64,000 nucleotides of DNA, from the IMG/VR virus record IMGVR_UViG_3300023210_000013, positions 51,582 through 115,581 of that record; one strand, written 5' to 3'. The DNA comes from a virus. Position numbers and translations under genes: made by a program. The notes under the pieces were generated by a model that was not told the DNA's origin, did not search any database, and worked only from the letters and a program-made list of their open reading frames with translations. This document shows positions 1 through 64,000 of this stretch, one piece after another. Each line of letters opens with the position of its first letter. Positions within the stretch are counted from its first letter, which is position 1.

Positions 1-751
1 CAGCTCTTAATCTACCCTCTATAAGGCCTAGTTGATTATTTACAGGTTCTCCTGCAAACATCATATTTTCTAGAATTCTTTGTTTTAAAGCGTACTCATA
101 ATATTCATTGCAATAAGGATGATCTAATACCAATAAGTTACCGTCATTGTCTTCCATTGCTCCTTGGAAGTTTATATATACTTTACCAGTCTTAAAATTA
201 GTTTTAATAAACCCATCTTTTATTTCAGCTATGTTTTGTGATCTTTGATTTAAAACCGCTGAATCACATGTTGCATCATTGACAGTTGTAATAGTTAAAG
301 GGCTAAATGCAGTGTAAGTTCTAAACTCTGCACTTGATGTTTGATGTACTAATTTATAACCTGTCCCATCAGGACAATCTTTTATTACACACACGTCATT
401 ACAAGAAGCATCTTCACAAGGACCTGTTCTTCCTGGAGCAGGTACATAATCTACACCTACTGTTTCAACATGTGTACCAGATGGCATTGTATGTTCTATG
501 GTATAATTTCCTGTAACAAATGCATAATTTAAATATGCAAAGTCATGAGGTAATCTTGCTTTGTTATGTTCAACATCTAAAATAACTTCTTTAGTTCTAT
601 GTATTTTTAACCCTAAGTCATAGTTTACTCTTGTTGCTACTTTAATTAATTGAGCTGCATCAATCATTCCTTCCAAAGCATATGTTGAAAAGTCAATTGA
701 AACATCTTCCATCAATGAATCAAACGTTCTATATTTATGTGATATTGCCAT
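1..751 (-). CDS. Virion structural protein, 3' end beyond the window
   Basis: An open frame starts with ATG at 751 and runs leftwards off the window edge, giving about 250 residues. The visible part begins MAISHKYRTF and contains a cysteine cluster near residues 110-130, similar in style to the other cysteine-bearing late proteins here. I do not recognise a named family. It follows the preceding gene with a one-base TAATG overlap, so the two are probably translationally coupled. By position it is a virion or tail/neck component, which is an inference. Confidence 0.75.
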   Translation of the reverse strand, partial: MAISHKYRTFDSLMEDVSIDFSTYALEGMIDAAQLIKVATRVNYDLGLKIHRTKEVILDVEHNKARLPHDFAYLNYAFVTGNYTIEHTMPSGTHVETVGVDYVPAPGRTGPCEDASCNDVCVIKDCPDGTGYKLVHQTSSAEFRTYTAFSPLTITTVNDATCDSAVLNQRSQNIAEIKDGFIKTNFKTGKVYINFQGAMEDNDGNLLVLDHPYCNEYYEYALKQRILENMMFAGEPVNNQLGLIEGRLRA

Positions 752-1422
752 TATCTATGTAAATTAATTTTGTTATCAGAATCTTCAGAAGGAATTCTTA
801 CAGTACTCATCATTACTTGCAATACCTGACTTTCTATTTCTGCAAAAAGTGATTCTGGTATATTCATTGCCTGCTCATAACGTGGAGTGCATTCATCTTT
901 GCTATCACAAAGCCAATCAGATATATCATCATCAAAAACTCCTTCAAGTTTTATAGCATCCCATTCTAAATCAGGTAAATATAAATACCCATCCATATAC
1001 CAAAAATATTTTTGCTTATTGTATCTGAATGAGGTTGTTTTAGTAAGTGAGGTATATGTTCCTGGTTGTGTTGCTTTAAGTTCAGTAGAGCCATCAATAG
1101 AACTTACAGTTCTTATTAAAGCTCCCCAATAACCTTCTAGCATTTTAGGAAGTTTAGTTTTTGTACGTTTTATTGTACATCCGGATTGGATGCCTGTACA
1201 ATGAGCTTCTACTTTATCTACTTCAATTAATTCTATAAAAGGAAGTGTTTTCCAAATTGCACTAAATTTTAATAACTTATTTGCGTGATCTTGTCTTCTA
1301 ATTAAAAGTTGTGCAAACTTTAAAATTAAACTATATACGTATCTGTCAGTAACAAAAGCGTCCTGGGACTCTGCTTTTACCTGACCACGTACTCTTGATA
1401 TAACTTCTCCTATATTTGTCAT
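751..1422 (-). CDS. Conserved phage structural protein (neck/ring-like), 223 aa
   Basis: This soluble protein has no signal peptide or membrane segment. Its N-terminus is alpha-helical and basic (MTNIGEVISRVRGQ), followed by a mixed alpha/beta region and an acidic stretch near residues 165-185. The style is that of the ring or connector-like structural proteins in large Bacteroidota phages, but that is recalled resemblance rather than a demonstrated match. It starts at ATG 1422, six bases after the upstream gene, and overlaps the downstream gene by one base. Confidence 0.7.
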   Translation of the reverse strand: MTNIGEVISRVRGQVKAESQDAFVTDRYVYSLILKFAQLLIRRQDHANKLLKFSAIWKTLPFIELIEVDKVEAHCTGIQSGCTIKRTKTKLPKMLEGYWGALIRTVSSIDGSTELKATQPGTYTSLTKTTSFRYNKQKYFWYMDGYLYLPDLEWDAIKLEGVFDDDISDWLCDSKDECTPRYEQAMNIPESLFAEIESQVLQVMMSTVRIPSEDSDNKINLHR

Positions 1423-1427
1423 TGTGT

Positions 1428-1994
1428 CTATGTTTCAAATTCATCATAGTCCTTCAGTGTTTTTGTAGTTGAAGTTAAATTTGGATCATACAGTTGTGAA
1501 ACTTTTATCTTACTTTGCATTTTTAAATACTTTGTCCAGTTCAGAGGATATTCTTGTGCTACCGTTCTTTTAAATTCTCTGTTGGCAACAAAAGACCATA
1601 ACTCTCTGTTTTTGAACTTATACTTAGTTGACCAATTTGTGTAAAATATTTTTCCTATGTTTCCGTCTGTATCCCAATTTTTATTTCTTAATACTTTACC
1701 ATATTCATTAGATCTTGAATAATCAATGTTTACTGTTTTTGCCGGTGGGCAAGTCCCAATAAATAAATAACCCAATGAGTCTGGTAACTCTACACCTTCT
1801 CTATGTTTTATAACTCCTTCCCACAATGCTCTATTGTATAGCTTAATTATTTGTTTTAACTTAGCATCATCAATATGGGCATATAAGGGTTTACGCTCTT
1901 TAAATTCTTTAAATGTTTCTTTATTGAGAAGACCTAATGTTTTCTTCCTATACCTAGGAGCATTTAAATCAGGCTTCTTAAAATTATTTATCAT
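1428..1994 (-). CDS. Hypothetical phage protein, 188 aa
   Basis: The protein is basic, soluble and of unknown function. It has a lysine/arginine-rich N-terminus and a central segment with the pattern GYLFIGTCPP near residues 74-84. It lies in the late block between the phosphoesterase and a structural gene and is almost contiguous with the latter. I cannot assign a family. A structural or DNA-contacting role fits the context but has no motif support. Confidence 0.65.
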   Translation of the reverse strand: MINNFKKPDLNAPRYRKKTLGLLNKETFKEFKERKPLYAHIDDAKLKQIIKLYNRALWEGVIKHREGVELPDSLGYLFIGTCPPAKTVNIDYSRSNEYGKVLRNKNWDTDGNIGKIFYTNWSTKYKFKNRELWSFVANREFKRTVAQEYPLNWTKYLKMQSKIKVSQLYDPNLTSTTKTLKDYDEFET

Positions 1995-2016
1995 ACTTAC
2001 TACATTATTAATTTAC

Positions 2017-2043
2017 AAAAAAAAGCTCACTTATGAAAGCTAA
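2017..2043 (-). terminator. Weak intrinsic terminator candidate
   Basis: On the minus strand a short AGCT / AGCT stem with a 10-nt loop is followed by a run of eight Ts (plus-strand A-run 2017-2024). It lies between the phosphoesterase stop and the next start. The stem is only 4 bp, so this is tentative. Confidence 0.3.
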
Positions 2044-2054
2044 AACGTGCTTCT

Positions 2055-3278
2055 TTACAAAGCTTGGTAAGTTAATTCACAAATGTTACCCATTGTAGGG
2101 TGTTGTAACTCTAACTTACCTGATCTTCTATTACCAACAAATTTATTTGAATAATGATAATAATCAGTCTTACCTAAACTAGGTAAAGTTTTTTCTATAA
2201 AGCCTGCTGTTTCATTTGATGTCATATACTCTACTTTTCTATCAGTATGTATGTGACCTTTAAATAATGTTCTGTTTGTAGTATCACCCCATGCCTTTGG
2301 GTATTCTGATGCATATATTAAAGGGTTGTTTTTACTACGCTTATCTCCATGTTCAAATGCATTAAAGTTATTATGCCAAACATGTACTTTTCTTTCTTCA
2401 TATTTTACATCCCAAGTTATTTCATCAGAAGTAATTGATTTAGAAAGCGCGTGTGCTAAATGAAAAGATGATAATCTATCATGATTACCAGGAACATAAA
2501 CCACTACTAATTTGTTACAAAAAGCTTTGATATAATTAATTGCCCAATGCATTGCATCAAAGGCCTTCATATAAGCCTCTGTAGAGCTCATACAATTGTC
2601 TAAAGGAGTTCCGCTTGTAGTTGTGCCATGAAAGGTATCCATGTTGATTAAATCACCTCCTACAACAAAGTACATTGTATCTATAGAGTGAGCTGGTGTA
2701 GCTCTTTCTAATAAGTTTATAATTGTGTCTTCAAAATCTTTATCTATTGTTTCATTACCTTCTTTACCAAAATGAATATCTTGCAATGAAATTACACCAC
2801 AAACCTTTTCTTTATTTTGTACTATACCTGAATTGGTTTTAGGTATTTTATAAGTTTTGGGAGTCCAAGATTCTAATAATTTTTCAAAATCACTTGATGA
2901 AGTTTCCTTAACTCTTGATATTAAGGCTGATACGCGCCAATGGTCTCCCATTTGCTTATTCCAATATTGAGATAATTTCCATATTGAAGTATCAATTTTT
3001 AATAATGATATTATTTCTTCTGCTGATTTTGGTTCATGATTAAATGTACCAGATATTTTCCCTGTACCTTTATCAAGATCTATTGCCTCTGTAACATTAA
3101 CATCTTGTGATATTTTCTGTAAATGTTTTTTCTTTTTTTTAGATAACCTTCTTTCTAAAAGAACTTCTTTTTTAAGCTTTACATATTCTGATTCTAAAAT
3201 ACCTAATTTAGCTGCACAATATGTGGGATGTTTTTTCCACTTTAAAGTTTCTTTTATTTGTTCCTTGAGGTTTTGCAT
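2055..3278 (-). CDS. Calcineurin-like metallophosphoesterase
   Basis: This is a predicted metal-dependent phosphoesterase or nuclease of the calcineurin/Mre11-type fold. The metal-binding motifs occur in order: DIHFG (D-x-H) near residue 165, GGDLIN near 205, GNHDRL near 264 and GHIHTD near 340. The first 90 residues are lysine-rich and outside the catalytic domain. An open frame continues to a TTG at 3305, but the ATG at 3278 is the better start, giving 407 aa. It is the first gene after a strong terminator, placed among virion genes, so a virion-associated or late DNA-processing role is possible. The substrate cannot be read from the sequence. Confidence 0.85.
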   Translation of the reverse strand: MQNLKEQIKETLKWKKHPTYCAAKLGILESEYVKLKKEVLLERRLSKKKKKHLQKISQDVNVTEAIDLDKGTGKISGTFNHEPKSAEEIISLLKIDTSIWKLSQYWNKQMGDHWRVSALISRVKETSSSDFEKLLESWTPKTYKIPKTNSGIVQNKEKVCGVISLQDIHFGKEGNETIDKDFEDTIINLLERATPAHSIDTMYFVVGGDLINMDTFHGTTTSGTPLDNCMSSTEAYMKAFDAMHWAINYIKAFCNKLVVVYVPGNHDRLSSFHLAHALSKSITSDEITWDVKYEERKVHVWHNNFNAFEHGDKRSKNNPLIYASEYPKAWGDTTNRTLFKGHIHTDRKVEYMTSNETAGFIEKTLPSLGKTDYYHYSNKFVGNRRSGKLELQHPTMGNICELTYQAL

Positions 3279-3326
3279 AATAATGAAGATTTTTAAATTT
3301 ACCAAATATAATGAATTTCTTCTAAT

Positions 3327-3356
3327 AAAAAAAAGAGGCCCCTAAACGGAGCCTCT
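3327..3356 (-). terminator. Intrinsic terminator downstream of the FN3 genes
   Basis: The arms AGAGGC (3334-3339) and GCCTCT (3351-3356) form a 6-bp stem with an 11-nt loop. On the minus strand the stem is followed directly by eight Ts (plus-strand A-run 3327-3334). It ends the unit carrying the two FN3-domain genes. Confidence 0.85.
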
Positions 3357-3406
3357 CCAACGTTAGTAGTAGAAAACCAACAAACCACCACTTCTCTGTT
3401 GTTATT

Positions 3407-3964
3407 TTATAAAGTAGTAATCAATATTTCAACTGAGTCACAATAGACTCCACCAAATAAAGATTGCACTTTTATTTTATAATCTGTTGCTGTAGTTAAT
3501 CCTGTTATTTCAAACTTTGATTCAAGAACTGAAATAGGAGTTAAATTAGCTGTAGTCCATCCCGAAGGTGTTACTACTGTATCATACTGAACATTAAAAC
3601 TTGCACTTAAAGATGAAGCACCATTCCACACTACAGTAGCTTTATTAGCTTCAATTCCTTGAGCATATACATTGTAAGGAGCATGATGTACATTATCTGC
3701 AGTACATGCGCCTAAACCATTAACCATTGTTAAAGCCATTTTTTGTAAAATCTGATCAAGTCTTTCTCCTGATTGAATTTTAAAAATACCTGCTGCTGTT
3801 TCTATTTGAAAAGAAGTTCCACAATAACTAACACACTCAGTACATTGAACATCATCACAACGTTCATTACCTACTGAACATTCTGTATATCCGCAAGGTG
3901 TAGCATAACTGCTGTCTTTGCACCCACAAGGTTTTGAACTATTTTTATTACAATTACAGGACAT
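3407..3964 (-). CDS. Cysteine-rich virion protein with C-terminal FN3 domain
   Basis: The 185-residue protein has a cysteine-dense N-terminus (about 13 Cys in the first 50 residues, in CNC, CGC and CxxC patterns). A helical linker follows, then a fibronectin type III-like beta domain from about residue 97 to the end, with the usual Pro at entry and a GLTTATDYKIKVQ strand. There is no signal peptide. The pattern suggests a decoration or tail-tip protein whose N-terminus is metal- or disulfide-stabilised, with an FN3 module for surface contact. It is cotranscribed with the larger FN3 gene upstream and lies just before the terminator at 3327-3356. Confidence 0.75.
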   Translation of the reverse strand: MSCNCNKNSSKPCGCKDSSYATPCGYTECSVGNERCDDVQCTECVSYCGTSFQIETAAGIFKIQSGERLDQILQKMALTMVNGLGACTADNVHHAPYNVYAQGIEANKATVVWNGASSLSASFNVQYDTVVTPSGWTTANLTPISVLESKFEITGLTTATDYKIKVQSLFGGVYCDSVEILITTL

Positions 3965-3981
3965 ATTATTTTATATTTTTT

Positions 3982-5664
3982 TTAAGGTTGAGGTAGACAT
4001 ATTTGTTCAAGAGTTACTGTTACACCTGGTACAGGTGTGTAAGCACGCGCACATATAGTTATAACCGGTCTTACATCTGGTTCAGCACTAAATAATATAG
4101 TTTGGTCAGGAAATCCGTCACAATTAACATATTGAAATGCTGTTGATTGGTTTGCTATTCCTTCAACTCTATATTGATTACATATTTGTGGTGTTTCTGC
4201 TTGAGCTGTTTCAAAAGGAACATCATCACAATACGTTGTAAACCCATTTAAGTTTATTACAAGTTTAACTACATAACTTGTTTCAGCAGATAAGCCCGTT
4301 GCATTAAAGCTTACAACAGCACCTGGGTTATTTCTAACTTCAGTGAATGCTATTGTTTGCGGTAAAGAAACTGTCATAACATATAAACTATATGTTGCTG
4401 TTGTTCCTAAATTATTTGTAAATGCTACCGTTGCTGTTGAATCTGTTATAGAACTAACACCTATATCTGAAGGGCAATTAGATGGGCTAGATAGAGTTTT
4501 ACTAATACTGTCACTACACTGGTTAGTACCATCTGTTGCACAAAATGCAACTTGCGTTGTAAATCCTTGAAATTTATTAAGTGATGCCAAAGATACTACC
4601 ACAGGTGATCCTGATTGAGCAATACTTATATCTGTAGTAGTTGATGTAGATCCACCAATACCATCTGTTATTGTAAGAGTTGTAAAACCATTACAATCAC
4701 TATATGCTGGTGGTATGTTACATCCTGAAAAATTAAAAGAAATAGATGATGCATTTCCTGTAGCATCTGTATTAAGAGTTGCTGAATAAGCAAATGTAAT
4801 ATCATCACACCCACTTCCACAACAAGTTGTTTGTATTGATTCTATTGCAGCATACATATCACATACTATAGCCCATAAGTTACCATGAGATTGAGCAAGT
4901 GTTGATGGGTTATTAACCCAACTACCAGCTGAACCGTAAGTAGCACTACTTGATAACATTCCTGTTGATCCAGTTATACAACTTTGATTGATTGCTAAAC
5001 CTATTAAGGCAGGACTACCAACTGCATTTTCTAAATTACATAATTTAGATTCAACTTCTGATAACAAAGCTGTTACAGCCATTGATAAACCAGGATTGAT
5101 ACATTGGGATATAAGACTTCCAGATCCACCGCCTCCTGCCGGAGTACATGATCCATCTGTTAAAACACAATTTTCTAATGTAATTAATCTTGTTTCATGA
5201 TTATTAATAGTAACATTAATTAAATTAATACTATCTAATATATCACAAATTTTTCCAGCTAGATACGCTGCATATAAATCTAATCTTAAAGCTGTTATTT
5301 GTTGAACTCCTACAGTATAATATAAACATATTGGTAAATCTATAGTAGGTAAAACATACGCTGGTTTTTCAGTAGTATTACATATTTTATCAATAATTAA
5401 CTGTAAAGTATCTGAGAGTTTTTTTGGAGCTTCTTGTCCTCCAGGTAATACACATTTTAAATCAAGACCTGAAAGATCAGGTTCTCCTGCAACTGAATCT
5501 ATAATTTTACAAAGCTCTTCAGCAAGCTTTGCAATAACTTCACTTACACTGTCACCATTGCATATGTCTATACACGGTAGATCCGGACCTTGCCAGATGA
5601 CACAATTTGAAGATATGTTAGAGCACGGTGTTGTGCTTCCATTATTCGTTGGTATCATAAACAT
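3982..5664 (-). CDS. Large virion protein with C-terminal FN3 domain, 560 aa
   Basis: The N-terminal 90 residues share the cysteine-spaced style of the smaller downstream FN3 protein (for example VIAKLAEELCKIID, echoing its DQILQKMA helix). A Thr/Ser/Gly-rich beta region fills the middle. An FN3-like domain occupies about residues 390-485 and ends in a GLSAETSYVVKL strand. The start is ATG at 5664, with a second Met two codons later. A promoter-like element lies 37-47 nt upstream. It is probably an adhesin or tail-surface component, judged from FN3 content and position. Confidence 0.75.
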   Translation of the reverse strand: MFMIPTNNGSTTPCSNISSNCVIWQGPDLPCIDICNGDSVSEVIAKLAEELCKIIDSVAGEPDLSGLDLKCVLPGGQEAPKKLSDTLQLIIDKICNTTEKPAYVLPTIDLPICLYYTVGVQQITALRLDLYAAYLAGKICDILDSINLINVTINNHETRLITLENCVLTDGSCTPAGGGGSGSLISQCINPGLSMAVTALLSEVESKLCNLENAVGSPALIGLAINQSCITGSTGMLSSSATYGSAGSWVNNPSTLAQSHGNLWAIVCDMYAAIESIQTTCCGSGCDDITFAYSATLNTDATGNASSISFNFSGCNIPPAYSDCNGFTTLTITDGIGGSTSTTTDISIAQSGSPVVVSLASLNKFQGFTTQVAFCATDGTNQCSDSISKTLSSPSNCPSDIGVSSITDSTATVAFTNNLGTTATYSLYVMTVSLPQTIAFTEVRNNPGAVVSFNATGLSAETSYVVKLVINLNGFTTYCDDVPFETAQAETPQICNQYRVEGIANQSTAFQYVNCDGFPDQTILFSAEPDVRPVITICARAYTPVPGVTVTLEQICLPQP

Positions 5665-5700
5665 CTTATTTTAAAACCTAGTAACTTACCGGTATATAAT

Positions 5701-5711
5701 ATAATATACAA
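5701..5711 (-). promoter_or_regulatory. Late promoter-like element TTGTATATTAT
   Basis: The coding-strand 11-mer TTGTATATTAT sits 37-47 nt upstream of the ATG at 5664. The same 11-mer occurs at 19275-19285 at the same distance from its gene, and near-identical copies precede three other late genes. Confidence 0.6.
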
Positions 5712-5788
5712 AAGTTTTTGCAATCAAACAAGTAGTTCAATCACTTTAAGTTATAAAATAAGATGTTATGTATATAGTATACTAATAA

Positions 5789-6061
5789 TTAGTTATCTAC
5801 TAGTGCCGGTTCTGCTTCAGAAATAGCACCATCTGCTAAAGAAATATTAACTTCTCCATACGTTTCTTGTAACGTAGCAGACATTTCTTTTAATGAATTT
5901 TTTAAAGATGCATGATCTTGAAGTAATTCATATTTAGCAATTTCAATATTACCTAAATTTACTAAAGCATTATTAATATTAGATTGTAAAGTTTGTAAAG
6001 CTACTAATTCTTCAGATGTAACTTTTTTTGATTCTACAACTTTTTTTAATTTTTTTGCCAT
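5789..6061 (-). CDS. Small coiled-coil protein, 90 aa
   Basis: The protein is mostly alpha-helical. A lysine-rich N-terminus is followed by heptad-like leucines from about residue 18 to 70 and an acidic C-terminal tail. It is the last gene of the fiber operon, downstream of a collagen-like fiber. It could be a fiber assembly chaperone or a small trimerising structural protein. No family is recognised. Confidence 0.65.
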   Translation of the reverse strand: MAKKLKKVVESKKVTSEELVALQTLQSNINNALVNLGNIEIAKYELLQDHASLKNSLKEMSATLQETYGEVNISLADGAISEAEPALVDN

Positions 6062-6122
6062 GATGGTTTATTTTTATAATGTTTATACTTCAAAGATAAT
6101 AAAATTATTTTAATTATAATTA

Positions 6123-7313
6123 CTATCTAGGTACCATTTTTTGCATGTAAATAGTCAAACCATTTTCTAATTCAAATGCCATAGTACCAAACTTCTCATC
6201 AAAATAAGCATTTTTAACTCCTTCCATACTACCACCATCTGCACCTGCAGGACCTGCCGGTCCCGGTGCTCCTGCAGTACCTGTATTACCTTTTGGACCT
6301 GTTGATCCAGCGGGCCCTCTAGCTCCTGCTGCCCCGGTATTACCTTTAGCTCCAGCCGCACCAGCTGCTCCAGTAAGCCCTCTTGCACCGGCTGCTCCTG
6401 CAGCACCAGTATTACCTTTAGCTCCAGCTGCTCCAGCCGCACCAGCTGCTCCTGTTAGTCCTCTAGGTCCTTGTAAATTTGTAGCTTCTCCTACCCATAT
6501 ACCTTTACTATCAATTACTGTTGTACCTGCTATAGCTAGAAAACCTACATCAGCTACATTTTTTAATTTTAATCTACCGTTTGTAGTTAATGACATTGCT
6601 CCATCATTATTTCCTTGACCTTCATATTTCCAAACCCATCCTCGGTCTGCATCATTATTCATTTGAAATACTGTAGCATAATCATTTAAATAACCATAAG
6701 ATTGACCAGATACCATACCAAGACCATAAGTAGTTGAATTACCCCAGAATCTATATTTACTTGAATTATCACCTGAATTAGTATAGTGACTTGCTCCACC
6801 ATTTGGTCCGGCTGGACCTACTGCACCAGCATCACCTTTGGCTCCAGCTGCTCCGGCTGCACCTGCAGAACCGGCAGGCCCTCTAGCACCAGCTGCCCCA
6901 GCTGTCCCGGCTGCTCCTGTAAGTCCTCTTGCTCCTGCTGAACCCGCGTCTCCTTTTGCACCTGCGGCTCCAGCGTCTCCCTTAGCACCTGCTGGTCCTC
7001 TTGCACCAGCTGATCCGTTAGTACCGTCTGTTCCTGCAGGTCCTCTATCACCTTTAGCACCCGCTGCTCCATCTGCCCCATTTGAACCATCTGTTCCTGC
7101 GGGACCTCTTGCTCCATCAGCTCCGTCACTACCATTAGTTCCATTAGTCCCGTCAGCACCTCTTGCACCACCGTCACCCTTTGGACCTGTTAATCCTACA
7201 CCCCCGGTATTTCCTTTTGGGCCTACAAATTGAGGAAAATTAGTAGTATTAAAGTTTCCTGTGTGTAATGCTTCATTACCACCAATTGTTGTTCCTTGTT
7301 TTAAATCTGCCAT
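6123..7313 (-). CDS. Collagen-like fiber protein with globular insert
   Basis: The 396-residue protein starts with a short N-terminal anchor (MADLKQGTTIGGNEALHTGN). A long Gly-X-Y tract follows from about residue 30 to 172. An aromatic-rich globular segment occupies about residues 173-282, and a second Gly-X-Y tract runs from about 283 to 360. A short C-terminal cap ends in YMQKMVPR. The triplets are rich in GPK, GAR, GPA and GAA, typical of phage collagen-like triple-helical fibers. Two triple-helical rods around one head is an unusual layout. Long reading frames on other strands here are shadows of the triplet repeat. Confidence 0.9.
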   Translation of the reverse strand: MADLKQGTTIGGNEALHTGNFNTTNFPQFVGPKGNTGGVGLTGPKGDGGARGADGTNGTNGSDGADGARGPAGTDGSNGADGAAGAKGDRGPAGTDGTNGSAGARGPAGAKGDAGAAGAKGDAGSAGARGLTGAAGTAGAAGARGPAGSAGAAGAAGAKGDAGAVGPAGPNGGASHYTNSGDNSSKYRFWGNSTTYGLGMVSGQSYGYLNDYATVFQMNNDADRGWVWKYEGQGNNDGAMSLTTNGRLKLKNVADVGFLAIAGTTVIDSKGIWVGEATNLQGPRGLTGAAGAAGAAGAKGNTGAAGAAGARGLTGAAGAAGAKGNTGAAGARGPAGSTGPKGNTGTAGAPGPAGPAGADGGSMEGVKNAYFDEKFGTMAFELENGLTIYMQKMVPR

Positions 7314-7314
7314 T

Positions 7315-7416
7315 TTATTGTATATTTTGATTTGCTGTCACTAAACATTCAGTTGAAGAACACCCTGAGCCTTCTCCACCACATACTTCACACAAATATA
7401 ATTCTTTATTATTCAT
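7315..7416 (-). CDS. Tiny cysteine-rich protein, 33 aa
   Basis: A 34-codon frame starts at ATG 7416, overlapping the stop of the upstream 620-aa gene by 8 bases, and ends two bases before the collagen-like gene. It encodes MNNKELYLCEVCGGEGSGC plus a short tail with a fifth Cys (C-x-x-C, then C and C). The exact fit between two genes and the CxxC motif argue that it is real. It may be a zinc-binding miniprotein or an assembly factor. Confidence 0.5.
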   Translation of the reverse strand: MNNKELYLCEVCGGEGSGCSSTECLVTANQNIQ

Positions 7417-9271
7417 TGTCTTCTATTATATTATGTGCATTTACACTTCCTCTTTTAGTAGATTTACCTAACACACCTGTAATACCAAGTGGATCTACTT
7501 CATAAATTCCAGGTAATGCCCACCATGTTTTATGTGATGTCTTACCATTATAGTAATCTAACCATCTTAAATGTATTTGATCATCTCCTTCTTTAAATCT
7601 AGAGACTCTAATATTACCCCCATTAGCTCCTACACTACCAAGTGTTTTTGTATTGTTATCAGCACTTCCATTTTCATAATTACCAAAAGCTCTACACCAG
7701 TGTTTAGTGTAAAACTCATTACCTTGAGCATCAGTAAACCAATGCGGTAAAAACCAATAAGCCATTAATGACCATTTATCTTTTTCTACATTACCTGCTC
7801 CTGGGTAATGTGAATAAGGGTTTGTTGTATTACTAGTTCCTGAATAAGCATATGTAGGTACTAGTGAACCATTACTTCTTGTATGTGTACCTAGATAATT
7901 ATTACCAGAAGTTTTTTCTTGACAATTCATCCAGATTAATCCAACATACATTTTATTAGAATCTATATTAACATAACCTATTTCACTATATCTGTTAGAA
8001 TCACCTGTTAAGTTTTTACCTTCATGGATGCTATATTCATTTCTTGCAGTAAGCGTTCTATTAAACCATCTTACTTGTTCTGTATCAAATCCAGATCCAT
8101 ATTGAGAATCTCCAAGGTTTGGTCTATTAGTTAAGTTTTTAGGTGAAGCCCATAAATCATAATAACTACCAGGATTACCTAATTGAAAACCTATATGTTC
8201 TGAAACATGTTGCCCAGATAAAATATTTGATTGAATAGATGCATAACCTTTTGAATAAGGATGCATTCCACAACGTTGTATCTGTATATTCCGTATAGAA
8301 GAAATACCCTCATCAATAGAATCAGTCATATGATAATGTCCAGTTCTTAAATATTTAGCGGGAGCTCCACCTGTATTACTACCACTTGGTGTATCTCTTG
8401 CAGGACTCCACATAAAATAATAATCAAATGTTTCCCATTCTACAGACTTAGAATCTTTTGAAGCAGATCTAATCCAACCATCTGAATCAGATGCAGACCA
8501 AAAATATGATCTTACACTACCTCCAGCAGCAAACCTATCTCTAGATATTTTATGCTGCCCTGTCATTCTAACATATTCTCCTTCATATAATGATGCTCTA
8601 CCAGTTTCTGGTATTGTAAAATATTTATGATGAAAACCATATCCTGTACCGTCATAGTTTATTTCAACCATGCTTTCACCATTATCTAAATCAGGACCAT
8701 AACCTTCACTTCCAACTTCTCCCCAAATAGATGGTACTGCGTAAGAAACATATGCAGCATCTGCACCTGATGTATTTGTATGCAACACCTCTCTTATAAT
8801 TCCCAATGCTGATGTACCTATTGCCGCATAAGGATGTCTATGTGTAGGTCCTAAAGATAAACCTGGTAAATTAAACCAATGATTTGCTCTAACCATATCC
8901 ATACTTTCTGCAAGATCTGAATTAGTTCCTATTGCATCAAATGATGATAAACAATAAAAAACATTTCCAAATTCATTAGAATGTATTGCTTTTAACTTGT
9001 TTGCTAAATTAGTTCTTTCTGCATCAGATGCATATACATCATATCTTCTAATGCCTTCAACCAATGTCATTTCTGGATGACTTATAATAGCAAGTGATAA
9101 TCCCCTACCTCCTACATTTTCTCCTTGTTTACCATTATCCCATCTTATATATCCGGCACCAGTTTCATTAGCGTTATAACTTGTACCCTTGACCTCAATA
9201 AGGGAATGTAATGCCCCTATGTGATCATGTATATTATTAACTTTTAAATCTCTGGTTTTAGTCAGTCTCAT
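7409..9271 (-). CDS. Fiber/adhesin protein with possible ILEI/PANDER-like domain, 620 aa
   Basis: This large beta-rich protein has many aromatics and no membrane segment. After a short anchor (MRLTKTRDLKVNNI), residues about 50-130 follow the pattern GRGLSLAIISH ... YDVYASDAERTNLANKLKAI ... NVFYCLSSFDAIGTNSDL. That is how ILEI/PANDER-type (interleukin-like) domains in other phage fibers look to me. The remaining 480 residues are unassigned and probably form the receptor-facing part. It lies inside the fiber operon between two collagen-like proteins. Fiber function is likely; the domain name is tentative. Confidence 0.7.
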   Translation of the reverse strand: MRLTKTRDLKVNNIHDHIGALHSLIEVKGTSYNANETGAGYIRWDNGKQGENVGGRGLSLAIISHPEMTLVEGIRRYDVYASDAERTNLANKLKAIHSNEFGNVFYCLSSFDAIGTNSDLAESMDMVRANHWFNLPGLSLGPTHRHPYAAIGTSALGIIREVLHTNTSGADAAYVSYAVPSIWGEVGSEGYGPDLDNGESMVEINYDGTGYGFHHKYFTIPETGRASLYEGEYVRMTGQHKISRDRFAAGGSVRSYFWSASDSDGWIRSASKDSKSVEWETFDYYFMWSPARDTPSGSNTGGAPAKYLRTGHYHMTDSIDEGISSIRNIQIQRCGMHPYSKGYASIQSNILSGQHVSEHIGFQLGNPGSYYDLWASPKNLTNRPNLGDSQYGSGFDTEQVRWFNRTLTARNEYSIHEGKNLTGDSNRYSEIGYVNIDSNKMYVGLIWMNCQEKTSGNNYLGTHTRSNGSLVPTYAYSGTSNTTNPYSHYPGAGNVEKDKWSLMAYWFLPHWFTDAQGNEFYTKHWCRAFGNYENGSADNNTKTLGSVGANGGNIRVSRFKEGDDQIHLRWLDYYNGKTSHKTWWALPGIYEVDPLGITGVLGKSTKRGSVNAHNIIEDNE

Positions 9272-9275
9272 TTTC

Positions 9276-10682
9276 TTATACTATAAATCTCATTGTTGTT
9301 CCATCATATGTAATAACTGATCCATTAATACCTAATGATGTACCGTCAAATGTTAAGTTTGCTTCCCCATTAACTGTTGTTCCACCTGTAGCTGTTATTA
9401 CTCTATTGTTACTATTATTTAAAACATCTAAAGTAGGTCCTGTTGCACCGTCAGTTCCGTCAGTCCCATTGGTACCGTTAGTTCCATTAGTTCCGTTTGT
9501 TCCATCAGTACCATCAGTACCATCAACACCAGGATCACCTTTAGCCCCAGGGTCACCCTTGGCTCCTGGATCACCTTTTTCACCGGGCTCTCCTTTTTCA
9601 CCAGGATCCCCTTTAGCTCCGGGATCTCCATTAGTACCATCAGTACCATTGGTGCCATCTACTCCGTTAGTTCCATTGGTTCCATTGGTTCCGTCTGATC
9701 CATTTGTTCCTGGATCACCATCAACCCCATCAACCCCATTGGTTCCATCACTTCCATCTGTTCCGTTGGTACCATTTGTACCATTTGTACCATCTGTACC
9801 CGGATTACCTTTGTCTCCTTTAGGTCCTGTATTCCAAGAACATGCACCTGAATCTGAGTTATAAGTTGAATCACCGCCAGGAAGTATTATAACACCAGGC
9901 ATCCATTTTAAAGATCCCGTGTCTGCATTATGTTGAGCAATAAGTAACCAATTTTCATTAGGTATAACACTTGAACCATTATAATCAAGAACATGCAATG
10001 TACCTGATTGATAATCTTCACCGTATTTTTGTATCCAATATAATCCCCACCATCCTGGAACGTCAATTCCTGTATTAGCGGGTATATCTATGTGACCATT
10101 ACTACTTAAGTTTTTACTTACAGGTATACAGATAATCCTAGATGTCCACTTTAATACACCGTTTTTCCAAGTAACAGTACCACCACCACTCATAGAGTAG
10201 TTAGCATGTGCACCTTCAAATACAGTTGTTAAATCTTGATCAACTGTTGCACCTGCACTAATACCATCTAATTTTGTTTTTAATGCTGCTGTAAAGTTCT
10301 TTGTGGTTAATCCACCGTCACCTACAGAATATGTTGTGTCTTTATCTGATGTTGTAACCGTTGATGTTGTATCATCTGCATGAGTAAATGTAATTGTATC
10401 ATTACTAACTGATGCTGATTTAATTGGGTTTACACTAGCATCTAATTTATTACCAATGCTGGTAGATATAGTTGTAGAAAAATTAGGATCATCACCTAAT
10501 GCAGCTGCCAATTCATTTAATGTATCTAATGTAACAGGTGCGGAATTAACTAAGTTTGTTATAGATGTTGTTACAAATTCTTTTGTAGCAACAGTTTTAC
10601 CCAAGTGAGTCATTACATCAGTAGATGCAATCTGTTCTCCGCTTATGGTTAATTCTCTTTTAGATGGTGTAGTTGTTGCCAT
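9276..10682 (-). CDS. Collagen-like tail fiber, 468 aa
   Basis: The N-terminal 90 residues carry a common phage fiber motif (TLDTLNELAAALGDDP near residue 52). A beta-rich central region of about 180 residues follows. A long Gly-X-Y tract from about residue 287 to 412 is rich in GTN, GTD, GDP and GEK triplets, and a 50-residue C-terminal domain ends the protein. The tract differs in composition from the other collagen-like protein here (Asn/Asp/Thr rather than Ala/Arg/Lys), so the two arose or diverged separately. It overlaps the upstream gene by one base. Confidence 0.9.
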   Translation of the reverse strand: MATTTPSKRELTISGEQIASTDVMTHLGKTVATKEFVTTSITNLVNSAPVTLDTLNELAAALGDDPNFSTTISTSIGNKLDASVNPIKSASVSNDTITFTHADDTTSTVTTSDKDTTYSVGDGGLTTKNFTAALKTKLDGISAGATVDQDLTTVFEGAHANYSMSGGGTVTWKNGVLKWTSRIICIPVSKNLSSNGHIDIPANTGIDVPGWWGLYWIQKYGEDYQSGTLHVLDYNGSSVIPNENWLLIAQHNADTGSLKWMPGVIILPGGDSTYNSDSGACSWNTGPKGDKGNPGTDGTNGTNGTNGTDGSDGTNGVDGVDGDPGTNGSDGTNGTNGTNGVDGTNGTDGTNGDPGAKGDPGEKGEPGEKGDPGAKGDPGAKGDPGVDGTDGTDGTNGTNGTNGTNGTDGTDGATGPTLDVLNNSNNRVITATGGTTVNGEANLTFDGTSLGINGSVITYDGTTMRFIV

Positions 10683-12460
10683 TATCTTAATCTTTTTCTA
10701 TTATGTTTGTGTTTGATATTAGTCTTTTTTGCTGCATCATGCATGGATGAATAATTCACACTCATAGAACCAGCTTCAACATAAAAAGGACTTCTATCAT
10801 AAAAACCTTTTGCTGAAATCTTTACTTTTAATTGTGTACCTGTAGAAGTGAATACATGAGATTCACTTGAGGTCATATTATATGATTCATACGTTGATCC
10901 ATTATCATTAGACACTTGAGCATTTACAGTGCAATTAGCAGGTATAACAAAATTATCCATATTATGTAAAAAAACCATATCAACGTTTGCATTATTTTCT
11001 AATGTAAACGTACCATATACTACATGCCAATCACCTATAAGTTCATATGGATGTTGATCTTCTCTATGTATTTTAAAAGAATGACCATCACCTGAGTATC
11101 CCATCCTTATCCAGTATTTACTACCGTTAGCTGATTCCATTAAAACAGGTGAGTGACCGTAGTCACTTTGTGCTGTAGAACCTCTACCATTAGTAGTTGT
11201 ATCTTCTTTGTGGCTGCTTCTTCTTCTAGGAGCCCAGGTTTTACCTGCACCTATATCATGATAACATAAGTCCAACATTGCCCATCCTCTGTCAGCACCA
11301 ACAAACATAAAATTCTTTGAACCTGGTAATTTATCAGTAGGAGTACCTTCTGTCTTTTGAAATTTTGATCCTACTCTTAAGTAACCGGGTTGATTAACAT
11401 TTGTAGTAACATTATTTAATGGGTTAGCTTCTATTACATTTGGAACACCTCCGGTAAAACAAGGAGTATAATCTACTTTTAATATATGATCATATCCACC
11501 ACACATTATAACATTTGGTTCTGAGTTAGGGTTTATAACAAATAAACCAGGATCTCTATTATACCCATTAACTGTCTTAACTGAATTAGTTCCTGCTACA
11601 GTATCTTCTAAATCACACCATAGTGTTTTTGCGTCATTTGTTGAAGCATCTAGTATAACAGTAAATCCACCGTTCCCTTCATAATCCCAATAATACATTC
11701 TATCATTTACTTCATCATAAGATAAAGAACCTCTATAACCATTTCTATCATTAGTTGCAGAACCATCATATTTAGTTACTGAAGATTCTAACATTTGTTG
11801 TTCTCCTGTAAGTAAATTTCTTCTTGGAAATTTTTTGTAATGTCTAGCATCATGTTCTGAAGCATATATCCAATCACCCGCGGCACACAAACCACCAGCA
11901 TACCAATACCCAGTTCTTCTGACATATCCATTTGCTCTTGAGTTTGTACCAGATGTATCAATAAAATCTGTAGGGTTTGGATGACTTGGTCTATCTTCTC
12001 TAATTACGGCACCTCCATTAGTAATACCATCTTTAGCACCTCTATAATCAAATATAGAATAGCCATATACATTGTAAGACATAACAACAGCTTTACCAGC
12101 ACCCTTAGCCATAGCTACAGATTGCATGTGATTATATGTACTAGTTGTGTCTCTCCATAATGCATGACTATCATGATATAACTTAGTCATTGTACCATCA
12201 TTATTAAGTCTTCTGAAAGCTACGCCATCACCCCAACCACATGTCATTAATATATCACCATCTATATCATATGAGTTATGTCCACCAATACATCTTTCTC
12301 CACCATCATATTCACCTGATCCGCTATTAATAATGGCATTACTCATCCCTCCCTTTTGAACAGGACCTAGTGCATGAGTACCCTCATAGTCTGTCATAAA
12401 ACAACCAACAACTTCAGAAGCTGAGTCTTTATTTAATATTGCACTTGAAAATCTAGCCAT
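10682..12460 (-). CDS. Large fiber or tail-surface protein, 592 aa
   Basis: The protein is beta-rich, with many Tyr/Trp/Gly/Asn residues and repeated W/Y-rich blades (GGERCIGGHNSYD, GYWYAGGLCAAGDWIYA, MYYWDYEGNGG). That resembles beta-propeller-like sensor or adhesin proteins, although I cannot count blades reliably. The C-terminal 90 residues look like a separate small beta domain and end in a very basic tail (KKTNIKHKHNRKRLR). It is translationally coupled at both ends within the fiber operon. A host-contact role is inferred. Confidence 0.7.
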   Translation of the reverse strand: MARFSSAILNKDSASEVVGCFMTDYEGTHALGPVQKGGMSNAIINSGSGEYDGGERCIGGHNSYDIDGDILMTCGWGDGVAFRRLNNDGTMTKLYHDSHALWRDTTSTYNHMQSVAMAKGAGKAVVMSYNVYGYSIFDYRGAKDGITNGGAVIREDRPSHPNPTDFIDTSGTNSRANGYVRRTGYWYAGGLCAAGDWIYASEHDARHYKKFPRRNLLTGEQQMLESSVTKYDGSATNDRNGYRGSLSYDEVNDRMYYWDYEGNGGFTVILDASTNDAKTLWCDLEDTVAGTNSVKTVNGYNRDPGLFVINPNSEPNVIMCGGYDHILKVDYTPCFTGGVPNVIEANPLNNVTTNVNQPGYLRVGSKFQKTEGTPTDKLPGSKNFMFVGADRGWAMLDLCYHDIGAGKTWAPRRRSSHKEDTTTNGRGSTAQSDYGHSPVLMESANGSKYWIRMGYSGDGHSFKIHREDQHPYELIGDWHVVYGTFTLENNANVDMVFLHNMDNFVIPANCTVNAQVSNDNGSTYESYNMTSSESHVFTSTGTQLKVKISAKGFYDRSPFYVEAGSMSVNYSSMHDAAKKTNIKHKHNRKRLR

Positions 12461-12614
12461 TCTTTAATTTTTTTATTTCTTCTTCACAACGTACTATGTT
12501 TTTCTCCAATAAAACTTTTAAAGTTAAGTCATTATTTTCTATAGAAGTTTCATTTTCTAAATCAGTTTTATATTGCTCTAATTGCAATTCCCAATATTCT
12601 AAACTTTCTTCCAT
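12453..12614 (-). CDS. Small coiled-coil protein between fiber genes, 53 aa
   Basis: A 54-codon frame from ATG 12614 ends at 12453, overlapping the start of the next gene by 8 bases and starting two bases before the end of the upstream fiber gene. It encodes an acidic, leucine-spaced helix (MEESLEYWELQLEQYKTDLE and onward) of coiled-coil type. Tight packing and composition support a real gene, possibly a fiber assembly chaperone. Confidence 0.6.
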   Translation of the reverse strand: MEESLEYWELQLEQYKTDLENETSIENNDLTLKVLLEKNIVRCEEEIKKLKNG

Positions 12615-12615
12615 A

Positions 12616-15600
12616 TTAATTATATATTACATCAACCCAAAACTGAGTAAAATTATTATCTTTTGATACAGCATGCATGAATGATGTATTTAATCCATCA
12701 TACAACAATACAGAATTATTTTTATTTAAAGAATCTACATTTGTATGACTTTCTCCATACAATTTATAAGTATTTATAAATCTAGAGTTTATTGAAGGTT
12801 GATTCCATTGAACAAAATGAGCGGTATTTAAAGACACAGAATATATATTTGCTACATCATTAGTTGGTATACCATAATCAATTGATGCTGTTAAAGGATC
12901 AGAATAAATACCATGTTTGACAGCATATACTTTATAATGTATTTTACCTGATTGCGTAAATGAATCATCTATAACACTCATATTCTTTTCAAAATCTTCC
13001 TTAGAAAAAATTGATATTAAACCAAAACTATTTTCATTAACAGCACTGAATATTAAATATTCATCATTATCTTCTTCTGCTTGTTCAAAAGTTACATTTA
13101 TAGTATCATTTACAACAGATAGTATTAAGTTAATTGGTTTAGCAGGTTTAGCTATTCCTAAGTCTGCAGCTGTTAATACTCTAGTACCATGTGAGGTAAG
13201 AACCCCATCTGTCATATAAAGATTATCAATAATAGTAGCTCCACTTGTATTAATATCTGAGTCAGTACCTATTATTGTATTGAATGCTAGACTTGGTTTA
13301 TTAAGTATTAAAGCATCACCACTTGTTGCATTCCAATCTGCCTGAACATTTTGTTCAGCATTAACAGGAGCATAAGAAGTAGGAATGTTATCTGCTGTTA
13401 CATCCCCTGAAACAATAAGATTTGCATTTCCATTACTAGCAGGTTTTAAAACCATTGCATCATAAAGAGTACTTCCTGAAGGTGTAAATCTCCATCTCCA
13501 CCAATCATTATTATTGTCATCAGTTAAATTAAAATCAAAGTAAGTATGCGTACCATCTATGGTTGTTGTTATAGATGCAGCATCTGATGATTGTGCAGCA
13601 AATGTCAAGTTTGTAACTCCTGTTAATGAAGTATGGTTGTGAGCACTTGGTGCAAATGTAGTAGGCTTATTAAGTATAAACGCATCACCTGAAGCAGCAC
13701 TCCAGTCTGATTGTACGTTTTTCTCAGCATCTGTAGGTGCATGAGTTGCTTCACTATGCGTATATGCAGCATCCCAGTTTGAATCTTTTCTTGTTCCTGC
13801 TCCTGTACCGGTTGCCGGTTTGGAATATATACCATCTTTATACATTAACTGACCATCAGCTAATATTACTGTTGTTGTTTCAGTACCTCCTATAGTAAAA
13901 GAATCTCCACCACCGTAAGAAGCACTATTTGAGTGACTATATTTAATATGTCCAATTTGAGAATCAGGGACATTAGTACTAAATGTAAGATTAGTAGGTT
14001 GACCATTTGTTACTGATCTTAAATTAAGTGCATCTCCATCTTTATTTATTGTTATAGCACCATCAAAACTTCCTCCATTTTTAGCAGAGACAAAATCTGT
14101 AGGAATAGTTCCTGTGGTATATCCTGCATCAGCATGATTACCCCATCCATGTGCAGTTACACCATTAGCCACATCCGTAGTAGAAAAGTTATCTGTAGTA
14201 TGAACTTGTGCCCAGTCTTCTTGCCAAGTACCACTTCTTTTATTTCTTATATGAAGCTCTCTTTTGTGAAAGTCTTCAAACATCTGAACTGCCCAATCTG
14301 ATGAATCCCAATACTTGGTGGTTAATAAGCCATCTGATGCACCTACTGGATCATCTGTAGCACCACTTACATCCCATATGTGAATACCTGATTCCTTTAT
14401 AGTGTCACCGTTTGCATTTAATCTAGGATTTAATTTTAAGTATCTTCCATCATGATCATGAGTAGAAGGATCAAATGTAGTTGGCTTGTCTTCTACTTCA
14501 CTCCAAGTAGGTTTATGACCTGTTGAAAACAATGCATTTCCATTATGTCTAAGTAAACTACCAGAATGTGTTGTAAAGGCTATACCATCTCCTATGTCAT
14601 TTTGAGAACTAATCTCTAATGTAGAACCAGCATGACCACCAACACCCACAGTATGTCTTATATATGCTCTATCAGATGGATCTGTAGTTCCTTCTTTATC
14701 AAAACCAGTAAAATCAATCATTCTACTTTGATTGGTAGTAGTTGGATCACCTGTTAAAAGTATATTACCTTTTATACTAAGGTCACCGGTCATTGTATCA
14801 CCTGTAATATTTACATAATCAGAATCATGATTGTGATTTCCAGGAGCATAGTTTTGAGTTCCTACCCATACTTGTGTAGCTAAGTTTTCACCTGATGATT
14901 TAGGTAATGCTTGAAAGTTTACACTTCCACTATAATCCCAAGTCCAAGGATCTAATGTTTGACCACCAGAATAATTACTTAGTAAAAATAAACTCTTAAA
15001 AGGAAAATAATTATGAGATACATCAGTCCAATCAATGTCAATTTCAACACGCATCTTGTTTTTACCATCATGTAAAGAACTAGTTGTGTGCACGTTCATA
15101 CCACGTTGGAAATTGGAATAAGTCCATCTAGTCTTTTCATTCCAGATAGTTCCGTCAAACGTTTCTATTTTAACATCACATGTATGATTGCTTGTATCAG
15201 ACCAAGTACTTTGTAAAACAAACAAAGCTGTTGTTGGCCATCCACTACTTCTATTTATAACAAATCTAAAACGCTTATTTGCATGTTCTAAATTAAAACC
15301 GGTTTCTTCTCTACCATCAAATAAAACATCTAAACTTTGAGTCCATGCTTCCCAAGCACTTCCATTCCAAAATTCAACATCTGAATACTCCCTAAATCTA
15401 AAAGTATCAAAAACAGTATTTTCAGTAAATAAACGTAAATAGTTTGCTTGATTGTAAGAATCATAAAATTGCTGTCCATCAGAAAAACTATGATACTTAT
15501 GTCCTGCATATTCATAGCGTCCATCTAAATCAACTGTTTGATTTGTATTACCTGATACAGTAAGTGTTAGAACACCATTGCCTGTATTAAAACTTGCTCC

Positions 15601-16032
15601 TGATAGGTAATGATTTGTATTTGTATTTGTATCAGTTGAAGAAATTGTAATTTTTCCTCCAGCACTGTAGCTGAGAGCCACATTATCTCCCGCAATGAAA
15701 TCTAATGTGCCCTCAGACTGTACAGTAGTTTTTTGAACCCCATTTGTTTTAAGGTTAAAAGACTTATAATTATCATAATCATGTGTATGTCCAGATAAAG
15801 CATATCTATTATCCAAATCAACGGTTACATTATCTGATCCAGTAACGGTTCCTGTTAGAACTCCTGTTGCTGTATCAAAAGACAAAGCAGAAAGAAATTT
15901 ATTACTTCCTGTTTGTTGTGTTGTCCAAGTAACCACACCATTTCCATCTGTAGTTAATACTTGATTGGCTGTACCATCAAGCATAGGGAGAACAAAATCT
16001 CCGTGTTTAAGATGTGATAATTGTTGAATCAT
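12616..16032 (-). CDS. Long tail fiber, 1138 aa
   Basis: This is a modular phage fiber. Near the N-terminus two copies of a VTVDLDNRYALSGHTHDY-like unit occur (residues about 47-85 and 145-180). Several later H-x-H-D motifs (NHNHDSDYV, THDHDGRYL) are of the kind seen in long tail fiber shafts, where histidines bind metal along the trimer axis. The tract TGDTMTGDLSIKGNI near residue 409 is a common fiber repeat. The last 200 residues form FN3-like beta domains (KPINLILSVVNDTINVTFEQ). It is the largest protein of the window and probably a main host-range determinant. Confidence 0.85.
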   Translation of the reverse strand: MIQQLSHLKHGDFVLPMLDGTANQVLTTDGNGVVTWTTQQTGSNKFLSALSFDTATGVLTGTVTGSDNVTVDLDNRYALSGHTHDYDNYKSFNLKTNGVQKTTVQSEGTLDFIAGDNVALSYSAGGKITISSTDTNTNTNHYLSGASFNTGNGVLTLTVSGNTNQTVDLDGRYEYAGHKYHSFSDGQQFYDSYNQANYLRLFTENTVFDTFRFREYSDVEFWNGSAWEAWTQSLDVLFDGREETGFNLEHANKRFRFVINRSSGWPTTALFVLQSTWSDTSNHTCDVKIETFDGTIWNEKTRWTYSNFQRGMNVHTTSSLHDGKNKMRVEIDIDWTDVSHNYFPFKSLFLLSNYSGGQTLDPWTWDYSGSVNFQALPKSSGENLATQVWVGTQNYAPGNHNHDSDYVNITGDTMTGDLSIKGNILLTGDPTTTNQSRMIDFTGFDKEGTTDPSDRAYIRHTVGVGGHAGSTLEISSQNDIGDGIAFTTHSGSLLRHNGNALFSTGHKPTWSEVEDKPTTFDPSTHDHDGRYLKLNPRLNANGDTIKESGIHIWDVSGATDDPVGASDGLLTTKYWDSSDWAVQMFEDFHKRELHIRNKRSGTWQEDWAQVHTTDNFSTTDVANGVTAHGWGNHADAGYTTGTIPTDFVSAKNGGSFDGAITINKDGDALNLRSVTNGQPTNLTFSTNVPDSQIGHIKYSHSNSASYGGGDSFTIGGTETTTVILADGQLMYKDGIYSKPATGTGAGTRKDSNWDAAYTHSEATHAPTDAEKNVQSDWSAASGDAFILNKPTTFAPSAHNHTSLTGVTNLTFAAQSSDAASITTTIDGTHTYFDFNLTDDNNNDWWRWRFTPSGSTLYDAMVLKPASNGNANLIVSGDVTADNIPTSYAPVNAEQNVQADWNATSGDALILNKPSLAFNTIIGTDSDINTSGATIIDNLYMTDGVLTSHGTRVLTAADLGIAKPAKPINLILSVVNDTINVTFEQAEEDNDEYLIFSAVNENSFGLISIFSKEDFEKNMSVIDDSFTQSGKIHYKVYAVKHGIYSDPLTASIDYGIPTNDVANIYSVSLNTAHFVQWNQPSINSRFINTYKLYGESHTNVDSLNKNNSVLLYDGLNTSFMHAVSKDNNFTQFWVDVIYN

Positions 16033-16061
16033 GATTAAAATTTATAATTACACTTTTTTAC

Positions 16062-17951
16062 TTATGATATTTTAATAACTGCAACTTGTAAATCAAATGG
16101 AGATGGTTTATCTAACATAAGTGTTAGAGTATTTACATCTGTTTGTACCATTGCAACAGAAAGCATTTCTTTTGTTTTAGCATTCCAAACTTGAGCAATT
16201 ATACACTCAGCATCTAATTGATGGTCAACAATGTATTCAGTTTCACCTGCAGTAAAATCTTTACAAAATCTTACAGCAGCCTGTCTAGCTGCAACTAAAT
16301 CACTAGCACCTTTAGGAGTTACCGTTCTTCCAGTATCTGTTCCTGTAATTGTTTCAGCACTTGTTGCTAACTCAGCAATACCAGGATTAGTTACACTTGC
16401 AGTTTCAGCTGTTACCGTAACAGTAGCACCTTCTCCACCCGCACTAACGTCTATACCTGCACCTGCAGAAATAGTCTTAACGTAATCTCCTGTAGTATCT
16501 GTACCAAGGGCAACAGAGTTAGGAGCTACACCAGATGCAGTAACAGTTGCTGTAAGAGTTACATCTTGACTACCATCAATAGATACAGAACCAGTAGCAT
16601 CTCCAGCTAAAGTAATTGTTCTTGCAGTTGCCCATATTGAAGCAGTATCAGCGTTTCCTTCTAAATCACCAATAAATGCATTAGCGCGTACATCATAAGA
16701 AGCACCAAAGTCCCATCTATCTCCAGATTCATCCCATAGTAAACTTACATTTGGAGAAGTACCACGTTCAACTTCAAAACCTGAGTTTTGAGAAGGAACA
16801 CCTACTTCATTAGCATTAAGTTTAATAATAGCATCACCAATATTAACTTCAGTTGAATCAACTTGTGTAACCGTTCCTTTAACAGTTAAGTTACCTGCAA
16901 CAACAACGGTAGATAAAGCTCCACCAAGTGTTAATTTATTAGCTCCTATAGAAGAAGCTATAGCAGCATCAGCTGCAGTAAAATCTAAACCAGTAAGCCC
17001 AGCAATAGAAGTTGAAGTACCACCTAAAGCAACAGTAGTACTACCGTATGTAACACTGCTATTGGCAAGTGAACTATTAGGTACATTTGAAAGACCTAAT
17101 GCAATAGTACCATTAGTAGTAATTGGTGAACCTGAATCCACATCAATACCATCTGATCCTGTAACTGCTACAGAAGTAACACCTGTAAATGCATTAAAAG
17201 GTAAATCACTTACACTATAATACTCAGCTGCTGATGCATCATCAGATACAAGAATTTTCCAATCATCTTTAATAGTAACTCCTGTCTTATCTGCAGTTGC
17301 TAAAATAACGTTATCAGTTCCAGCATAATCAACATTAATTGTAATTGTATCACCTAGTGATACTGCACCTCCATCTTGTAGACCAGCACCTGCGGTAACA
17401 GTTACTGCGCTATTAGCAAGAGAGCTATTTGGAACATTACTTAAACCAAGAGCAATAACACCACTTACTGTAACAGGACTATCAGCAACAGTTATTCCAC
17501 CAGTACCACTAACTCCAATACTTGTTACAGTACCTAAGTTATCAGTAAATGGTAAATCACCAACGTATGCATGCTTTACATCATCAGTAGCCCCATCACT
17601 ATAAATAATAAAGTCTCCTGTTTCTATTGCAGCACCTGAGTCATCAGTAGCTGCTAATATAAAGTTATCAGTTCCTGCATAGTCTACGTTTAAAGTAACA
17701 GCACCTTGAGTACCACCACCTGTTAAACCCACACCTGCTGAAACGGCTGTAATATCCCCTGCTGCATTTACCCATGCGGTTCCATTCCAGATCTCTAAAG
17801 CTTTATCTGTGCTATTGTAAATAATTTGCCCTTCTACTGGTGTAGCGGGTCTTGTTGCAGTTGTTAATGGATGAATTACAGCATTCTGCAATTCATTTTG
17901 CTGCAAGTCAATGTTTAACGTCTCTAAATGAGACAAATACTTAATTGCCAT
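16062..17951 (-). CDS. Repeat-containing fiber protein, 629 aa
   Basis: Residues about 70-190 and 190-300 are two tandem copies of the same unit, each with LNVDYAGTDN/INVDYAGTDN, a D-L-P-F strand and ALGLSNVPNSSLANS. A segment beginning GGALSTVVVAGNLTVKGTVT follows, a motif widespread in marine phage fibers. The C-terminal 65 residues (GETEYIVDHQLDAECI and onward) match in pattern the C-terminus of the next gene, 17980-18537. It is probably a head or tail fiber whose C-terminal module is shared. Confidence 0.85.
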   Translation of the reverse strand: MAIKYLSHLETLNIDLQQNELQNAVIHPLTTATRPATPVEGQIIYNSTDKALEIWNGTAWVNAAGDITAVSAGVGLTGGGTQGAVTLNVDYAGTDNFILAATDDSGAAIETGDFIIYSDGATDDVKHAYVGDLPFTDNLGTVTSIGVSGTGGITVADSPVTVSGVIALGLSNVPNSSLANSAVTVTAGAGLQDGGAVSLGDTITINVDYAGTDNVILATADKTGVTIKDDWKILVSDDASAAEYYSVSDLPFNAFTGVTSVAVTGSDGIDVDSGSPITTNGTIALGLSNVPNSSLANSSVTYGSTTVALGGTSTSIAGLTGLDFTAADAAIASSIGANKLTLGGALSTVVVAGNLTVKGTVTQVDSTEVNIGDAIIKLNANEVGVPSQNSGFEVERGTSPNVSLLWDESGDRWDFGASYDVRANAFIGDLEGNADTASIWATARTITLAGDATGSVSIDGSQDVTLTATVTASGVAPNSVALGTDTTGDYVKTISAGAGIDVSAGGEGATVTVTAETASVTNPGIAELATSAETITGTDTGRTVTPKGASDLVAARQAAVRFCKDFTAGETEYIVDHQLDAECIIAQVWNAKTKEMLSVAMVQTDVNTLTLMLDKPSPFDLQVAVIKIS

Positions 17952-17979
17952 AATTGTTTTTTTTATTATTATTTTTTTT

Positions 17980-18537
17980 TTAACTTAGATATGCTGTTCC
18001 AGCTACAGGTACATCAAAATTAACTTTCATATTGTTTACATCAATATTAGTTACTTGACCATTTATATCTGTGCCATCTGGCATTTCCATTCTTATATTA
18101 GGATACTTGTCTAAATTGTGTTCTATTATCCATTCTGTTGAATCTGTTTCTTGAGTAAATACAAAACCATCAACTACTTTATTATTTAATTCTCTTTGAA
18201 TTTCTTTTATAGATGTTAGTATATTTTCTAGTACAGAGTTATCTGGACAGTATGTTACAGAAGGACAGGAAGCACTACTTGTATGAGATACTTTTGGTTG
18301 ATCTACATATGGAGTACTTGTTAAGTACCCAACATTTTCATTAACCGTAACTCCAACACAAGAAGTTTCACATTTAAGTTTGCTTTGCCAATCACACAAT
18401 TCTTTTTCTAAAGCAGCTGCCTCAGCATCTACAACACAACATGGTATCATACCATAGCGTAAAGCCACAAAATTTTTATATGTGGCTGTAGCAAACTTTT
18501 TTTGTATTTGTATTTCTTTAATTAAGGCAGTGTCCAT
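17980..18537 (-). CDS. Virion protein with fiber-type C-terminal module, 185 aa
   Basis: The N-terminal half is helical with scattered cysteines (GMIPCCVVDAEAAALEKELC). A linker and a 65-residue beta module follow (STEWIIEHNLDKYPNIRMEM). The module resembles the C-terminus of the adjacent 629-aa fiber: E-x-I-x-H-x-L-D at its start and D-V-N-x-(M/L) in its middle. The repeated module suggests both proteins dock on the same partner or share a trimerisation tip. A structural role is inferred from neighbours. Confidence 0.7.
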   Translation of the reverse strand: MDTALIKEIQIQKKFATATYKNFVALRYGMIPCCVVDAEAAALEKELCDWQSKLKCETSCVGVTVNENVGYLTSTPYVDQPKVSHTSSASCPSVTYCPDNSVLENILTSIKEIQRELNNKVVDGFVFTQETDSTEWIIEHNLDKYPNIRMEMPDGTDINGQVTNIDVNNMKVNFDVPVAGTAYLS

Positions 18538-18539
18538 CT

Positions 18540-18668
18540 TTATTTTTTAACTGTGTTCTTTTCTGTTTCGTATGCAGTTTTACATGTCTTATGAACTATA
18601 GCACCATCTGATGCTTTTGCTTTTTGACAACCACATGAAAACGCTTTGTTACATTTTACGCAAGTCAT
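18540..18668 (-). CDS. Small zinc-binding-like protein, 42 aa
   Basis: A 43-codon frame from ATG 18668 encodes MTCVKCNKAFSCGCQKAKAS followed by a basic tail with one further cysteine. The CxxC and CxC spacing suggests a zinc knuckle. It fits exactly between two structural genes (18 bases after the upstream stop, 2 bases before the downstream start). Function is unknown; similar cysteine mini-proteins occur elsewhere in this late block. Confidence 0.6.
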   Translation of the reverse strand: MTCVKCNKAFSCGCQKAKASDGAIVHKTCKTAYETEKNTVKK

Positions 18669-18686
18669 AATTTTGGTTTATTTATA

Positions 18687-19238
18687 TTAACACCCTACTG
18701 TTTTGCAAGATATTTTTTGTAATCTTTTTTTAGCATAATCATATAAAGCCATTCCTTCTTTAGGGCTATTACAATATTCTACTTTAGCAACAGCTGCATC
18801 TACTAAAGTTCTTATATACTTCATTTCATCAATAAGATCTTTTCTTTCACTATGAGGTTCACAATCTTTAACATCTATGTGACATAGTGTTTCATAGTAT
18901 AAAGTAAGTAAAGTAGTAACACGTAAATGATTATATTCAACGTAGACCTTTTCTACTGGAGCTACACTATATTTAATAATATAGATACCATCAGACAAAG
19001 GAGTTCTAGATGAACCACAGTTTTCTGTTTGAACAGCTAGTTGGCATCCGTTAAGATGCAGGTTAAAGTTTGTATCAACTTTAATTAAAACAGGTACGTT
19101 ATACCCCGGAGATGTAATTAAAAGTTCACCGCAGTCTATATCAAGTATTTCAGAATACTGACTAGTATCTCTAACGCTTAATATCTCTCTATTAGATACT
19201 GTAGGAACTTCTAAACTTAATATATGCTTATCAGCCAT
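18687..19238 (-). CDS. Structural protein, 183 aa
   Basis: The N-terminal 110 residues are beta-rich (MADKHILSLEVPTVSNREIL). A helical segment with several cysteines follows (CHIDVKDCEPH, ending CKTVGC). No family is recognised. It is the first gene after a promoter-like element at 19275-19285 and heads the long fiber operon, which runs to about 5789. An adaptor or tail-completion role is plausible by position only. Confidence 0.7.
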   Translation of the reverse strand: MADKHILSLEVPTVSNREILSVRDTSQYSEILDIDCGELLITSPGYNVPVLIKVDTNFNLHLNGCQLAVQTENCGSSRTPLSDGIYIIKYSVAPVEKVYVEYNHLRVTTLLTLYYETLCHIDVKDCEPHSERKDLIDEMKYIRTLVDAAVAKVEYCNSPKEGMALYDYAKKRLQKISCKTVGC

Positions 19239-19274
19239 GATTATTGTATTTTTTGTAATTACTGTACTACATAG

Positions 19275-19285
19275 ATAATATACAA
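19275..19285 (-). promoter_or_regulatory. Late promoter-like element TTGTATATTAT
   Basis: This is an exact second copy of the 11-mer found at 5701-5711, 37-47 nt upstream of the ATG at 19238. It lies just downstream of a strong terminator, where a promoter for the next operon is expected. Confidence 0.65.
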
Positions 19286-19305
19286 AAAAACCTTCAGATT
19301 AGGAA

Positions 19306-19338
19306 ATAAAAAAGGTGAAGAATTTCTTCCTCACCTTT
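19306..19338 (-). terminator. Strong intrinsic terminator after the 407-aa gene
   Basis: AAAGGTGA (19311-19318) pairs with TCACCTTT (19331-19338) over 8 bp, with further pairing possible inside. On the minus strand the hairpin runs into a T-rich tail. It follows the stop at 19363. Confidence 0.85.
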
Positions 19339-19362
19339 TAAATTATTTAGATTTTATTAATC

Positions 19363-20586
19363 CTATTGATCAATAGAGTCTTCTCTAACTATTGGATTAC
19401 CTGATGCAGTTGCAGCAGCAATCAATATATCTAGTAAAGCTTCTACCTCACCTTGTGTAACTGTATCATCACACTTAACAAAAATCTCATAAACATATTG
19501 ATCATTATCAAATACGCTTGATGCATTGTTTAAACGTGGGATACTATGTTGTACATAGTAAGTTTTGTATAAAGCACTACGGTCTACAGCAGAAAGAACT
19601 TCTTCAGAACCTTCAATCTCACGCATACGTGCAGAGTCTGCATTACCTTGATGGTAAGGAGCCTGAGCATAAGATTCAGTTAATAGTAAGTTTCTTAGTA
19701 CACCTTCACCAGTTTTTTGTTCCATTGTTCCTGGAGTAGTAACTACTGTTCCACAGTCATTACATGGGTTTCCAGTTTCATCTAAAACAGATGCAATCAA
19801 TTGTACAGGTTCTTTACCAAAGTAATCTCTTGTATCAAAAGAAGCATTTCCAAATTTAGTGTCTACGTAAGAACCTTCTAATTTAAGTTTAGCTGATACT
19901 ACATCAGTAACTGGATCTGTTGAAGCAACATAGTTACCAGAAGCAGCAAGACCTAAAGCTTGTTCAATTGTAAATGTAGCAGTTACTACAGATCCTGAAG
20001 CACTAGTTGTAATTTCAACACCACCTGCAGAAGCTTCTTTTACGAAAGGTTCAAGGATTGGGTCAGCCAATAACATTTTTCCAGCAGTAGCAATTGCTAA
20101 AGCAGGATCAGTAAATTCTTGACCATCAATACAACATACACCAGCAGAATCACCAATACCATAAGCATTACGGTTTAGGAAACGTAGAGCTGGAGCTCCT
20201 TTAACATCTAATCTCAAAAATAGAGAAGATCCACAAGGAGAACATTTAGGACCAACTTCTACTTCAACAGTAGCTGCAGTTGCAGATACACAAGTAGATT
20301 CCCATACTCTTGTCAAGTAACGTGGATTGATTCCTTTAGATTTAACAGATTCAGCGTAACCACCGTGGTTTTTGTTACCAGCAATAGTATCACTTGCATG
20401 TAAAGATCCTTGAACTAGATAAGCAAGTCCAGGAGCTGGAAAAGCACCAGTTGCGTGAGCAGTCCAGTCTTTACCATCAACTAATGCTAATTGGCCAGCA
20501 GCCAACGCAGAAGTTTTTGTTCCATCAGCAGCAGAAGCATCTGTTGCTAAAAAGCTTTTGTAAAAAGCATGATTAAAATAAGCCAT
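19363..20586 (-). CDS. Abundant structural protein candidate, 407 aa
   Basis: This soluble protein is rich in Ala, Gly, Thr and Ser, with a low-charge beta composition typical of capsid or tail-tube proteins. It has cysteine pairs at CSPCG and CNDCG. It has its own upstream promoter-like element (20640-20650) and its own terminator (19306-19338). It is therefore a monocistronic transcription unit, as expected for a highly expressed virion protein. It could be a major tail protein, a head decoration or an inner protein; no motif decides between them. Confidence 0.7.
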   Translation of the reverse strand: MAYFNHAFYKSFLATDASAADGTKTSALAAGQLALVDGKDWTAHATGAFPAPGLAYLVQGSLHASDTIAGNKNHGGYAESVKSKGINPRYLTRVWESTCVSATAATVEVEVGPKCSPCGSSLFLRLDVKGAPALRFLNRNAYGIGDSAGVCCIDGQEFTDPALAIATAGKMLLADPILEPFVKEASAGGVEITTSASGSVVTATFTIEQALGLAASGNYVASTDPVTDVVSAKLKLEGSYVDTKFGNASFDTRDYFGKEPVQLIASVLDETGNPCNDCGTVVTTPGTMEQKTGEGVLRNLLLTESYAQAPYHQGNADSARMREIEGSEEVLSAVDRSALYKTYYVQHSIPRLNNASSVFDNDQYVYEIFVKCDDTVTQGEVEALLDILIAAATASGNPIVREDSIDQ

Positions 20587-20639
20587 TGTTTTTCAAATTT
20601 AATTGTTTATAAATAAAAGTTTGTGCTTTGTGCACATAT

Positions 20640-20650
20640 ATAATATACTA
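20640..20650 (-). promoter_or_regulatory. Late promoter-like element TAGTATATTAT
   Basis: The coding-strand 11-mer TAGTATATTAT is one base different from the copies at 5701 and 19275. It lies 54-64 nt upstream of the 407-aa gene start and is identical to the copy at 35966-35976. Confidence 0.6.
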
Positions 20651-20667
20651 AAATATTATCAAATATA

Positions 20668-21141
20668 CTAAGCTAAGAACAATAATTTGTACTTAGCTGC
20701 ATTTATAGAGTCTTTAATAAGATCTATATTGCTTACTACTTCAGAATGAGGCATAACTTCTTGCAATTCATATGCTTGGTTTGACAACGCTCTTAAGTAT
20801 GAAATTGCACCTTCTACACTTTCTAATGTAACAGGAGCTTTTTCTGGGTAACGTAAGATGACTTCACAGGCACCTTGATAACCTTCTGCAACAACATCAA
20901 TTTGTTCTGGTAAAGCATCATATATTTCATTGAGTGCTTTGTGTTGTGCAAATGATCCTACACCTGTTACTTGAAGGTGTAGTTTATGAAGACTAGTTCT
21001 AGCATTCATTATTTCTACTACAAAATCTCCAGTTAAGCCATCCACCATTTTCATGTTGTCAGATCTTACTGAAGCAGATACTTTAGTTCCTGGTCTAGAA
21101 AGTCCTTTTGCTTTTGCTTTAAGTGGTTTTTTATAATCCAT
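20668..21141 (-). CDS. Hypothetical structural protein, 157 aa
   Basis: The N-terminal 25 residues are strongly basic (MDYKKPLKAKAKGLSRPGTK). A helical body follows (VVEIMNARTSLHKLHLQVTG). The shape resembles a small ferritin-like four-helix protein, which is only an impression. It is coupled to the upstream 233-aa gene by a one-base overlap. A DNA- or capsid-contacting virion protein is plausible from its charge. Confidence 0.65.
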   Translation of the reverse strand: MDYKKPLKAKAKGLSRPGTKVSASVRSDNMKMVDGLTGDFVVEIMNARTSLHKLHLQVTGVGSFAQHKALNEIYDALPEQIDVVAEGYQGACEVILRYPEKAPVTLESVEGAISYLRALSNQAYELQEVMPHSEVVSNIDLIKDSINAAKYKLLFLA

Positions 21142-21842
21142 TAATTATTTCTTTCTGCTGTTTGCTGGTTTGTTTGATATTGATTAAAGTTTTCTATATC
21201 TCCTGCAATTAATGATGCAGTCTCATCTAGTAAAACTTCTACTACGTCATCCTTAAATTCACTTTCAACATTTACTGTTGAAGCAGTTCCATCATAGGGA
21301 TTTTGACAACCCGCAATCTGTATAAGAACGGGTTGTCTATAATATGTTAACACAACTTCTGTTATATCAAACTCTCTTTTATATACTCTAACTTTATTAT
21401 CTATCCATGTGCAGAATGTTTCTCCCCATTCATAGTCAGGACGTTTTAAAGGATCTCTAAGTATTAAATCAACATTAGCTTCTTCTGATAGATATACGGT
21501 CATAGATCTAGGATCAGGACAACACTTGCTTGTAGCAAATGCTGTAATTCTCTTATACTCCATGTAGTCAGCTGGAATTGTAGTACTTTCAAAATAAGTA
21601 GGTTCTGCTGAACCAGTTAAAGGGATTTCTTTTAAAAGAAGTTGTAAATCATCAATTCTTCTTTTAGACATTTCATCACCTTCCTTATAAAGATTGTTAC
21701 CATGCAATTGCCGTCTAACCCATTCTACCTGAGCTTTGTTAAATGCCTCTACTATTTGCCAGCATTCTATGTTATCATAGTCATTACTAGCAAGTTTATT
21801 AAGTCTTTGCTTGAGTTTAATTTGTAGAGTTTGATTGTTCAT
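21141..21842 (-). CDS. Neck/ring-type structural protein, 233 aa
   Basis: A helical N-terminus (LKQRLNKLASNDYDNIECWQ) is followed by a beta domain and an acidic helical C-terminus. The N-terminal pattern and the size resemble head-to-tail connector (ring) proteins encoded between the capsid and tail genes of crAss-like and related Bacteroidota phages. That is recalled similarity, not a proven match. Its place shortly after capsid and before tail genes fits a connector. Confidence 0.7.
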   Translation of the reverse strand: MNNQTLQIKLKQRLNKLASNDYDNIECWQIVEAFNKAQVEWVRRQLHGNNLYKEGDEMSKRRIDDLQLLLKEIPLTGSAEPTYFESTTIPADYMEYKRITAFATSKCCPDPRSMTVYLSEEANVDLILRDPLKRPDYEWGETFCTWIDNKVRVYKREFDITEVVLTYYRQPVLIQIAGCQNPYDGTASTVNVESEFKDDVVEVLLDETASLIAGDIENFNQYQTNQQTAERNN

Positions 21843-21852
21843 TATTTATTTA

Positions 21853-22869
21853 TTAAGCGTTCCAATATGGTTCAACCTTAGCCATTAAAGCTAACAACGT
21901 ATCTTCATTACTTGGACTCTTTAAATATTCCATAACTTCAGCAGGTCTTTTACCTAGCTTTTCAGAACTATCTAATAACTCAATCCAACCAGAAGCCTTA
22001 GTAACAAGGAACCTATAATATAATGAGTCTTTAGTTAAAGCTCTGATTTTCAAGTCTTCCATTGAAGATTTGGCAGCTTCTATAAATCCTTCAGCAGCTC
22101 TTTTCTTGTTAGACTCAGGACCATTTCCATTAATAAATGAATCCATGTTTTCATACATGATATCATTTGGTGTGGACTTAGTATACTGAACACTATCAAT
22201 ATCAACAGCTTTTGCTACATACATTAATTTAGTTGTGTCCTTATCATATAGCTTTTGTAATTCAACTAAAGCTCTATTTCTAAGTTTTGTATATGTTGTT
22301 CTTTCACTAATTGTTTCTTGCAATTGATCCAAATAAAACTTTGGTGCATTCACTGCTTTCTTTGCTTCCTTTAAAGACCTTGCTACAATAGAAAATCCTC
22401 CTGCATTAATTGCATAAAGTTTTACTAAATCATAAGGATCCTTTTGTGGATCTAAAAATACAGGCTCATTACCGCATCTTATACTAATTCTAGACCAAAA
22501 TTTATCATTGTCTGGTTTTAGTAATGTTACTTTATTCCAAAAATCTTTATCATCTACATCTAATACATTAGATGCAAGTTCTGCTTCCAGTTGTGCAACT
22601 GTAGCTCTAATCTCTTTTATTTTTTCTGCTTTCTCTCCTGGAGGTAGCATCTTTACGTCAGGGGCAAATTCATTTAACCCTGTAACGTATCTCTTAACAC
22701 CGTTAAGTTCAAGACAAGCTAGGCTTTCTTCATGCCATACTCCATCATGAAGTGACATTCCATAATTTTCTAAACCCATGTTTTGTTTGCTTTCATTAAA
22801 GAAAGGCCTAACAGCCATGGTCTCATTTTTTCCTTGTTGGTACTTTTCTACAATTGTGTAACTACTCAT
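21853..22869 (-). CDS. Hypothetical virion protein, 338 aa
   Basis: The protein is soluble and mixed alpha/beta, with a helical C-terminal half and no recognised domain. A lysine/glutamate-rich helix lies near residues 75-100. It starts at ATG 22869 behind a 173-nt intergenic leader with an inverted repeat and follows the capsid terminator, so it likely begins a new transcript. It may be a head-completion, cargo or ejected protein. Confidence 0.7.
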   Translation of the reverse strand: MSSYTIVEKYQQGKNETMAVRPFFNESKQNMGLENYGMSLHDGVWHEESLACLELNGVKRYVTGLNEFAPDVKMLPPGEKAEKIKEIRATVAQLEAELASNVLDVDDKDFWNKVTLLKPDNDKFWSRISIRCGNEPVFLDPQKDPYDLVKLYAINAGGFSIVARSLKEAKKAVNAPKFYLDQLQETISERTTYTKLRNRALVELQKLYDKDTTKLMYVAKAVDIDSVQYTKSTPNDIMYENMDSFINGNGPESNKKRAAEGFIEAAKSSMEDLKIRALTKDSLYYRFLVTKASGWIELLDSSEKLGKRPAEVMEYLKSPSNEDTLLALMAKVEPYWNA

Positions 22870-22998
22870 TTACTTTGGTTTTAAAAATTAATAACTATTA
22901 TGTTGGTCTCAAAAGTACAAAATTATGTACATTATTATTAATATTTCTATAGTCAAGTTTAACCTTGACTGTAGTTATTTGAGCTAAATAACATAATA
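22870..22998 (-). promoter_or_regulatory. Intergenic leader with inverted repeat and Bacteroidota-type -7 box
   Basis: The arms AGTCAAG (22951-22957) and CTTGACT (22964-22970) form a 7-bp hairpin without a T-run. On the minus strand TAATTTTG (plus 22918-22925) matches the Bacteroidota housekeeping -7 box TAnnTTTG about 50 nt before the start at 22869. I find no well-spaced -33 TTTG, so the promoter call is tentative. Confidence 0.35.
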
Positions 22999-23027
22999 AA
23001 GGGAGGCAATTTATCACCGCCCCCCTT
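22993..23027 (-). terminator. Terminator after the major capsid gene
   Basis: The minus-strand arms AAGGGGGGC and GCCTCCCTT (plus 23019-23027 and 22999-23007) pair over 9 bp with one G-U, and an A/T-rich tail follows. It lies 16 nt past the capsid stop. Confidence 0.7.
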
Positions 23028-23042
23028 AATTATTAAGTATGT

Positions 23043-24662
23043 TTAGAATGATCCTCCTGTAACAGGGTTTCTCATTACTATTTTCAATACTTTAGTTGGA
23101 TCCTTCACCCAGATAGCTGGCATGGTTTGAGACATCATGACTCTATAACCGTTAAAGTTTCCAGAAGAAGCAAATCCTTGAGTTCTTCCCATGTAGTCCA
23201 TAGTACCATTTTGGTAGAACCACTTAAGTTGATTATCCCAAGATAACTTCAATAAGTGAATATTATCATTTCCACCTTCAGTTACATCAAAGATGATAAA
23301 GCTGTAAGAGCTTAAAGGGCGTCCATCAATTAATGGATTCTCTACATCATTAGTATGTAAGTTATCAAAAGCAGGGTTCAATACAAACTTAACATTAGCT
23401 AAGAAAGGAATAGTAAAGCTTGTGTAAGCAAAACCAAAATCAAGATCCATTCCTGATCCTTTAACAGCACCAATGTCACTAGCGTTTTGAACTAATCCAG
23501 AACCATATACTTCATCAGCAATAGCTTTGTTGATTAATTGCATTCCACCAATACCAGTTTGTACAACCAATTGACGTTGTGGGTCCGGTCCTTTGAACTC
23601 AACTTTACCTTGGTAGAAGTTATATAGTTCAGACTTAAACATATCAAGTGTGAAAGAAGACTTGTTATATACTCTTTTGAAAGAGTTATCTAACTGAGAC
23701 CATAAACCTACTGATAATCTAATATCATCTGGTCCGTCTTGTCTTACTCTACCACCTTTACCCCACATAAGGTAAGTTTCAATATCATTTGCAATCTTAG
23801 ACAAATGTGCTGCCTCAAGATTTGTAACAAATGTTCTAGATAATTTACCGCTTTCAAATGCATCACGTGCACCAGCTTTACCCATACCTGCAACTAATTC
23901 TTCAATTGAAGATACAGAAGGGTTAGCAGCGTTTTGATCAAAGTTTCTCCAGATCTCAGTAACTGGTACTGTACCATCTGCATTCAATCCACCTTTAATC
24001 ATTAAATCAGCCTTAGAAGAAATTGAATAATGAACATGTGCTTCAGCTCCACCTACAAAGTTGTAGAATTCACGGAAACCAGATCCAGTTTCAATATCAG
24101 AGAAACGCTCTCCATACTCACCTCTTGCAGAACCTTTTCTAAAGAATTTAGTTCCAGAAGATAAATAAGCATTATCTAAAGATGAAGCACTGTTATTGTT
24201 TACTAACTGTACAGTATAGATGTATCCGTCACCCGCTGGGATGATGTCATCAGCTGTAATGTAAAGTTCAATACCATTGTACTTATCATAAGTAATAATG
24301 TCACCATGTCCAAAAGCACGCTTAGAAAGCTTTACTTTGAATGTTGTTCCATCAATACCTTTTTCTGCATTAGCAGGCTCAATGTCTGCTACCACAAAAG
24401 GTAAATCTTGTGCTACTGGAGTTTGCCATTTGTACTCTCCACGAGCGTTGTCTACCATAATTGTATTCTTTCCACCAAAAGATGCCATTTGATACAAAGG
24501 CATTTCTACCTTCTGGGTCATAGCCCAAAGATCAACTGGTCCCATATCCATAGGCTCAGACGATCCAAGCATTTGGGTTAGGTGATAAGAATCAACGTGA
24601 GAACTTGCTTTGTAAGCAGTGTCTCTCAAGAAAATTCCATTGTTTAATACTGGAGTTGCCAT
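23043..24662 (-). CDS. Major capsid protein
   Basis: This 539-residue protein follows a scaffold-like gene and the portal, the usual place for the major capsid protein, and has its own terminator. Composition is balanced and low in cysteine, with an N-terminal helical segment and a long beta-rich body (for example FGFAYTSFTIPFLANVKFVL near residue 415). These features are typical of HK97-fold capsid proteins, although the fold is inferred rather than visible in a signature. Its length is close to that of capsid proteins of crAss-like and other large Bacteroidota phages. Confidence 0.8.
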   Translation of the reverse strand: MATPVLNNGIFLRDTAYKASSHVDSYHLTQMLGSSEPMDMGPVDLWAMTQKVEMPLYQMASFGGKNTIMVDNARGEYKWQTPVAQDLPFVVADIEPANAEKGIDGTTFKVKLSKRAFGHGDIITYDKYNGIELYITADDIIPAGDGYIYTVQLVNNNSASSLDNAYLSSGTKFFRKGSARGEYGERFSDIETGSGFREFYNFVGGAEAHVHYSISSKADLMIKGGLNADGTVPVTEIWRNFDQNAANPSVSSIEELVAGMGKAGARDAFESGKLSRTFVTNLEAAHLSKIANDIETYLMWGKGGRVRQDGPDDIRLSVGLWSQLDNSFKRVYNKSSFTLDMFKSELYNFYQGKVEFKGPDPQRQLVVQTGIGGMQLINKAIADEVYGSGLVQNASDIGAVKGSGMDLDFGFAYTSFTIPFLANVKFVLNPAFDNLHTNDVENPLIDGRPLSSYSFIIFDVTEGGNDNIHLLKLSWDNQLKWFYQNGTMDYMGRTQGFASSGNFNGYRVMMSQTMPAIWVKDPTKVLKIVMRNPVTGGSF

Positions 24663-24707
24663 AATTGTTAATTGTTTTTGTTGTTATTATTTATTTATCT
24701 GTGTTTA

Positions 24708-25997
24708 TTAAAACCGTTTAAATATGTTGTTGGACCTTGGGATTTTTCTTTTAGAGCTAGCACGTTTGCTTTCTTGCTCTCTTTCTTGAACTCCCAGTGA
24801 TGATCCACCAGCATTGCTTTGTTCTGTCTTAAGTTTCCTTACTGTATTCTCAACACTTTTTTGTGCACCTTTATCCATAATCTTTGATTTATATCCATCA
24901 GGATCAGATAGCAACCATAGTGCTTCTGAAATCAAAGTATAGTTTGGTTCTACAAATTGGTATTTTTCCAACAGGTGACCTAACAAATTTGTATTCTTCC
25001 CACTTACAGAAGGATAGCTTGGTTGAACCAAACCATTATAAAGCATTGCTTGAGTTTTCTTATCAAGTTTTACTTCTCCTAAATTTCCTTCTTTAAGAGT
25101 ATTATATACGTTTTCCATATACTGATGAGATGCTTGTTCTTGCTGTTGCTTTTTCATTTGCTGTTCTTCCAGCTTTTGAGCTACAACTTTTGCTTGCATC
25201 TTGTCCAATTTAGGTTTAAACTTAGAAGCTTGTTGTTCTAATTTTCCTAAATCTTTCCAGATTTCTATCTCTTCAGTAATCTCCTCATCATCCCCATATC
25301 CGGTAGCTTTTAAATAATCTCTAATAATCACTTCTTGATGTGACTCTTTTTTGATATCTAAATTCTTTTTTTCTTCACTTTGTGCAAGTGTAGAAAATAA
25401 CCCTTTTAGGTCTGTCCCTCCATCAGCAACATATCTTGCTGCTACTTGGAGTTCTTGAGGTAAGCTGTCAAAGAACTGTTTGGGAGTTTCTCTTCGTACT
25501 TGATTAGCTTTTTCTTCTAAATTAGCTTGAATCAATTCTTCCCAATCTTTAGCAGAATAATCTGCTAAATCTTTATCATCATCAAAAGGAACAATTTTGT
25601 CTTCTTTAATAAGTTTGCTAAATACATCACTTATACCAGAGATTTTTTTTCTTCCTCTTTTTTCTTCTTTTTCTTCTTCTACATCATCTTCAGCATCAGC
25701 AGCAAATTCATCTAGTAAATCACTTACTTCTTCTTTAACGTCATCTGCAATTACTTTCGTTCCTGCATCAAATGTAGTTTCTTCACTGGCATCTGCCTCT
25801 GAAGTTTCAGTTTCTTCTTTGTCTGCAAATGAAAAATCTGCTTTCTTAGAAGGACTACTAAATATTGACCTAGGTTTATCTTCGTTCTCTTCTGGTAATG
25901 TAACACTATCTGTTGCTACACCAGGATTAAACATTTCATCTATGTCAATGTCTACTTGAGCTACTTTGCTCTCAATTGTTTGGTTTTCTGCTGCCAT
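24708..25997 (-). CDS. Scaffold-like acidic coiled-coil protein, 429 aa
   Basis: The first 130 residues are very acidic (for example EEVSDLLDEFAADAEDDVEE). They are followed by a basic patch (KRGRKK), a long Glu/Lys/Gln helix around residues 215-300 and a basic, serine-rich C-terminus. Such acidic helical proteins placed between portal and capsid genes are usually capsid scaffolds, which interact with capsid through the basic C-terminus. No protease motif is seen. A promoter-like element lies 32-42 nt upstream. Confidence 0.65.
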   Translation of the reverse strand: MAAENQTIESKVAQVDIDIDEMFNPGVATDSVTLPEENEDKPRSIFSSPSKKADFSFADKEETETSEADASEETTFDAGTKVIADDVKEEVSDLLDEFAADAEDDVEEEKEEKRGRKKISGISDVFSKLIKEDKIVPFDDDKDLADYSAKDWEELIQANLEEKANQVRRETPKQFFDSLPQELQVAARYVADGGTDLKGLFSTLAQSEEKKNLDIKKESHQEVIIRDYLKATGYGDDEEITEEIEIWKDLGKLEQQASKFKPKLDKMQAKVVAQKLEEQQMKKQQQEQASHQYMENVYNTLKEGNLGEVKLDKKTQAMLYNGLVQPSYPSVSGKNTNLLGHLLEKYQFVEPNYTLISEALWLLSDPDGYKSKIMDKGAQKSVENTVRKLKTEQSNAGGSSLGVQEREQESKRASSKRKIPRSNNIFKRF

Positions 25998-26028
25998 TAT
26001 ATTATTGGTTTATATAATTACTATTTCT

Positions 26029-26039
26029 TATATATACAA
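26029..26039 (-). promoter_or_regulatory. Late promoter-like element TTGTATATATA
   Basis: The coding-strand sequence TTGTATATATA shares TTGTATAT with the exact copies of the late element and sits 32-42 nt upstream of the scaffold-like start at 25997, in the gap after the portal gene. Confidence 0.45.
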
Positions 26040-26147
26040 TATAAAAAGAATTTTCTAAATAAACTTATAAAATGCAAATGAAATATATCATTTGTTGCAG
26101 TATATAGCTATCTATATTTTTTCTTTTTGTATTTATATCAAAATCTT

Positions 26148-28904
26148 TTATTTTTTCTTTTTAGACTCAGATTTAAAATCATATTTATTTTTGTTCTCAC
26201 GTGCTATTTGCAGTTGCTTGTCTGCTATTTCTCTTTTAGCAGAAAGCTCTTCTCTTTTAATTTGAAGTTTGCTTTGTTCAACATTATTCTTGATGCTAGC
26301 TTGTTCTCTATTAAAGTTCATTTTTTCTCTACCATCTCTTTCTTTTCTAATACCTTCCATAGAATCTTGGAAGTCACTAACTTTATTTTCATTAATGTCA
26401 GCCATAGATCCAAAACCAGCAGCTCTAATTTCTGCAGTTTCTAATCTATTCATTCTATCTTTTTCAGCTTCCATAGATTCAAACTCACGCTTAAGTCTTT
26501 GTTCTTCTGCATTAGCTTCTAATTGCTGCTGTTGCATTTGCTGTTGTTGTTGCATTTCTTGCTGTCTTTGCATTTCAGTTTTACCTTCAGCATCTTTAAG
26601 TATATCTGATACTTCAGCAATTGAATCTGCTTTTATAATATTACCAAGATCATAAATGCTTGCACCACTTGTGTTATTTTGAATAGCAAGTTGTTTTAGT
26701 TGTTCAAGAACAGCTCTGTGATTTGTTTTAGTTGTTGCAAATACATTAAAGTCTCTTAGCATTAAATCAGTACCGTTGATAGTAAAGTTTACTTTTTCTG
26801 CTGCAGATGACATATAGCTTAACCTAACACTAGGATTAGTACTATAATAGAACTGAGCCAAGTCAGTTCTCATTTGATGAACTCTAGGCATTAAGTGATC
26901 TGCATGCTGAGTAAAATAAATTTCAGTCTGAGCATAAGATTGATTTAATGCTTGGGTTACACCTGTTGCAGTTTCTTGACCAATAGGTGCTCCTAGTCTT
27001 TGCGCATTAATTCCAATTGCATCAAATGCTTGTTGTTTGAAATAATTTGCTAATTGTATTCTAGACATTAATCTACCTGTCTGCTCCATGTTAAGAGTTT
27101 GGTAGTGATTAAAGTTTGTAGCGTTTTCTGTATTTGTAATAGAAGTATCTAAAGGTAACATTTGGAAATCCTTCATAGCTACAAATGCTTTGCTGTAATT
27201 TCCTTTTCCCCAATCTTCTCCCATTGAATGTCTTGGTAAAGCGTTTTGGTCAAACATAATGATTGTACCTAACTCATCTACAAGAATATCAGCTATCTGA
27301 TTGTTTACCATATTATACCCAATCTGATATGCTTTCATAAGATCTATTAAAGAAGTAGACCTTGTATTCCTATCAGAAAATACTCTACCTTCTACAGGTA
27401 GTTTACAACCATATAATGAAGTATCACCTTTAAATTGAAAAGGTATTCTTCCTGGCTTTTCTCTATTGATTCCTAAGTATATTGGGCTTATGTTATCTGC
27501 AACCTCAGTTTTCCAACTCATTGGAGAGTTAGGTCCTATTTTAACACCACCCCATGTTTCATTAATCCATATCCAATCTACATGTTCTCCTTGAAAAAGA
27601 TTTTCTTTGGATTTATTTTTATATAATGAATTATCATAAATAGGTTTTTCAGTTACTTTAAATGTTTCATCAATAATTTCTTGAATTACTTCACCATCTT
27701 CAGTAATCTTTGTAAGGTGTCCTACTTTTCTTTGAGTTTTCCAATATGTTGTTGTACATCTCATTAAAGAAGACTCACCCCAATTAGCCATGTCTTCTCC
27801 TTCATTTAATATTGCACTTACAATATCATCTCCCATAGTACCACCATTACCTGTGTTACTTATAAATTGTCTATAAGATAAACTAGGTGATTCAGTATTC
27901 CATGAGTGAGATTTAGTTGGATCATAAAATGAACCATCATTTTGAACACCATTCAATTGATACTGTCCATTCTGAGCAGGATGGATCTCTTGTAAGGAAC
28001 GCAATTGCTTTTCACTCATCAAGTATCCATACTTATCTATAACGTCAGCTACGGTCATTAAATCAAGTTTACCAACGTAATTAGATTGAGATATATATCT
28101 TACATCTGGAGATTTGTGATAAAATGTTAGAACAGGATTCCATAGTTCTATTTCATAATCATCTTCCATCATTCTAAAATGCCAGAACTCTCTATCTGTA
28201 ATAAGCATATCACGGAATGCGCGCTCTTCAAGTTCTTGCATCTTGAACCTTTCTTCATCAACATTCAATTGATGAGATGCCCATTCTTCTACCATTGATC
28301 TATAATCTTTAGAAAAGAAATCTTCAATCTCTGGTAATGTTTTTAAATTTTCTGGAGCCATTTGTTGTTGTGCTTCCTCTGATTGTGGGTCCATACCCAT
28401 TTCAATCATTCTAGAAAGTAGTTGCTGTGAAGCATCTGATAACAAATTTTCTTCTACCAATGCTCTTTTTTGCTCAAGCATTTCATTATAAGAAGTATCA
28501 TCTACAGCTCTGAATTGAACTTTAGAATATCTTTTAGTAAATTCTCCTGATAGTACGTTTACAACGTTAGGTATAATTGGATAAAACTTTAGTTCTAATG
28601 CTGACTCATCTTCTTTAGTTAATACATCAACTAAATCTTTGTAATCATTATCTTCTTCTACTATATAATCAGTCTTATCTATAATACCTTTTGCTAACTT
28701 GTAATTCTTTAAAAGTTTTCTAGAATTCTCTTTTAAAAAGTTCATTCCCTGAACCTCTAACCAATCAAGATTCCAAGCAGCCCAATTATCATCTTTTTTC
28801 TTTGCACCTATAAACTGTATAGGTTGGGTTAAGCTGGTGCTTCCGTTATATCCGGATTCAGCTTTAGCACCATTCTTTAGTTGCATTGCATTAAATACTT
28901 TCAT
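26148..28904 (-). CDS. Portal protein, 918 aa
   Basis: The gene directly follows the terminase large subunit and precedes the scaffold and capsid genes, the standard place for the portal. The size suits the large portals of crAss-like phages. Residues 1-700 form the mixed alpha/beta body. The last 200 residues are a Gln-rich, highly charged helical stretch (QQQQQMQQQQLEANAEEQ near residue 770) ending in KSESKKKK, compatible with a long barrel or coiled coil reaching into the head. The separation from terminase is only 2 nt. Confidence 0.85.
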   Translation of the reverse strand: MKVFNAMQLKNGAKAESGYNGSTSLTQPIQFIGAKKKDDNWAAWNLDWLEVQGMNFLKENSRKLLKNYKLAKGIIDKTDYIVEEDNDYKDLVDVLTKEDESALELKFYPIIPNVVNVLSGEFTKRYSKVQFRAVDDTSYNEMLEQKRALVEENLLSDASQQLLSRMIEMGMDPQSEEAQQQMAPENLKTLPEIEDFFSKDYRSMVEEWASHQLNVDEERFKMQELEERAFRDMLITDREFWHFRMMEDDYEIELWNPVLTFYHKSPDVRYISQSNYVGKLDLMTVADVIDKYGYLMSEKQLRSLQEIHPAQNGQYQLNGVQNDGSFYDPTKSHSWNTESPSLSYRQFISNTGNGGTMGDDIVSAILNEGEDMANWGESSLMRCTTTYWKTQRKVGHLTKITEDGEVIQEIIDETFKVTEKPIYDNSLYKNKSKENLFQGEHVDWIWINETWGGVKIGPNSPMSWKTEVADNISPIYLGINREKPGRIPFQFKGDTSLYGCKLPVEGRVFSDRNTRSTSLIDLMKAYQIGYNMVNNQIADILVDELGTIIMFDQNALPRHSMGEDWGKGNYSKAFVAMKDFQMLPLDTSITNTENATNFNHYQTLNMEQTGRLMSRIQLANYFKQQAFDAIGINAQRLGAPIGQETATGVTQALNQSYAQTEIYFTQHADHLMPRVHQMRTDLAQFYYSTNPSVRLSYMSSAAEKVNFTINGTDLMLRDFNVFATTKTNHRAVLEQLKQLAIQNNTSGASIYDLGNIIKADSIAEVSDILKDAEGKTEMQRQQEMQQQQQMQQQQLEANAEEQRLKREFESMEAEKDRMNRLETAEIRAAGFGSMADINENKVSDFQDSMEGIRKERDGREKMNFNREQASIKNNVEQSKLQIKREELSAKREIADKQLQIARENKNKYDFKSESKKKK

Positions 28905-28906
28905 AC

Positions 28907-31099
28907 TTATCTAAAATTTTTATATGCTGATCTTTTTTTACCCTTTTGACCACCGTGTACAGTTTTTCCTCTTCCAATATTCCTAAACGGACTATACTTT
29001 AATTTATGCAAATTTTTTGACTTATCCAAAGAATTTGCGTCATCAGATTCAGTTCTTTTCAAATAACCTCTATTTGACTCCTGTATACGGACAAAAGCTA
29101 CCAACGCTGAAAAGGCAACAAGCCTATCTACGTTGAGCCCTGGGTAAAAAGCTAGCATTTCTTTAATTAACATTGGATCTGGTATTCTTGTTATTCCAAG
29201 AGTTGTATTTAGTACATTACCTTCAGCATCAGTTTCTTGATCAATTTCTTCTCTTAAAAATTCAATAGCATAAGAAATAAGATGTTGCTTAAATAATGTC
29301 CCTGTGTTTTTCCAACCGTATTCTTGATATACAGTCTTGTTAGATCCCAGATCTTTTAAGAATAATATTTGTGCTTTTGGTACAAGATATTTTTGCTTTC
29401 TTTTGGCAATCATATGTTGTATAAATAGAGATATATTATTCTCTACAATAGTCCAAGCATTAAACCATATTATTATTTTTTCTAACTGCTCATGTGTTTT
29501 ATTAATATCATCATATCTACCACACCATGCAGCTACTAATTTTGCGTTTTCTATAAAAACTTCTAATCCATTAGGTCCTTCACGTTTTATCTCTACAGCA
29601 TTCTTATATACAAAAATACTACAAAGGGAATCAGATGTAGTTGTTTTACCTTCTGATACAGGATCAATAGAAGCATAGTATGCTCCAAACTCTGGATTAG
29701 GTACTGGTCTTTCCCATACAACAAGACATCCTGTTTTGTCTTGCATTTTTTTATCTACAGGAAATTTATTAATGGGTAATTTATTAGAACGTTTAGCCTC
29801 AATACCTTTTTGTGTTCTGTCTAATTCTATATGCTCATATGCATATTCTTTATCTTCAATTACTTTAAGTTGTCTTGAAAGTAAGCCTTGAGGAAACACA
29901 GATTCTTTTCTATATGCAAAAGCTTCTGCAATATTTGTAGGTTTCTGAGAAATACGCAATTGATATTGTTCAGCTCCTAATTCATTCTTCCATCTTTTTC
30001 TTTCAAGGAATATTGCATCAAGAGCTTCTTTAACCAATGTGTTACCCCACTCATCAATATGAGGTGGCATAGACCACTGTTCAGGAATAAATAACCCTGA
30101 TATACCAATGGTACCATCTTTGTCTATTAGATTTGTTTCTACGGGGTATATATCATTATTGATAGGGTTCATTACCATATCCTTCAATGGTTCACATTGA
30201 TTTAAATCACCTACTGATCCAGCTGCTATAAACATACCTGTTGTTACCATACCTGATGACATTGCAGGACGTAGGTACTCATATGTCTGCATCATCTTAG
30301 GAGCAATACCGGCTTCTTCATGAAAGAAGTAAGTAGTTGGTCCACCAACACCTGTAGTAGCATTTTTTTCAAAGGATGCCCCTTGTATTTTTGATTTAAG
30401 TCCTCTAGAAGTTTTTCTATTACCTACTTTAACTTCAATTTGTTGTTGCCACAATAATACTTTTTCTGGATTACTTGGTCTATACCAAGCAGTGTGTTCA
30501 TTAAGGAAAGTTTTATATTCATCTAAAAACTTCCAAGATCCTTTATCATTAATATAATCTTTTAAGGATGCACCAATTTTACACGTACTACCTTCTTCAA
30601 ACCAATACGTATTAATTATTTTTCCCATATGAAAATATGAGGAAGCTATCTGACGTTTTTTAAGTATAGCACTATGTTTGTAATGTAACTCAGCTAGTAT
30701 TTCATATAAAGCCATGTGATACTGTGCATCACGTACTTTAGCAAAACCATAATGTTTTTCTTCTTTATCATATATTGGTAAAAAATTTAACCACATATAA
30801 TAATCTCTTGTTAAATACCAAGTAAGGGGTCCATCTTTATAGATAACCCCTTCACGGCATTTGTCTTTCTCAGAGTTCCAATACAGTATAAAATCTTTAG
30901 ATCTAAAAGGTGCTAAACAATAAACATTCTCTTTATTGAATCTTCTAGCCTCTTGATTAAATACTAAAGCTGTTTTATTAAATTGATACTGACCTGGTTC
31001 TTTAAATACTGATTTAACAAAATCTATAAACTCTTCTCTTGTTTCATATTCAGTATCCGTCCATTGGCCATTATCCCATGTTGGAACTATTTTATACAT
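28907..31099 (-). CDS. Terminase large subunit
   Basis: This is the DNA-packaging motor ATPase and nuclease, 730 aa. The N-terminal part has a degenerate Walker A region (KKRQIASSYFHMG near residue 144) and a Walker B with catalytic glutamates in TYFFHEEAG near residue 256. The C-terminal nuclease domain starts with the metal-binding aspartate in YYASIDPVSEG near residue 477. Later acidic residues sit near 555 (TIVENN) and 690. The Walker A lacks the canonical GKT, as in some large terminases that place the lysine earlier (here KKR). It is coupled to the GroES gene by a one-base overlap. Confidence 0.9.
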   Translation of the reverse strand: MYKIVPTWDNGQWTDTEYETREEFIDFVKSVFKEPGQYQFNKTALVFNQEARRFNKENVYCLAPFRSKDFILYWNSEKDKCREGVIYKDGPLTWYLTRDYYMWLNFLPIYDKEEKHYGFAKVRDAQYHMALYEILAELHYKHSAILKKRQIASSYFHMGKIINTYWFEEGSTCKIGASLKDYINDKGSWKFLDEYKTFLNEHTAWYRPSNPEKVLLWQQQIEVKVGNRKTSRGLKSKIQGASFEKNATTGVGGPTTYFFHEEAGIAPKMMQTYEYLRPAMSSGMVTTGMFIAAGSVGDLNQCEPLKDMVMNPINNDIYPVETNLIDKDGTIGISGLFIPEQWSMPPHIDEWGNTLVKEALDAIFLERKRWKNELGAEQYQLRISQKPTNIAEAFAYRKESVFPQGLLSRQLKVIEDKEYAYEHIELDRTQKGIEAKRSNKLPINKFPVDKKMQDKTGCLVVWERPVPNPEFGAYYASIDPVSEGKTTTSDSLCSIFVYKNAVEIKREGPNGLEVFIENAKLVAAWCGRYDDINKTHEQLEKIIIWFNAWTIVENNISLFIQHMIAKRKQKYLVPKAQILFLKDLGSNKTVYQEYGWKNTGTLFKQHLISYAIEFLREEIDQETDAEGNVLNTTLGITRIPDPMLIKEMLAFYPGLNVDRLVAFSALVAFVRIQESNRGYLKRTESDDANSLDKSKNLHKLKYSPFRNIGRGKTVHGGQKGKKRSAYKNFR

Positions 31100-31383
31100 T
31101 AATGTTCTTTTAAGATTGCGTATATATCACCAAAGTTAATCAATAAGTGTTTCTCTCCGTCATGTAATAATTCAGTTGGTACACAAAAGTCAGCATATTG
31201 AATTAAATCACCCACTTTAATTGTATCATCTAATTCATTACCTACAGCAACAACAAAACCTTTGTACTCTTTTGTTTGTGCAATATCAGGTATAATAATA
31301 TTTGTACCAGGCACAAATTTATCTGCTTGTTTTAGTTTTATCAATACCTTTTTTCCTACTGGAATAATTGTTGTTTTCTTCAT
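31099..31383 (-). CDS. groES: GroES-type co-chaperonin
   Basis: The 94-residue protein matches the Cpn10 fold in length and pattern. It has an N-terminal beta strand (PVGKKVLIKLKQAD), a mobile loop containing the hydrophobic triplet III in GTNIIIPDIAQTKEYKG, a GFVVAVGN turn, and a C-terminal FGDIYAILKEH strand. The intact hydrophobic triplet suggests it can bind a GroEL ring. It lies upstream of and overlaps terminase by one base, in the late block, about 31 kb from the phage GroEL. It likely assists capsid-protein folding late in infection, as T4 gp31 does. Confidence 0.85.
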   Translation of the reverse strand: MKKTTIIPVGKKVLIKLKQADKFVPGTNIIIPDIAQTKEYKGFVVAVGNELDDTIKVGDLIQYADFCVPTELLHDGEKHLLINFGDIYAILKEH

Positions 31384-31471
31384 TTTTGTTTGATTTATTA
31401 CTTTCTTTATTTATTTCAAAATTTGGCTCATCCCAATAACAGAATACCCATCCTTCTTTTTTGTTACTCAT
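31319..31471 (-). CDS. Possible small protein overlapping groES, 50 aa
   Basis: A frame from ATG 31471 begins MSNKKEGWVFCYWDEPNFEI and continues as a Lys/Asn-rich tail, overlapping the first 65 bases of groES. It fills the 89-nt gap after the upstream gene, and the aromatic start looks protein-like. The low-complexity overlapping end makes it uncertain. Confidence 0.35.
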   Translation of the reverse strand: MSNKKEGWVFCYWDEPNFEINKESNKSNKNEENNNYSSRKKGIDKTKTSR

Positions 31472-31472
31472 A

Positions 31473-31991
31473 TTACATTTGATCATATGCTAAACCAGCA
31501 CCACCTCTTACAGAACTTTGTTGTTCTTCTTGCATATCACTAAATGCACCTTTATAAGAATTACGTATCTGCTCAAATTTAGCAGCTGCATTTACCATTG
31601 AATTAATATTACCGTCTCTACCATGTTCTATGGCTGTTGTTTCCATATACCTAGCTAATCTATCAAGCATTGATTTAATTCCTTTATACGCTCTGTATGT
31701 AGGTGTTTCATAAAGCTTTTGACACATTTCAATTGAGTATCTAATTTTTGCATCTTCTGGAGATTCTTCTAACTTTATTTCTTCTATAATTAAATCTTCT
31801 TTTTCATGTTCTGGAACATTAAAGAAAGGGTTCATATCAGGATTAGGGCAAGTCATATAAAATAAATATTGGTACACTTGCATATAAGTATCAGGGTATT
31901 CCACCATTAAATCTTTAAGAAAGTTTAATGTATAACAATGTTCTGATGGAATAACTGCACCATTTTGAATATCAAATAATTTTACTAGCAT
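31473..31991 (-). CDS. Hypothetical protein, candidate small terminase subunit, 172 aa
   Basis: The protein is helical and acidic. Its central segment (PTYRAYKGIKSMLDRLARYM) and C-terminal helix suggest an oligomer-forming alpha protein. It lies two genes upstream of the terminase large subunit, where small subunits often occur, and overlaps the nuclease gene by 7 bases. There is no clear helix-turn-helix motif, so the terminase role is only a guess from context and size. Confidence 0.6.
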   Translation of the reverse strand: MLVKLFDIQNGAVIPSEHCYTLNFLKDLMVEYPDTYMQVYQYLFYMTCPNPDMNPFFNVPEHEKEDLIIEEIKLEESPEDAKIRYSIEMCQKLYETPTYRAYKGIKSMLDRLARYMETTAIEHGRDGNINSMVNAAAKFEQIRNSYKGAFSDMQEEQQSSVRGGAGLAYDQM

Positions 31992-32803
31992 TTTTTATTG
32001 TCTTTAAACCACATGATTAGATTATCAACCTCATCCTTTAAATATGGTAGGTTATACATTTTAATTTCTTCAATAGCTGGTTCTCCATTGACCATTTTAG
32101 TAATTGGATACCCATGATCATTTTCACCAACTTTTTGAAATTTGACGTGTTGAATTACAAGCTTTCCTATTTTTAATCTAGGGTTGTGCTTTTTAATAAT
32201 ATACGCATAAATACTTAATTGTAGGTTATAATGATTCAAATTACAATCATCAAGATTGTTTACAGGGTTAAACATCTTAGATGTAATACCCTCCCAATTT
32301 GTAAATCCTTTCTCTTTAACTTCTTTATTTGTCTTATAATCAGTGATATTTATTTCACCATTTACAATTTCAACTAAATCTGCTTGGCCACATAAACCTA
32401 AAGACTTTAAGTAAACAAATAATTCTGGATATACGCCATCTTTTAGCTTTTGTTCCGGTGCTACTTTTACACCTTCATCTGTAATATCTGGTTTTACAAT
32501 AGGAAGTTCAACACCTTCTCTTGCAATTGTCTGAAAATCAAGCATATCTGATTCACGTTGATTATGATACCAGTTACCTAAACCTATAGCCCTTTGTGTT
32601 TCAGTATCCCAAGCATTTAGTATTTCTTTATCAGTCATACCATGCCACTTAGATCTTTTGTTTTTAGAAGATTTTTTAGCCTGTGCTTTAGCATCAAACT
32701 TAGGTTTAAACATACCAATGAAAGATGTTACACTTGTCCAGTTTATTTTGTCTTGATCATTGCTTTCATAGACATGACCTTCTTCTTTAAATATTACTGC
32801 CAT
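31985..32803 (-). CDS. PD-(D/E)XK superfamily nuclease
   Basis: This 272-residue protein has the RecB/Cas4-like nuclease layout. An N-terminal beta hairpin and SVTSFIG motif (near residue 26) lead to the catalytic pattern GQADLVEI near residue 138 and NITDYKTNKE near residue 150, the D...(D/E)-x-K signature. A Q-x-x-Y-like motif (LQLSIYAYIIKK) follows near 197. Late expression next to the terminase suggests a role in DNA maturation or packaging, or host DNA degradation. A second protein of this fold is encoded early at 57490-58476. Confidence 0.8.
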   Translation of the reverse strand: MAVIFKEEGHVYESNDQDKINWTSVTSFIGMFKPKFDAKAQAKKSSKNKRSKWHGMTDKEILNAWDTETQRAIGLGNWYHNQRESDMLDFQTIAREGVELPIVKPDITDEGVKVAPEQKLKDGVYPELFVYLKSLGLCGQADLVEIVNGEINITDYKTNKEVKEKGFTNWEGITSKMFNPVNNLDDCNLNHYNLQLSIYAYIIKKHNPRLKIGKLVIQHVKFQKVGENDHGYPITKMVNGEPAIEEIKMYNLPYLKDEVDNLIMWFKDNKKC

Positions 32804-32807
32804 ATTA

Positions 32808-32897
32808 TTAAGTTATTGTAGTGTACCACCATCCTTTTTCTTGATTAGTAACAACACTGGTTATTTCTTTATTATATATGTAATTTATTTGTACCAT
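32808..32897 (-). CDS. Possible 29-aa peptide
   Basis: A short frame from ATG 32897 encodes MVQINYIYNKEITSVVTNQE and then GWWYTTIT. It fits between two genes, 10 nt after one and 4 nt before the next, and the aromatic C-terminus is unlike random sequence. It is too short to be sure. Confidence 0.3.
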   Translation of the reverse strand: MVQINYIYNKEITSVVTNQEKGWWYTTIT

Positions 32898-32907
32898 TTT
32901 GTTTTAT

Positions 32908-33210
32908 TTATTGTTCTAGTTTTTCTTCTTCTTCCTCTGTTAACCAAGCTTTCCATTTGCCTTTTGGACATTCAGAAGATAAAGATCTAGTCTTAAATTC
33001 AAGACTACATCCACACTCACTACAACATGGTTGAGTTCCAGGAACTAAACAGCTTTTTCCTTTAAGATCTAAATAAGTACATCTATTACATATGTGCATT
33101 CTGCTGTCAGATATAATTTCTACTTCTTGTTTTTTAAAAAAAGTATTAATGGCTCCTTCAGATATTTTATCTATATTTTTAAAAGCTTTTATTAATTGTC
33201 CTATTTTCAT
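32908..33210 (-). CDS. Zinc-ribbon protein, 100 aa
   Basis: A helical N-terminal 35 residues is followed by a cysteine cluster from residue 40 to 80: CNRC, then a single Cys, then CCSECGC, then CP near the end. It closes with GKWKAW and an acidic tail. The arrangement matches small zinc-ribbon proteins common in Bacteroidota phages. It probably binds nucleic acid or acts as a small adaptor. It overlaps the stop of the IHF-like gene by 4 bases. Confidence 0.7.
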   Translation of the reverse strand: MKIGQLIKAFKNIDKISEGAINTFFKKQEVEIISDSRMHICNRCTYLDLKGKSCLVPGTQPCCSECGCSLEFKTRSLSSECPKGKWKAWLTEEEEEKLEQ

Positions 33211-33563
33211 TTCTTTAACTTAAAGTTTTTTCTATCTTCTCTTTGTTGCATTATTGCATCTCTGGCAGATTCTAATGTTTGTATTTTTTCTTTTACAGAG
33301 ACGTGTTTGTCATATCCATCATAAGTATTTTTGACTAAATTACCTAAGTAACTTTTATTCTTTTTAATAGCCTTATCTAACTTTTGTTTTCTTAAGTTAA
33401 ATGTACCTAATCCAAATATACTTACATTAGGTGAGCTGAGGTTAGATAAGTTCTTACGTATTTTAGCGTAATAGAAAGTAATGAAATCATCTACTACATC
33501 TTCATGTACACCTACCTTATCAGCAATACCATTTCTAAATTCTTTATGATGTTTTGGTTTCAA
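33207..33563 (-). CDS. IHF/HU-like DNA-binding protein
   Basis: The 118-residue protein shows the HU/IHF pattern. Two N-terminal helices (DKVGVHEDVVDDFITFYYAKI) precede a beta turn (PNVSIFGLGTFNLRK, the G-x-G-x-F hallmark), followed by a basic arm region and a helical tail. An IHF-like gene next to the terminase/lysis cluster is a recurring feature of crAss-like phages. The only upstream start codon in frame is TTG at 33563, behind a stop, so translation probably begins at TTG and overlaps the upstream gene by 20 bases. Likely roles are DNA bending in packaging or genome condensation. Confidence 0.75.
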   Translation of the reverse strand: MKPKHHKEFRNGIADKVGVHEDVVDDFITFYYAKIRKNLSNLSSPNVSIFGLGTFNLRKQKLDKAIKKNKSYLGNLVKNTYDGYDKHVSVKEKIQTLESARDAIMQQREDRKNFKLKK

Positions 33564-33915
33564 GGCCTAAAATTTTATAATCAAGTAATACGCTACCTTT
33601 TGTCTGTACGTTTATTGCTTGATTTAATAATATTTTCTTTTTATTCTTTCCTATCTTAGTTATAAGATTTTTCTTACTTGCTTTTGCAATAGCATTACGT
33701 GCTGACTGAGGACTTTTAAAAATCCCCAGTTCAGTCACATAATTACAAAATTTAGTAAGCTCTATTTCATGTTGTTTACCAAGTTCAGCCAAACACTTAA
33801 GGTCTGCAGAACTTATTAAGATGTCATTAAAGAAACAATAAGATAGTATTTGATACTTTATTGTAACATTAATGTCAACTTTTAACTTAAAATCTACTTT
33901 GTTTACTAGAGCCAT
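33544..33915 (-). CDS. Hypothetical winged-helix-like protein, 123 aa
   Basis: The protein is basic and helical. A segment from residue 55 to 90 (FKSPQSARNAIAKASKKNLI) has the recognition-helix look of a winged helix, followed by a beta wing (LITKIGKNKKKILLN). It sits between endolysin and IHF-like genes in the late block. It may bind DNA or regulate late genes. I do not recognise a named family. Confidence 0.65.
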   Translation of the reverse strand: MALVNKVDFKLKVDINVTIKYQILSYCFFNDILISSADLKCLAELGKQHEIELTKFCNYVTELGIFKSPQSARNAIAKASKKNLITKIGKNKKKILLNQAINVQTKGSVLLDYKILGLETKTS

Positions 33916-33919
33916 TTGT

Positions 33920-34837
33920 TTATTTTAAAGATAATAACATATCTATTAACCCTGGGTGAGGATAGCAATCAAATTTATCTCTCCTTACATTAGTATGAGT
34001 TAATAGACCTTTTACTTTACCGTAATAAGCATCTTCTTGAAATTCAAATGCTTTAGTTGGTCCATACTTTTTAATCCATTGTACTAAACCAATTCTAATA
34101 TCTATATTGTCTCTTTCACCAATATATCTTAACCATTTTTCTAATTCAGTTAATTGTTTATCAGAATAGTTGTGCCAAGTTAAGTAACCTTTAAAAGGTT
34201 CAGCTAAAGTACATGTTTGTTCTGGGGTTGCTTTTTGACCAGCATAAGTCAATCCGTCTTTTAAATATCCAAAGTTATTTAATTCAATACCTACTGAATG
34301 ACGATTCATATAACCTGATCCGGTTTTTCCTAAGTGCCATCCTTGACCTCCTTCTGGAAAAGCTTGAACCATTACACCATCATGATCTGCATTATTATTA
34401 GTAATCTTTTGACCACCTAATACAAATTCAGTTGCTACACGTCCTCTACTATCTCTACCCCAATGGTCTACAGTTTTGTATGGACTGTTCCAACCTGCAG
34501 TATGATGTAGAAAGATATACTCATTGTGTATTGGTCCTTCTAGATACTGACCTTTAGGTAAATAGTGTTTATGTATTTTTTGATTGTAAGCAGTTTCAAA
34601 GAATTGTTCCTGCTGATCAGTGTCTTCATCAATGGCTTCATAGCCATAAGGTCTAACAAATAACATCTGCATGGTTACAGCTCCCACCATACCATCAGGT
34701 TTTAAGTCATTACTTAATTGATATTGAATCACTCTTTTTAAAGTAACTTCACCAAAGACGCCATCTGCTTTGAGTCTAAGCATTTGTTGTAGCTTAACTA
34801 CTTCAGGACCTTTAGATCCCAGCTTTAGTAAATCCAT
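33920..34837 (-). CDS. Endolysin: N-acetylmuramoyl-L-alanine amidase with N-terminal peptidoglycan-binding domain
   Basis: Residues 1-62 form a PG_binding_1-type domain (GSKGPEVVKLQQMLRLKADG and FGEVTLKRVIQYQ). The amidase_2-type catalytic domain follows. It has the zinc ligand pattern YIFLHHTAGW near residue 108, a conserved GIELNNFG near residue 190 and a C-terminal HTNVRRDKFDCYPHPG that supplies the last histidine. It cleaves the amide between muramic acid and the stem peptide. There is no signal peptide, so it would need a holin; none is evident in this window. Confidence 0.9.
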   Translation of the reverse strand: MDLLKLGSKGPEVVKLQQMLRLKADGVFGEVTLKRVIQYQLSNDLKPDGMVGAVTMQMLFVRPYGYEAIDEDTDQQEQFFETAYNQKIHKHYLPKGQYLEGPIHNEYIFLHHTAGWNSPYKTVDHWGRDSRGRVATEFVLGGQKITNNNADHDGVMVQAFPEGGQGWHLGKTGSGYMNRHSVGIELNNFGYLKDGLTYAGQKATPEQTCTLAEPFKGYLTWHNYSDKQLTELEKWLRYIGERDNIDIRIGLVQWIKKYGPTKAFEFQEDAYYGKVKGLLTHTNVRRDKFDCYPHPGLIDMLLSLK

Positions 34838-34839
34838 AG

Positions 34840-35121
34840 TTAAGACTTTTTAAGCGTGCGTGTCTTAGCCATTTCTTTTTCAAACTCTTCTGCAGCTTCA
34901 GGTTTTTCACCACCTTCTTCTTGAGCAGCATAAGCTTGTGCTAAGAACATTTGAGCTTGTAGTCTTTCTACTCTTGCTTTTTCTACGTCTCTTAAAAGTT
35001 CTTCATACTCCTTCTGTACTTTAAGGTGTTTGATGTTTTCTTTGTAGAATGTGGTAATCTCAACTCTTCTTTCAGCAAGTTCTTCTTTGCTAAGTTCTGG
35101 TGCTTGTTTTTCTGTTGACAT
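34840..35121 (-). CDS. Small coiled-coil protein, 93 aa
   Basis: The protein is almost wholly alpha-helical and charged. A heptad-like stretch around residues 30-65 (YEELLRDVEKARVERLQAQM) is followed by an acidic segment and a basic tail. It is 2 nt upstream of the endolysin gene. No transmembrane segment is present, so it is not a holin. It is probably a small virion or assembly protein. Confidence 0.65.
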   Translation of the reverse strand: MSTEKQAPELSKEELAERRVEITTFYKENIKHLKVQKEYEELLRDVEKARVERLQAQMFLAQAYAAQEEGGEKPEAAEEFEKEMAKTRTLKKS

Positions 35122-35239
35122 AATTGTTGGTTTTATATTTATACCAACAAATATAGAAAAAAAGTTTAAATAAAAAAAGTTTAAGGGACTTATTTATAAT
35201 TAGATTTTAAATCCGGTGTGAACGTAATTTAGATTACGC
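35122..35239 (-). other. Intergenic region with hairpin and tandem A-tracts
   Basis: CGTAAT (35223-35228) and ATTACG (35233-35238) form a 6-bp hairpin with a 4-nt loop just past the upstream stop, without a T-run. Two direct copies of a 7-A tract plus GTTTAA (35157-35169 and 35172-35184) lie closer to the next start. It could be a promoter or RNA-processing region. Confidence 0.35.
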
Positions 35240-35371
35240 TTATTTTTTTACGCACTTGTTTACCATTTTAGTTCTACCAGAACTAGTTTTTTTACCACTT
35301 GGTGATTTCTTTTTACCTACAGCTTTGTATCCTTTCCAACAGCTAAGTCCTTTCTTCTTTGCTTTTGCCAT
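35240..35371 (-). CDS. Very basic small protein, 43 aa
   Basis: A 44-codon frame from ATG 35371 encodes a Lys/Gly/Ser-rich protein starting MAKAKKKGLSCWKGYKAVGK and ending NKCVKK. It overlaps the upstream basic gene by one base (TAATG). Net charge is strongly positive, suggesting DNA binding or packaging with the genome. The two cysteines could pair. It resembles the neighbouring 84-aa protein in composition. Confidence 0.65.
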   Translation of the reverse strand: MAKAKKKGLSCWKGYKAVGKKKSPSGKKTSSGRTKMVNKCVKK

Positions 35372-35625
35372 TACTTTCTTGATTTAGCTCCTGAACATTT
35401 CCAACGCTTACGTGATAAGTTGTTTGGTGTGTTAGGATCATTAGCTTTTTTCTTAGACACTCTTTTCTTAATACCTAAACTTCTAGCACAATAACTGTCA
35501 CCCTTAGACGTACCGGGTTTTACTCTAGGTCCACCACCTTTAGCTTTACCTGCTTGACCGTAACTAACTTTTTTACCAGACTTGGTTATCTTAACTTTTG
35601 CTTTTCCTTTCCTTGGTGTTGCCAT
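35371..35625 (-). CDS. Basic DNA-binding-like protein, 84 aa
   Basis: Translation most likely starts at ATG 35625, overlapping the upstream stop by one base, because the open frame upstream of it lies inside that gene. The protein is lysine-rich (MATPRKGKAKVKITKSGKKV), with a central GPRVKPGTSKGDSYCARS segment and a basic C-terminus. Similar small basic proteins in Bacteroidota phages are virion or nucleoid-type components; that role is inferred here from charge and late position. Confidence 0.7.
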   Translation of the reverse strand: MATPRKGKAKVKITKSGKKVSYGQAGKAKGGGPRVKPGTSKGDSYCARSLGIKKRVSKKKANDPNTPNNLSRKRWKCSGAKSRK

Positions 35626-35933
35626 TATTCTTTTGTATTTAATAATTTTAAAAGAACACCACACTTCTCATACTCTTCAAACTCTTCAAAAAAAGCTATC
35701 ATGTTTTCAAGATCTTCTGTAGTGTGACCATTATCTACGTCATGTGCTACAGCAGTCATCCCATCAGGTTCTGCATCTAGAATCTCTGTGAATGTGGTTT
35801 CTTTTGTTACCATTCTATAAGAATTATTAAACGCTTTATGCATAAGCATATCTTCTACTTCTATTTGCTCTGTCTCAGTTAAGCCTTCAAACATTGAGTC
35901 ATCCATCTCTGAAAAGTCATCATAATCACCCAT
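35625..35933 (-). CDS. Acidic protein, first gene of the late block, 102 aa
   Basis: The protein is strongly acidic and methionine-rich (MGDYDDFSEMDDSMFEGLTE). It has a helical C-terminal half (TEDLENMIAFFEEFEEYEKC) reminiscent of a small helix-turn-helix repeat. A promoter-like element lies 33-43 nt upstream. It is coupled by one-base overlaps to two very basic proteins, so it might chaperone them or form a charge-complementary complex. Confidence 0.65.
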   Translation of the reverse strand: MGDYDDFSEMDDSMFEGLTETEQIEVEDMLMHKAFNNSYRMVTKETTFTEILDAEPDGMTAVAHDVDNGHTTEDLENMIAFFEEFEEYEKCGVLLKLLNTKE

Positions 35934-35965
35934 AGTTACAGTTTTTTTAATTGATTCTTATATAT

Positions 35966-35976
35966 ATAATATACTA
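35966..35976 (-). promoter_or_regulatory. Late promoter-like element TAGTATATTAT
   Basis: The coding-strand 11-mer TAGTATATTAT is identical to the copy at 20640-20650. It lies 33-43 nt upstream of the first late gene at 35933 and would drive the lysis/packaging unit. Confidence 0.65.
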
Positions 35977-36178
35977 ATTTTTAATGTCAAAATTAAATTT
36001 TTTTTAAACAAAATACAAATATAAGATCCCCCCTTCTATTACAAGCAAATGTTGCCCCCGGTCCTCAGAAAGTTTTATGTATGGCATTGGTGAGAGGTGG
36101 TACTATTCAACTCCCCAGCAAAATTTTGCGGTTATGGTACCCCCGCTTCTGCGGTACCAACACTTAAATTATATCATT
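35977..36178 (+). promoter_or_regulatory. Divergent control region upstream of the early paralog pair
   Basis: This 202-nt spacer separates late (minus) from early (plus) transcription. It contains a T/A-rich stretch (35977-36022), a C-rich patch at 36025-36033, the 9-mer AAATGTTGC at 36047-36055 (repeated at 36688-36696 before the second paralog) and an inverted repeat. The inverted repeat consists of GGTACC at 36136-36141 and 36153-36158, 21 nt before the ATG at 36179. The hairpin may be an operator or a translation-control element. No core promoter could be assigned with confidence. Confidence 0.45.
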
Positions 36179-36469
36179 ATGTACTTTTACAAATTTACAA
36201 ACTCAAACAAAGGAATCGTTACAACTGAGCAACCTCTAACTGGTAGTGCTACCAAGAAGATCACCAAGGTTATTGGTGGTGTGGAAATGGAAGTCCTACA
36301 ACAACGTGATCAAATAGAAGGTCTCAAGTTTGGATTTACTGCTATAAGCCCAGACGTTGTGGCTCAAATGGACCTGAAGGTTGGTGATGAGTTGCCACTG
36401 GAACTGACAGACAAAGCTGTCAAAAACAGAGAGGGTGAAGAAATCCCAAATCTGTACTGGGCTCACTAA
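36179..36469 (+). CDS. Early protein, paralog A, 96 aa
   Basis: The ATG at 36179 (MYFYKFTNSNKGIVTT) aligns with the start of the second copy at 36729, so the longer upstream frame is not used. The protein is beta-rich and soluble, with a GDELPLELTDKAVKNREGEE segment and a C-terminal LYWAH. It shares most of its sequence with paralog B. Codons are visibly more G/C-rich than in neighbouring genes. As the first early gene it may act on the host. No family is recognised. Confidence 0.75.
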   Translation: MYFYKFTNSNKGIVTTEQPLTGSATKKITKVIGGVEMEVLQQRDQIEGLKFGFTAISPDVVAQMDLKVGDELPLELTDKAVKNREGEEIPNLYWAH

Positions 36470-36728
36470 GAGTCCCAATGTTAAAGCACCAAGTGTCAAA
36501 GCTTGGTGCAATAACAACAACAACAATGGGAAGGTGAAAGCTCCCATCCTTGTTGTCCCTCATGCTGCAGCCATTACTTATCTTTTAAAATTAAAGGCAT
36601 TGGTGATGTTCCCATGCCGCAGACATTAGCTATCTTTTAGCCCTGGAATAAGATCCCTCTCCCCCCCATTGATCCCTCTCCCCAGCTAAATGTTGCAATC
36701 AATTAATCATTTAAACTTGCATAAAATT
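36470..36728 (+). other. Intergenic region between the paralogs: hairpin and C-rich repeats
   Basis: GCACCAAG (36486-36493) and CTTGGTGC (36502-36509) form an 8-bp hairpin with no T-run, 17 nt after the stop, followed by an (ACA)n-like stretch. GATCCCTCTCCCC occurs twice around 36650-36683. The 9-mer AAATGTTGC is at 36688-36696. G+C is visibly above the surrounding sequence. It contains no convincing gene. Confidence 0.5.
36561..36639 (+). repeat. Imperfect 27-nt direct repeat, two copies
   Basis: Copies at 36561-36587 and 36613-36639 match at 23 of 27 positions. Each starts CATGC(T/C)GCAG and ends TATCTTTTA. The spacing between copy starts is 52 nt. They lie between the two early paralogs. 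Confidence 0.75.
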
Positions 36729-37004
36729 ATGACGTATTTTTACAAACTTACGCAGACTGGTAAAGGAATAGTAACCACTACTGCACCGTTGAACAAAACA
36801 ACGGAAATCAAAAATATTGGTGGAGTTGAAACTGAAGTAAGAGTTCAGAATCAAGATGTATCATTTGGCTTTACTGCTATATCAGCAGACACTGCCGCGC
36901 AGATGAACCTAGCAATAGGTGATGAACTGCCACTTGAAATCACAGATAAGCCTGTGAAAAACAAGGATGGTGAGGTAATACCCAACATGTTTTGGGCTCA
37001 CTAG
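36729..37004 (+). CDS. Early protein, paralog B, 91 aa
   Basis: This is a diverged tandem copy of the gene at 36179. Both open with a (M/T)YFYK(F/L)T motif, carry GIVTT, FGFTAIS and A-Q-M-(D/N)-L-x-(V/I)-GDELPLE, and end in WAH. Duplicated upstream motifs (AAATGTTGC, C-rich patches) show that the control region was copied as well. It is closed by a strong terminator at 37019-37058. Function is unknown. Tandem duplication of a first early gene suggests selection for dose or for two host targets. Confidence 0.75.
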   Translation: MTYFYKLTQTGKGIVTTTAPLNKTTEIKNIGGVETEVRVQNQDVSFGFTAISADTAAQMNLAIGDELPLEITDKPVKNKDGEVIPNMFWAH

Positions 37005-37018
37005 CACATGATGCTAAC

Positions 37019-37058
37019 ATAACACGGAGATCTAATAAATCTCTGTGTTATTTTATTT
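37019..37058 (+). terminator. Strong intrinsic terminator after the paralog pair
   Basis: The arm starting ATAACACGGAGAT (37019-37031) pairs with ATCTCTGTGTTAT (37039-37051) over 13 bp, with one G-U and a 7-nt loop. A T-rich tail follows. Confidence 0.85.
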
Positions 37059-37313
37059 AAAACACACGTTGCACACTAAAGGTGACATCATATAACCCAT
37101 ATAAGCACACTTTAAGCAATGATATTAATTATCTTATCCATATATATAGATATAGCTATAAAGATCACTTAGGCAGAGCAAACTATTACATAGTAGTTGT
37201 TATCTCTCTCTATAGTATCTTATGTATCTCTTCTTATATGAATAGTATTATATTACCCGGAATATTACAACAGGCACATAGATATATACCTGTATAAACA
37301 TGGTTGGTCTAAT

Positions 37314-37469
37314 CCAGTGAGCTGCTGGCGTAAGAGAGAACTTACAGTAATCTAAACTCAACTAATAGAATAAGTGTAGCAAGACAAAATAAAGGCTAAG
37401 ACGTTAGTCATCCTACTGTCACTAGATGACAGCTTGTAAATGCCATGTCAGCAGGGATGCTACACTTAT
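37314..37469 (+). ncRNA. Putative structured RNA closed by a 12-bp helix
   Basis: ATAAGTGTAGCA (37370-37381) and TGCTACACTTAT (37458-37469) are perfect inverted repeats separated by 76 nt. Inside lie the hairpins GGCTAA/TTAGTC (37394-37409, one G-U, 4-nt loop) and CTGTCA/TGACAG (37416-37432, 5-nt loop), giving a multibranch fold. Just upstream are CCAG/CTGG (37314-37328) and GTAAG/CTTAC (37330-37345). No frame with gene-like character covers it, and no T-loop or CCA is present, so it is not a tRNA. The preceding 37059-37313 is A/T-rich with no clear gene. Confidence 0.6.
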
Positions 37470-37524
37470 ATCTATAACTCTTAATGGTTAACGTCAGATA
37501 CATGTATCAAATAGTTAATCAGTT

Positions 37525-37607
37525 ATATACTTTTGTGAATTAACAGTATACCTGGAACCCATCGTGGTGTAAAGGCAGACAGGTTGGGATACCCTACAAA
37601 AGTATAT
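37525..37607 (+). ncRNA. Second putative structured RNA closed by a 12-bp helix
   Basis: ATATACTTTTGT (37525-37536) and ACAAAAGTATAT (37596-37607) are perfect inverted repeats with a 59-nt interior. The interior can form CCTG/CAGG (37551-37554 with 37580-37583) and a short CCA/TGG hairpin. The right arm overlaps a copy of the promoter-like core GTATATTAT, so the repeat could instead be an operator around a promoter. It lies 48 nt before the ATG at 37655. Confidence 0.5.
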
Positions 37608-37610
37608 TAT
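37602..37610 (+). promoter_or_regulatory. Plus-strand copy of the promoter core GTATATTAT
   Basis: The 9-base core shared by the late elements occurs here on the plus strand, 45-53 nt upstream of the ATG at 37655, matching the spacing seen in the late block. Confidence 0.4.
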
Positions 37611-37654
37611 ATAATAACATCACCTAAAGCTGAAGAGCATTGTACTATCCTATT

Positions 37655-37870
37655 ATGTCAAAAGAAATAACAAGTACAATATTTATAAAAGATGCAGAGA
37701 TAGATAAGTTTGTATTATCTATTGGAGGTAGTATAAGAACCACACCATTTAAAACATATAAACCACCTGTTGGGTTATCATTTGATTTTAATTGGGTAAG
37801 AGATGGTGTTGAAATAGACCTATTCAAAATAATTAATCATTTAAAACTAAATCGTAATGGTAAAGACTAA
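37655..37870 (+). CDS. Small hypothetical protein, 71 aa
   Basis: The best start is ATG 37655 (MSKEITSTIFIKDAEIDKFV) rather than the TTG fifteen bases earlier. The protein is soluble, with a central SIGGSIRTTPFKTYKPP segment. It overlaps the following membrane-protein gene by 14 bases. No family is recognised. Its place between structured RNA segments is notable. Confidence 0.6.
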   Translation: MSKEITSTIFIKDAEIDKFVLSIGGSIRTTPFKTYKPPVGLSFDFNWVRDGVEIDLFKIINHLKLNRNGKD

Positions 37871-38057
37871 AACTATGCTATTAAGCATAACCGTATTCAT
37901 AATCACAGTAGTAATATTTAACACACTCGTATGGTATCTACAAGATACTTGGACATTCAAAGAATGCTTTGGCCATGGTGCAACAATAGGCTTCTCAGTT
38001 ATATTTGCTTGGATACCTGCTGGTATCGTAGGAAATGATTACTACAATCGTATTTAA
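37857..38057 (+). CDS. Small two-helix membrane protein, 66 aa
   Basis: One hydrophobic segment covers residues 8-28 (LLSITVFIITVVIFNTLVWY). A second hydrophobic stretch lies at residues 44-58, after a charged amphipathic region. The basic N-terminus (MVKTKTM) predicts a cytoplasmic N-terminus. Candidates are superinfection exclusion or host membrane modification. It directly precedes the long non-coding RNA-like region. Confidence 0.6.
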   Translation: MVKTKTMLLSITVFIITVVIFNTLVWYLQDTWTFKECFGHGATIGFSVIFAWIPAGIVGNDYYNRI

Positions 38058-38271
38058 AGAGAACACCCGTGAGGCTAGCGGGCGTGTTAGAGTGTCACGT
38101 AGATACACTTAAGAGGATAGCTTGTCAGCTTGGCTCTGCATATGTTAGGACTATAGGTCTGTTGTAGGTTTGACAACCCTGAACCATATGTTGATTTGCT
38201 AGTTTAACATAAACTAGAATCGTCAACCGGGGAAACGGTCAAGTAGAGGTAACCAAGCTCTACATTTTTTT
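38058..38271 (+). ncRNA. Putative non-coding RNA with terminator, about 210 nt
   Basis: Start and end are estimates. The stretch has no gene-like frame but is full of local helices: AACAC/GTGTT (38062-38088), AGTGT/ACACT (38091-38109), GTTGT/ACAAC (38161-38177), CTAGTTTA/TAAACTAG (38199-38217, 3-nt loop) and ACCG/CGGT (38226-38239). It ends in a terminator hairpin with seven Ts. Two CATATG palindromes (38139-38144 and 38185-38190) could pair across the GTTGT hairpin. It could be a stand-alone RNA or the 5' part of a longer one with the next element. Confidence 0.6.
38243..38271 (+). terminator. Intrinsic terminator of the first RNA unit
   Basis: GTAGAG (38243-38248) and CTCTAC (38258-38263) form a 6-bp stem with a 9-nt loop, followed by A and seven Ts (38265-38271). 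Confidence 0.75.
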
Positions 38272-38286
38272 AACAATATTATAAAT

Positions 38287-38768
38287 AACTAGTCAATAAA
38301 AGCAGTAGTGGCTACCTGCAGATAAACAATGTTAAGTTGAAGGTGGAATAGTTAGACTATTCATAAGCCCATGTGTATGTAAACTGCATACAATAGACTC
38401 ATCATCGTGGCCTTGACTAGTTTTCTATTAAAGTCTAAAAGCAAAGATAACCTCACTTGTAAAACAAGGGTAGATACCATAACAATTGGTTGAGTGAGTA
38501 AAGAATCAGGGAAATAAGGTTATGCGTTAAAACCTGAATGATTGCTATAGACTAAAAATACGTGTTTAGGTAATTCTAAACTAGTGTGACACACATGAAG
38601 TGAAGTAGGTTAATTACCTATAGTGTCTAATCAACCAATGAGTATGTTGGTAGGTGTTGGTCTCACCTGATAATCAAATGACTTATTCCTAACTATGTAA
38701 AGCAATAATGTAATTCTCATAGGACAACCGTGCCAGTTGAAGTTGGATAAAATAGACTGGCTTTTTTT
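38287..38768 (+). ncRNA. Putative large ornate RNA, about 480 nt
   Basis: No gene-like frame is present, but at least three closed domains are. Domain 1 is bounded by AACTAGTCAA (38287-38296) and TTGACTAGTT (38413-38422) and contains GCAGTAG/CTAcCTGC, GAATAG/CTATTC (38346-38362) and TGTATG/CATACA (38374-38392). Domain 2 is bounded by AGTCTA/TAGACT and GCAA/TTGC (38432-38444 with 38542-38553) and contains ATAACCT/AGGTTAT (38447-38453, 38517-38523) and CTTGT/ACAAG. Domain 3 is bounded by TAGGTAATT/AATTACCTA (38567-38575, 38612-38620). Two more hairpins follow, ACCAA/TTGGT (38634-38651) and AGGTG/CACCT (38652-38668). It ends at a terminator. Size and density recall the GOLLD/ROOL class of phage RNAs. 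Confidence 0.6.
38732..38768 (+). terminator. Terminator at the end of the large RNA region
   Basis: GCCAGT (38732-38737) and ACTGGC (38756-38761) form a 6-bp stem with an 18-nt loop, followed by seven Ts (38762-38768). It lies 26 nt before the next gene. Confidence 0.65.
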
Positions 38769-38793
38769 ACAAACCACTTAACAAAATCATATC

Positions 38794-38982
38794 ATGGATA
38801 AATTTACTAGAATTAGCGTACACATTGCTGCTTATTTTGTAGCATTCAATCTATTTAGAGTTGCACACCACTCATCAGGAGAAGGTAACTGGCAAATCTC
38901 TATTATGTTCTTCGTATTAGGCGTATTCACAATGTATATACCGTCAATGCTAACAGCAAAAGAAAAAAAAAATAATCACTAA
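38794..38982 (+). CDS. Small membrane protein, 62 aa
   Basis: Two hydrophobic segments (about residues 9-23 and 35-54, for example ISIMFFVLGVFTMYIPSMLT) are linked by a polar His/Ser/Gly loop, and the protein ends in a Lys/Asn-rich tail. The topology suggests a hairpin inner-membrane protein. It is one of four tiny genes here with membrane or export features, a typical composition for early superinfection-exclusion or host-takeover clusters. Confidence 0.6.
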   Translation: MDKFTRISVHIAAYFVAFNLFRVAHHSSGEGNWQISIMFFVLGVFTMYIPSMLTAKEKKNNH

Positions 38983-39001
38983 CCATTTAATCATAAGAAC
39001 T

Positions 39002-39163
39002 ATGAAAACTAAATCACTTTACTTATTACTTGCATTGTTTCTGGTTACACCAGTACTACAATCATGCGGATCATCCAAACGTGGATGTAAAAAGATGAGA
39101 AAATACCGTACTTACTCATTTGGAGACAACCAACAAGAAACACAAACTTACAGATTGGGATAG
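39002..39163 (+). CDS. Small lipoprotein, 53 aa
   Basis: The frame begins MKTKSLYLLLALFLVTPVLQ and continues with SCGSSKRGC. This is a basic n-region, a hydrophobic core and a lipobox L-Q-S-C with lipidation expected at Cys22. The serine after the lipidated cysteine-glycine favours surface or outer-membrane sorting in Bacteroidota, though this is uncertain. The mature part is only about 32 residues, basic and ending QTYRLG. Phage lipoproteins of this size are often superinfection-exclusion factors that block receptors. Confidence 0.65.
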   Translation: MKTKSLYLLLALFLVTPVLQSCGSSKRGCKKMRKYRTYSFGDNQQETQTYRLG

Positions 39164-39209
39164 ATAGACTATCCCTTTTACATTTATCAACCACTTAATC
39201 TTATCAATC

Positions 39210-39494
39210 ATGAGAATACACATTAAAGAACCAAGCAGATTTGCTATGCTCAATGGAAACATTGTGCTTACACACTTTCAAGACACACACAATACTATCA
39301 TACGTAACAGTGATGGAGATATACAACGTGTTAAGAATGAAAAATTAGAAGGCTTAACTTTAGAAGAGTTAAATGAAGGCCTATTAGAGAACATATCGTT
39401 ACGTGAAGTAGCTGCAATAGAAGAATACATTGTAGTTGGTGATCATAATAATGATGATGAATCATACATGGCTTACGTCACATCTTATTCTTAA
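39210..39494 (+). CDS. Hypothetical early protein, 94 aa
   Basis: The protein is soluble and acidic in its C-terminal half. A beta-rich start (MRIHIKEPSRFAMLNGNIVL) is followed by helices (LEGLTLEELNEGLLENISLR). No family is recognised. Its start lies 46 nt after the lipoprotein stop, in an early cluster of small genes. Confidence 0.6.
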   Translation: MRIHIKEPSRFAMLNGNIVLTHFQDTHNTIIRNSDGDIQRVKNEKLEGLTLEELNEGLLENISLREVAAIEEYIVVGDHNNDDESYMAYVTSYS

Positions 39495-39520
39495 CCAATT
39501 AATATCTTAATATACACTTT

Positions 39521-39646
39521 ATGAAAAATTTAAAAATCAAATTTGGCTACGCTGAATTCATTGGGCTTGGAATAGCTTGGCAGTATGATAGAGCAGCTAT
39601 CATAATACCTTTTCTTATGATTGAAATCATATGGAAAAAGAGATAA
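39521..39646 (+). CDS. Tiny membrane-associated protein, 41 aa
   Basis: A frame from ATG 39521 encodes MKNLKIKFGYAEFIGLGIAW followed by a second hydrophobic stretch (AAIIIPFLMIEIIW) and a KKR end. Basic ends flanking a hydrophobic hairpin suggest an inner-membrane peptide. It is short, but it continues the spacing pattern of its neighbours. Confidence 0.5.
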   Translation: MKNLKIKFGYAEFIGLGIAWQYDRAAIIIPFLMIEIIWKKR

Positions 39647-39748
39647 TAACTATCAGACTTAAAAACAAACACGCACTATAGATCGTACTAACAATACCAG
39701 TACTTCTATATCTTATATAATGATCTTACTACTGTGGGATCATAAATG

Positions 39749-39809
39749 TTAAACATGGTGATGTATGTTTAAGTGGTGAATGGATCTTACCTGGGAATTC
39801 CTGGGTAAG
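39749..39809 (+). promoter_or_regulatory. Double-hairpin leader before the 182-aa gene
   Basis: TTAAACAT (39749-39756) and ATGTTTAA (39765-39772) form an 8-bp hairpin. CTTACC (39786-39791) and GGTAAG (39804-39809) form a second hairpin containing the palindrome GGAATTCC. Both lie in the 188-nt gap before the ATG at 39835, the second ending 25 nt from it. A structured 5' leader, a processing site or a short RNA are possible. Confidence 0.45.
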
Positions 39810-39834
39810 GTTGCATTCTTTTATAAAAGAAATT

Positions 39835-40383
39835 ATGTCTACAACAATATCAGAACAAACCGTATACAACTTACTTGTATCTGCATTAGATAACAAGTCT
39901 ATAGATAAAAGCTTATTTGTTAAAGCAGTAATGAAAGCCTGTAATGGGTCTTCAAGAATGGAATATTTATTACATTTACTGCATAACAAAGGAAGTATAA
40001 TAACCAAACAAGGAGATTACTTTACCACAATAGCACCAAAGTATCATCAAGGTGATAAATTTAACTATGATACTTTAAAAGATCTAGGCTTATGTACTGA
40101 TGACTATGAAGTCTACGGTAAAATAGTTAATGATGAAGGTTGGGGTAATGATTATGATCCTTTTTATGGTAGAGTTAAAACCATATTATTTTACCATGAC
40201 ACAGATGGTAAGATGAAACATTATGATGAGACTATAAATACTTCAAGTTTAAATATAATTAATAAATCTCAAATATCATATTTTAAAAGTTTAACTCATG
40301 GCAAAGATCTCAAAAGAACTCCTAAGAAAAGAAATCAAGGACTGGAAAACCTTGAAGAAATTACTACACAGACAAGTAGTTAA
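39835..40383 (+). CDS. Hypothetical early protein, 182 aa
   Basis: The ATG at 39835 (MSTTISEQTVYNLLVSALDN) is preferred over an in-frame TTG at 39811, which lies inside the leader hairpin region. An N-terminal helical domain with a possible winged-helix feel (SSRMEYLLHLLHNKGSIITK) is followed by a Tyr/Asp-rich beta region and a basic tail. Function is unknown. The end overlaps the next small frame by 86 bases in another register. Confidence 0.65.
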   Translation: MSTTISEQTVYNLLVSALDNKSIDKSLFVKAVMKACNGSSRMEYLLHLLHNKGSIITKQGDYFTTIAPKYHQGDKFNYDTLKDLGLCTDDYEVYGKIVNDEGWGNDYDPFYGRVKTILFYHDTDGKMKHYDETINTSSLNIINKSQISYFKSLTHGKDLKRTPKKRNQGLENLEEITTQTSS

Positions 40384-40516
40384 CTTTGGACCTTATATGG
40401 AAAAAAAGTATAAGATGAGAGATAGCAATCTAAGCCAAGTAGAAAATAACAGAGAAGCTATCAGAATAATACTTAAAAATTATGTCCAAGAACTACAGGT
40501 TTGGAATAGTTTCTAA
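40298..40516 (+). CDS. Lysine-rich helical protein, 72 aa
   Basis: The frame starts with ATG 40298 (MAKISKELLRKEIKDWKTLK) and is helical and basic. It overlaps the previous gene by 86 bases and the next by 35. The regular helical pattern favours a real gene, but the double overlap lowers certainty. It may be a small DNA-binding or regulatory factor acting with the adjacent winged-helix protein. Confidence 0.5.
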   Translation: MAKISKELLRKEIKDWKTLKKLLHRQVVNFGPYMEKKYKMRDSNLSQVENNREAIRIILKNYVQELQVWNSF

Positions 40517-40730
40517 GGAAGTTATTGAAGATCCTGAGTTAAGCCTGGGTGCTAAAGCATTATATAGTTTATTATGTACTTATGCAAATAAGCAAAGAGA
40601 GTGCTTCCCTTCCATATCAACCCTGTCAGATTATTTAAATATCTCTACCAGATACACGGATAAACTGATAAAGGAACTGAAATCCAAAGGTTATATTGCC
40701 AGAACAGGTAGAGTTCTAAAATTAAAATAA
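40482..40730 (+). CDS. Winged-helix (HTH_36-type) DNA-binding protein, 82 aa
   Basis: The sequence has the replication-initiator/DnaD-like winged-helix pattern. It contains LGAKALYSLLCTYANK, then CFPSISTLSDYLNISTRYTD (recognition-helix region, about residues 42-61), then IKELKSKGYIARTGRVLKLK (wing). The domain occupies the whole protein, so it is a minimal DNA binder. It could regulate early transcription or mark a replication origin. Confidence 0.75.
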   Translation: MSKNYRFGIVSKEVIEDPELSLGAKALYSLLCTYANKQRECFPSISTLSDYLNISTRYTDKLIKELKSKGYIARTGRVLKLK

Positions 40731-40844
40731 AATACATAGCTATATATATGCTGTTTATTTAGAGTACTTAACCTTATATAGGTTATAATTACTGTATCAA
40801 TACGTTTTAAATTATTACTTTTACATATATACTATGTACAAAAA

Positions 40845-41123
40845 ATGATTTACCAATTACCAAATGGACGTATAATAGAACTATCAGTGGAGCAATTCCT
40901 AGATCTAAATGATACAGAACTTAAAGACCTTAATGGTTTAAGTACTGCATACAGTCATGAGTGTGGTAATCCTTTCTATAACTTATTTTGTAAAACAACA
41001 GATGACAAAGAAATCACTATGGTTGAAACTCTTCTAGAAGATGAAGAATTCTCCCATGATTTATTTGATGTTGATGTACAAGAAAAGCTAGATGATGATT
41101 ACTTTCACAGAGATGACACATAA
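40845..41123 (+). CDS. Acidic hypothetical protein, 92 aa
   Basis: The protein is soluble, with an acidic C-terminus (DVDVQEKLDDDYFHRDDT) and two cysteines (HECGNPFYNLFC). No domain is recognised. It follows a 114-nt A/T-rich gap without clear signals. The acidic character would fit a DNA-mimic or inhibitor, but nothing specific supports that. Confidence 0.6.
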   Translation: MIYQLPNGRIIELSVEQFLDLNDTELKDLNGLSTAYSHECGNPFYNLFCKTTDDKEITMVETLLEDEEFSHDLFDVDVQEKLDDDYFHRDDT

Positions 41124-41159
41124 TATCATATAAATCTAATTTTTTAAAACCAAAGAAAA

Positions 41160-41777
41160 ATGCAAAACAAAGTTCAAATTGTCCCTGATGAGTTAGGGAA
41201 CGTAATCTGTATGTCTAATAATCCTGAGTTTGGATATGTAAGACTATCACAAGACAGCCATAAAGTAACAAATGGTTTTGTTAAGAAAATACCACTTAGT
41301 ACACTGTTACACGGTGAGTTAGAAAGCTTACGTAGCATGGATGTTCAAAACAAAACTGAATTATCTGGTAAAATTATTGTTAAAGAACAGCTTACACCAT
41401 TTAGTACAGAAAACTCTGATAGAGATTATAAAATAGCAGGTAACACTGGTATTATTTGTTGTGTACATGGTGAACCTATTTATAGGAAAACATTCTTTAC
41501 TGAAGATGTAACAGCTGAAAACATATTACTTGACCATACTAATGGTGATGCAATACGTTCAGCTAATAATGCACCTGTTGATGCTAAAATGCTTAAGATA
41601 AACAAATCTAAGCCAGTAGCAGTAGTAACACCAGAACAAGCATTTGATATAGAAGACAAGACTACTGATAATCAAGTAGATCTTGAAGATGCTATTGAAG
41701 AAGCTAATGACACTGAAGTAGTTGTCAATGAACAAGAAGAAGTAGAAGTCTTAGAAGAATCTACATTTGAGTTATAA
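41160..41777 (+). CDS. Hypothetical early protein, 205 aa
   Basis: The N-terminal 150 residues are mixed alpha/beta. They contain a central GIICCVHGEPIYRKTFF segment and a NGDAIRSANNAP motif. The last 50 residues are strongly acidic (DAIEEANDTEVVVNEQEEVE). The acidic tail resembles that of ssDNA-binding or partner-recruiting proteins, but the body does not show an OB pattern that I can defend. It ends just before a strong terminator. Confidence 0.65.
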   Translation: MQNKVQIVPDELGNVICMSNNPEFGYVRLSQDSHKVTNGFVKKIPLSTLLHGELESLRSMDVQNKTELSGKIIVKEQLTPFSTENSDRDYKIAGNTGIICCVHGEPIYRKTFFTEDVTAENILLDHTNGDAIRSANNAPVDAKMLKINKSKPVAVVTPEQAFDIEDKTTDNQVDLEDAIEEANDTEVVVNEQEEVEVLEESTFEL

Positions 41778-41801
41778 ACTTTAACTCATTAATTATTAAA
41801 G

Positions 41802-41830
41802 AGCCTCAGTAGAAATACTGGGGCTTTTTT
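41802..41830 (+). terminator. Strong intrinsic terminator with GAAA tetraloop
   Basis: AGCCTCAGTA (41802-41811) pairs with TACTGGGGCT (41816-41825) over 10 bp (one G-U), capped by GAAA, and runs into six Ts. Confidence 0.9.
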
Positions 41831-41860
41831 ATTTACTAACCATTTTACATCCTTTCACAC

Positions 41861-42373
41861 ATGCTAACACAAGAACAAAAACAAACCTTAGAGCTTCAGA
41901 ATAATATAGCTATTCTGCAAGCAAGAGAGTCCCGCTATATGTATTTAGGCTTATTGTCTGAATATCAGTTACAACCTGAGATTATTGCTCAGAAACTTGT
42001 TTATACAAAGTTAAATCCTCAACAACATTTCTTATTTAAGAGAGTGTTACACGGTTTAAACATTTATAAACCTGAAGAACAATCCAATTTACACTGGGAT
42101 AAGAAAAGACGTGTAAAAAAAGTTTGGCAACGTGGTCAACGTGAAGTTAATGCTTGGAAACAAGTAATTTGCAATAAGTATGCAGCAAAAATCCTTGGTA
42201 ATTTTACTAAGACTGGAGCTGGTGAATACTTAAACTCAATCCCTGTGGATGAGATAGACCATGAATACATTAATACTATGTCTTTAAAAGATTTAGGAAT
42301 TAAGTATGAAGACTTGATACTATTCTATATGAATAAAGGCTTATTACCTAGAAACTTTTTATCTTTGAAATAA
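41861..42373 (+). CDS. Hypothetical protein, 170 aa
   Basis: The protein is helical and basic. It begins MLTQEQKQTLELQNNIAILQ and has a lysine/arginine-rich centre (LHWDKKRRVKKVWQRGQREV). It shares one base with the start of the HNH gene downstream (TAATG). Charge and position before nuclease and helicase genes suggest a nucleic-acid role. No family is recognised. Confidence 0.65.
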   Translation: MLTQEQKQTLELQNNIAILQARESRYMYLGLLSEYQLQPEIIAQKLVYTKLNPQQHFLFKRVLHGLNIYKPEEQSNLHWDKKRRVKKVWQRGQREVNAWKQVICNKYAAKILGNFTKTGAGEYLNSIPVDEIDHEYINTMSLKDLGIKYEDLILFYMNKGLLPRNFLSLK

Positions 42374-42774
42374 TGAAGACAAAAAAGAAAATATGTAACA
42401 ATTGCAATACTGAGCAGTTCATTTGGAAAAATGATAAAGGCAGCCGGTATTGCAAAAGTTGCTGGTATAGATCAATGGAAACTAAAAAACCATTGAAAGC
42501 TAGAAAACCTTTGAATCCAAAATCAAAGAGAATGCAAACCACAGATTTAGCGTATAGTAAATTACGCAAGAAATTTATGGAACAGAAACCAATGTGTGAA
42601 GCAGCACTTCCTGTATGTAATGGGCCATCAACTGATGTTCATCACAAAAAAGGACGTGGTAAATATCACCTTAAAGTAAGTACTTGGTTATCTGTATGTA
42701 GACAGTGTCACACATGGATAGAAGAACATCCTCATGAAGCAAAAGAATTAGGATTTTCTGAATCAAGACATTAA
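42373..42774 (+). CDS. HNH-type nuclease with zinc finger (NinG-like)
   Basis: The N-terminal zinc knuckle has CNNC near residue 8 and CKSC near residue 28. A basic linker follows, then an HNH-like core: Cys pair around residues 74-82, DVHHKKGRGKYH near residue 90 and CRQCHTWIEEHP near residue 111. The order resembles the NinG/Rap recombination endonucleases of lambdoid phages as well as free-standing HNH proteins. It likely cuts DNA at recombination or replication intermediates. It sits upstream of the SF2 helicase. Confidence 0.7.
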   Translation: MKTKKKICNNCNTEQFIWKNDKGSRYCKSCWYRSMETKKPLKARKPLNPKSKRMQTTDLAYSKLRKKFMEQKPMCEAALPVCNGPSTDVHHKKGRGKYHLKVSTWLSVCRQCHTWIEEHPHEAKELGFSESRH

Positions 42775-42790
42775 TCATAAAAAAAGCAAG

Positions 42791-42955
42791 ATGAAAGAAA
42801 AATTTATTAAAAGCCGTAAAGAATACTATGAATCAAAAGGTTTAGGTCAAGGTAAAACTGAAAGACAATATAAAACAGCAATGAAAGTTATATTGTATTC
42901 ATATTTTGTATTAATATTAGTAACATTATATCTTATATATGATACGTATTTATAA
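42791..42955 (+). CDS. Small single-span membrane protein, 54 aa
   Basis: The frame from ATG 42791 gives MKEKFIKSRKEYYESKGLGQ, a charged cytoplasmic-like half. A hydrophobic segment follows (residues about 33-52, VILYSYFVLILVTLYLIY). It overlaps the next gene by 17 bases. A single-pass inner-membrane protein with a basic N-terminus is predicted. Function is unknown. Confidence 0.6.
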   Translation: MKEKFIKSRKEYYESKGLGQGKTERQYKTAMKVILYSYFVLILVTLYLIYDTYL

Positions 42956-43136
42956 AAAACAAAAACATAAAGCTGCTATATCTGATTATGTAACTAAATT
43001 ACAGTGGGACACTATCAATACTGTACTTGATGCACAGAAAACTGGTAAGTGGACTAAGAAAACAGAAGTTCATTTAAATAACAACGCAAAGCTTATAAAA
43101 AAATACCAAAGAAGATTAAGCCTTTTAAGATTTTAA
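42939..43136 (+). CDS. Basic hypothetical protein, 65 aa
   Basis: The protein is lysine-rich and helical (MIRIYKKQKHKAAISDYVTK). It ends one base before the helicase start, with its stop next to the ATG at 43138. Charge suggests nucleic-acid contact, possibly with the helicase. No family is recognised. Confidence 0.6.
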   Translation: MIRIYKKQKHKAAISDYVTKLQWDTINTVLDAQKTGKWTKKTEVHLNNNAKLIKKYQRRLSLLRF

Positions 43137-43137
43137 A

Positions 43138-44238
43138 ATGACATACAGAGAAGTAGTACAAAAAGATGCATTAGCTATAGCTGTGCAACATAAAAGATGT
43201 GGATTAGGCGTATCAATGGGTGTAGGTAAAACAAGAATTGCTATACAACACTTACAAAGAAACTATAATCCTTTTATAAAAGCCTTGGTAGTAATACCAA
43301 AAAATGCAGTAGCACAGTCTTGGATTGATGAATTAGGTAAAATGGGAATAGAATCCTTAGTTAAACACATAACGTTTACTACATATTTATCATTAAAGAA
43401 ACATGAACCTAATGATTATGATGTTGTCTATTTAGATGAATGCCATAGCTTGTTAGACAAACATGAACTTTTCTTGTCAAAATTTACAGGAAAAATACTG
43501 GGTTTAACAGGTACACCACCAGTAAGATCAGGAACAGAAAAGTATAGAATGGTTGCAAAATATTGCCCTATTAAATATGAATTCTCTGTTGATGAAGCAA
43601 CTGAAGGTAAAATCTTAAATAACTATTCAATTGTAGTACATGAATTAACTTTATCTCAAGTTCCAAATTATAAAAAGAAGAACAAGAAGGGTGGTTTTTG
43701 GCATACAACTGAATTAAAAGATTATAACTACGTAACTCAAAGAGTAGCTGAGGCTAATACACCTAAACAAAAGCAATTTGCTTCTATTATGCGTATGAGA
43801 GCTTTGATGGACTATACTACTAAAGAAGTATATACTAAAGCACTGCTTAGTAATCTTTCAAGTAAAGCTATTGTATTTGCTAATACACAAGATCAAGCAG
43901 ATAGAATTTGTAAGCATAGTTATCATTCTAATAATCCACAATCTGATTATAACCTTGAGTTATTTTCAGATGGAAGAATAGATAAACTATCTTGTGTAGC
44001 TCAATTAAGTGAGGGTATATCAATACCTAATCTTAAACAAGGAGTTATTATGCATGCGTATGGTAATGAAAGAAAGACTGCACAAAGAATTGGTAGACTG
44101 TTAAGATTAAATCCTAATGATACAGCAATATGTCACATTCTAATGTACAAAGGTACACAAGATGAAAGATGGGTTGAGACATCATTAAAAGGTTTTGATC
44201 AAACAAAAATTAAACATTATAATCCTTTAAAACAATAA
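43138..44238 (+). CDS. SF2 (DEAD/DEAH-type) helicase
   Basis: The 366-residue protein is an ATP-dependent nucleic-acid translocase. The Walker A is SMGVGKTRIA near residue 27, motif II is DECH (YLDECHSLL) near residue 99 and motif III is LTGTPP near residue 122. The C-terminal motif VI is AQRIGRLLRLNPND near residue 317. The compact size, with no extra domains, is like UvsW/RadD-type phage helicases. Roles include branch migration or restart of stalled forks, alongside the RusA resolvase and Sak4-like recombinase encoded further on. Confidence 0.85.
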   Translation: MTYREVVQKDALAIAVQHKRCGLGVSMGVGKTRIAIQHLQRNYNPFIKALVVIPKNAVAQSWIDELGKMGIESLVKHITFTTYLSLKKHEPNDYDVVYLDECHSLLDKHELFLSKFTGKILGLTGTPPVRSGTEKYRMVAKYCPIKYEFSVDEATEGKILNNYSIVVHELTLSQVPNYKKKNKKGGFWHTTELKDYNYVTQRVAEANTPKQKQFASIMRMRALMDYTTKEVYTKALLSNLSSKAIVFANTQDQADRICKHSYHSNNPQSDYNLELFSDGRIDKLSCVAQLSEGISIPNLKQGVIMHAYGNERKTAQRIGRLLRLNPNDTAICHILMYKGTQDERWVETSLKGFDQTKIKHYNPLKQ

Positions 44239-44240
44239 TC

Positions 44241-44471
44241 ATGGGAAAAATGAAAGAAGTTCTTATGGACATGATCCAGAAAGAGTATGGTTCTTATGAA
44301 AATTATCAAAGAACTTTAAATGAAGATGCCGCTACACAGTGGGTACATAAAGATACACCTTGTCCTAATTGTAATAGACAAACTTTAATGCAAAATGAAA
44401 ATTTAGCAATTAATTGTGATGCATGTGGTCAAAGTTATATTGAAGTTGATAACGCTTTAAGATTTAAATAA
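44241..44471 (+). CDS. Small zinc-ribbon protein, 76 aa
   Basis: A helical N-terminus (MKEVLMDMIQKEYGSYENYQ) is followed by a treble CPNC ... CDAC ribbon at residues about 42-62. It is immediately downstream of the SF2 helicase (2-nt gap). Such ribbons bind DNA/RNA or protein partners, and an accessory role for the helicase is possible. Confidence 0.7.
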   Translation: MGKMKEVLMDMIQKEYGSYENYQRTLNEDAATQWVHKDTPCPNCNRQTLMQNENLAINCDACGQSYIEVDNALRFK

Positions 44472-44472
44472 T

Positions 44473-44727
44473 ATGGAACATATAGATACAATAGACGGAT
44501 TAGAAGTAGAAGTAGAATATCTTTATGATGAAGGAGAACCAACAGTTTGGACAGAATCAAACGGTGATCCAGGAACACCAGGTTATCCACCAAGTGTAGA
44601 AATATTAGCAGTATTCACTATCTTAAAAGATAAAAATAACAAAGAGCTTAGAGTTGATATATTACCAATATGGGATTATGATTTAGAATCTTTAGAAGAA
44701 GAAATACTAGAAAAAAACTACAGATGA
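44473..44727 (+). CDS. Acidic hypothetical protein, 84 aa
   Basis: The protein is very acidic and beta-rich at the start (MEHIDTIDGLEVEVEYLYDE), with a proline-rich centre (DPGTPGYPPSVEI) and an acidic helical C-terminus. Its shape resembles small phage proteins of unknown function found near replication genes. It overlaps the next gene by 4 bases. Confidence 0.65.
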   Translation: MEHIDTIDGLEVEVEYLYDEGEPTVWTESNGDPGTPGYPPSVEILAVFTILKDKNNKELRVDILPIWDYDLESLEEEILEKNYR

Positions 44728-45107
44728 AAAACAATATATCATTAAATGCTATAATAAAGGGTGGTCAAATTGATTACCCTTTAAATGCAGATAAGAAAAG
44801 ATTGCTTAATTTTTTAGCTAATACAACTGAAGGAGCTAATGTAGAAATATTCATTAGTGTTAATGACGGAAAAGGTACCAATGCTCAACTTGCAAGAATA
44901 CACGCTATGTGTAGAGAACTTGCAAATGAAATAGGTTATACTTTTGAAGAAATGAAACTTCAGATAAAAAGAAAAGCAGGACTCTGTTTTATGAAAAATA
45001 ATACAGAATACTGCAAGTCTTTTGCTAAATGTGATAAAGAAGAGCTAAATCTTGCTATACAAGCTTGTATTGAAGCTGGAGATTTTAGCAATATGAACTT
45101 AAGATGA
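44724..45107 (+). CDS. Hypothetical recombination-associated protein (possibly NinB-like), 127 aa
   Basis: Residues about 50-90 (GTNAQLARIHAMCRELANEI followed by a basic helix) recall the central helix pattern of NinB/YbcN-type ssDNA-binding recombination proteins, which are of similar length. The match is by eye and weak. A NinG-like HNH protein is encoded 2 kb upstream, which makes the pairing plausible. The 3' end overlaps the convergent minus-strand gene by 9 bases. Confidence 0.55.
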   Translation: MKNNISLNAIIKGGQIDYPLNADKKRLLNFLANTTEGANVEIFISVNDGKGTNAQLARIHAMCRELANEIGYTFEEMKLQIKRKAGLCFMKNNTEYCKSFAKCDKEELNLAIQACIEAGDFSNMNLR

Positions 45108-45503
45108 TTTCTTTGGTTCTTTAGTTAATTTTAAAAGAATATCTATTGCATCCTTATCTAAATTAGTACTCTTAAGTGAATCAGTCATTTCTTGTTCAGT
45201 TATCATACGGCCATCATCTATAATAAGATTTTGTTCTTTTGCTTTAGCTTTAAAAAGTTGTTGCAATGAAAACAAAGTATAGATTTGTTGCTCATAGTCT
45301 TCTAAGATTATACTTTTATCTTGATTTACAACAATCTTTTCAAATTTTGCAAATGTATCTTTTAAAGTTGATGGGTCAGGAACTACACTAGTAAAGTAAT
45401 TTAGTAGTATTAAATCTAAACCTGCTATATAATTTGTATGTACTTCAATACCTGTAATATTCTTACTGGTATCATATTGTGGTGCTAATTTGTAATCAGA
45501 CAT
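45099..45503 (-). CDS. Isolated minus-strand gene in the early block, 134 aa
   Basis: The ATG at 45503 gives MSDYKLAPQYDTSKNITGIE; a TTG six codons upstream is less likely. The protein is acidic and helical in its C-terminal half (ITEQEMTDSLKSTNLDKDAI). It is the only minus-strand gene I accept between 35,934 and 64,000. It converges on the preceding gene with a 9-base overlap and diverges from the UDG-like gene across only 30 nt. The frame is full length with natural composition, so it is likely real. It must have its own promoter inside or next to the UDG-like gene. Confidence 0.65.
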   Translation of the reverse strand: MSDYKLAPQYDTSKNITGIEVHTNYIAGLDLILLNYFTSVVPDPSTLKDTFAKFEKIVVNQDKSIILEDYEQQIYTLFSLQQLFKAKAKEQNLIIDDGRMITEQEMTDSLKSTNLDKDAIDILLKLTKEPKKSS

Positions 45504-45533
45504 AATAAATATTTTTAACAAATGTAATCATTT

Positions 45534-46235
45534 ATGGAAAAAAAAACAATAAATATATTAGAAAAGAAAAAAGTAATAAAAGAACAGTTAGAAAATTCAG
45601 GTTGGGAAAAATTGTTGTATCCATTTATTGATTCTATTGGCTTTGAACACATTTTAACTAAATTGTTAGATGAAGTAAATAGCAACAGAAGATTTACACC
45701 AGGCATATTAGATTGGTTTAAACCTTTTATAGAATGTAAAAAAGAAGATTTAAAAGTAATAATGATTAATCAAGGTCCATCACCTCAAATAGGTGAGGCT
45801 GATGGTTTAGCATTTAGTTCAGGAAAAACAAGAGTACCTGACTATATACTTAATTACATTTTAGATTATCAAGAAGACAATAACATTATAGAAAGAAGAA
45901 TCACTGATTTAACAGTGTGGGCAAACCAAGGTGTATTATTACTAAATTCAACTATTACAACTGAAATTAATAGAGTTGGATCTCATTACATGATATGGCA
46001 TTCATTTATAACATATTTGTTATATGAATTAAATAAAGATAAATGTAATTACTATGTTGTTATGTTTGGTAAAAAAACCTTTGAATGGGAAGTTTACCTA
46101 TCTAATCATACATCAATCAAGCTTAAACACCCGTCATCTGCTTTGTATAAAAACAAAAAGTGGGACGGTGAAAATGTGTTTAATAAAATTAATTTGCATC
46201 TAAAAAATCAAGGAAAAAGCTTGATAAAATGGTAG
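45534..46235 (+). CDS. Uracil-DNA glycosylase homologue with altered catalytic loop
   Basis: The 233-residue protein follows family 1 UDG (Ung) closely. The water-activating loop region is NQGPSPQIGEADGLAFSS near residue 81, then WANQGVLLLNST near residue 125 (uracil-binding Asn kept) and HPSSAL near residue 201 (catalytic His kept). It ends in SLIKW like the Ung C-terminus. However, the invariant GQDPYH is NQGPSP here: the catalytic Asp is Gly, and the Tyr that excludes thymine is Ser. Either activity is lost, or the protein has another role such as DNA binding with the polymerase. A frame error is excluded because flanking motifs stay in register. Confidence 0.8.
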   Translation: MEKKTINILEKKKVIKEQLENSGWEKLLYPFIDSIGFEHILTKLLDEVNSNRRFTPGILDWFKPFIECKKEDLKVIMINQGPSPQIGEADGLAFSSGKTRVPDYILNYILDYQEDNNIIERRITDLTVWANQGVLLLNSTITTEINRVGSHYMIWHSFITYLLYELNKDKCNYYVVMFGKKTFEWEVYLSNHTSIKLKHPSSALYKNKKWDGENVFNKINLHLKNQGKSLIKW

Positions 46236-46271
46236 CAATTTCATAAATTTGTAAACAGTAAAATAAACCAA

Positions 46272-46760
46272 ATGCTTAACAATCAACTAATTAACCTAGA
46301 CTTAGAAATAGCTCAATTTAAAAAAACACTACTTGATAAATATGGTGTAGATGTTTATATATATGAGAAATTAAGAAGTTCTGGTTATATGAGACCCACA
46401 GTTTCTCAAATAGAAAAAGCTTGTGTTCAAGTAATGCATGAAATGTATCCTGATTATATAAACTACACAAACCTCAGCGTTCTTTTACGTAAAAGAGAAA
46501 TTGTAATGTTTAGAAAAATCTATTGTTATTTAGGTTATCATGCTAAATATACATGTGATCATGTTGGAAAACATGTTAATAGAGATCATTCTAGTGTTAT
46601 ACATGGTAAAAATAGTGTTGAAGACATGCTTCACATAAAAGATAAAGATTATGTGAAAGCAATGCAAAAAGTTACAAAAATAATACAAAAATATGTGGGA
46701 ACTACTCCAAAAAATCATAGCGGAACGCTTAACACCCAATCAGTGCCTACTTCTATATAG
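46272..46760 (+). CDS. Stand-alone DnaA domain IV-like DNA-binding protein
   Basis: Residues about 72-118 match the DnaA C-terminal DNA-binding domain: RKREIVMFRKIYCYLGYHAK followed by HVGKHVNRDHSSVIHGKNSV. The latter is equivalent to the DnaA signature IG..(F)GGRDHTTVLHA. No AAA+ domain is present; the N-terminal 65 residues are helical and unlike DnaA domains I-III. It opens the DnaB/primase cluster, so it probably recognises an origin or competes with host DnaA for DnaA boxes. Its 3' end overlaps the next gene by 68 bases. Confidence 0.8.
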   Translation: MLNNQLINLDLEIAQFKKTLLDKYGVDVYIYEKLRSSGYMRPTVSQIEKACVQVMHEMYPDYINYTNLSVLLRKREIVMFRKIYCYLGYHAKYTCDHVGKHVNRDHSSVIHGKNSVEDMLHIKDKDYVKAMQKVTKIIQKYVGTTPKNHSGTLNTQSVPTSI

Positions 46761-47289
46761 TCTTAAAGAAAAGACTCAGGTTAAATTACCTAACCTACCA
46801 GAAGATTTACAAGCATTACTTGAAGAAGGATTTATAACTAAAGAGTTAGATAATCCATATATAATAACAACTAAAGGTAAAACCTTTATTACAAAGTATG
46901 ATAATTACTTTATAAAAGCCAAGAAGAAAACTAACATCCAATTAATGGGGAAAGAGTTTTTAACACATATTGAAGCTTATAGAACAGTATTTCCTGCAGG
47001 TAAATTACCACATGGTAAACCAGCAAGACAAAATGTAAAAGCTTTGGCTGAATCATTTAGGTGGTTTTTTGAAACTTATGAGTATGATTGGCAATTAGTT
47101 ATGAAAGCTACTAAAATGTATGTTAATGAATATAGAGCAACAGACTATTTATATATGTCAACAAGTCAATACTTTATTTGTAAGCAAGATAAGCACAGAG
47201 TAAAAACCTCAGCTTTATCAGATTACTGTGACATGATTAAAGATGGAGTTCAAACAGAAATACACACATTTAAAGAAAAAGTAGTATAA
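46693..47289 (+). CDS. Replication-associated hypothetical protein, 198 aa
   Basis: The start at ATG 46693 lies inside the DnaA-like gene in another register. Residues 1-75 look like a winged-helix domain (LTPNQCLLLYSLKEKTQVKL, then GFITKEL and a YIITTKGKTFI wing). The C-terminal 120 residues are helical (KALAESFRWFFETYEYDWQL). Its place between a DnaA-like protein and the DnaB-like helicase suggests a helicase loader or initiation adaptor, an inference without motif proof. Confidence 0.7.
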   Translation: MWELLQKIIAERLTPNQCLLLYSLKEKTQVKLPNLPEDLQALLEEGFITKELDNPYIITTKGKTFITKYDNYFIKAKKKTNIQLMGKEFLTHIEAYRTVFPAGKLPHGKPARQNVKALAESFRWFFETYEYDWQLVMKATKMYVNEYRATDYLYMSTSQYFICKQDKHRVKTSALSDYCDMIKDGVQTEIHTFKEKVV

Positions 47290-47290
47290 C

Positions 47291-47449
47291 ATGGCACCAA
47301 ATAAAATAACAGAAGTATTAAATAAGTTAAACCTTGTACTTGAAGATTTTCAAATGCTAAGAGATGGAACATGGGTTCCAGATAAACAGTCATGTAATGA
47401 CAGCATTGATAATATAGAAAGTATTATATACACAATAGAAAATGAGTAA
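47291..47449 (+). CDS. Small acidic protein, 52 aa
   Basis: The frame from ATG 47291 encodes MAPNKITEVLNKLNLVLEDF with a short acidic remainder ending YTIENE. It fits exactly between two replication genes and overlaps the helicase start by 8 bases (ATGAGTAA). Function is unknown; a small adaptor is possible. Confidence 0.6.
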   Translation: MAPNKITEVLNKLNLVLEDFQMLRDGTWVPDKQSCNDSIDNIESIIYTIENE

Positions 47450-48398
47450 ACCAACAGAAGCATGGGCAGGACAATATGCTTCATTTAATGAAGCTCTTAA
47501 GTATATGCTTAGGAGATCAAATGGAGAAGAGAAATCTATATATACACCGTGGCCAAAATTTAATGATGCTACTACTGATGGTTTAGAATGGAACACTCTA
47601 ACAGTTATTGGTGGTAGACCTGGTTCAGGTAAGACTCTTATTAAAGATCAGATAATTAGGGAATCATTTACATTAAATCCTAATGATGATTTTAGAGTAT
47701 TAGAATTTCAGTTTGAGATGGTGGGTAGAACCTCAGCATTAAGACAATTTTCATCACACACCGGTAAAACATATAAAGAATTATGTAGTGCAGGCCATCA
47801 ACTTACACAAGATGTCCTTAATACATGTCATGAGTATGCTAAAGAAAGAGTTAAATACCCAGTAGATATTATATCTACACCAATGACTGTAAATCAAATG
47901 CGTGATCAAATTGATATGTATATGAATTTGCATAAAGGGAAAAAAACTATAATTACTTTAGATCACACTATGCTTGTAAAGAGAGCTCCTTATCAAAATA
48001 ACAGTTTAGATATGTTGTTTGAGTTGGGTGAGTTTTTTACACAAACAAAACGTGATTACCCGGTTATGTTTATTGCATTATCACAATTAAATAGAAACAT
48101 TGATAATCCAGAACGTGCACAACAAGGTAAGTATGGAAACTTTATTCTTGAATCAGATATATTTGGTTCTGATGCTATGTTACAACATGCTGATACTTTA
48201 ATAGGTATTAACAGACCGGCAAAGCAAAAGATTAGGCTTTATGGCCCAGATAGATATATCATAGAAGATGATAGAACTTTAGTATTACACTTTCTTAAAG
48301 CGCGTAATGGTGACACCAGAATGAGTTTCTTTAAAGCAATGTTTGAAAAAATGGAAATTGCAGAAATGGATACTCCTTCACAAGAAGAACGTAGATGA
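47442..48398 (+). CDS. DnaB-like replicative helicase (RecA-fold domain only)
   Basis: The 318-residue protein contains the DnaB C-terminal ATPase domain. The Walker A is GGRPGSGKTL near residue 57, the Walker B region is TIITLDHTML near residue 168 and motif H3 is ALSQLNRNIDNPERA near residue 208. An arginine-bearing C-terminal motif follows (LHFLKARNGD). The DnaB N-terminal collar domain is missing; only about 50 unrelated residues precede Walker A, as in several phage helicases. It unwinds the fork with the primase at 50387-51364. Confidence 0.85.
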   Translation: MSKPTEAWAGQYASFNEALKYMLRRSNGEEKSIYTPWPKFNDATTDGLEWNTLTVIGGRPGSGKTLIKDQIIRESFTLNPNDDFRVLEFQFEMVGRTSALRQFSSHTGKTYKELCSAGHQLTQDVLNTCHEYAKERVKYPVDIISTPMTVNQMRDQIDMYMNLHKGKKTIITLDHTMLVKRAPYQNNSLDMLFELGEFFTQTKRDYPVMFIALSQLNRNIDNPERAQQGKYGNFILESDIFGSDAMLQHADTLIGINRPAKQKIRLYGPDRYIIEDDRTLVLHFLKARNGDTRMSFFKAMFEKMEIAEMDTPSQEERR

Positions 48399-48931
48399 TA
48401 ACAACAAAAATATTAGAATTTAAAACTTTAAAAATGACTCCAGAAGAACGCAAAAAAAAAGTTGCAGTATTGAGAGAGCTGCATGAAGACTACTTTCAAA
48501 CAGAAGGTATAATTAGCGCAGCATATATTCCTAAGATGGCTTACAGGCCCTCTGGTAAGGATGAACTACATGTAAGTTTCTTTCCAAGTGAGCTTGAAAG
48601 AAATAAAGATATTTATACAGAATTTGTAAGTATAGATTATGATTCAGAAGATCCAAAAAGAACATTGTATTTACATAAATATAATCCACATTGGAAAAGT
48701 GAATATGAAATGATTGAGTCTAATAGCGGATTTCAAAGACATATTATTCCTGCATCAGAACTAAAAGTAGTTAGTGATGTTACAGCAAATCAAAATAAAA
48801 ATGATATTTTTACACTTGAAGAAATTTCAGATCTTCCAAATCCAGATGAAACTTATTCTTTTAGAGGTTTAGTAGAAGTGTTGCAAAGGATAGCTAAAAG
48901 TATAGAGAAAATAGAAACCAAAATTAAATAA
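48395..48931 (+). CDS. Hypothetical protein between DnaB-like and Sak4-like genes, 178 aa
   Basis: A charged helical N-terminus (TLKMTPEERKKKVAVLRELH) precedes a beta-rich middle (KDELHVSFFPSELERNKDIY) and a helical C-terminus. It overlaps the helicase gene by 4 bases, so it is cotranslated. No domain is recognised. The context suggests a replisome or recombination accessory. Confidence 0.65.
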   Translation: MITTKILEFKTLKMTPEERKKKVAVLRELHEDYFQTEGIISAAYIPKMAYRPSGKDELHVSFFPSELERNKDIYTEFVSIDYDSEDPKRTLYLHKYNPHWKSEYEMIESNSGFQRHIIPASELKVVSDVTANQNKNDIFTLEEISDLPNPDETYSFRGLVEVLQRIAKSIEKIETKIK

Positions 48932-48937
48932 ATAAGT

Positions 48938-49618
48938 ATGGCAAACAGTGTGTTAGTTATAGCTGAGTCTGGCTCAGGTAAATCAACGTCTATTAGAACA
49001 TTAGATCCTAAAGAGACAGCAATTATTAATATTGCAAACAAACCATTACCTTTTAGAGGGTGGAAAAGTAATTATACAGTTTTAGATAAATCCAATCCAA
49101 ATGGAAATCTAGTTAACGTATCAAGTGGGCCTGGTGTATATAAAGCCATGCAACACATAAGTGAAAAAATGCCACATGTCAAAGTTTTAGTTGTTGATGA
49201 CTGGCAATATATGTCAAGCTTTGAGTATTTTGATAAAGCCAATGAAAAAGGCTATGATAAATTTACTCAAATAGCAGCAAATCTTGCTCAGGTTGCAAAA
49301 CTACCTAAAGATTTAAGAGAAGATTTAACTATCTTTTTCTTAACTCATGCGGAGGAATCAACTGATGTGAATGGTAACCGTAAAGTTAAAGCAAAGACCG
49401 TAGGTAAAATGATAGATAATGCCCTTACATTAGAAGGTTTATTTTCAATTGTTTTATTTGGTAAGGTCCGTAAAGAAGATGATGGTACGCTATCTTATGG
49501 TTTTGAAACTCAAAACAATGGAGAGAATACTTGTAAATCACCAATGGGTATGTTTGAGGATAGCTTTATCCCTAATGACCTAGCATATGTTAGAGATGCT
49601 ATATTAGCATATGAATAA
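48938..49618 (+). CDS. Sak4-like RecA-fold ATPase (recombinase)
   Basis: A Walker A lies at the very N-terminus (AESGSGKSTS, residues 8-17). It is followed by the family-typical segment INIANKPLPFRGWK, a Walker B (VLVVDDWQYM) near residue 84 and a sensor-like FFLTHAEE near residue 133. The length of 226 aa is normal for phage Sak4-type proteins. These promote single-strand annealing/exchange with an SSB encoded alongside, which here is the next gene. Confidence 0.8.
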   Translation: MANSVLVIAESGSGKSTSIRTLDPKETAIINIANKPLPFRGWKSNYTVLDKSNPNGNLVNVSSGPGVYKAMQHISEKMPHVKVLVVDDWQYMSSFEYFDKANEKGYDKFTQIAANLAQVAKLPKDLREDLTIFFLTHAEESTDVNGNRKVKAKTVGKMIDNALTLEGLFSIVLFGKVRKEDDGTLSYGFETQNNGENTCKSPMGMFEDSFIPNDLAYVRDAILAYE

Positions 49619-49670
49619 ATTAAAGCAACAATCAACAATCATTAATAATTAAAATTTAAAATCAGAGAGT

Positions 49671-50324
49671 ATGTTAAGCACAAGCGGAATGTCAGCCGGA
49701 AGCGGCAAAGTTAAACCAGTTATTGATTCAGGAAATCAATTACTTAAAATCAATTCTATTACATTAAATGCACCACCATATGACCAAACGGCATATGATA
49801 TGGTATTAAACGTAGAGTCTGGCCCAATGGGAGCAGACTTTGAAGGTTTTTTAGTGGATGTTAATAATCCATCAGGACCACGTTACAATGGTCAAGTAGG
49901 TAGAGTTAAATTTCAACGTTATGCATTCAACAATGCAACTCTTCCAAGCGGTAGAGAAGTAAAAAGAGATGAAGGTTTGTTAAAAGCTTTAATCAATCTT
50001 GCTGAAGTTGTTGGAAAACGTTCAGAAGTAGATGCTATCCAAGCAAACACTATTGAAGATTTTGTAAACAAAGCTAGCACTATTATATGTGATGGTAAAT
50101 TTTACAATTTCTGTATTGGTGGTAGAGAATGGGAAAACAAAGAAGGTTACACAAACCTTGATATGTTTTTACCAAGATTTACTGCTCAAGCAGTGCCAAT
50201 GGAAAGTCAAGAAGTTGAAAATAGTAAGTTAATTACTTTTAATGCTTCTGAACATGTTATTGCATTGAAAAATAAACCACAAGCTCAAGCAGTTAACACT
50301 TTGAACCAGTATCTGGTCCAGTAG
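49671..50324 (+). CDS. SSB-like protein with probable frameshifted acidic tail
   Basis: The 217-residue protein directly follows the Sak4-like gene and is probably its single-strand DNA-binding partner. The body is beta-rich with aromatic residues (YDMVLNVESG, KFYNFCIGGREW) and no cysteine cluster. In the annotated frame it ends NTLNQYLVQ. In the -1 frame, from 50303 to 50344, the sequence reads EPVSGPVGGDFDL and stop. This is an acidic, hydrophobic-ended tail like those by which SSBs recruit partners. A single-base loss in the TTT at 50300-50302, or a programmed -1 shift there, would restore it. Confidence 0.65.
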   Translation: MLSTSGMSAGSGKVKPVIDSGNQLLKINSITLNAPPYDQTAYDMVLNVESGPMGADFEGFLVDVNNPSGPRYNGQVGRVKFQRYAFNNATLPSGREVKRDEGLLKALINLAEVVGKRSEVDAIQANTIEDFVNKASTIICDGKFYNFCIGGREWENKEGYTNLDMFLPRFTAQAVPMESQEVENSKLITFNASEHVIALKNKPQAQAVNTLNQYLVQ

Positions 50325-50356
50325 GTGGAGACTTTGACTTATAATTAATATAAAAT

Positions 50357-50380
50357 GGGAGGCCTACGGGTCTCCCTATT
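50357..50380 (+). terminator. Intrinsic terminator after the SSB-like gene
   Basis: GGGAG (50357-50361) and CTCCC (50372-50376), with additional CC/GG pairing inside, form a hairpin followed by TATTTATT. It lies 7 nt before the primase gene. Confidence 0.7.
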
Positions 50381-50386
50381 TATTAT

Positions 50387-51364
50387 ATGATTAGCACCAA
50401 AAATTTAGTTAGTAAAATAGAAGATATTCCAAGTTATTGGATATTCCAACACTATTTAAATCTACAAGAACAGTTAACAGGCCAGGATGTTAAAATTAAT
50501 TCAATTTTTAACTCTAATGATAAAACGCCAAGTTTCTGTATTTATGTAGACACATCTGTTATGCAGTATAAGTTTAAAGACTTTTCTACTGGAACTAATG
50601 GAAGTAAGATAGATTTGGTTATGCATTTATTTAACATGACTTTCTCAAATGCAAGTATTAAAATTGTAGATGACTACAATGAAGCAATGAGAAATGGTAA
50701 GGTAAAGTTTGTTACACTTACACCTGAAGTTAAATGGAAAATGGATTATATCCAGACAAGAAATTGGAATCAAACTGATGCAGATTTTTGGCTTTCTTTT
50801 AATATAGGATCATCCTTACTAAAAGAATATAATGTCAAAGCTTTGGATTATTATACCATGATCAAAGAGAAACAAGATGGTTTAGAAAAAATGACTTTTC
50901 AAAAACCTACAACATATGGTTATTTTACAAATGACGGAAGTCTAATTAAAATATACCAACCTCTTAGTAGTAAGCATAAATTCTATAATGTATTAGATTA
51001 TATGCAAGCTTTTGATCAATTGACCTACACTCAACCATATTTAGTTATATGTTCATCTCTAAAAGATGCAATGTGTTTAAAATCTTTTAATTATAAATTA
51101 GAAGTAATAGCACCATCTAGTGAGAACAGTATGATTAAACCTTATGTAATTAATAATTTAAAAAATAAATACAAAAAGGTAATTACATTATTTGATAATG
51201 ATGACGCAGGAAAGAATGCTATTGATAAGTATGCTAAAACATACAATATTAATGGTTGTGCTCTTTCTATATGCAAAGACATATCAGATGCTGTAAAAAA
51301 ATATGGAGTTGAGAAAGTAAATGCAGAGTTAAAGCCTTTGCTTATACAAACCTTAAAAAAATAA
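50387..51364 (+). CDS. DnaG-like primase with TOPRIM domain
   Basis: The 325-residue protein synthesises RNA primers. Residues about 40-85 (NSNDKTPSFCIYVDTSVMQY ... DFSTGTNGSKIDLVMHL) follow the fold of the DnaG zinc-binding domain, but the zinc cysteines and histidine are absent. The TOPRIM core has CSSLKDAMCLK near residue 226, in place of the usual E-G, and TLFDNDDAGKNA near residue 267 (D-x-D motif). No helicase domain is fused; DnaB is encoded separately 2 kb upstream. The degenerate TOPRIM glutamate is a known variation in phage primases. Confidence 0.8.
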   Translation: MISTKNLVSKIEDIPSYWIFQHYLNLQEQLTGQDVKINSIFNSNDKTPSFCIYVDTSVMQYKFKDFSTGTNGSKIDLVMHLFNMTFSNASIKIVDDYNEAMRNGKVKFVTLTPEVKWKMDYIQTRNWNQTDADFWLSFNIGSSLLKEYNVKALDYYTMIKEKQDGLEKMTFQKPTTYGYFTNDGSLIKIYQPLSSKHKFYNVLDYMQAFDQLTYTQPYLVICSSLKDAMCLKSFNYKLEVIAPSSENSMIKPYVINNLKNKYKKVITLFDNDDAGKNAIDKYAKTYNINGCALSICKDISDAVKKYGVEKVNAELKPLLIQTLKK

Positions 51365-51367
51365 TAT

Positions 51368-51844
51368 ATGAAATGGTTTATACCAGGTAATGTTCCAAGT
51401 TCAAAAAATGGACGTAGATGGACAGGAAAGTACTTTATAGCTAGTAAAGCTACTATGACTTATAGAAAAGATACAAAATCTTACTATGAGGATTTTGCCA
51501 CACCTTTTAAAAAAGTATTAGCAAAATATGAATTTCCAGTAAAAATTGGTTTTACATTTCACAGAGGGAGCCGTCATAAGTTTGACTATTTAAATCCTGC
51601 ACAAACGGTGCAAGATGATATGGTTAAAGCAGGGTGGATTGAAGATGATAATGCTGAATTTATGATTCCAGCATTTGAACAATACATATATGACAAAGAA
51701 AACCCTGGAGTATGGATAGAAATATTAAAAGAAAATGAATTAAAAAAAGATGGACTCAAAGGACAAAAAAGCGGAACAAAAAATAAAGACAATTCTAAAT
51801 CTTCTGAAAGCAAAAGACCAAGGAATACAGGAAATAAAAATTAA
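51368..51844 (+). CDS. RusA-type Holliday junction resolvase
   Basis: The start MKWFIPGNVPSSKNGRRW is the typical RusA opening (P-x-x-K-x-R). The catalytic acidic residues are in KFDYLNPAQTVQDDMVKAGW and the following IEDD, near residues 73-97. The core domain ends at about residue 122. The last 35 residues are a lysine/serine-rich extension overlapping the next gene by 95 bases in another frame. It resolves four-way junctions from recombination-dependent replication before packaging. Confidence 0.85.
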   Translation: MKWFIPGNVPSSKNGRRWTGKYFIASKATMTYRKDTKSYYEDFATPFKKVLAKYEFPVKIGFTFHRGSRHKFDYLNPAQTVQDDMVKAGWIEDDNAEFMIPAFEQYIYDKENPGVWIEILKENELKKDGLKGQKSGTKNKDNSKSSESKRPRNTGNKN

Positions 51845-52121
51845 TTTTTCAGGTAGTGGAGACTCTGGTGATATTGATGATGTAGAATTTTACACATTTT
51901 ATGGAGGTACCGTTTCACCTAAAGAAGTTGATACAGATACTTTTGTAGACTTAGCATGGGAACTTATTAGAGAAAAAGTTGATCCGGTAGGTGATTGGGT
52001 TAATAATGAAGGTGGTTATGGTAATATTACTATATACGCTGAAACTGGTAAGTATGACATAGAATATAGTCAAAGAACAACAGAAGATTATGATTGGGGT
52101 GACTGTAGCTTATTTATATAA
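51750..52121 (+). CDS. Conserved hypothetical protein with GSGDSGDI motif, 123 aa
   Basis: A basic start (MDSKDKKAEQKIKTILNLLK) overlaps the RusA tail. The conserved core has SGSGDSGDIDD near residue 34 and WVNNEGGYGNITIY near residue 83. This combination is known from a widespread family of unknown function that I recall as DUF6878. Function is unknown. The next gene overlaps by one base, and the pair may act together. Confidence 0.7.
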   Translation: MDSKDKKAEQKIKTILNLLKAKDQGIQEIKINFSGSGDSGDIDDVEFYTFYGGTVSPKEVDTDTFVDLAWELIREKVDPVGDWVNNEGGYGNITIYAETGKYDIEYSQRTTEDYDWGDCSLFI

Positions 52122-52468
52122 TGGCACATCCTAATTTACACGCAAAAAGTTCAGTAAGAAAATGGGGTGGCAAACCTGAAGATTATATTGCAATACATGA
52201 TTGGTTAGATGAAACTAAATCTTGGGTTGGACATAGTATTCATAGAATGTTCCGTCATCATTCAGAAGGAATTTTTGAAGCAGAAAAGTTATTTGGAAAT
52301 AGTTTTACTAATACAGATGGTAAAACAGTATATACAAGATATGTTGCAGAACAACATGTAAAAGAAGATTGTAATAATTACATACCTTCAGCTAAAGAAT
52401 GGTTAACCCATATGAACCGGGAAAAGAAACCAGACTGGATGAGAAAAACACTTAAAATAGAAGATTAA
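52121..52468 (+). CDS. Conserved phage protein of the HAKSS...H...E family, 115 aa
   Basis: The opening HAKSSVRKWGGKPEDYIAIH and the histidine/glutamate-rich core (HRMFRHHSEGIFEAEKLFGN and AEQHVKED) match a widespread phage family of unknown function that I recall as DUF6915. The spaced histidines and glutamates look like metal ligands, suggesting an enzyme. It ends with a basic helix (HMNREKKPDWMRKTLK). Confidence 0.75.
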   Translation: MAHPNLHAKSSVRKWGGKPEDYIAIHDWLDETKSWVGHSIHRMFRHHSEGIFEAEKLFGNSFTNTDGKTVYTRYVAEQHVKEDCNNYIPSAKEWLTHMNREKKPDWMRKTLKIED

Positions 52469-52469
52469 T

Positions 52470-52895
52470 ATGAATGTATTAAGCATATCAGAATATCACG
52501 AGCTAGTAAAAATGTTACGCAGTTCAAAAGATGATAGAGAAATTGTAATTGAAAATTTAAAAAACTTAGACATAGATGATATATATAAAATCTTTGTTTT
52601 AAAAAGTTCTAAATTAGATCACAGAGAAGAAGTATTAAAGCCTCTTAAATTTTTGTTTGATAATGAACCTTTTAAAAGTTTGTATGAAACTGTTGATAGA
52701 AGATGGGGTGGTCAAGATATTGTTCTTGATTTATCTTGGTCAACATTACATAAACTTATCAAAGAAAATTATAGTGATAATCAAGATGTAAAAAATCTAT
52801 TTGAATTAGTATTTAAATCAGAAACAGAGTCTACTATTATTAAAGCATTAAGCTTTGATTTTGTTGACACTGTTGAAACAACTATTAAATGGTAA
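52470..52895 (+). CDS. Hypothetical helical protein, 141 aa
   Basis: The protein is alpha-helical, leucine-rich and acidic (for example VLSISEYHELVKMLRSSKDD). It has no recognised motif. It overlaps the VWA-protein start by 7 bases and is one base from the upstream gene, so it belongs to the same transcript. It could be a component or regulator of the VWA/AAA+ module that follows. Confidence 0.65.
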   Translation: MNVLSISEYHELVKMLRSSKDDREIVIENLKNLDIDDIYKIFVLKSSKLDHREEVLKPLKFLFDNEPFKSLYETVDRRWGGQDIVLDLSWSTLHKLIKENYSDNQDVKNLFELVFKSETESTIIKALSFDFVDTVETTIKW

Positions 52896-54052
52896 AAACA
52901 GGAGATCAACTTGCTAAAGCAAGTAAAACATTAATACTACAAGAGCCCTTTTACGGGCTCTTTTTAGTTGGCCTTAATAAAGCCATTAGAAAAGACATAC
53001 CAACGGCTGGCGTTAGCAAGCATGGTATTGGTGTACAGTTAAGCGTTAACCCTGACTTTCTTGATTCTTTATCAGAAGATCATAGAGTAGGATTAGTTAA
53101 ACATGAAATATTACATATAAGTTTTGGGCATTTAATTATGCGTGATATTTATAATGATAAAAAATTGTTTAACATAGCCGCTGACTTAGAAATAAATCAA
53201 TATATAGAAACAAAGTACTTACCTACAGGTGGAATAACAATGGATACATTTCCAGAGTTAACTTTACCAGCACGGGCGGGTACTAAAGTTTATTATGATT
53301 TACTATCACAAGCAAAAGATGACGGTACATGTCAATCTCTTGACTCAATGTTAAATGATGAAACAGGGGACAGTCCTTATGATGATCACGGAACTTGGGA
53401 AGAATTTGATGACTTAAGTGAAGCTGATAAAAAACTAGTTCAAAAGCAAGTTGAACATCAGTTAAAGGAAGTTGCTGAACAGACAGAAAAAAGACAAGGT
53501 AGTTTGCCTGGTGAGCTGGCTGAGTTGATTGGTAGATTACGTCATATAGAACCAGCTAAATTTGATTGGAAAGCTTACTTAAGAAGATTTGTAGGAAACT
53601 CTTCTATTTCTTATACAAAGAAACTTAGAAGAAAGTATAACAAACGTTATGTAGCAAATCCAGGACTTAAGATTAAGTTTAAGAATCATATACTTGTTGG
53701 TGTTGATACATCAGGATCAGTATCTAGTGCAGAGCTAATAGAGTTTATGAATGAAATATGCCATATGCATAAGACAGGTCATCAAATTACAGTAGCGCAG
53801 TGTGATACACAATTAAATTCTGTAGAAGAATTCAACCCAAAGAAAGATTGGGCCATAAAAGGTAGAGGTGGTACATCATTTCAACCTGTAATAGATCATT
53901 ACAATGAGCATGGTAAATACACAGCTCTAATATATTTAACAGATGGTGAAGCATACAATCCAGATGACTGTCCTCCAAATACCTTATGGGTAATAAGCAG
54001 TAGAGCAGAACTGAATAATGACTTACCAGGAAGAGTAATAAAATTAAATTAA
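52889..54052 (+). CDS. VWA-domain protein with metallopeptidase-like domain (CobT/DUF2201-like)
   Basis: The 387-residue protein has two domains. The N-terminal half carries a zinc-protease-like HEILHISFGH near residue 72 (H-E-x-x-H). The C-terminal half is a von Willebrand A domain with an intact MIDAS: DTSGS near residue 274, GRGGTSF near residue 325 and LTDGE near residue 352. Such proteins work with a MoxR/CobS-type AAA+ partner, here the next gene. The pair probably forms an ATP-driven remodelling or metal-insertion complex. A perfect terminator hairpin lies inside codons 18-26. Confidence 0.85.
   Translation: MVKTGDQLAKASKTLILQEPFYGLFLVGLNKAIRKDIPTAGVSKHGIGVQLSVNPDFLDSLSEDHRVGLVKHEILHISFGHLIMRDIYNDKKLFNIAADLEINQYIETKYLPTGGITMDTFPELTLPARAGTKVYYDLLSQAKDDGTCQSLDSMLNDETGDSPYDDHGTWEEFDDLSEADKKLVQKQVEHQLKEVAEQTEKRQGSLPGELAELIGRLRHIEPAKFDWKAYLRRFVGNSSISYTKKLRRKYNKRYVANPGLKIKFKNHILVGVDTSGSVSSAELIEFMNEICHMHKTGHQITVAQCDTQLNSVEEFNPKKDWAIKGRGGTSFQPVIDHYNEHGKYTALIYLTDGEAYNPDDCPPNTLWVISSRAELNNDLPGRVIKLN
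52941..52965 (+). terminator. Terminator hairpin inside the VWA gene (possible attenuator)
   Basis: AAGAGCCC (52941-52948) pairs perfectly with GGGCTCTT (52955-52962) across a 6-nt loop and runs into Ts (52961-52965). It lies 52 nt into the coding sequence of the VWA protein. Confidence 0.7.
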
Positions 54053-54065
54053 TAAAAACACAATT

Positions 54066-55319
54066 ATGGCACAAGTAAATTTAAACATTGATGACTTAAA
54101 AGGATTTGTAAATCACGTTATTACAAATAACAGATTTTTACAAGAACAAGGAAAACTACCAGTAGCAATAGAAGTAGTAGGAGAATCAGGAATAGGTAAA
54201 ACATCTACAGTAGTAGAATTAGCAAAAGAAAATAATTTACATTTTGTAAAGCTAAACTTAGCTCAGATAGAAGAGTTAGGTGACTTAGTGGGTTTCCCTG
54301 TACGTCAATTTCAGATGTATAAAGAGAAAACAATTAAGAAAGTAGATGATTTAAACTATACGGCAAAAGCAGGGAATGATTTAGCTAAACTAGGAGGTAC
54401 TATTACTAAAAAAGTAGGCCAATGGGTTGATGAGTTAGCAGTAGATGCTTATTTAAAGAACGGCTATAAGATGGCTGGTAAAAATAGAATGTCTTATGCT
54501 GCTCCTGAATGGATTGCTGATGTAAAACAAGGTGGTATATTACTACTTGATGACTGGAACAGAGCTGATACAAGGTTTATACAAGCCTGTATGGAGCTTA
54601 TTGACCGTCAGCAGTATATTTCATGGTCTTTACCAAAAGACTGGCATATAATGCTTACAGCTAATCCAGACAACGGTGATTACAATGTAAATTCATTAGA
54701 TTCTGCACAGAAAACCAGATATATTACTGCAAACCTTAAGTTTGACGTTAATGTATGGGCAAGATGGGCTGAAGAAGCAGGTATAGATTCAAGATGTATT
54801 AACTTTTTGTTATTACACCCGGAGTTAGTAACGCAAGAAACTAATTCAAGATCTATTACTACTTTCTTTAATTCAATCTCAAGCTTTGAGAATTTTGAAG
54901 ACAACTTAAGTATGATCCAAATGATTGGTGAAGGTTCAGTAGGAGACACATTTGCTTCTATGTTTACTACTTTTATTAATAATAAACTGGACAAACTGGT
55001 AACACCTAAAGATTTATTAACTCATGAAAATGAATCATATATTCTTGGAGAGTTAAGAGGTTGTATTGGTCAAGATGATTCATACCGCGCAGATATTGCA
55101 TCAACACTAGCTACTCGTTTAGCTAATTATGCTGTAGTATATTCTAAAGAAAATACAGTTAATCAGAAAATTACTGATAGACTAAAGTCTTTAGCAACTA
55201 AAGATTACTTTACAAATGACTTAAAGTATCTTATTGTTAGAACTATTTTTAATGGAAACAAACAAAAGTTTAATAAACTAATGATGATCCCTGAGATTAT
55301 TAAAATGACAATGAAATAG
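54066..55319 (+). CDS. MoxR/CobS-like AAA+ ATPase
   Basis: The 417-residue protein has a Walker A (EVVGESGIGKTST) near residue 40, a Walker B (GGILLLDDWNRAD) near residue 158 and a sensor 1-type asparagine in LTANPDNGDYNV near residue 197. An arginine-bearing helix follows (KTRYITANLKFDV). The layout matches MoxR-family ATPases that pair with VWA proteins. It is 13 nt downstream of the VWA gene. Two paralogous partner proteins follow at once, so the four probably form one complex. The substrate is unknown. Confidence 0.85.
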   Translation: MAQVNLNIDDLKGFVNHVITNNRFLQEQGKLPVAIEVVGESGIGKTSTVVELAKENNLHFVKLNLAQIEELGDLVGFPVRQFQMYKEKTIKKVDDLNYTAKAGNDLAKLGGTITKKVGQWVDELAVDAYLKNGYKMAGKNRMSYAAPEWIADVKQGGILLLDDWNRADTRFIQACMELIDRQQYISWSLPKDWHIMLTANPDNGDYNVNSLDSAQKTRYITANLKFDVNVWARWAEEAGIDSRCINFLLLHPELVTQETNSRSITTFFNSISSFENFEDNLSMIQMIGEGSVGDTFASMFTTFINNKLDKLVTPKDLLTHENESYILGELRGCIGQDDSYRADIASTLATRLANYAVVYSKENTVNQKITDRLKSLATKDYFTNDLKYLIVRTIFNGNKQKFNKLMMIPEIIKMTMK

Positions 55320-55320
55320 A

Positions 55321-56349
55321 ATGGCAAATAAATCAGTATATCAAGTCTTTAATACTGATGCATTGACACACTTTGGTTTAGATAGTGCCCCAATATATGG
55401 GGTACTAACTACCAATGGTGTTGAAGATGTATTGTTAACACAAGACAAAACTATTTATGAAAAAATATCACGTTTACTCACAGTTCCTAATGAATCTGAC
55501 ACAACGTTTATAAATAAAAAGAAAGCTTTTATATTACCTAAGTGTGATGTATCTCAAGACAGACTTAAAGCAGCACTAAAAGAACATAAAATTACAGTAA
55601 CTAATGATTATGAACTTGCTGATCTTGTAATAGGTCATGAAGAAATAGAACAAAGAATAGAAAGTGGTAATAATATACCATCTACTTTAATGTTAGCAAA
55701 ACTTTGGAATATGGAATCTGTATCTAATACTGGTGGTTCTATCAAAGCTGTAGATAATCATAATAGTCACACAATTGTAACTAATAAAATTACTGAAGTA
55801 GTAAGATATTACAGTTTAGACATAGAAGAAACACTATATGATGAGTGGATGTTGACAGGTTTAGCAATAAATTTAGCTTATAAAATTGATACAGGTGTTG
55901 TAGGTACTATAGATACACATACCGTATTACATTCTTCAGCTAACAGAATGGTTTTAGATGAGTCTTTACTTGAGATGCTTAAATCTCAATTAAATTCACA
56001 TTCAAGTGATGATTCACATTTAGCAGGAGCTGTTATACCTACAATAGATTATACTAAAAATCATCATTTACTTTGGCAATTTGCACATGATGTTCAATAC
56101 AAAATGCATAAATTTAATAGAAATAAAGATGTTCAATATTGGATTGATCAATCTAATTTTGAATTGTATGCTAATTTTGGTGCTGAAGAAATGATAACTC
56201 ATTTAGAAGAAAATAAGTTACTTGATAAGATAACATTTAGATATCTTGAACCTATTTGTAGAAAAGAAATCAGTATACATAATAGAGAACTTTATGTCTT
56301 TAAAGTAAATGTAAAAAAAGAATATTTAAAATATTTAAAAAATGACTAA
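55321..56349 (+). CDS. VWA/AAA+ module protein C, 342 aa
   Basis: No named family is recognised. Residues about 65-105 have the pattern FILPKCDVSQDRLKAALKEH ... TVTNDYELADLVIG, which recurs in the next gene (LPRAKMDTLKEKNNLKVTRN ... ADFIII). The two proteins are therefore diverged paralogs. The pattern of a strand, a helix, a K-V-T strand and an A-D-x-(V/I)-I strand is BRCT-like, although that is speculative. It starts one base after the AAA+ stop and overlaps its paralog by 8 bases. Confidence 0.7.
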   Translation: MANKSVYQVFNTDALTHFGLDSAPIYGVLTTNGVEDVLLTQDKTIYEKISRLLTVPNESDTTFINKKKAFILPKCDVSQDRLKAALKEHKITVTNDYELADLVIGHEEIEQRIESGNNIPSTLMLAKLWNMESVSNTGGSIKAVDNHNSHTIVTNKITEVVRYYSLDIEETLYDEWMLTGLAINLAYKIDTGVVGTIDTHTVLHSSANRMVLDESLLEMLKSQLNSHSSDDSHLAGAVIPTIDYTKNHHLLWQFAHDVQYKMHKFNRNKDVQYWIDQSNFELYANFGAEEMITHLEENKLLDKITFRYLEPICRKEISIHNRELYVFKVNVKKEYLKYLKND

Positions 56350-57427
56350 ATTATATACCTTTGATATTACATATAGAGAAGGACAAACAATTGATTATAC
56401 ATGCTTTAATGGAAGTTATGTAGGAGAGGATATAGGATTGGGTAGTTGGCACTCACCGGGATATCCTGTAATAAACACACATACACCTTCATCTGTTGAT
56501 TTGCAAGATAAAACAGTATATAGATATCCAAAATTAACTCTACCAAGAGCAAAAATGGATACCTTAAAGGAAAAAAACAATTTAAAAGTTACTAGAAATA
56601 AAGCAAATGCAGATTTTATAATTATTTCTAAAAACTTTATTACTAGTATGACACTTTCAAGTTGGACTTCTTACGTATCATTTGAAAAGTTTGTAAACCA
56701 TCTTAAAGAAGAAAATTATAAACAGGATATTATAGATTATTTTGATAATTATGATAAAAGTGATTTAATGTCACTAAAAAGTAGTTATTATAATGGCCCA
56801 GCTGTTATATCTAAAATGAATGATTTTATAAGAGACAAGGGAGAAAACAATCACTGGTATATTCCTGCAGAGTTTAAGCAACTTTATAATGAAGTTAAAT
56901 CTTGTAATAATCTTGTTTATGATAAGCATATGGTTGCTTTATGTAATGAAGATTCAGTAGTTTTGACTAAAGAAGAGTATAGAAATGTTCAGACCATGAT
57001 AAAAAGTGGTGATAAACAAAACAGAGCTCTTGCAGTAGAACTAATTGCTAATTGTAACTTAGAAGATTCTTTAGACTATGTTGCATTAATTTATTATTTC
57101 TTGTATGACTATTTAAAGGATGCCAGTAACTGGAATAGTGTTAATGTTAAAACACTAAGAAAAAGAATGGATGATTTTACACCTTATGGGAATGCACAGT
57201 ATGGAAATCTGTATGACACTTTTATTAAAAAACTAATAAAAGAAGATTATTTGACCCAATTTGCTTTTGATGAAACTGCTAGATATGCTTTTCACAATGT
57301 TGTAAAAAGATCTATGTCACTAGGTGATGAAAATGCATTTGTTATGGATGTATCATCTATTAAACCAAGTAAAAAATGTGCAGAGGCAATAAAAATACCA
57401 CAAATTTTAACTAAGGAGTTCAATTAA
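56342..57427 (+). CDS. VWA/AAA+ module protein D, paralog of protein C, 361 aa
   Basis: The N-terminal 30 residues are Gly/Tyr-rich (GSYVGEDIGLGSWHSPGYPV). The segment shared with protein C follows near residues 60-100, then a long helical region to the end. No catalytic motif is visible. Cotranslation with protein C (8-base overlap) and a hairpin after its stop indicate that it closes the four-gene unit. It may be a substrate adaptor for the AAA+ ring. Confidence 0.7.
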   Translation: MTKLYTFDITYREGQTIDYTCFNGSYVGEDIGLGSWHSPGYPVINTHTPSSVDLQDKTVYRYPKLTLPRAKMDTLKEKNNLKVTRNKANADFIIISKNFITSMTLSSWTSYVSFEKFVNHLKEENYKQDIIDYFDNYDKSDLMSLKSSYYNGPAVISKMNDFIRDKGENNHWYIPAEFKQLYNEVKSCNNLVYDKHMVALCNEDSVVLTKEEYRNVQTMIKSGDKQNRALAVELIANCNLEDSLDYVALIYYFLYDYLKDASNWNSVNVKTLRKRMDDFTPYGNAQYGNLYDTFIKKLIKEDYLTQFAFDETARYAFHNVVKRSMSLGDENAFVMDVSSIKPSKKCAEAIKIPQILTKEFN

Positions 57428-57440
57428 AGCCATAATTGTT

Positions 57441-57477
57441 GGGACCTGCCTAAACAACAGGTCCCTCTCCTTTTTTT
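57441..57477 (+). terminator. Hairpin terminator at the end of the VWA/AAA+ unit
   Basis: GGGACCTG (57441-57448) pairs with CAGGTCCC (57458-57465) over 8 bp. Seven Ts follow after a 5-nt TCTCC spacer (57471-57477). The spacer makes it somewhat weaker than the others. Confidence 0.7.
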
Positions 57478-57489
57478 AACAAAACAAAA

Positions 57490-58476
57490 ATGAACAGAGA
57501 CTTTCAAAAAGAAGATGAATTTTACAAGAAAGATTTTAGGTTTAGTTATTCATCACTAAACAAACTATTATTTTCACCTACCTTATTTTATAAGGATTAT
57601 ATATTATTTGACCGTGAACTTCAGACGGACAAACACCTTGTAGAAGGTAAGCTTGTGCATTGTCTAGTATTTGAACCAGAAAACTTGACAAGTAAATTTA
57701 ACATTGTACCTGGTAAAAGTCCCAGTGACAATATTAGAAAAGTATTAAAGGATATGGCTTTTCATACTGATGCAAAAACATTAACTGCTTGTGATGATGA
57801 AACAATTTTAGAATCACTTAAGAATTTGAATTTATTTCAATCTCTTAAAGCTGATGAGTCAAGAATTGCTAAAGTAAGAACAGAAGATAATGAGCCTTAC
57901 TGGAAGTTTTTAAATAATTCTAATGTTGATGTTGTTGATCAAGATACTTTAAGTAAATGTACAGATAAAGCAAATGTCATTAAAGAAAATAAAGATGTTA
58001 TGTCTTTGTTTGAAAATAAATCAACTGATTTTGATTTGGACCCTGTTGAAATATTTGCAGAACAATACTTAACATGTAAGCTAAATGATAAACCATTTGG
58101 ATTACACGGGTATATTGATTTTTATAAAATAGACTCTGAAAAAAAAGAGGTAACAATTTGTGACCTTAAAACAACCGCTAAAGGAATAGCAAAGTTTGCA
58201 GATACTGTAGATTATTACAACTACTGGTTGCAAGCTTCTATATATATAAAATTACTAATAGAAAATTTAACAGAAGAACAGCAAGATTACAATATTATAT
58301 TTAAATTTGCTGTAATAGATAATTATAATCAGGTTTATGTTTTTGATGTAACTGATAATACATTAGCTAACTGGGGTGTTGCTTTTAATGCGGTACTTAA
58401 CCAGGCTGAGTATCATTATAAGGAAAAAAACTTTAGTTTACCTTATGAATTCTTAGCAGAAACTGTTAAATTGTAA
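57490..58476 (+). CDS. RecE-like exonuclease (PD-(D/E)XK superfamily)
   Basis: The 328-residue protein matches the RecE/YqaJ-type nuclease pattern. It opens with FSYSSLNKLLFSPTLFYKDY near residue 18 and the family-typical LVEGKLVHCLVFEPE near residue 51. The catalytic core is GYIDFYKID near residue 214 and TICDLKTTAKG near residue 227 (D...D-x-K). It is expected to resect 5' ends for annealing by the Sak4-like/SSB pair upstream, giving a phage recombination system. Confidence 0.8.
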   Translation: MNRDFQKEDEFYKKDFRFSYSSLNKLLFSPTLFYKDYILFDRELQTDKHLVEGKLVHCLVFEPENLTSKFNIVPGKSPSDNIRKVLKDMAFHTDAKTLTACDDETILESLKNLNLFQSLKADESRIAKVRTEDNEPYWKFLNNSNVDVVDQDTLSKCTDKANVIKENKDVMSLFENKSTDFDLDPVEIFAEQYLTCKLNDKPFGLHGYIDFYKIDSEKKEVTICDLKTTAKGIAKFADTVDYYNYWLQASIYIKLLIENLTEEQQDYNIIFKFAVIDNYNQVYVFDVTDNTLANWGVAFNAVLNQAEYHYKEKNFSLPYEFLAETVKL

Positions 58477-58477
58477 T

Positions 58478-59056
58478 ATGGGCGTTGTATATACGGATTA
58501 TTTTCAGAAAAGTAAAGTGTTTTTATACCCTTTGCTAAAACTAAAAAAAGGTATAGACTTTGTTCCTGAGCAAACATTTTTTGCTTGGGAAGGAGTTTAT
58601 AAACCGGAAGAGTGTAAATTTCTCTGCTTATACAACACAAAACTTGATAATAAATTTTTAAAATTTGAACTAGATTACTTGAATAGTCATCCTTTGTTAG
58701 AAGCGTGCTTCAGATTAGATGATTGCAACCAACTATATGTATTTGACATGATTGAATACAAACATGATTTATATGCTTTTATAAAAGGTGATTATTCAAA
58801 GTTTAGTTTAAAATCAAAAAATTCTATTGAAGAGTTTTTTGGAAGTGTGGGTAATATATCTAAGTACGTTAATACTTTCTTATACCCTGAAGATTATCAT
58901 ACAGATTATGCTGAATTTTTAGACGTAGAGTTAAGTATTATAGAAAGAGTACATGAATTATGCACACCACCGGATCAAGAAAAAGAAACATTAATACAAA
59001 AAGTTCCCTTAGAACTAGAGATATTTAAAAATAAATCAATATCTTTGAATAAATAA
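58478..59056 (+). CDS. Hypothetical protein, 192 aa
   Basis: The protein is aromatic-rich and mixed alpha/beta (FVPEQTFFAWEGVYKPEECK), with an acidic helical C-terminus. It starts 1 base after the nuclease gene. No domain is recognised. The context suggests a replication or recombination accessory. Confidence 0.65.
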   Translation: MGVVYTDYFQKSKVFLYPLLKLKKGIDFVPEQTFFAWEGVYKPEECKFLCLYNTKLDNKFLKFELDYLNSHPLLEACFRLDDCNQLYVFDMIEYKHDLYAFIKGDYSKFSLKSKNSIEEFFGSVGNISKYVNTFLYPEDYHTDYAEFLDVELSIIERVHELCTPPDQEKETLIQKVPLELEIFKNKSISLNK

Positions 59057-59064
59057 TAAAACCA

Positions 59065-59484
59065 ATGGCTACAATAGGACAAAATATGATGCTGATTAAT
59101 TCAGCATTTAGAAATGCAAAATCTTTTAGTTTATTACCTGTAAGCAGTGACTCACCATATGTTGAGGCAATGTTTGACCCTTCTTCTGGAATTCTTGCTG
59201 TGATTAGTAAAGTGCAAAAAACTTCTTTTCACATGATTCCAAGATTAGATGATAATGGACAACCTCAAAGGTTAAAGACACCAAATCAACAAACTGGTAA
59301 AACAGTTAAAGAACAAAGGGTAAGTATGGATACTTTCTCTGAATTCTATATATCAGATAAAAAAGATATTGAAATTTTCATTCAGTTATTTGCAATTAAC
59401 GCTGATAATTTTGAATGGAAAGAATATTTAGAAGTTGACATCAATAAAACTGAACCTTCTAAAATAATCTTACCAGGTCAATAA
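59065..59484 (+). CDS. Hypothetical protein upstream of the polymerase, 139 aa
   Basis: The N-terminal 60 residues are beta-rich (NAKSFSLLPVSSDSPYVEAM). A basic loop (RLKTPNQQTGKTVKEQRVSM) and a helical/acidic end follow. It lies 99 nt before the DNA polymerase gene and is followed by a terminator. No named family is recognised. A polymerase- or DNA-binding role would fit the place. Confidence 0.65.
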   Translation: MATIGQNMMLINSAFRNAKSFSLLPVSSDSPYVEAMFDPSSGILAVISKVQKTSFHMIPRLDDNGQPQRLKTPNQQTGKTVKEQRVSMDTFSEFYISDKKDIEIFIQLFAINADNFEWKEYLEVDINKTEPSKIILPGQ

Positions 59485-59513
59485 AGGTCTAATACTCTAT
59501 TGATTGCCAAAAG

Positions 59514-59538
59514 AAGCTCATTAATTTGGGCTTTTTTT
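59514..59538 (+). terminator. Intrinsic terminator before the DNA polymerase gene
   Basis: AAGCTC (59514-59519) and GGGCTT (59528-59533) form a 6-bp stem with one G-U and an 8-nt loop, running into seven Ts (59532-59538). Confidence 0.7.
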
Positions 59539-59583
59539 GGCTCTAATAGATTTTATAGAGATGAATATACAAACACATAAAGA

Positions 59584-61590
59584 ATGAATCATTGGGTAAT
59601 GGACTATGAAACATTGTATGATTGTTTTACAGCCGTGTTTGAACACTACAAAACTAAGGAAACTAAAGTTTTTGTAATTAGCAGGTTAAGAAATGATCAG
59701 TCAGAGTTTTTAAGTTTCTTAAAACAAAACATAAATAAAAAAGAGTGGCATATATCCTATAACGGATTAGCATTTGATGCGCAAGTCACTCATTATATAT
59801 TAGATAATGTTGATAGTTGGAAAGACCAAGAAGGTTTAGATCTTGATGGTCATTTAACAGCTAACATAATTTACAAGTTTGCTCAGAGAACAATAACAAA
59901 AAGTAACAATAGAGAGTTTGCTGATTATCCTGAATGGAAAATGCAAATAGGTCAAATAGATTTATTTAAAATGCATCATTGGGACAACCCGGCTAAACGT
60001 TCTAGTCTTAAGTGGATTCAGTATAGCATGGATTGGGATAACATTCTTGATATGCCTATTCACCATGGTTCAGAAATACGTAGTCAAGAACAATTAAATA
60101 CTGTACTAGAATACAATATCAATGATGTTAAATCAACTAAAGAAATTTTTAGTAGATCTACTGACTTGATAAAGTTAAGGAAAGAATTGACTGCTACATA
60201 TGATATAAATCTGTTTAGTGCTTCAGAACCTAGAATTAGTAAAGAACTCTTTGCTTACTACATGTCTGATAAGTTAAACATAAACAAAAGAGATCTTAAA
60301 AAAATGAGAACTTTTAGAAAAAGTATAAAGTTTAAAGACATTATACTTGATTATATAAAGTTTGAATCTCCTGAGTTTAAAGGTTTACTTGAAAGGTTTA
60401 AAGCTGTAGAGTTAAACCCTGATAATTTAAAAGGTGCATTTAAGTACTCTTTAGATTACAAAGGTGTTAAGACTCATTTTGGTGTAGGTGGTGTTCATGG
60501 TGCAAGAAAATCAGGTATCTATGAATCAGATGATGATAATATAATTATGTCATCAGATGTTACTTCCTTCTATCCCAATTTGGTAATTAGAAATAAGTGG
60601 GCACCCGGTCACTTTCCTGTAGATGAATTTTGCAATCAGTATGAATGGTTCTTTGAAGAGCGTAAGAAGATACCTAAGAGCAATCCAATGAATTATGTAT
60701 ATAAGATTATACTAAATTCTACTTTTGGTCTTAGCAATGATGTAAATAGCTTCTTTTATGATCCTGAGCTTACCATGCGCATTACAATTAACGGTCAACT
60801 TAGTTTGATGATGTTATATGAAATGTTAATGGAAAAAATACCTGGAGCAATTCCATTAATGCAAAATACTGATGGTGTAGAAATCAAAATACCTAAAGAG
60901 TATAAAGATGACTACCTTGGTATATGTAAACAATGGGAAGATATCACTAACTTACAGTTAGAACATGATGAATATCAAAAGTTAGTGTTGGGTGATGTAA
61001 ACAATTATATAGGGTTAAACAACTGGAAACAAGTTGATATGAGTATTTGGCGTGATGTTAAAGCTAAAAACCCACATTACAAGTACAAAGTTGATGGAGA
61101 TAAGTTTTTCTTTGCTCCTGCTAAAATGAAAGGTAGATATGACTTTTTTAACTTAGCATTGCATAAAAACAAATCTAAGTTGATTATACCTAAAGCTGTA
61201 TACAATTATTTTATACATGATATATTACCAGAAATTTACTTGAATTCTAATAAAAATATCTTAGATTATTGTATAGGTAGTAAGTCCAAAGGTGATTGGA
61301 AACAAGTAGCTAGAAATATTAAAGATGGAGCTTTTCATGAAGAAGAGTTACAAAAAATAAATAGGTACTATATTTCTAATAACGGAGTTAAAATCATAAA
61401 AGTAAACAAAACAGATGCAAGAGAAATTCAGTTAGAAGCTGGTAAATGGATCCAAAAAGTGTTTAACAATATGAAAATAGAAACGGCCTGGGACAAGTAT
61501 GATATAAACAAGGGGTATTATTTAACTGCTATTGAACAAGAAATCAATAACATTTTAGAAGTACCTAGTAATCAATTAACATTATTCTAA
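59584..61590 (+). CDS. Family B DNA polymerase with 3'-5' exonuclease
   Basis: This 668-residue replicative polymerase has exonuclease motifs DYET (residues 7-10), YNGLAFD near 59 and YNINDV near 178. The polymerase motifs are SSDVTSFYPNL near 323 (motif A), KIILNSTFGLSND near 373 (motif B, K...NS.(Y/F)G) and MQNTDGVE near 424 (motif C). Motif C reads N-T-D instead of the usual D-T-D and keeps the essential second Asp. The enzyme is short for family B, with little room for extra thumb insertions. No separate clamp gene is seen in the window. The stop overlaps the PhoH start by one base. Confidence 0.9.
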   Translation: MNHWVMDYETLYDCFTAVFEHYKTKETKVFVISRLRNDQSEFLSFLKQNINKKEWHISYNGLAFDAQVTHYILDNVDSWKDQEGLDLDGHLTANIIYKFAQRTITKSNNREFADYPEWKMQIGQIDLFKMHHWDNPAKRSSLKWIQYSMDWDNILDMPIHHGSEIRSQEQLNTVLEYNINDVKSTKEIFSRSTDLIKLRKELTATYDINLFSASEPRISKELFAYYMSDKLNINKRDLKKMRTFRKSIKFKDIILDYIKFESPEFKGLLERFKAVELNPDNLKGAFKYSLDYKGVKTHFGVGGVHGARKSGIYESDDDNIIMSSDVTSFYPNLVIRNKWAPGHFPVDEFCNQYEWFFEERKKIPKSNPMNYVYKIILNSTFGLSNDVNSFFYDPELTMRITINGQLSLMMLYEMLMEKIPGAIPLMQNTDGVEIKIPKEYKDDYLGICKQWEDITNLQLEHDEYQKLVLGDVNNYIGLNNWKQVDMSIWRDVKAKNPHYKYKVDGDKFFFAPAKMKGRYDFFNLALHKNKSKLIIPKAVYNYFIHDILPEIYLNSNKNILDYCIGSKSKGDWKQVARNIKDGAFHEEELQKINRYYISNNGVKIIKVNKTDAREIQLEAGKWIQKVFNNMKIETAWDKYDINKGYYLTAIEQEINNILEVPSNQLTLF

Positions 61591-62249
61591 TGGCACAAAA
61601 CGTAGAGAAAAAAGCTCCAAAAGGTTCAGTGAAGTTTACAATAACTCTTTCAGAAGAGCAAAAAGCAGCAAAGGATGCTATATTAAAGCATCCTTTTAAT
61701 TTTATAGTGGGTAATGCAGGTAGTGGTAAAACACTACTTGCAACTCAAGTAGCTCTTGATCAATTTTTTAAACGGAATTACAACAAAATTATCATTACAA
61801 GACCTACAGTGTCTACTGAAGATAATGGTTTTCTTCCTGGTTCAGAAAAAGAAAAAATGGAGCCTTGGTTAGTTCCTATTAGATCTAATATGAGGAAGGT
61901 TTATAACAAACCTGCCATACTAGAAAAAATGGAAAATGAAGAGAAGATTGAATTAGTATCTCTTGCACACTTTAGAGGTAGAACATTTAATAACTCAATA
62001 GTTATTATAGATGAGTTTCAAAATTTAACAAGATCACAACTAGCAATGGTTCTTGGAAGATTAGGTAAAGATTCAACAATGATGCTATGTGGAGATAATC
62101 AACAGATTGATTTAAAAGATAGAAATTATTCTGCTATTAATGAAGTAGCAAAAATAATTGGATCTAAATACGTTAACAAGATTATTTTAACAGATAACCA
62201 CAGACACGAGTCACTAATAGAAGTATTAGAATTATTAAAAAACAATTAA
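61590..62249 (+). CDS. phoH: PhoH-like ATPase
   Basis: The 219-residue protein has the PhoH core: Walker A NAGSGKTLLA near residue 45, an IITRPTVSTEDNGFLPGSEK segment near residue 68 and Walker B VIIDEFQNLT near residue 138. The motif MMLCGDNQQIDL near 167 follows. PhoH is a P-loop ATPase common in phages, with RNA-related helicase or nuclease roles suggested for the family. It sits between polymerase and GroEL, with 1-base and 3-base junctions, so it is cotranscribed with both. Confidence 0.9.
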   Translation: MAQNVEKKAPKGSVKFTITLSEEQKAAKDAILKHPFNFIVGNAGSGKTLLATQVALDQFFKRNYNKIIITRPTVSTEDNGFLPGSEKEKMEPWLVPIRSNMRKVYNKPAILEKMENEEKIELVSLAHFRGRTFNNSIVIIDEFQNLTRSQLAMVLGRLGKDSTMMLCGDNQQIDLKDRNYSAINEVAKIIGSKYVNKIILTDNHRHESLIEVLELLKNN

Positions 62250-63872
<1,623 letters not shown>

Positions 63873-63890
63873 AAAACTAAAAACTAAATT

Positions 63891-64000
63891 ATGGATTATT
63901 TTGAATTAGAATGTGCAGTTGAAAACTGGGCAGAAGAAAAAGGTATTCTTGCTAAAGCTACACCAATGGCCCAGTCATTGAAAACATTAGAAGAAACAAC
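63891..64000 (+). CDS. MazG-like nucleotide pyrophosphohydrolase, 5' end only
   Basis: The frame from ATG 63891 runs off the right edge after about 36 residues. It contains WAEEKGI followed by P-x-x-Q-S-L-K-x-x-E-E, the opening signature of MazG-type pyrophosphohydrolases. These cleave non-canonical or alarmone nucleotides and are frequent in phages. The metal-binding E-x-x-E continuation lies outside the window. Confidence 0.6.
   Translation, partial: MDYFELECAVENWAEEKGILAKATPMAQSLKTLEET

Follow-up and report, generated by a model that had tools for sequence, protein, structure and literature searches.

The window analysed here comprises 64,000 nucleotides of a 115.6-kb IMG/VR virus record. 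Its terminase was distantly related (~24% identity) to terminases of crAss-like, Flavobacterium and Cellulophaga phages. Structural genes occupied the - strand up to ~36 kb and were followed by early and replication genes on the + strand. The locus under study lies in this + strand region, in agreement with the early position given in the original prediction. At this locus a 736-bp gap (38058-38793) separated a small membrane-protein gene ending at 38057 from a gene starting at 38794. The gap contained no ORF of 60 or more amino acids, and no open reading frame was found to be conserved among the homologues of 38058-38768, consistent with the earlier reading of the block as noncoding. Further upstream, R0 (37068-37266) is a conserved noncoding element of which related phages supplied 56 distinct sequences; ATATAGCTA and TACCCGCAAT are near-invariant in it. 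From its sequence it looks like a leader-, promoter- or origin-like element and not like a covarying RNA. Since its conservation appears to be at the sequence level and leader- or promoter-like, R0 is not claimed as an RNA. Two small early proteins (36077-36469 and 36690-37004) form a paralogous pair adjoining the divergent transcription point. A PhoH-like gene (61590-62249) lies just before a GroEL-like chaperonin gene (62253-63872); both assignments were made by eye, from translations only.

Loci from related phages (IMG/VR relatives) are labelled L plus a number. An alignment of the 40845-41123 gene product served as query in the first scan for relatives, which gave 80 loci. A pattern scan for the module RA, using its invariant CGTCAACCGGGNAAACGGT, gave 37 stretches, several of which also carried the modules B1 or CD, and pattern scans for K, B1 and CD gave further loci. 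Several alignments include some motif-selected loci; six RA sequences (L014, L016, L017, L076, L082 and L089) came from the protein-based scan, with no motif selection. E-values from model scans are rough. A contig of the same phage lineage, L092 (WLWP01000004.1), was found inside a MAG named Pseudomonadales and is likely to be misbinned.

DNA comparison with the relatives resolved the block 38058-38768 as a mosaic: positions 38050-38270 (RA) were 69-74% identical in eight loci, 38276-38429 (B1) 87% identical in L065, and 38442-38548 (B2) 92.5% identical in L088. The original prediction had proposed ornate phage RNAs in two terminator-bounded units of about 210 and 480 nt. This split agrees with the module boundaries and the proposal is upheld by comparison, but it overlooked the mosaic of exchangeable modules, which also extends upstream (37271-37611) and recurs, reordered, in other phages. 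Covariation was assessed for RA, its 3′ domain, CD and B1, copies of B2, K, F and E being too few or too similar; the tallies given below count sequences, not events.

RA (38064-38271, + strand) is a multi-helix RNA of ~205 nt with its own terminator. Among its 14 distinct homologous sequences, 49 pairs were paired in 97.8% of cells and 14 of the 49 showed double changes. The covariation value was 0.196, against 0.119 in shuffles (0 of 500), and sliding the partners left only 31-42% paired. A long-range pairing of GGUUUGAC with GUCAACC was considered but set aside, its letters being invariant, and the local helix UUGAC/GUCAA was kept instead. The last ~55 nt of RA constitute a 3′ domain (38218-38275, + strand), in which an invariant CGUCAACCGGGNAAACGGU hairpin (38221-38239; stem ACCG/CGGU, loop GGNAAA) is followed by a terminator hairpin. 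The loop may be read as a GNAA tetraloop closed by G.A, its one variable base fitting the N. In 19 distinct sequences of this domain the second hairpin covaried, with all six of its pairs changing on both sides (31 double-change cells; 0 of 500 shuffles), and the first hairpin never varied. When the first stem was left unconstrained, a scan gave 12 loci, all but one of which were already known, so the first hairpin is held at the sequence level. Terminator 1 (38243-38271, + strand) consists of the stem GUAGAG/CUCUAC (38243-38248 with 38258-38263), the loop GUAACCAAG and a T7 run. Across homologues its stem covaried and its loop was kept as GGUAAYCAG-like.

B1 (38287-38422, + strand) has a 10-bp closing helix (38287-38296 with 38413-38422), exact in sequence as first described, an inner helix GGCUAC/GUGGCC and hairpins. 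It recurs in L065, L104/L122, L098, L136 and L137; in L137 the closing helix carried G-C to A-U and C-G to U-A replacements, both sides having changed. The covariation term for B1 was positive on the + strand and negative on the - strand. A minus-strand RNA was rejected: B1 folds better on the - strand (z ~-3.5), yet covariation favours the + strand, where the terminators of its neighbours also lie. B2 (38441-38548, + strand) was 92.5% identical to L088:5434-5540, which occupies a different gene slot, and was also found in L145. Its first ~32 nt come after B1 in L136. The B1 of L065 and the B2 of L088 stand in the same slot, behind R0.

CD (38554-38768, + strand; 10 aligned copies) was divided into a 5′ half, C (38555-38632), a middle subdomain and a conserved 3′ end, and has its own terminator. 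In the 5′ half (9 distinct sequences) double changes affected 7 of 19 pairs, with 0 of 500 shuffles as for RA, so that the covariation sought among homologous loci was obtained in both modules. Between its constant ends CD carries one of at least three alternative middles: L146 and L144 have both CD ends in common and differ in the middle, which amounts to swapping below the module level. The 9-bp complement 38567-38575/38612-38620 is exact, but the closing helix that had been read from it is better understood as loop-loop kissing of two hairpins on the + strand, GUUUAG-GUAAUU-CUAAAC (contact positions 38572-38575) and UAGGU-UAAUU-ACCUA (38612-38615). Its 4 pairs, counted among the 19, were paired in 97.2% of cells, with one compensatory change. 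Terminator 2 (38732-38768, + strand) has the stem GCCAGU/ACUGGC, a conserved 18-nt loop, UGAAGUUGGAUAAAAUAG, and a T7 run following the hairpin (38732-38761). In L119 one stem pair had changed from C-G to U-A and the loop was unchanged. Both terminators thus stood where they had been predicted; with loops longer than 8 nt, they escape a simple scan.

Shuffle-controlled folding of the + strand gave z values of only -0.95 (38058-38272) and -1.03 (38273-38769), and the claim, drawn from one sequence, of dense structure beyond chance was therefore not sustained. Mean z across homologues was -0.6 for RA, -1.85 for B1 and -1.4 for CD. As the lone + strand folds barely better than its shuffles (z ~-1), the finding could not be decided from the window sequence alone.

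The array upstream of the gap contains, on the + strand, the modules K (37271-37394; 87-92% identical in L016, L101, L107 and L130, present also in L076), F (37398-37478; 87-93% identical in L016, L101 and L119) and E (37526-37611; with a 12-bp closing helix, 100% identical over 86 bp in L016 and 93% in L122). A TAAAGCTGAAGAGCATTGTACTA-like leader recurs directly before small early ORFs, at 37625-37650 in the window and at ~1303-1325 and ~1733-1757 in L119. The map of the window is R0-K-F-E-(two genes)-RA-B1-B2-CD. In relatives the modules were arranged as R0-K-F-E..RA (L016), R0-K-F..RA (L101), RA-R0-K (L076) and R0-K-G-RA-CD (L093, L107, L117 and L132, with L133 the same from K on). Further maps were R0..G-RA (L123, L113 and L125), CD..G-F..RA (L119 and L121), R0-B1 (L065 and L136, the latter running into B2), R0-B2 (L088), K-R0-CD (L130) and CD-I..B2 (L145). 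L104 and L122 had H-H2-B1-I-J-E-M followed by the RA 3′ domain, and L098 had H-B1-I-J. In L104 a stretch of ~1.1 kb without convincing genes (370-1480) carries the modules H, H2, I, J and M in addition to B1, E and the RA 3′ domain. Within any one locus all module copies lay on the same strand.

Copies of K, F, E, B1 and B2 were 87-100% identical, against 52-73% (nucleotide) for core genes. Compared with L016, E was 100% and K and F 91% identical, the core genes 65-73%; compared with L088, B2 was 92.5% and the genes 53-69%; and compared with L107, CD was 88% and K 89%, the genes 55-61%. Exceptions to this high module identity were RA, at ~72% everywhere, and CD in L119 and L130 (65-66%). Since L016 also shows 94% identity in the membrane-protein gene that separates E from RA, part of the L016 exchange may represent one longer tract.

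The distance from the stop of the membrane-protein gene to the start of the next ORF was compared among 28 distinct loci. In 18 of the 19 loci without RA the next ORF started between -48 and +25 nt, which marks them as empty sites, the exception being L018 (+325). In the seven loci with RA or G-RA directly behind the membrane-protein gene, it started at +229 to +737. The same downstream gene lay at +25 in L077 and at +230 and +233 in L082 and L089. In L017 and L125 RA was located elsewhere, not directly behind this gene. Assembly artefacts are an unlikely source of the mosaic because other contigs contain its junctions as well (RA-CD in L093, L107, L117, L132 and L133; B1-B2 in L136; K-F-E in L016), though they are possible for singletons such as B2-CD.

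In distant phages the RA 3′ domain was found after wholly different 5′ parts (L094, L102, L110, L142, L105/L120 and others). The 5′ parts of these RNAs share ACAACCAGYCACUGUA. A hairpin loop in them appears to form a pseudoknot with the strand immediately 5′ of (C)GUCAACC, through the pairings UCUUUCUG/CAGAAAGA, GUCGUUUG/CAAACGAC and AUUUCAUC/GAUGAAAU; a search for the pseudoknot arms was clearly above shuffles only in L110 and L142. tRNA genes were present in the same stretch as the 3′ domain in L094, L102, L106, L110 and L142. In L114 a Pistol ribozyme (Rfam RF02679; 988-1042) was detected ~0.9 kb upstream of the RA 3′ domain.

GOLLD and ROOL are examples of large RNAs already known from phages but unexplained. 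The original prediction had raised membership of GOLLD, ROOL or OLE, which the covariance models did not support: no Rfam family reached its gathering threshold in the window, and E<=5 gave only two chance-level matches to unrelated families. The GOLLD and ROOL models had no match in the window or in the relatives scanned, and the OLE model had none in the window. Neither group I or II introns nor known ribozymes were detected in the window with Rfam models, and no tRNA or tmRNA was found there; at threshold the relatives yielded only tRNAs and the one distant Pistol ribozyme. Annotated phages and plasmids gave only short chance matches to the block and the motif, and no earlier description was found in the literature. 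With no Rfam 15 match for any module and no published description found, the RNA classes appear to be new. In kind they belong with the ornate phage RNAs that lack an explanation, to which they add domain shuffling as a new property.

GOLLD resembles the present RNAs in combining a conserved 3′ region with a variable 5′ region, as the RA 3′ domain does on unrelated 5′ parts, and in the tRNA genes near several distant 3′-domain RNAs. Many GOLLD members exceed 800 nt, whereas RA measures ~205 nt and B1-CD ~480 nt, with only the L104 array reaching ~1.1 kb; and, unlike in GOLLD, the domains here are swapped as cassettes. Both GOLLD and ROOL often have tRNA genes nearby, and ROOL, a phage and prophage RNA with pseudoknots and kissing loops, is represented by the nanocage-forming ROOL env-120 of 659 nt (PMC12286853). 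The likeness to ROOL lies in kissing loops and pseudoknots in a phage RNA, here predicted by comparison, with no match to the ROOL model. RNA anti-CRISPRs (Racr) are small phage-encoded RNAs that act on host defence (PMC10651486). Racrs mimic CRISPR repeats; the present modules are multi-helix domains of 80-215 nt. The structured phage-encoded pRNA of phi29 uses loop-loop contacts, and a loop-loop contact is likewise indicated here, although no Rfam match was obtained and the terminase is an ordinary large one.

Comparison among the relatives argues strongly for structured RNA, encoded on the + strand, modular and exchanged, and a structured and modular RNA locus, taken by itself, is very probable. 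The strand is supported by both terminators, by the co-oriented copies of each locus and by the covariation of B1, and the exchange by the sharing of modules, their changed order and the empty sites. Taking together the identity as RNA, the + strand, the layout in two transcripts and the exchange of domains, we put the probability at about 0.7. RNA-1 would be RA (~205 nt) and RNA-2 would be B1-B2-CD (~480 nt), each made early from the + strand, ending at its own intrinsic terminator and built from independently folding domains traded by recombination within the phage lineage. They would be separate transcripts, made early, working as structured RNAs, not messages, and might act in trans on a host target. 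Soon after infection they may bind a host factor, such as an RNA-binding protein, a nuclease or a defence component that senses RNA. Target choice would lie with the swappable domains; the hairpin and looped terminator of the invariant 3′ domain would supply a common function, e.g. stability or binding of the same partner. A role in infection is plausible, and the early position among small patchy genes would fit takeover or counter-defence. Trans action on host factors in particular is offered tentatively, the grounds being the exchange and patchy distribution of the modules, their early position and the conservation of exposed loops. The same reserve applies to the idea that the phage lineage keeps at least nine structured RNA domains as a recombining library at a single early locus, from which varied trans-acting counter-defence or takeover RNAs might be assembled on a 3′ platform common to distant phages.

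Chance structure or decayed coding sequence would fit the single-sequence z near -1, but is exceedingly improbable given covariation with 0 of 500 shuffles in three alignments, near-identical modules in diverged phages and the lack of a conserved frame. The modules might instead act in cis, as structured leaders, processing sites or 3′-UTR elements of an early polycistronic message that tune the surrounding small genes; RA, which has a terminator at its end, begins within ~10 nt of a gene stop in several phages, and R0-K-F-E precede a gene. Against this, R0-K-G-RA-CD in L093-type loci spans ~850 nt in which no gene is convincing, the same module adjoins different genes in different phages, and the terminator loops are conserved in sequence more than terminator function requires. 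We consider cis action rather unlikely.

An RNA-only scaffold, a smaller modular analogue of GOLLD and ROOL that would assemble into homo- or hetero-oligomers by way of kissing-loop and tetraloop contacts, would account for the conserved 3′ and variable 5′ parts, the tRNA neighbourhood of several distant 3′-domain RNAs, the kissing loops and the GNAA-like loop with its variable N. The absence of a GOLLD or ROOL match in Rfam and the far shorter length make it unlikely. The discrete ends, the empty sites and the high identity among diverged phages could also be produced by short selfish elements, intron-, ribozyme- or MITE-like modules spreading without benefit to the phage, and a Pistol ribozyme does lie near one distant 3′-domain locus. 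Yet no common ends were seen among the modules, which are always co-oriented and remain mostly at the same early locus, and several abut within a few nucleotides in recurring pairs, which renders a selfish origin improbable.

Under the preferred reading of exchanged structured RNAs, the RNA domains would resemble protein domains in being separable, swapped and reordered across diverged phages, and fused to a shared 3′ end. Should their action be directed against the host, the locus would represent the RNA equivalent of an anti-defence gene island. Since the same gene junction occurs with the block in some phages and without it in others, the module catalogue offers natural experiments, and its alignments can be used directly to build covariance models. 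A second gene-poor stretch in the window, at 39498-39811, is conserved as DNA in ~11 distinct sequences.
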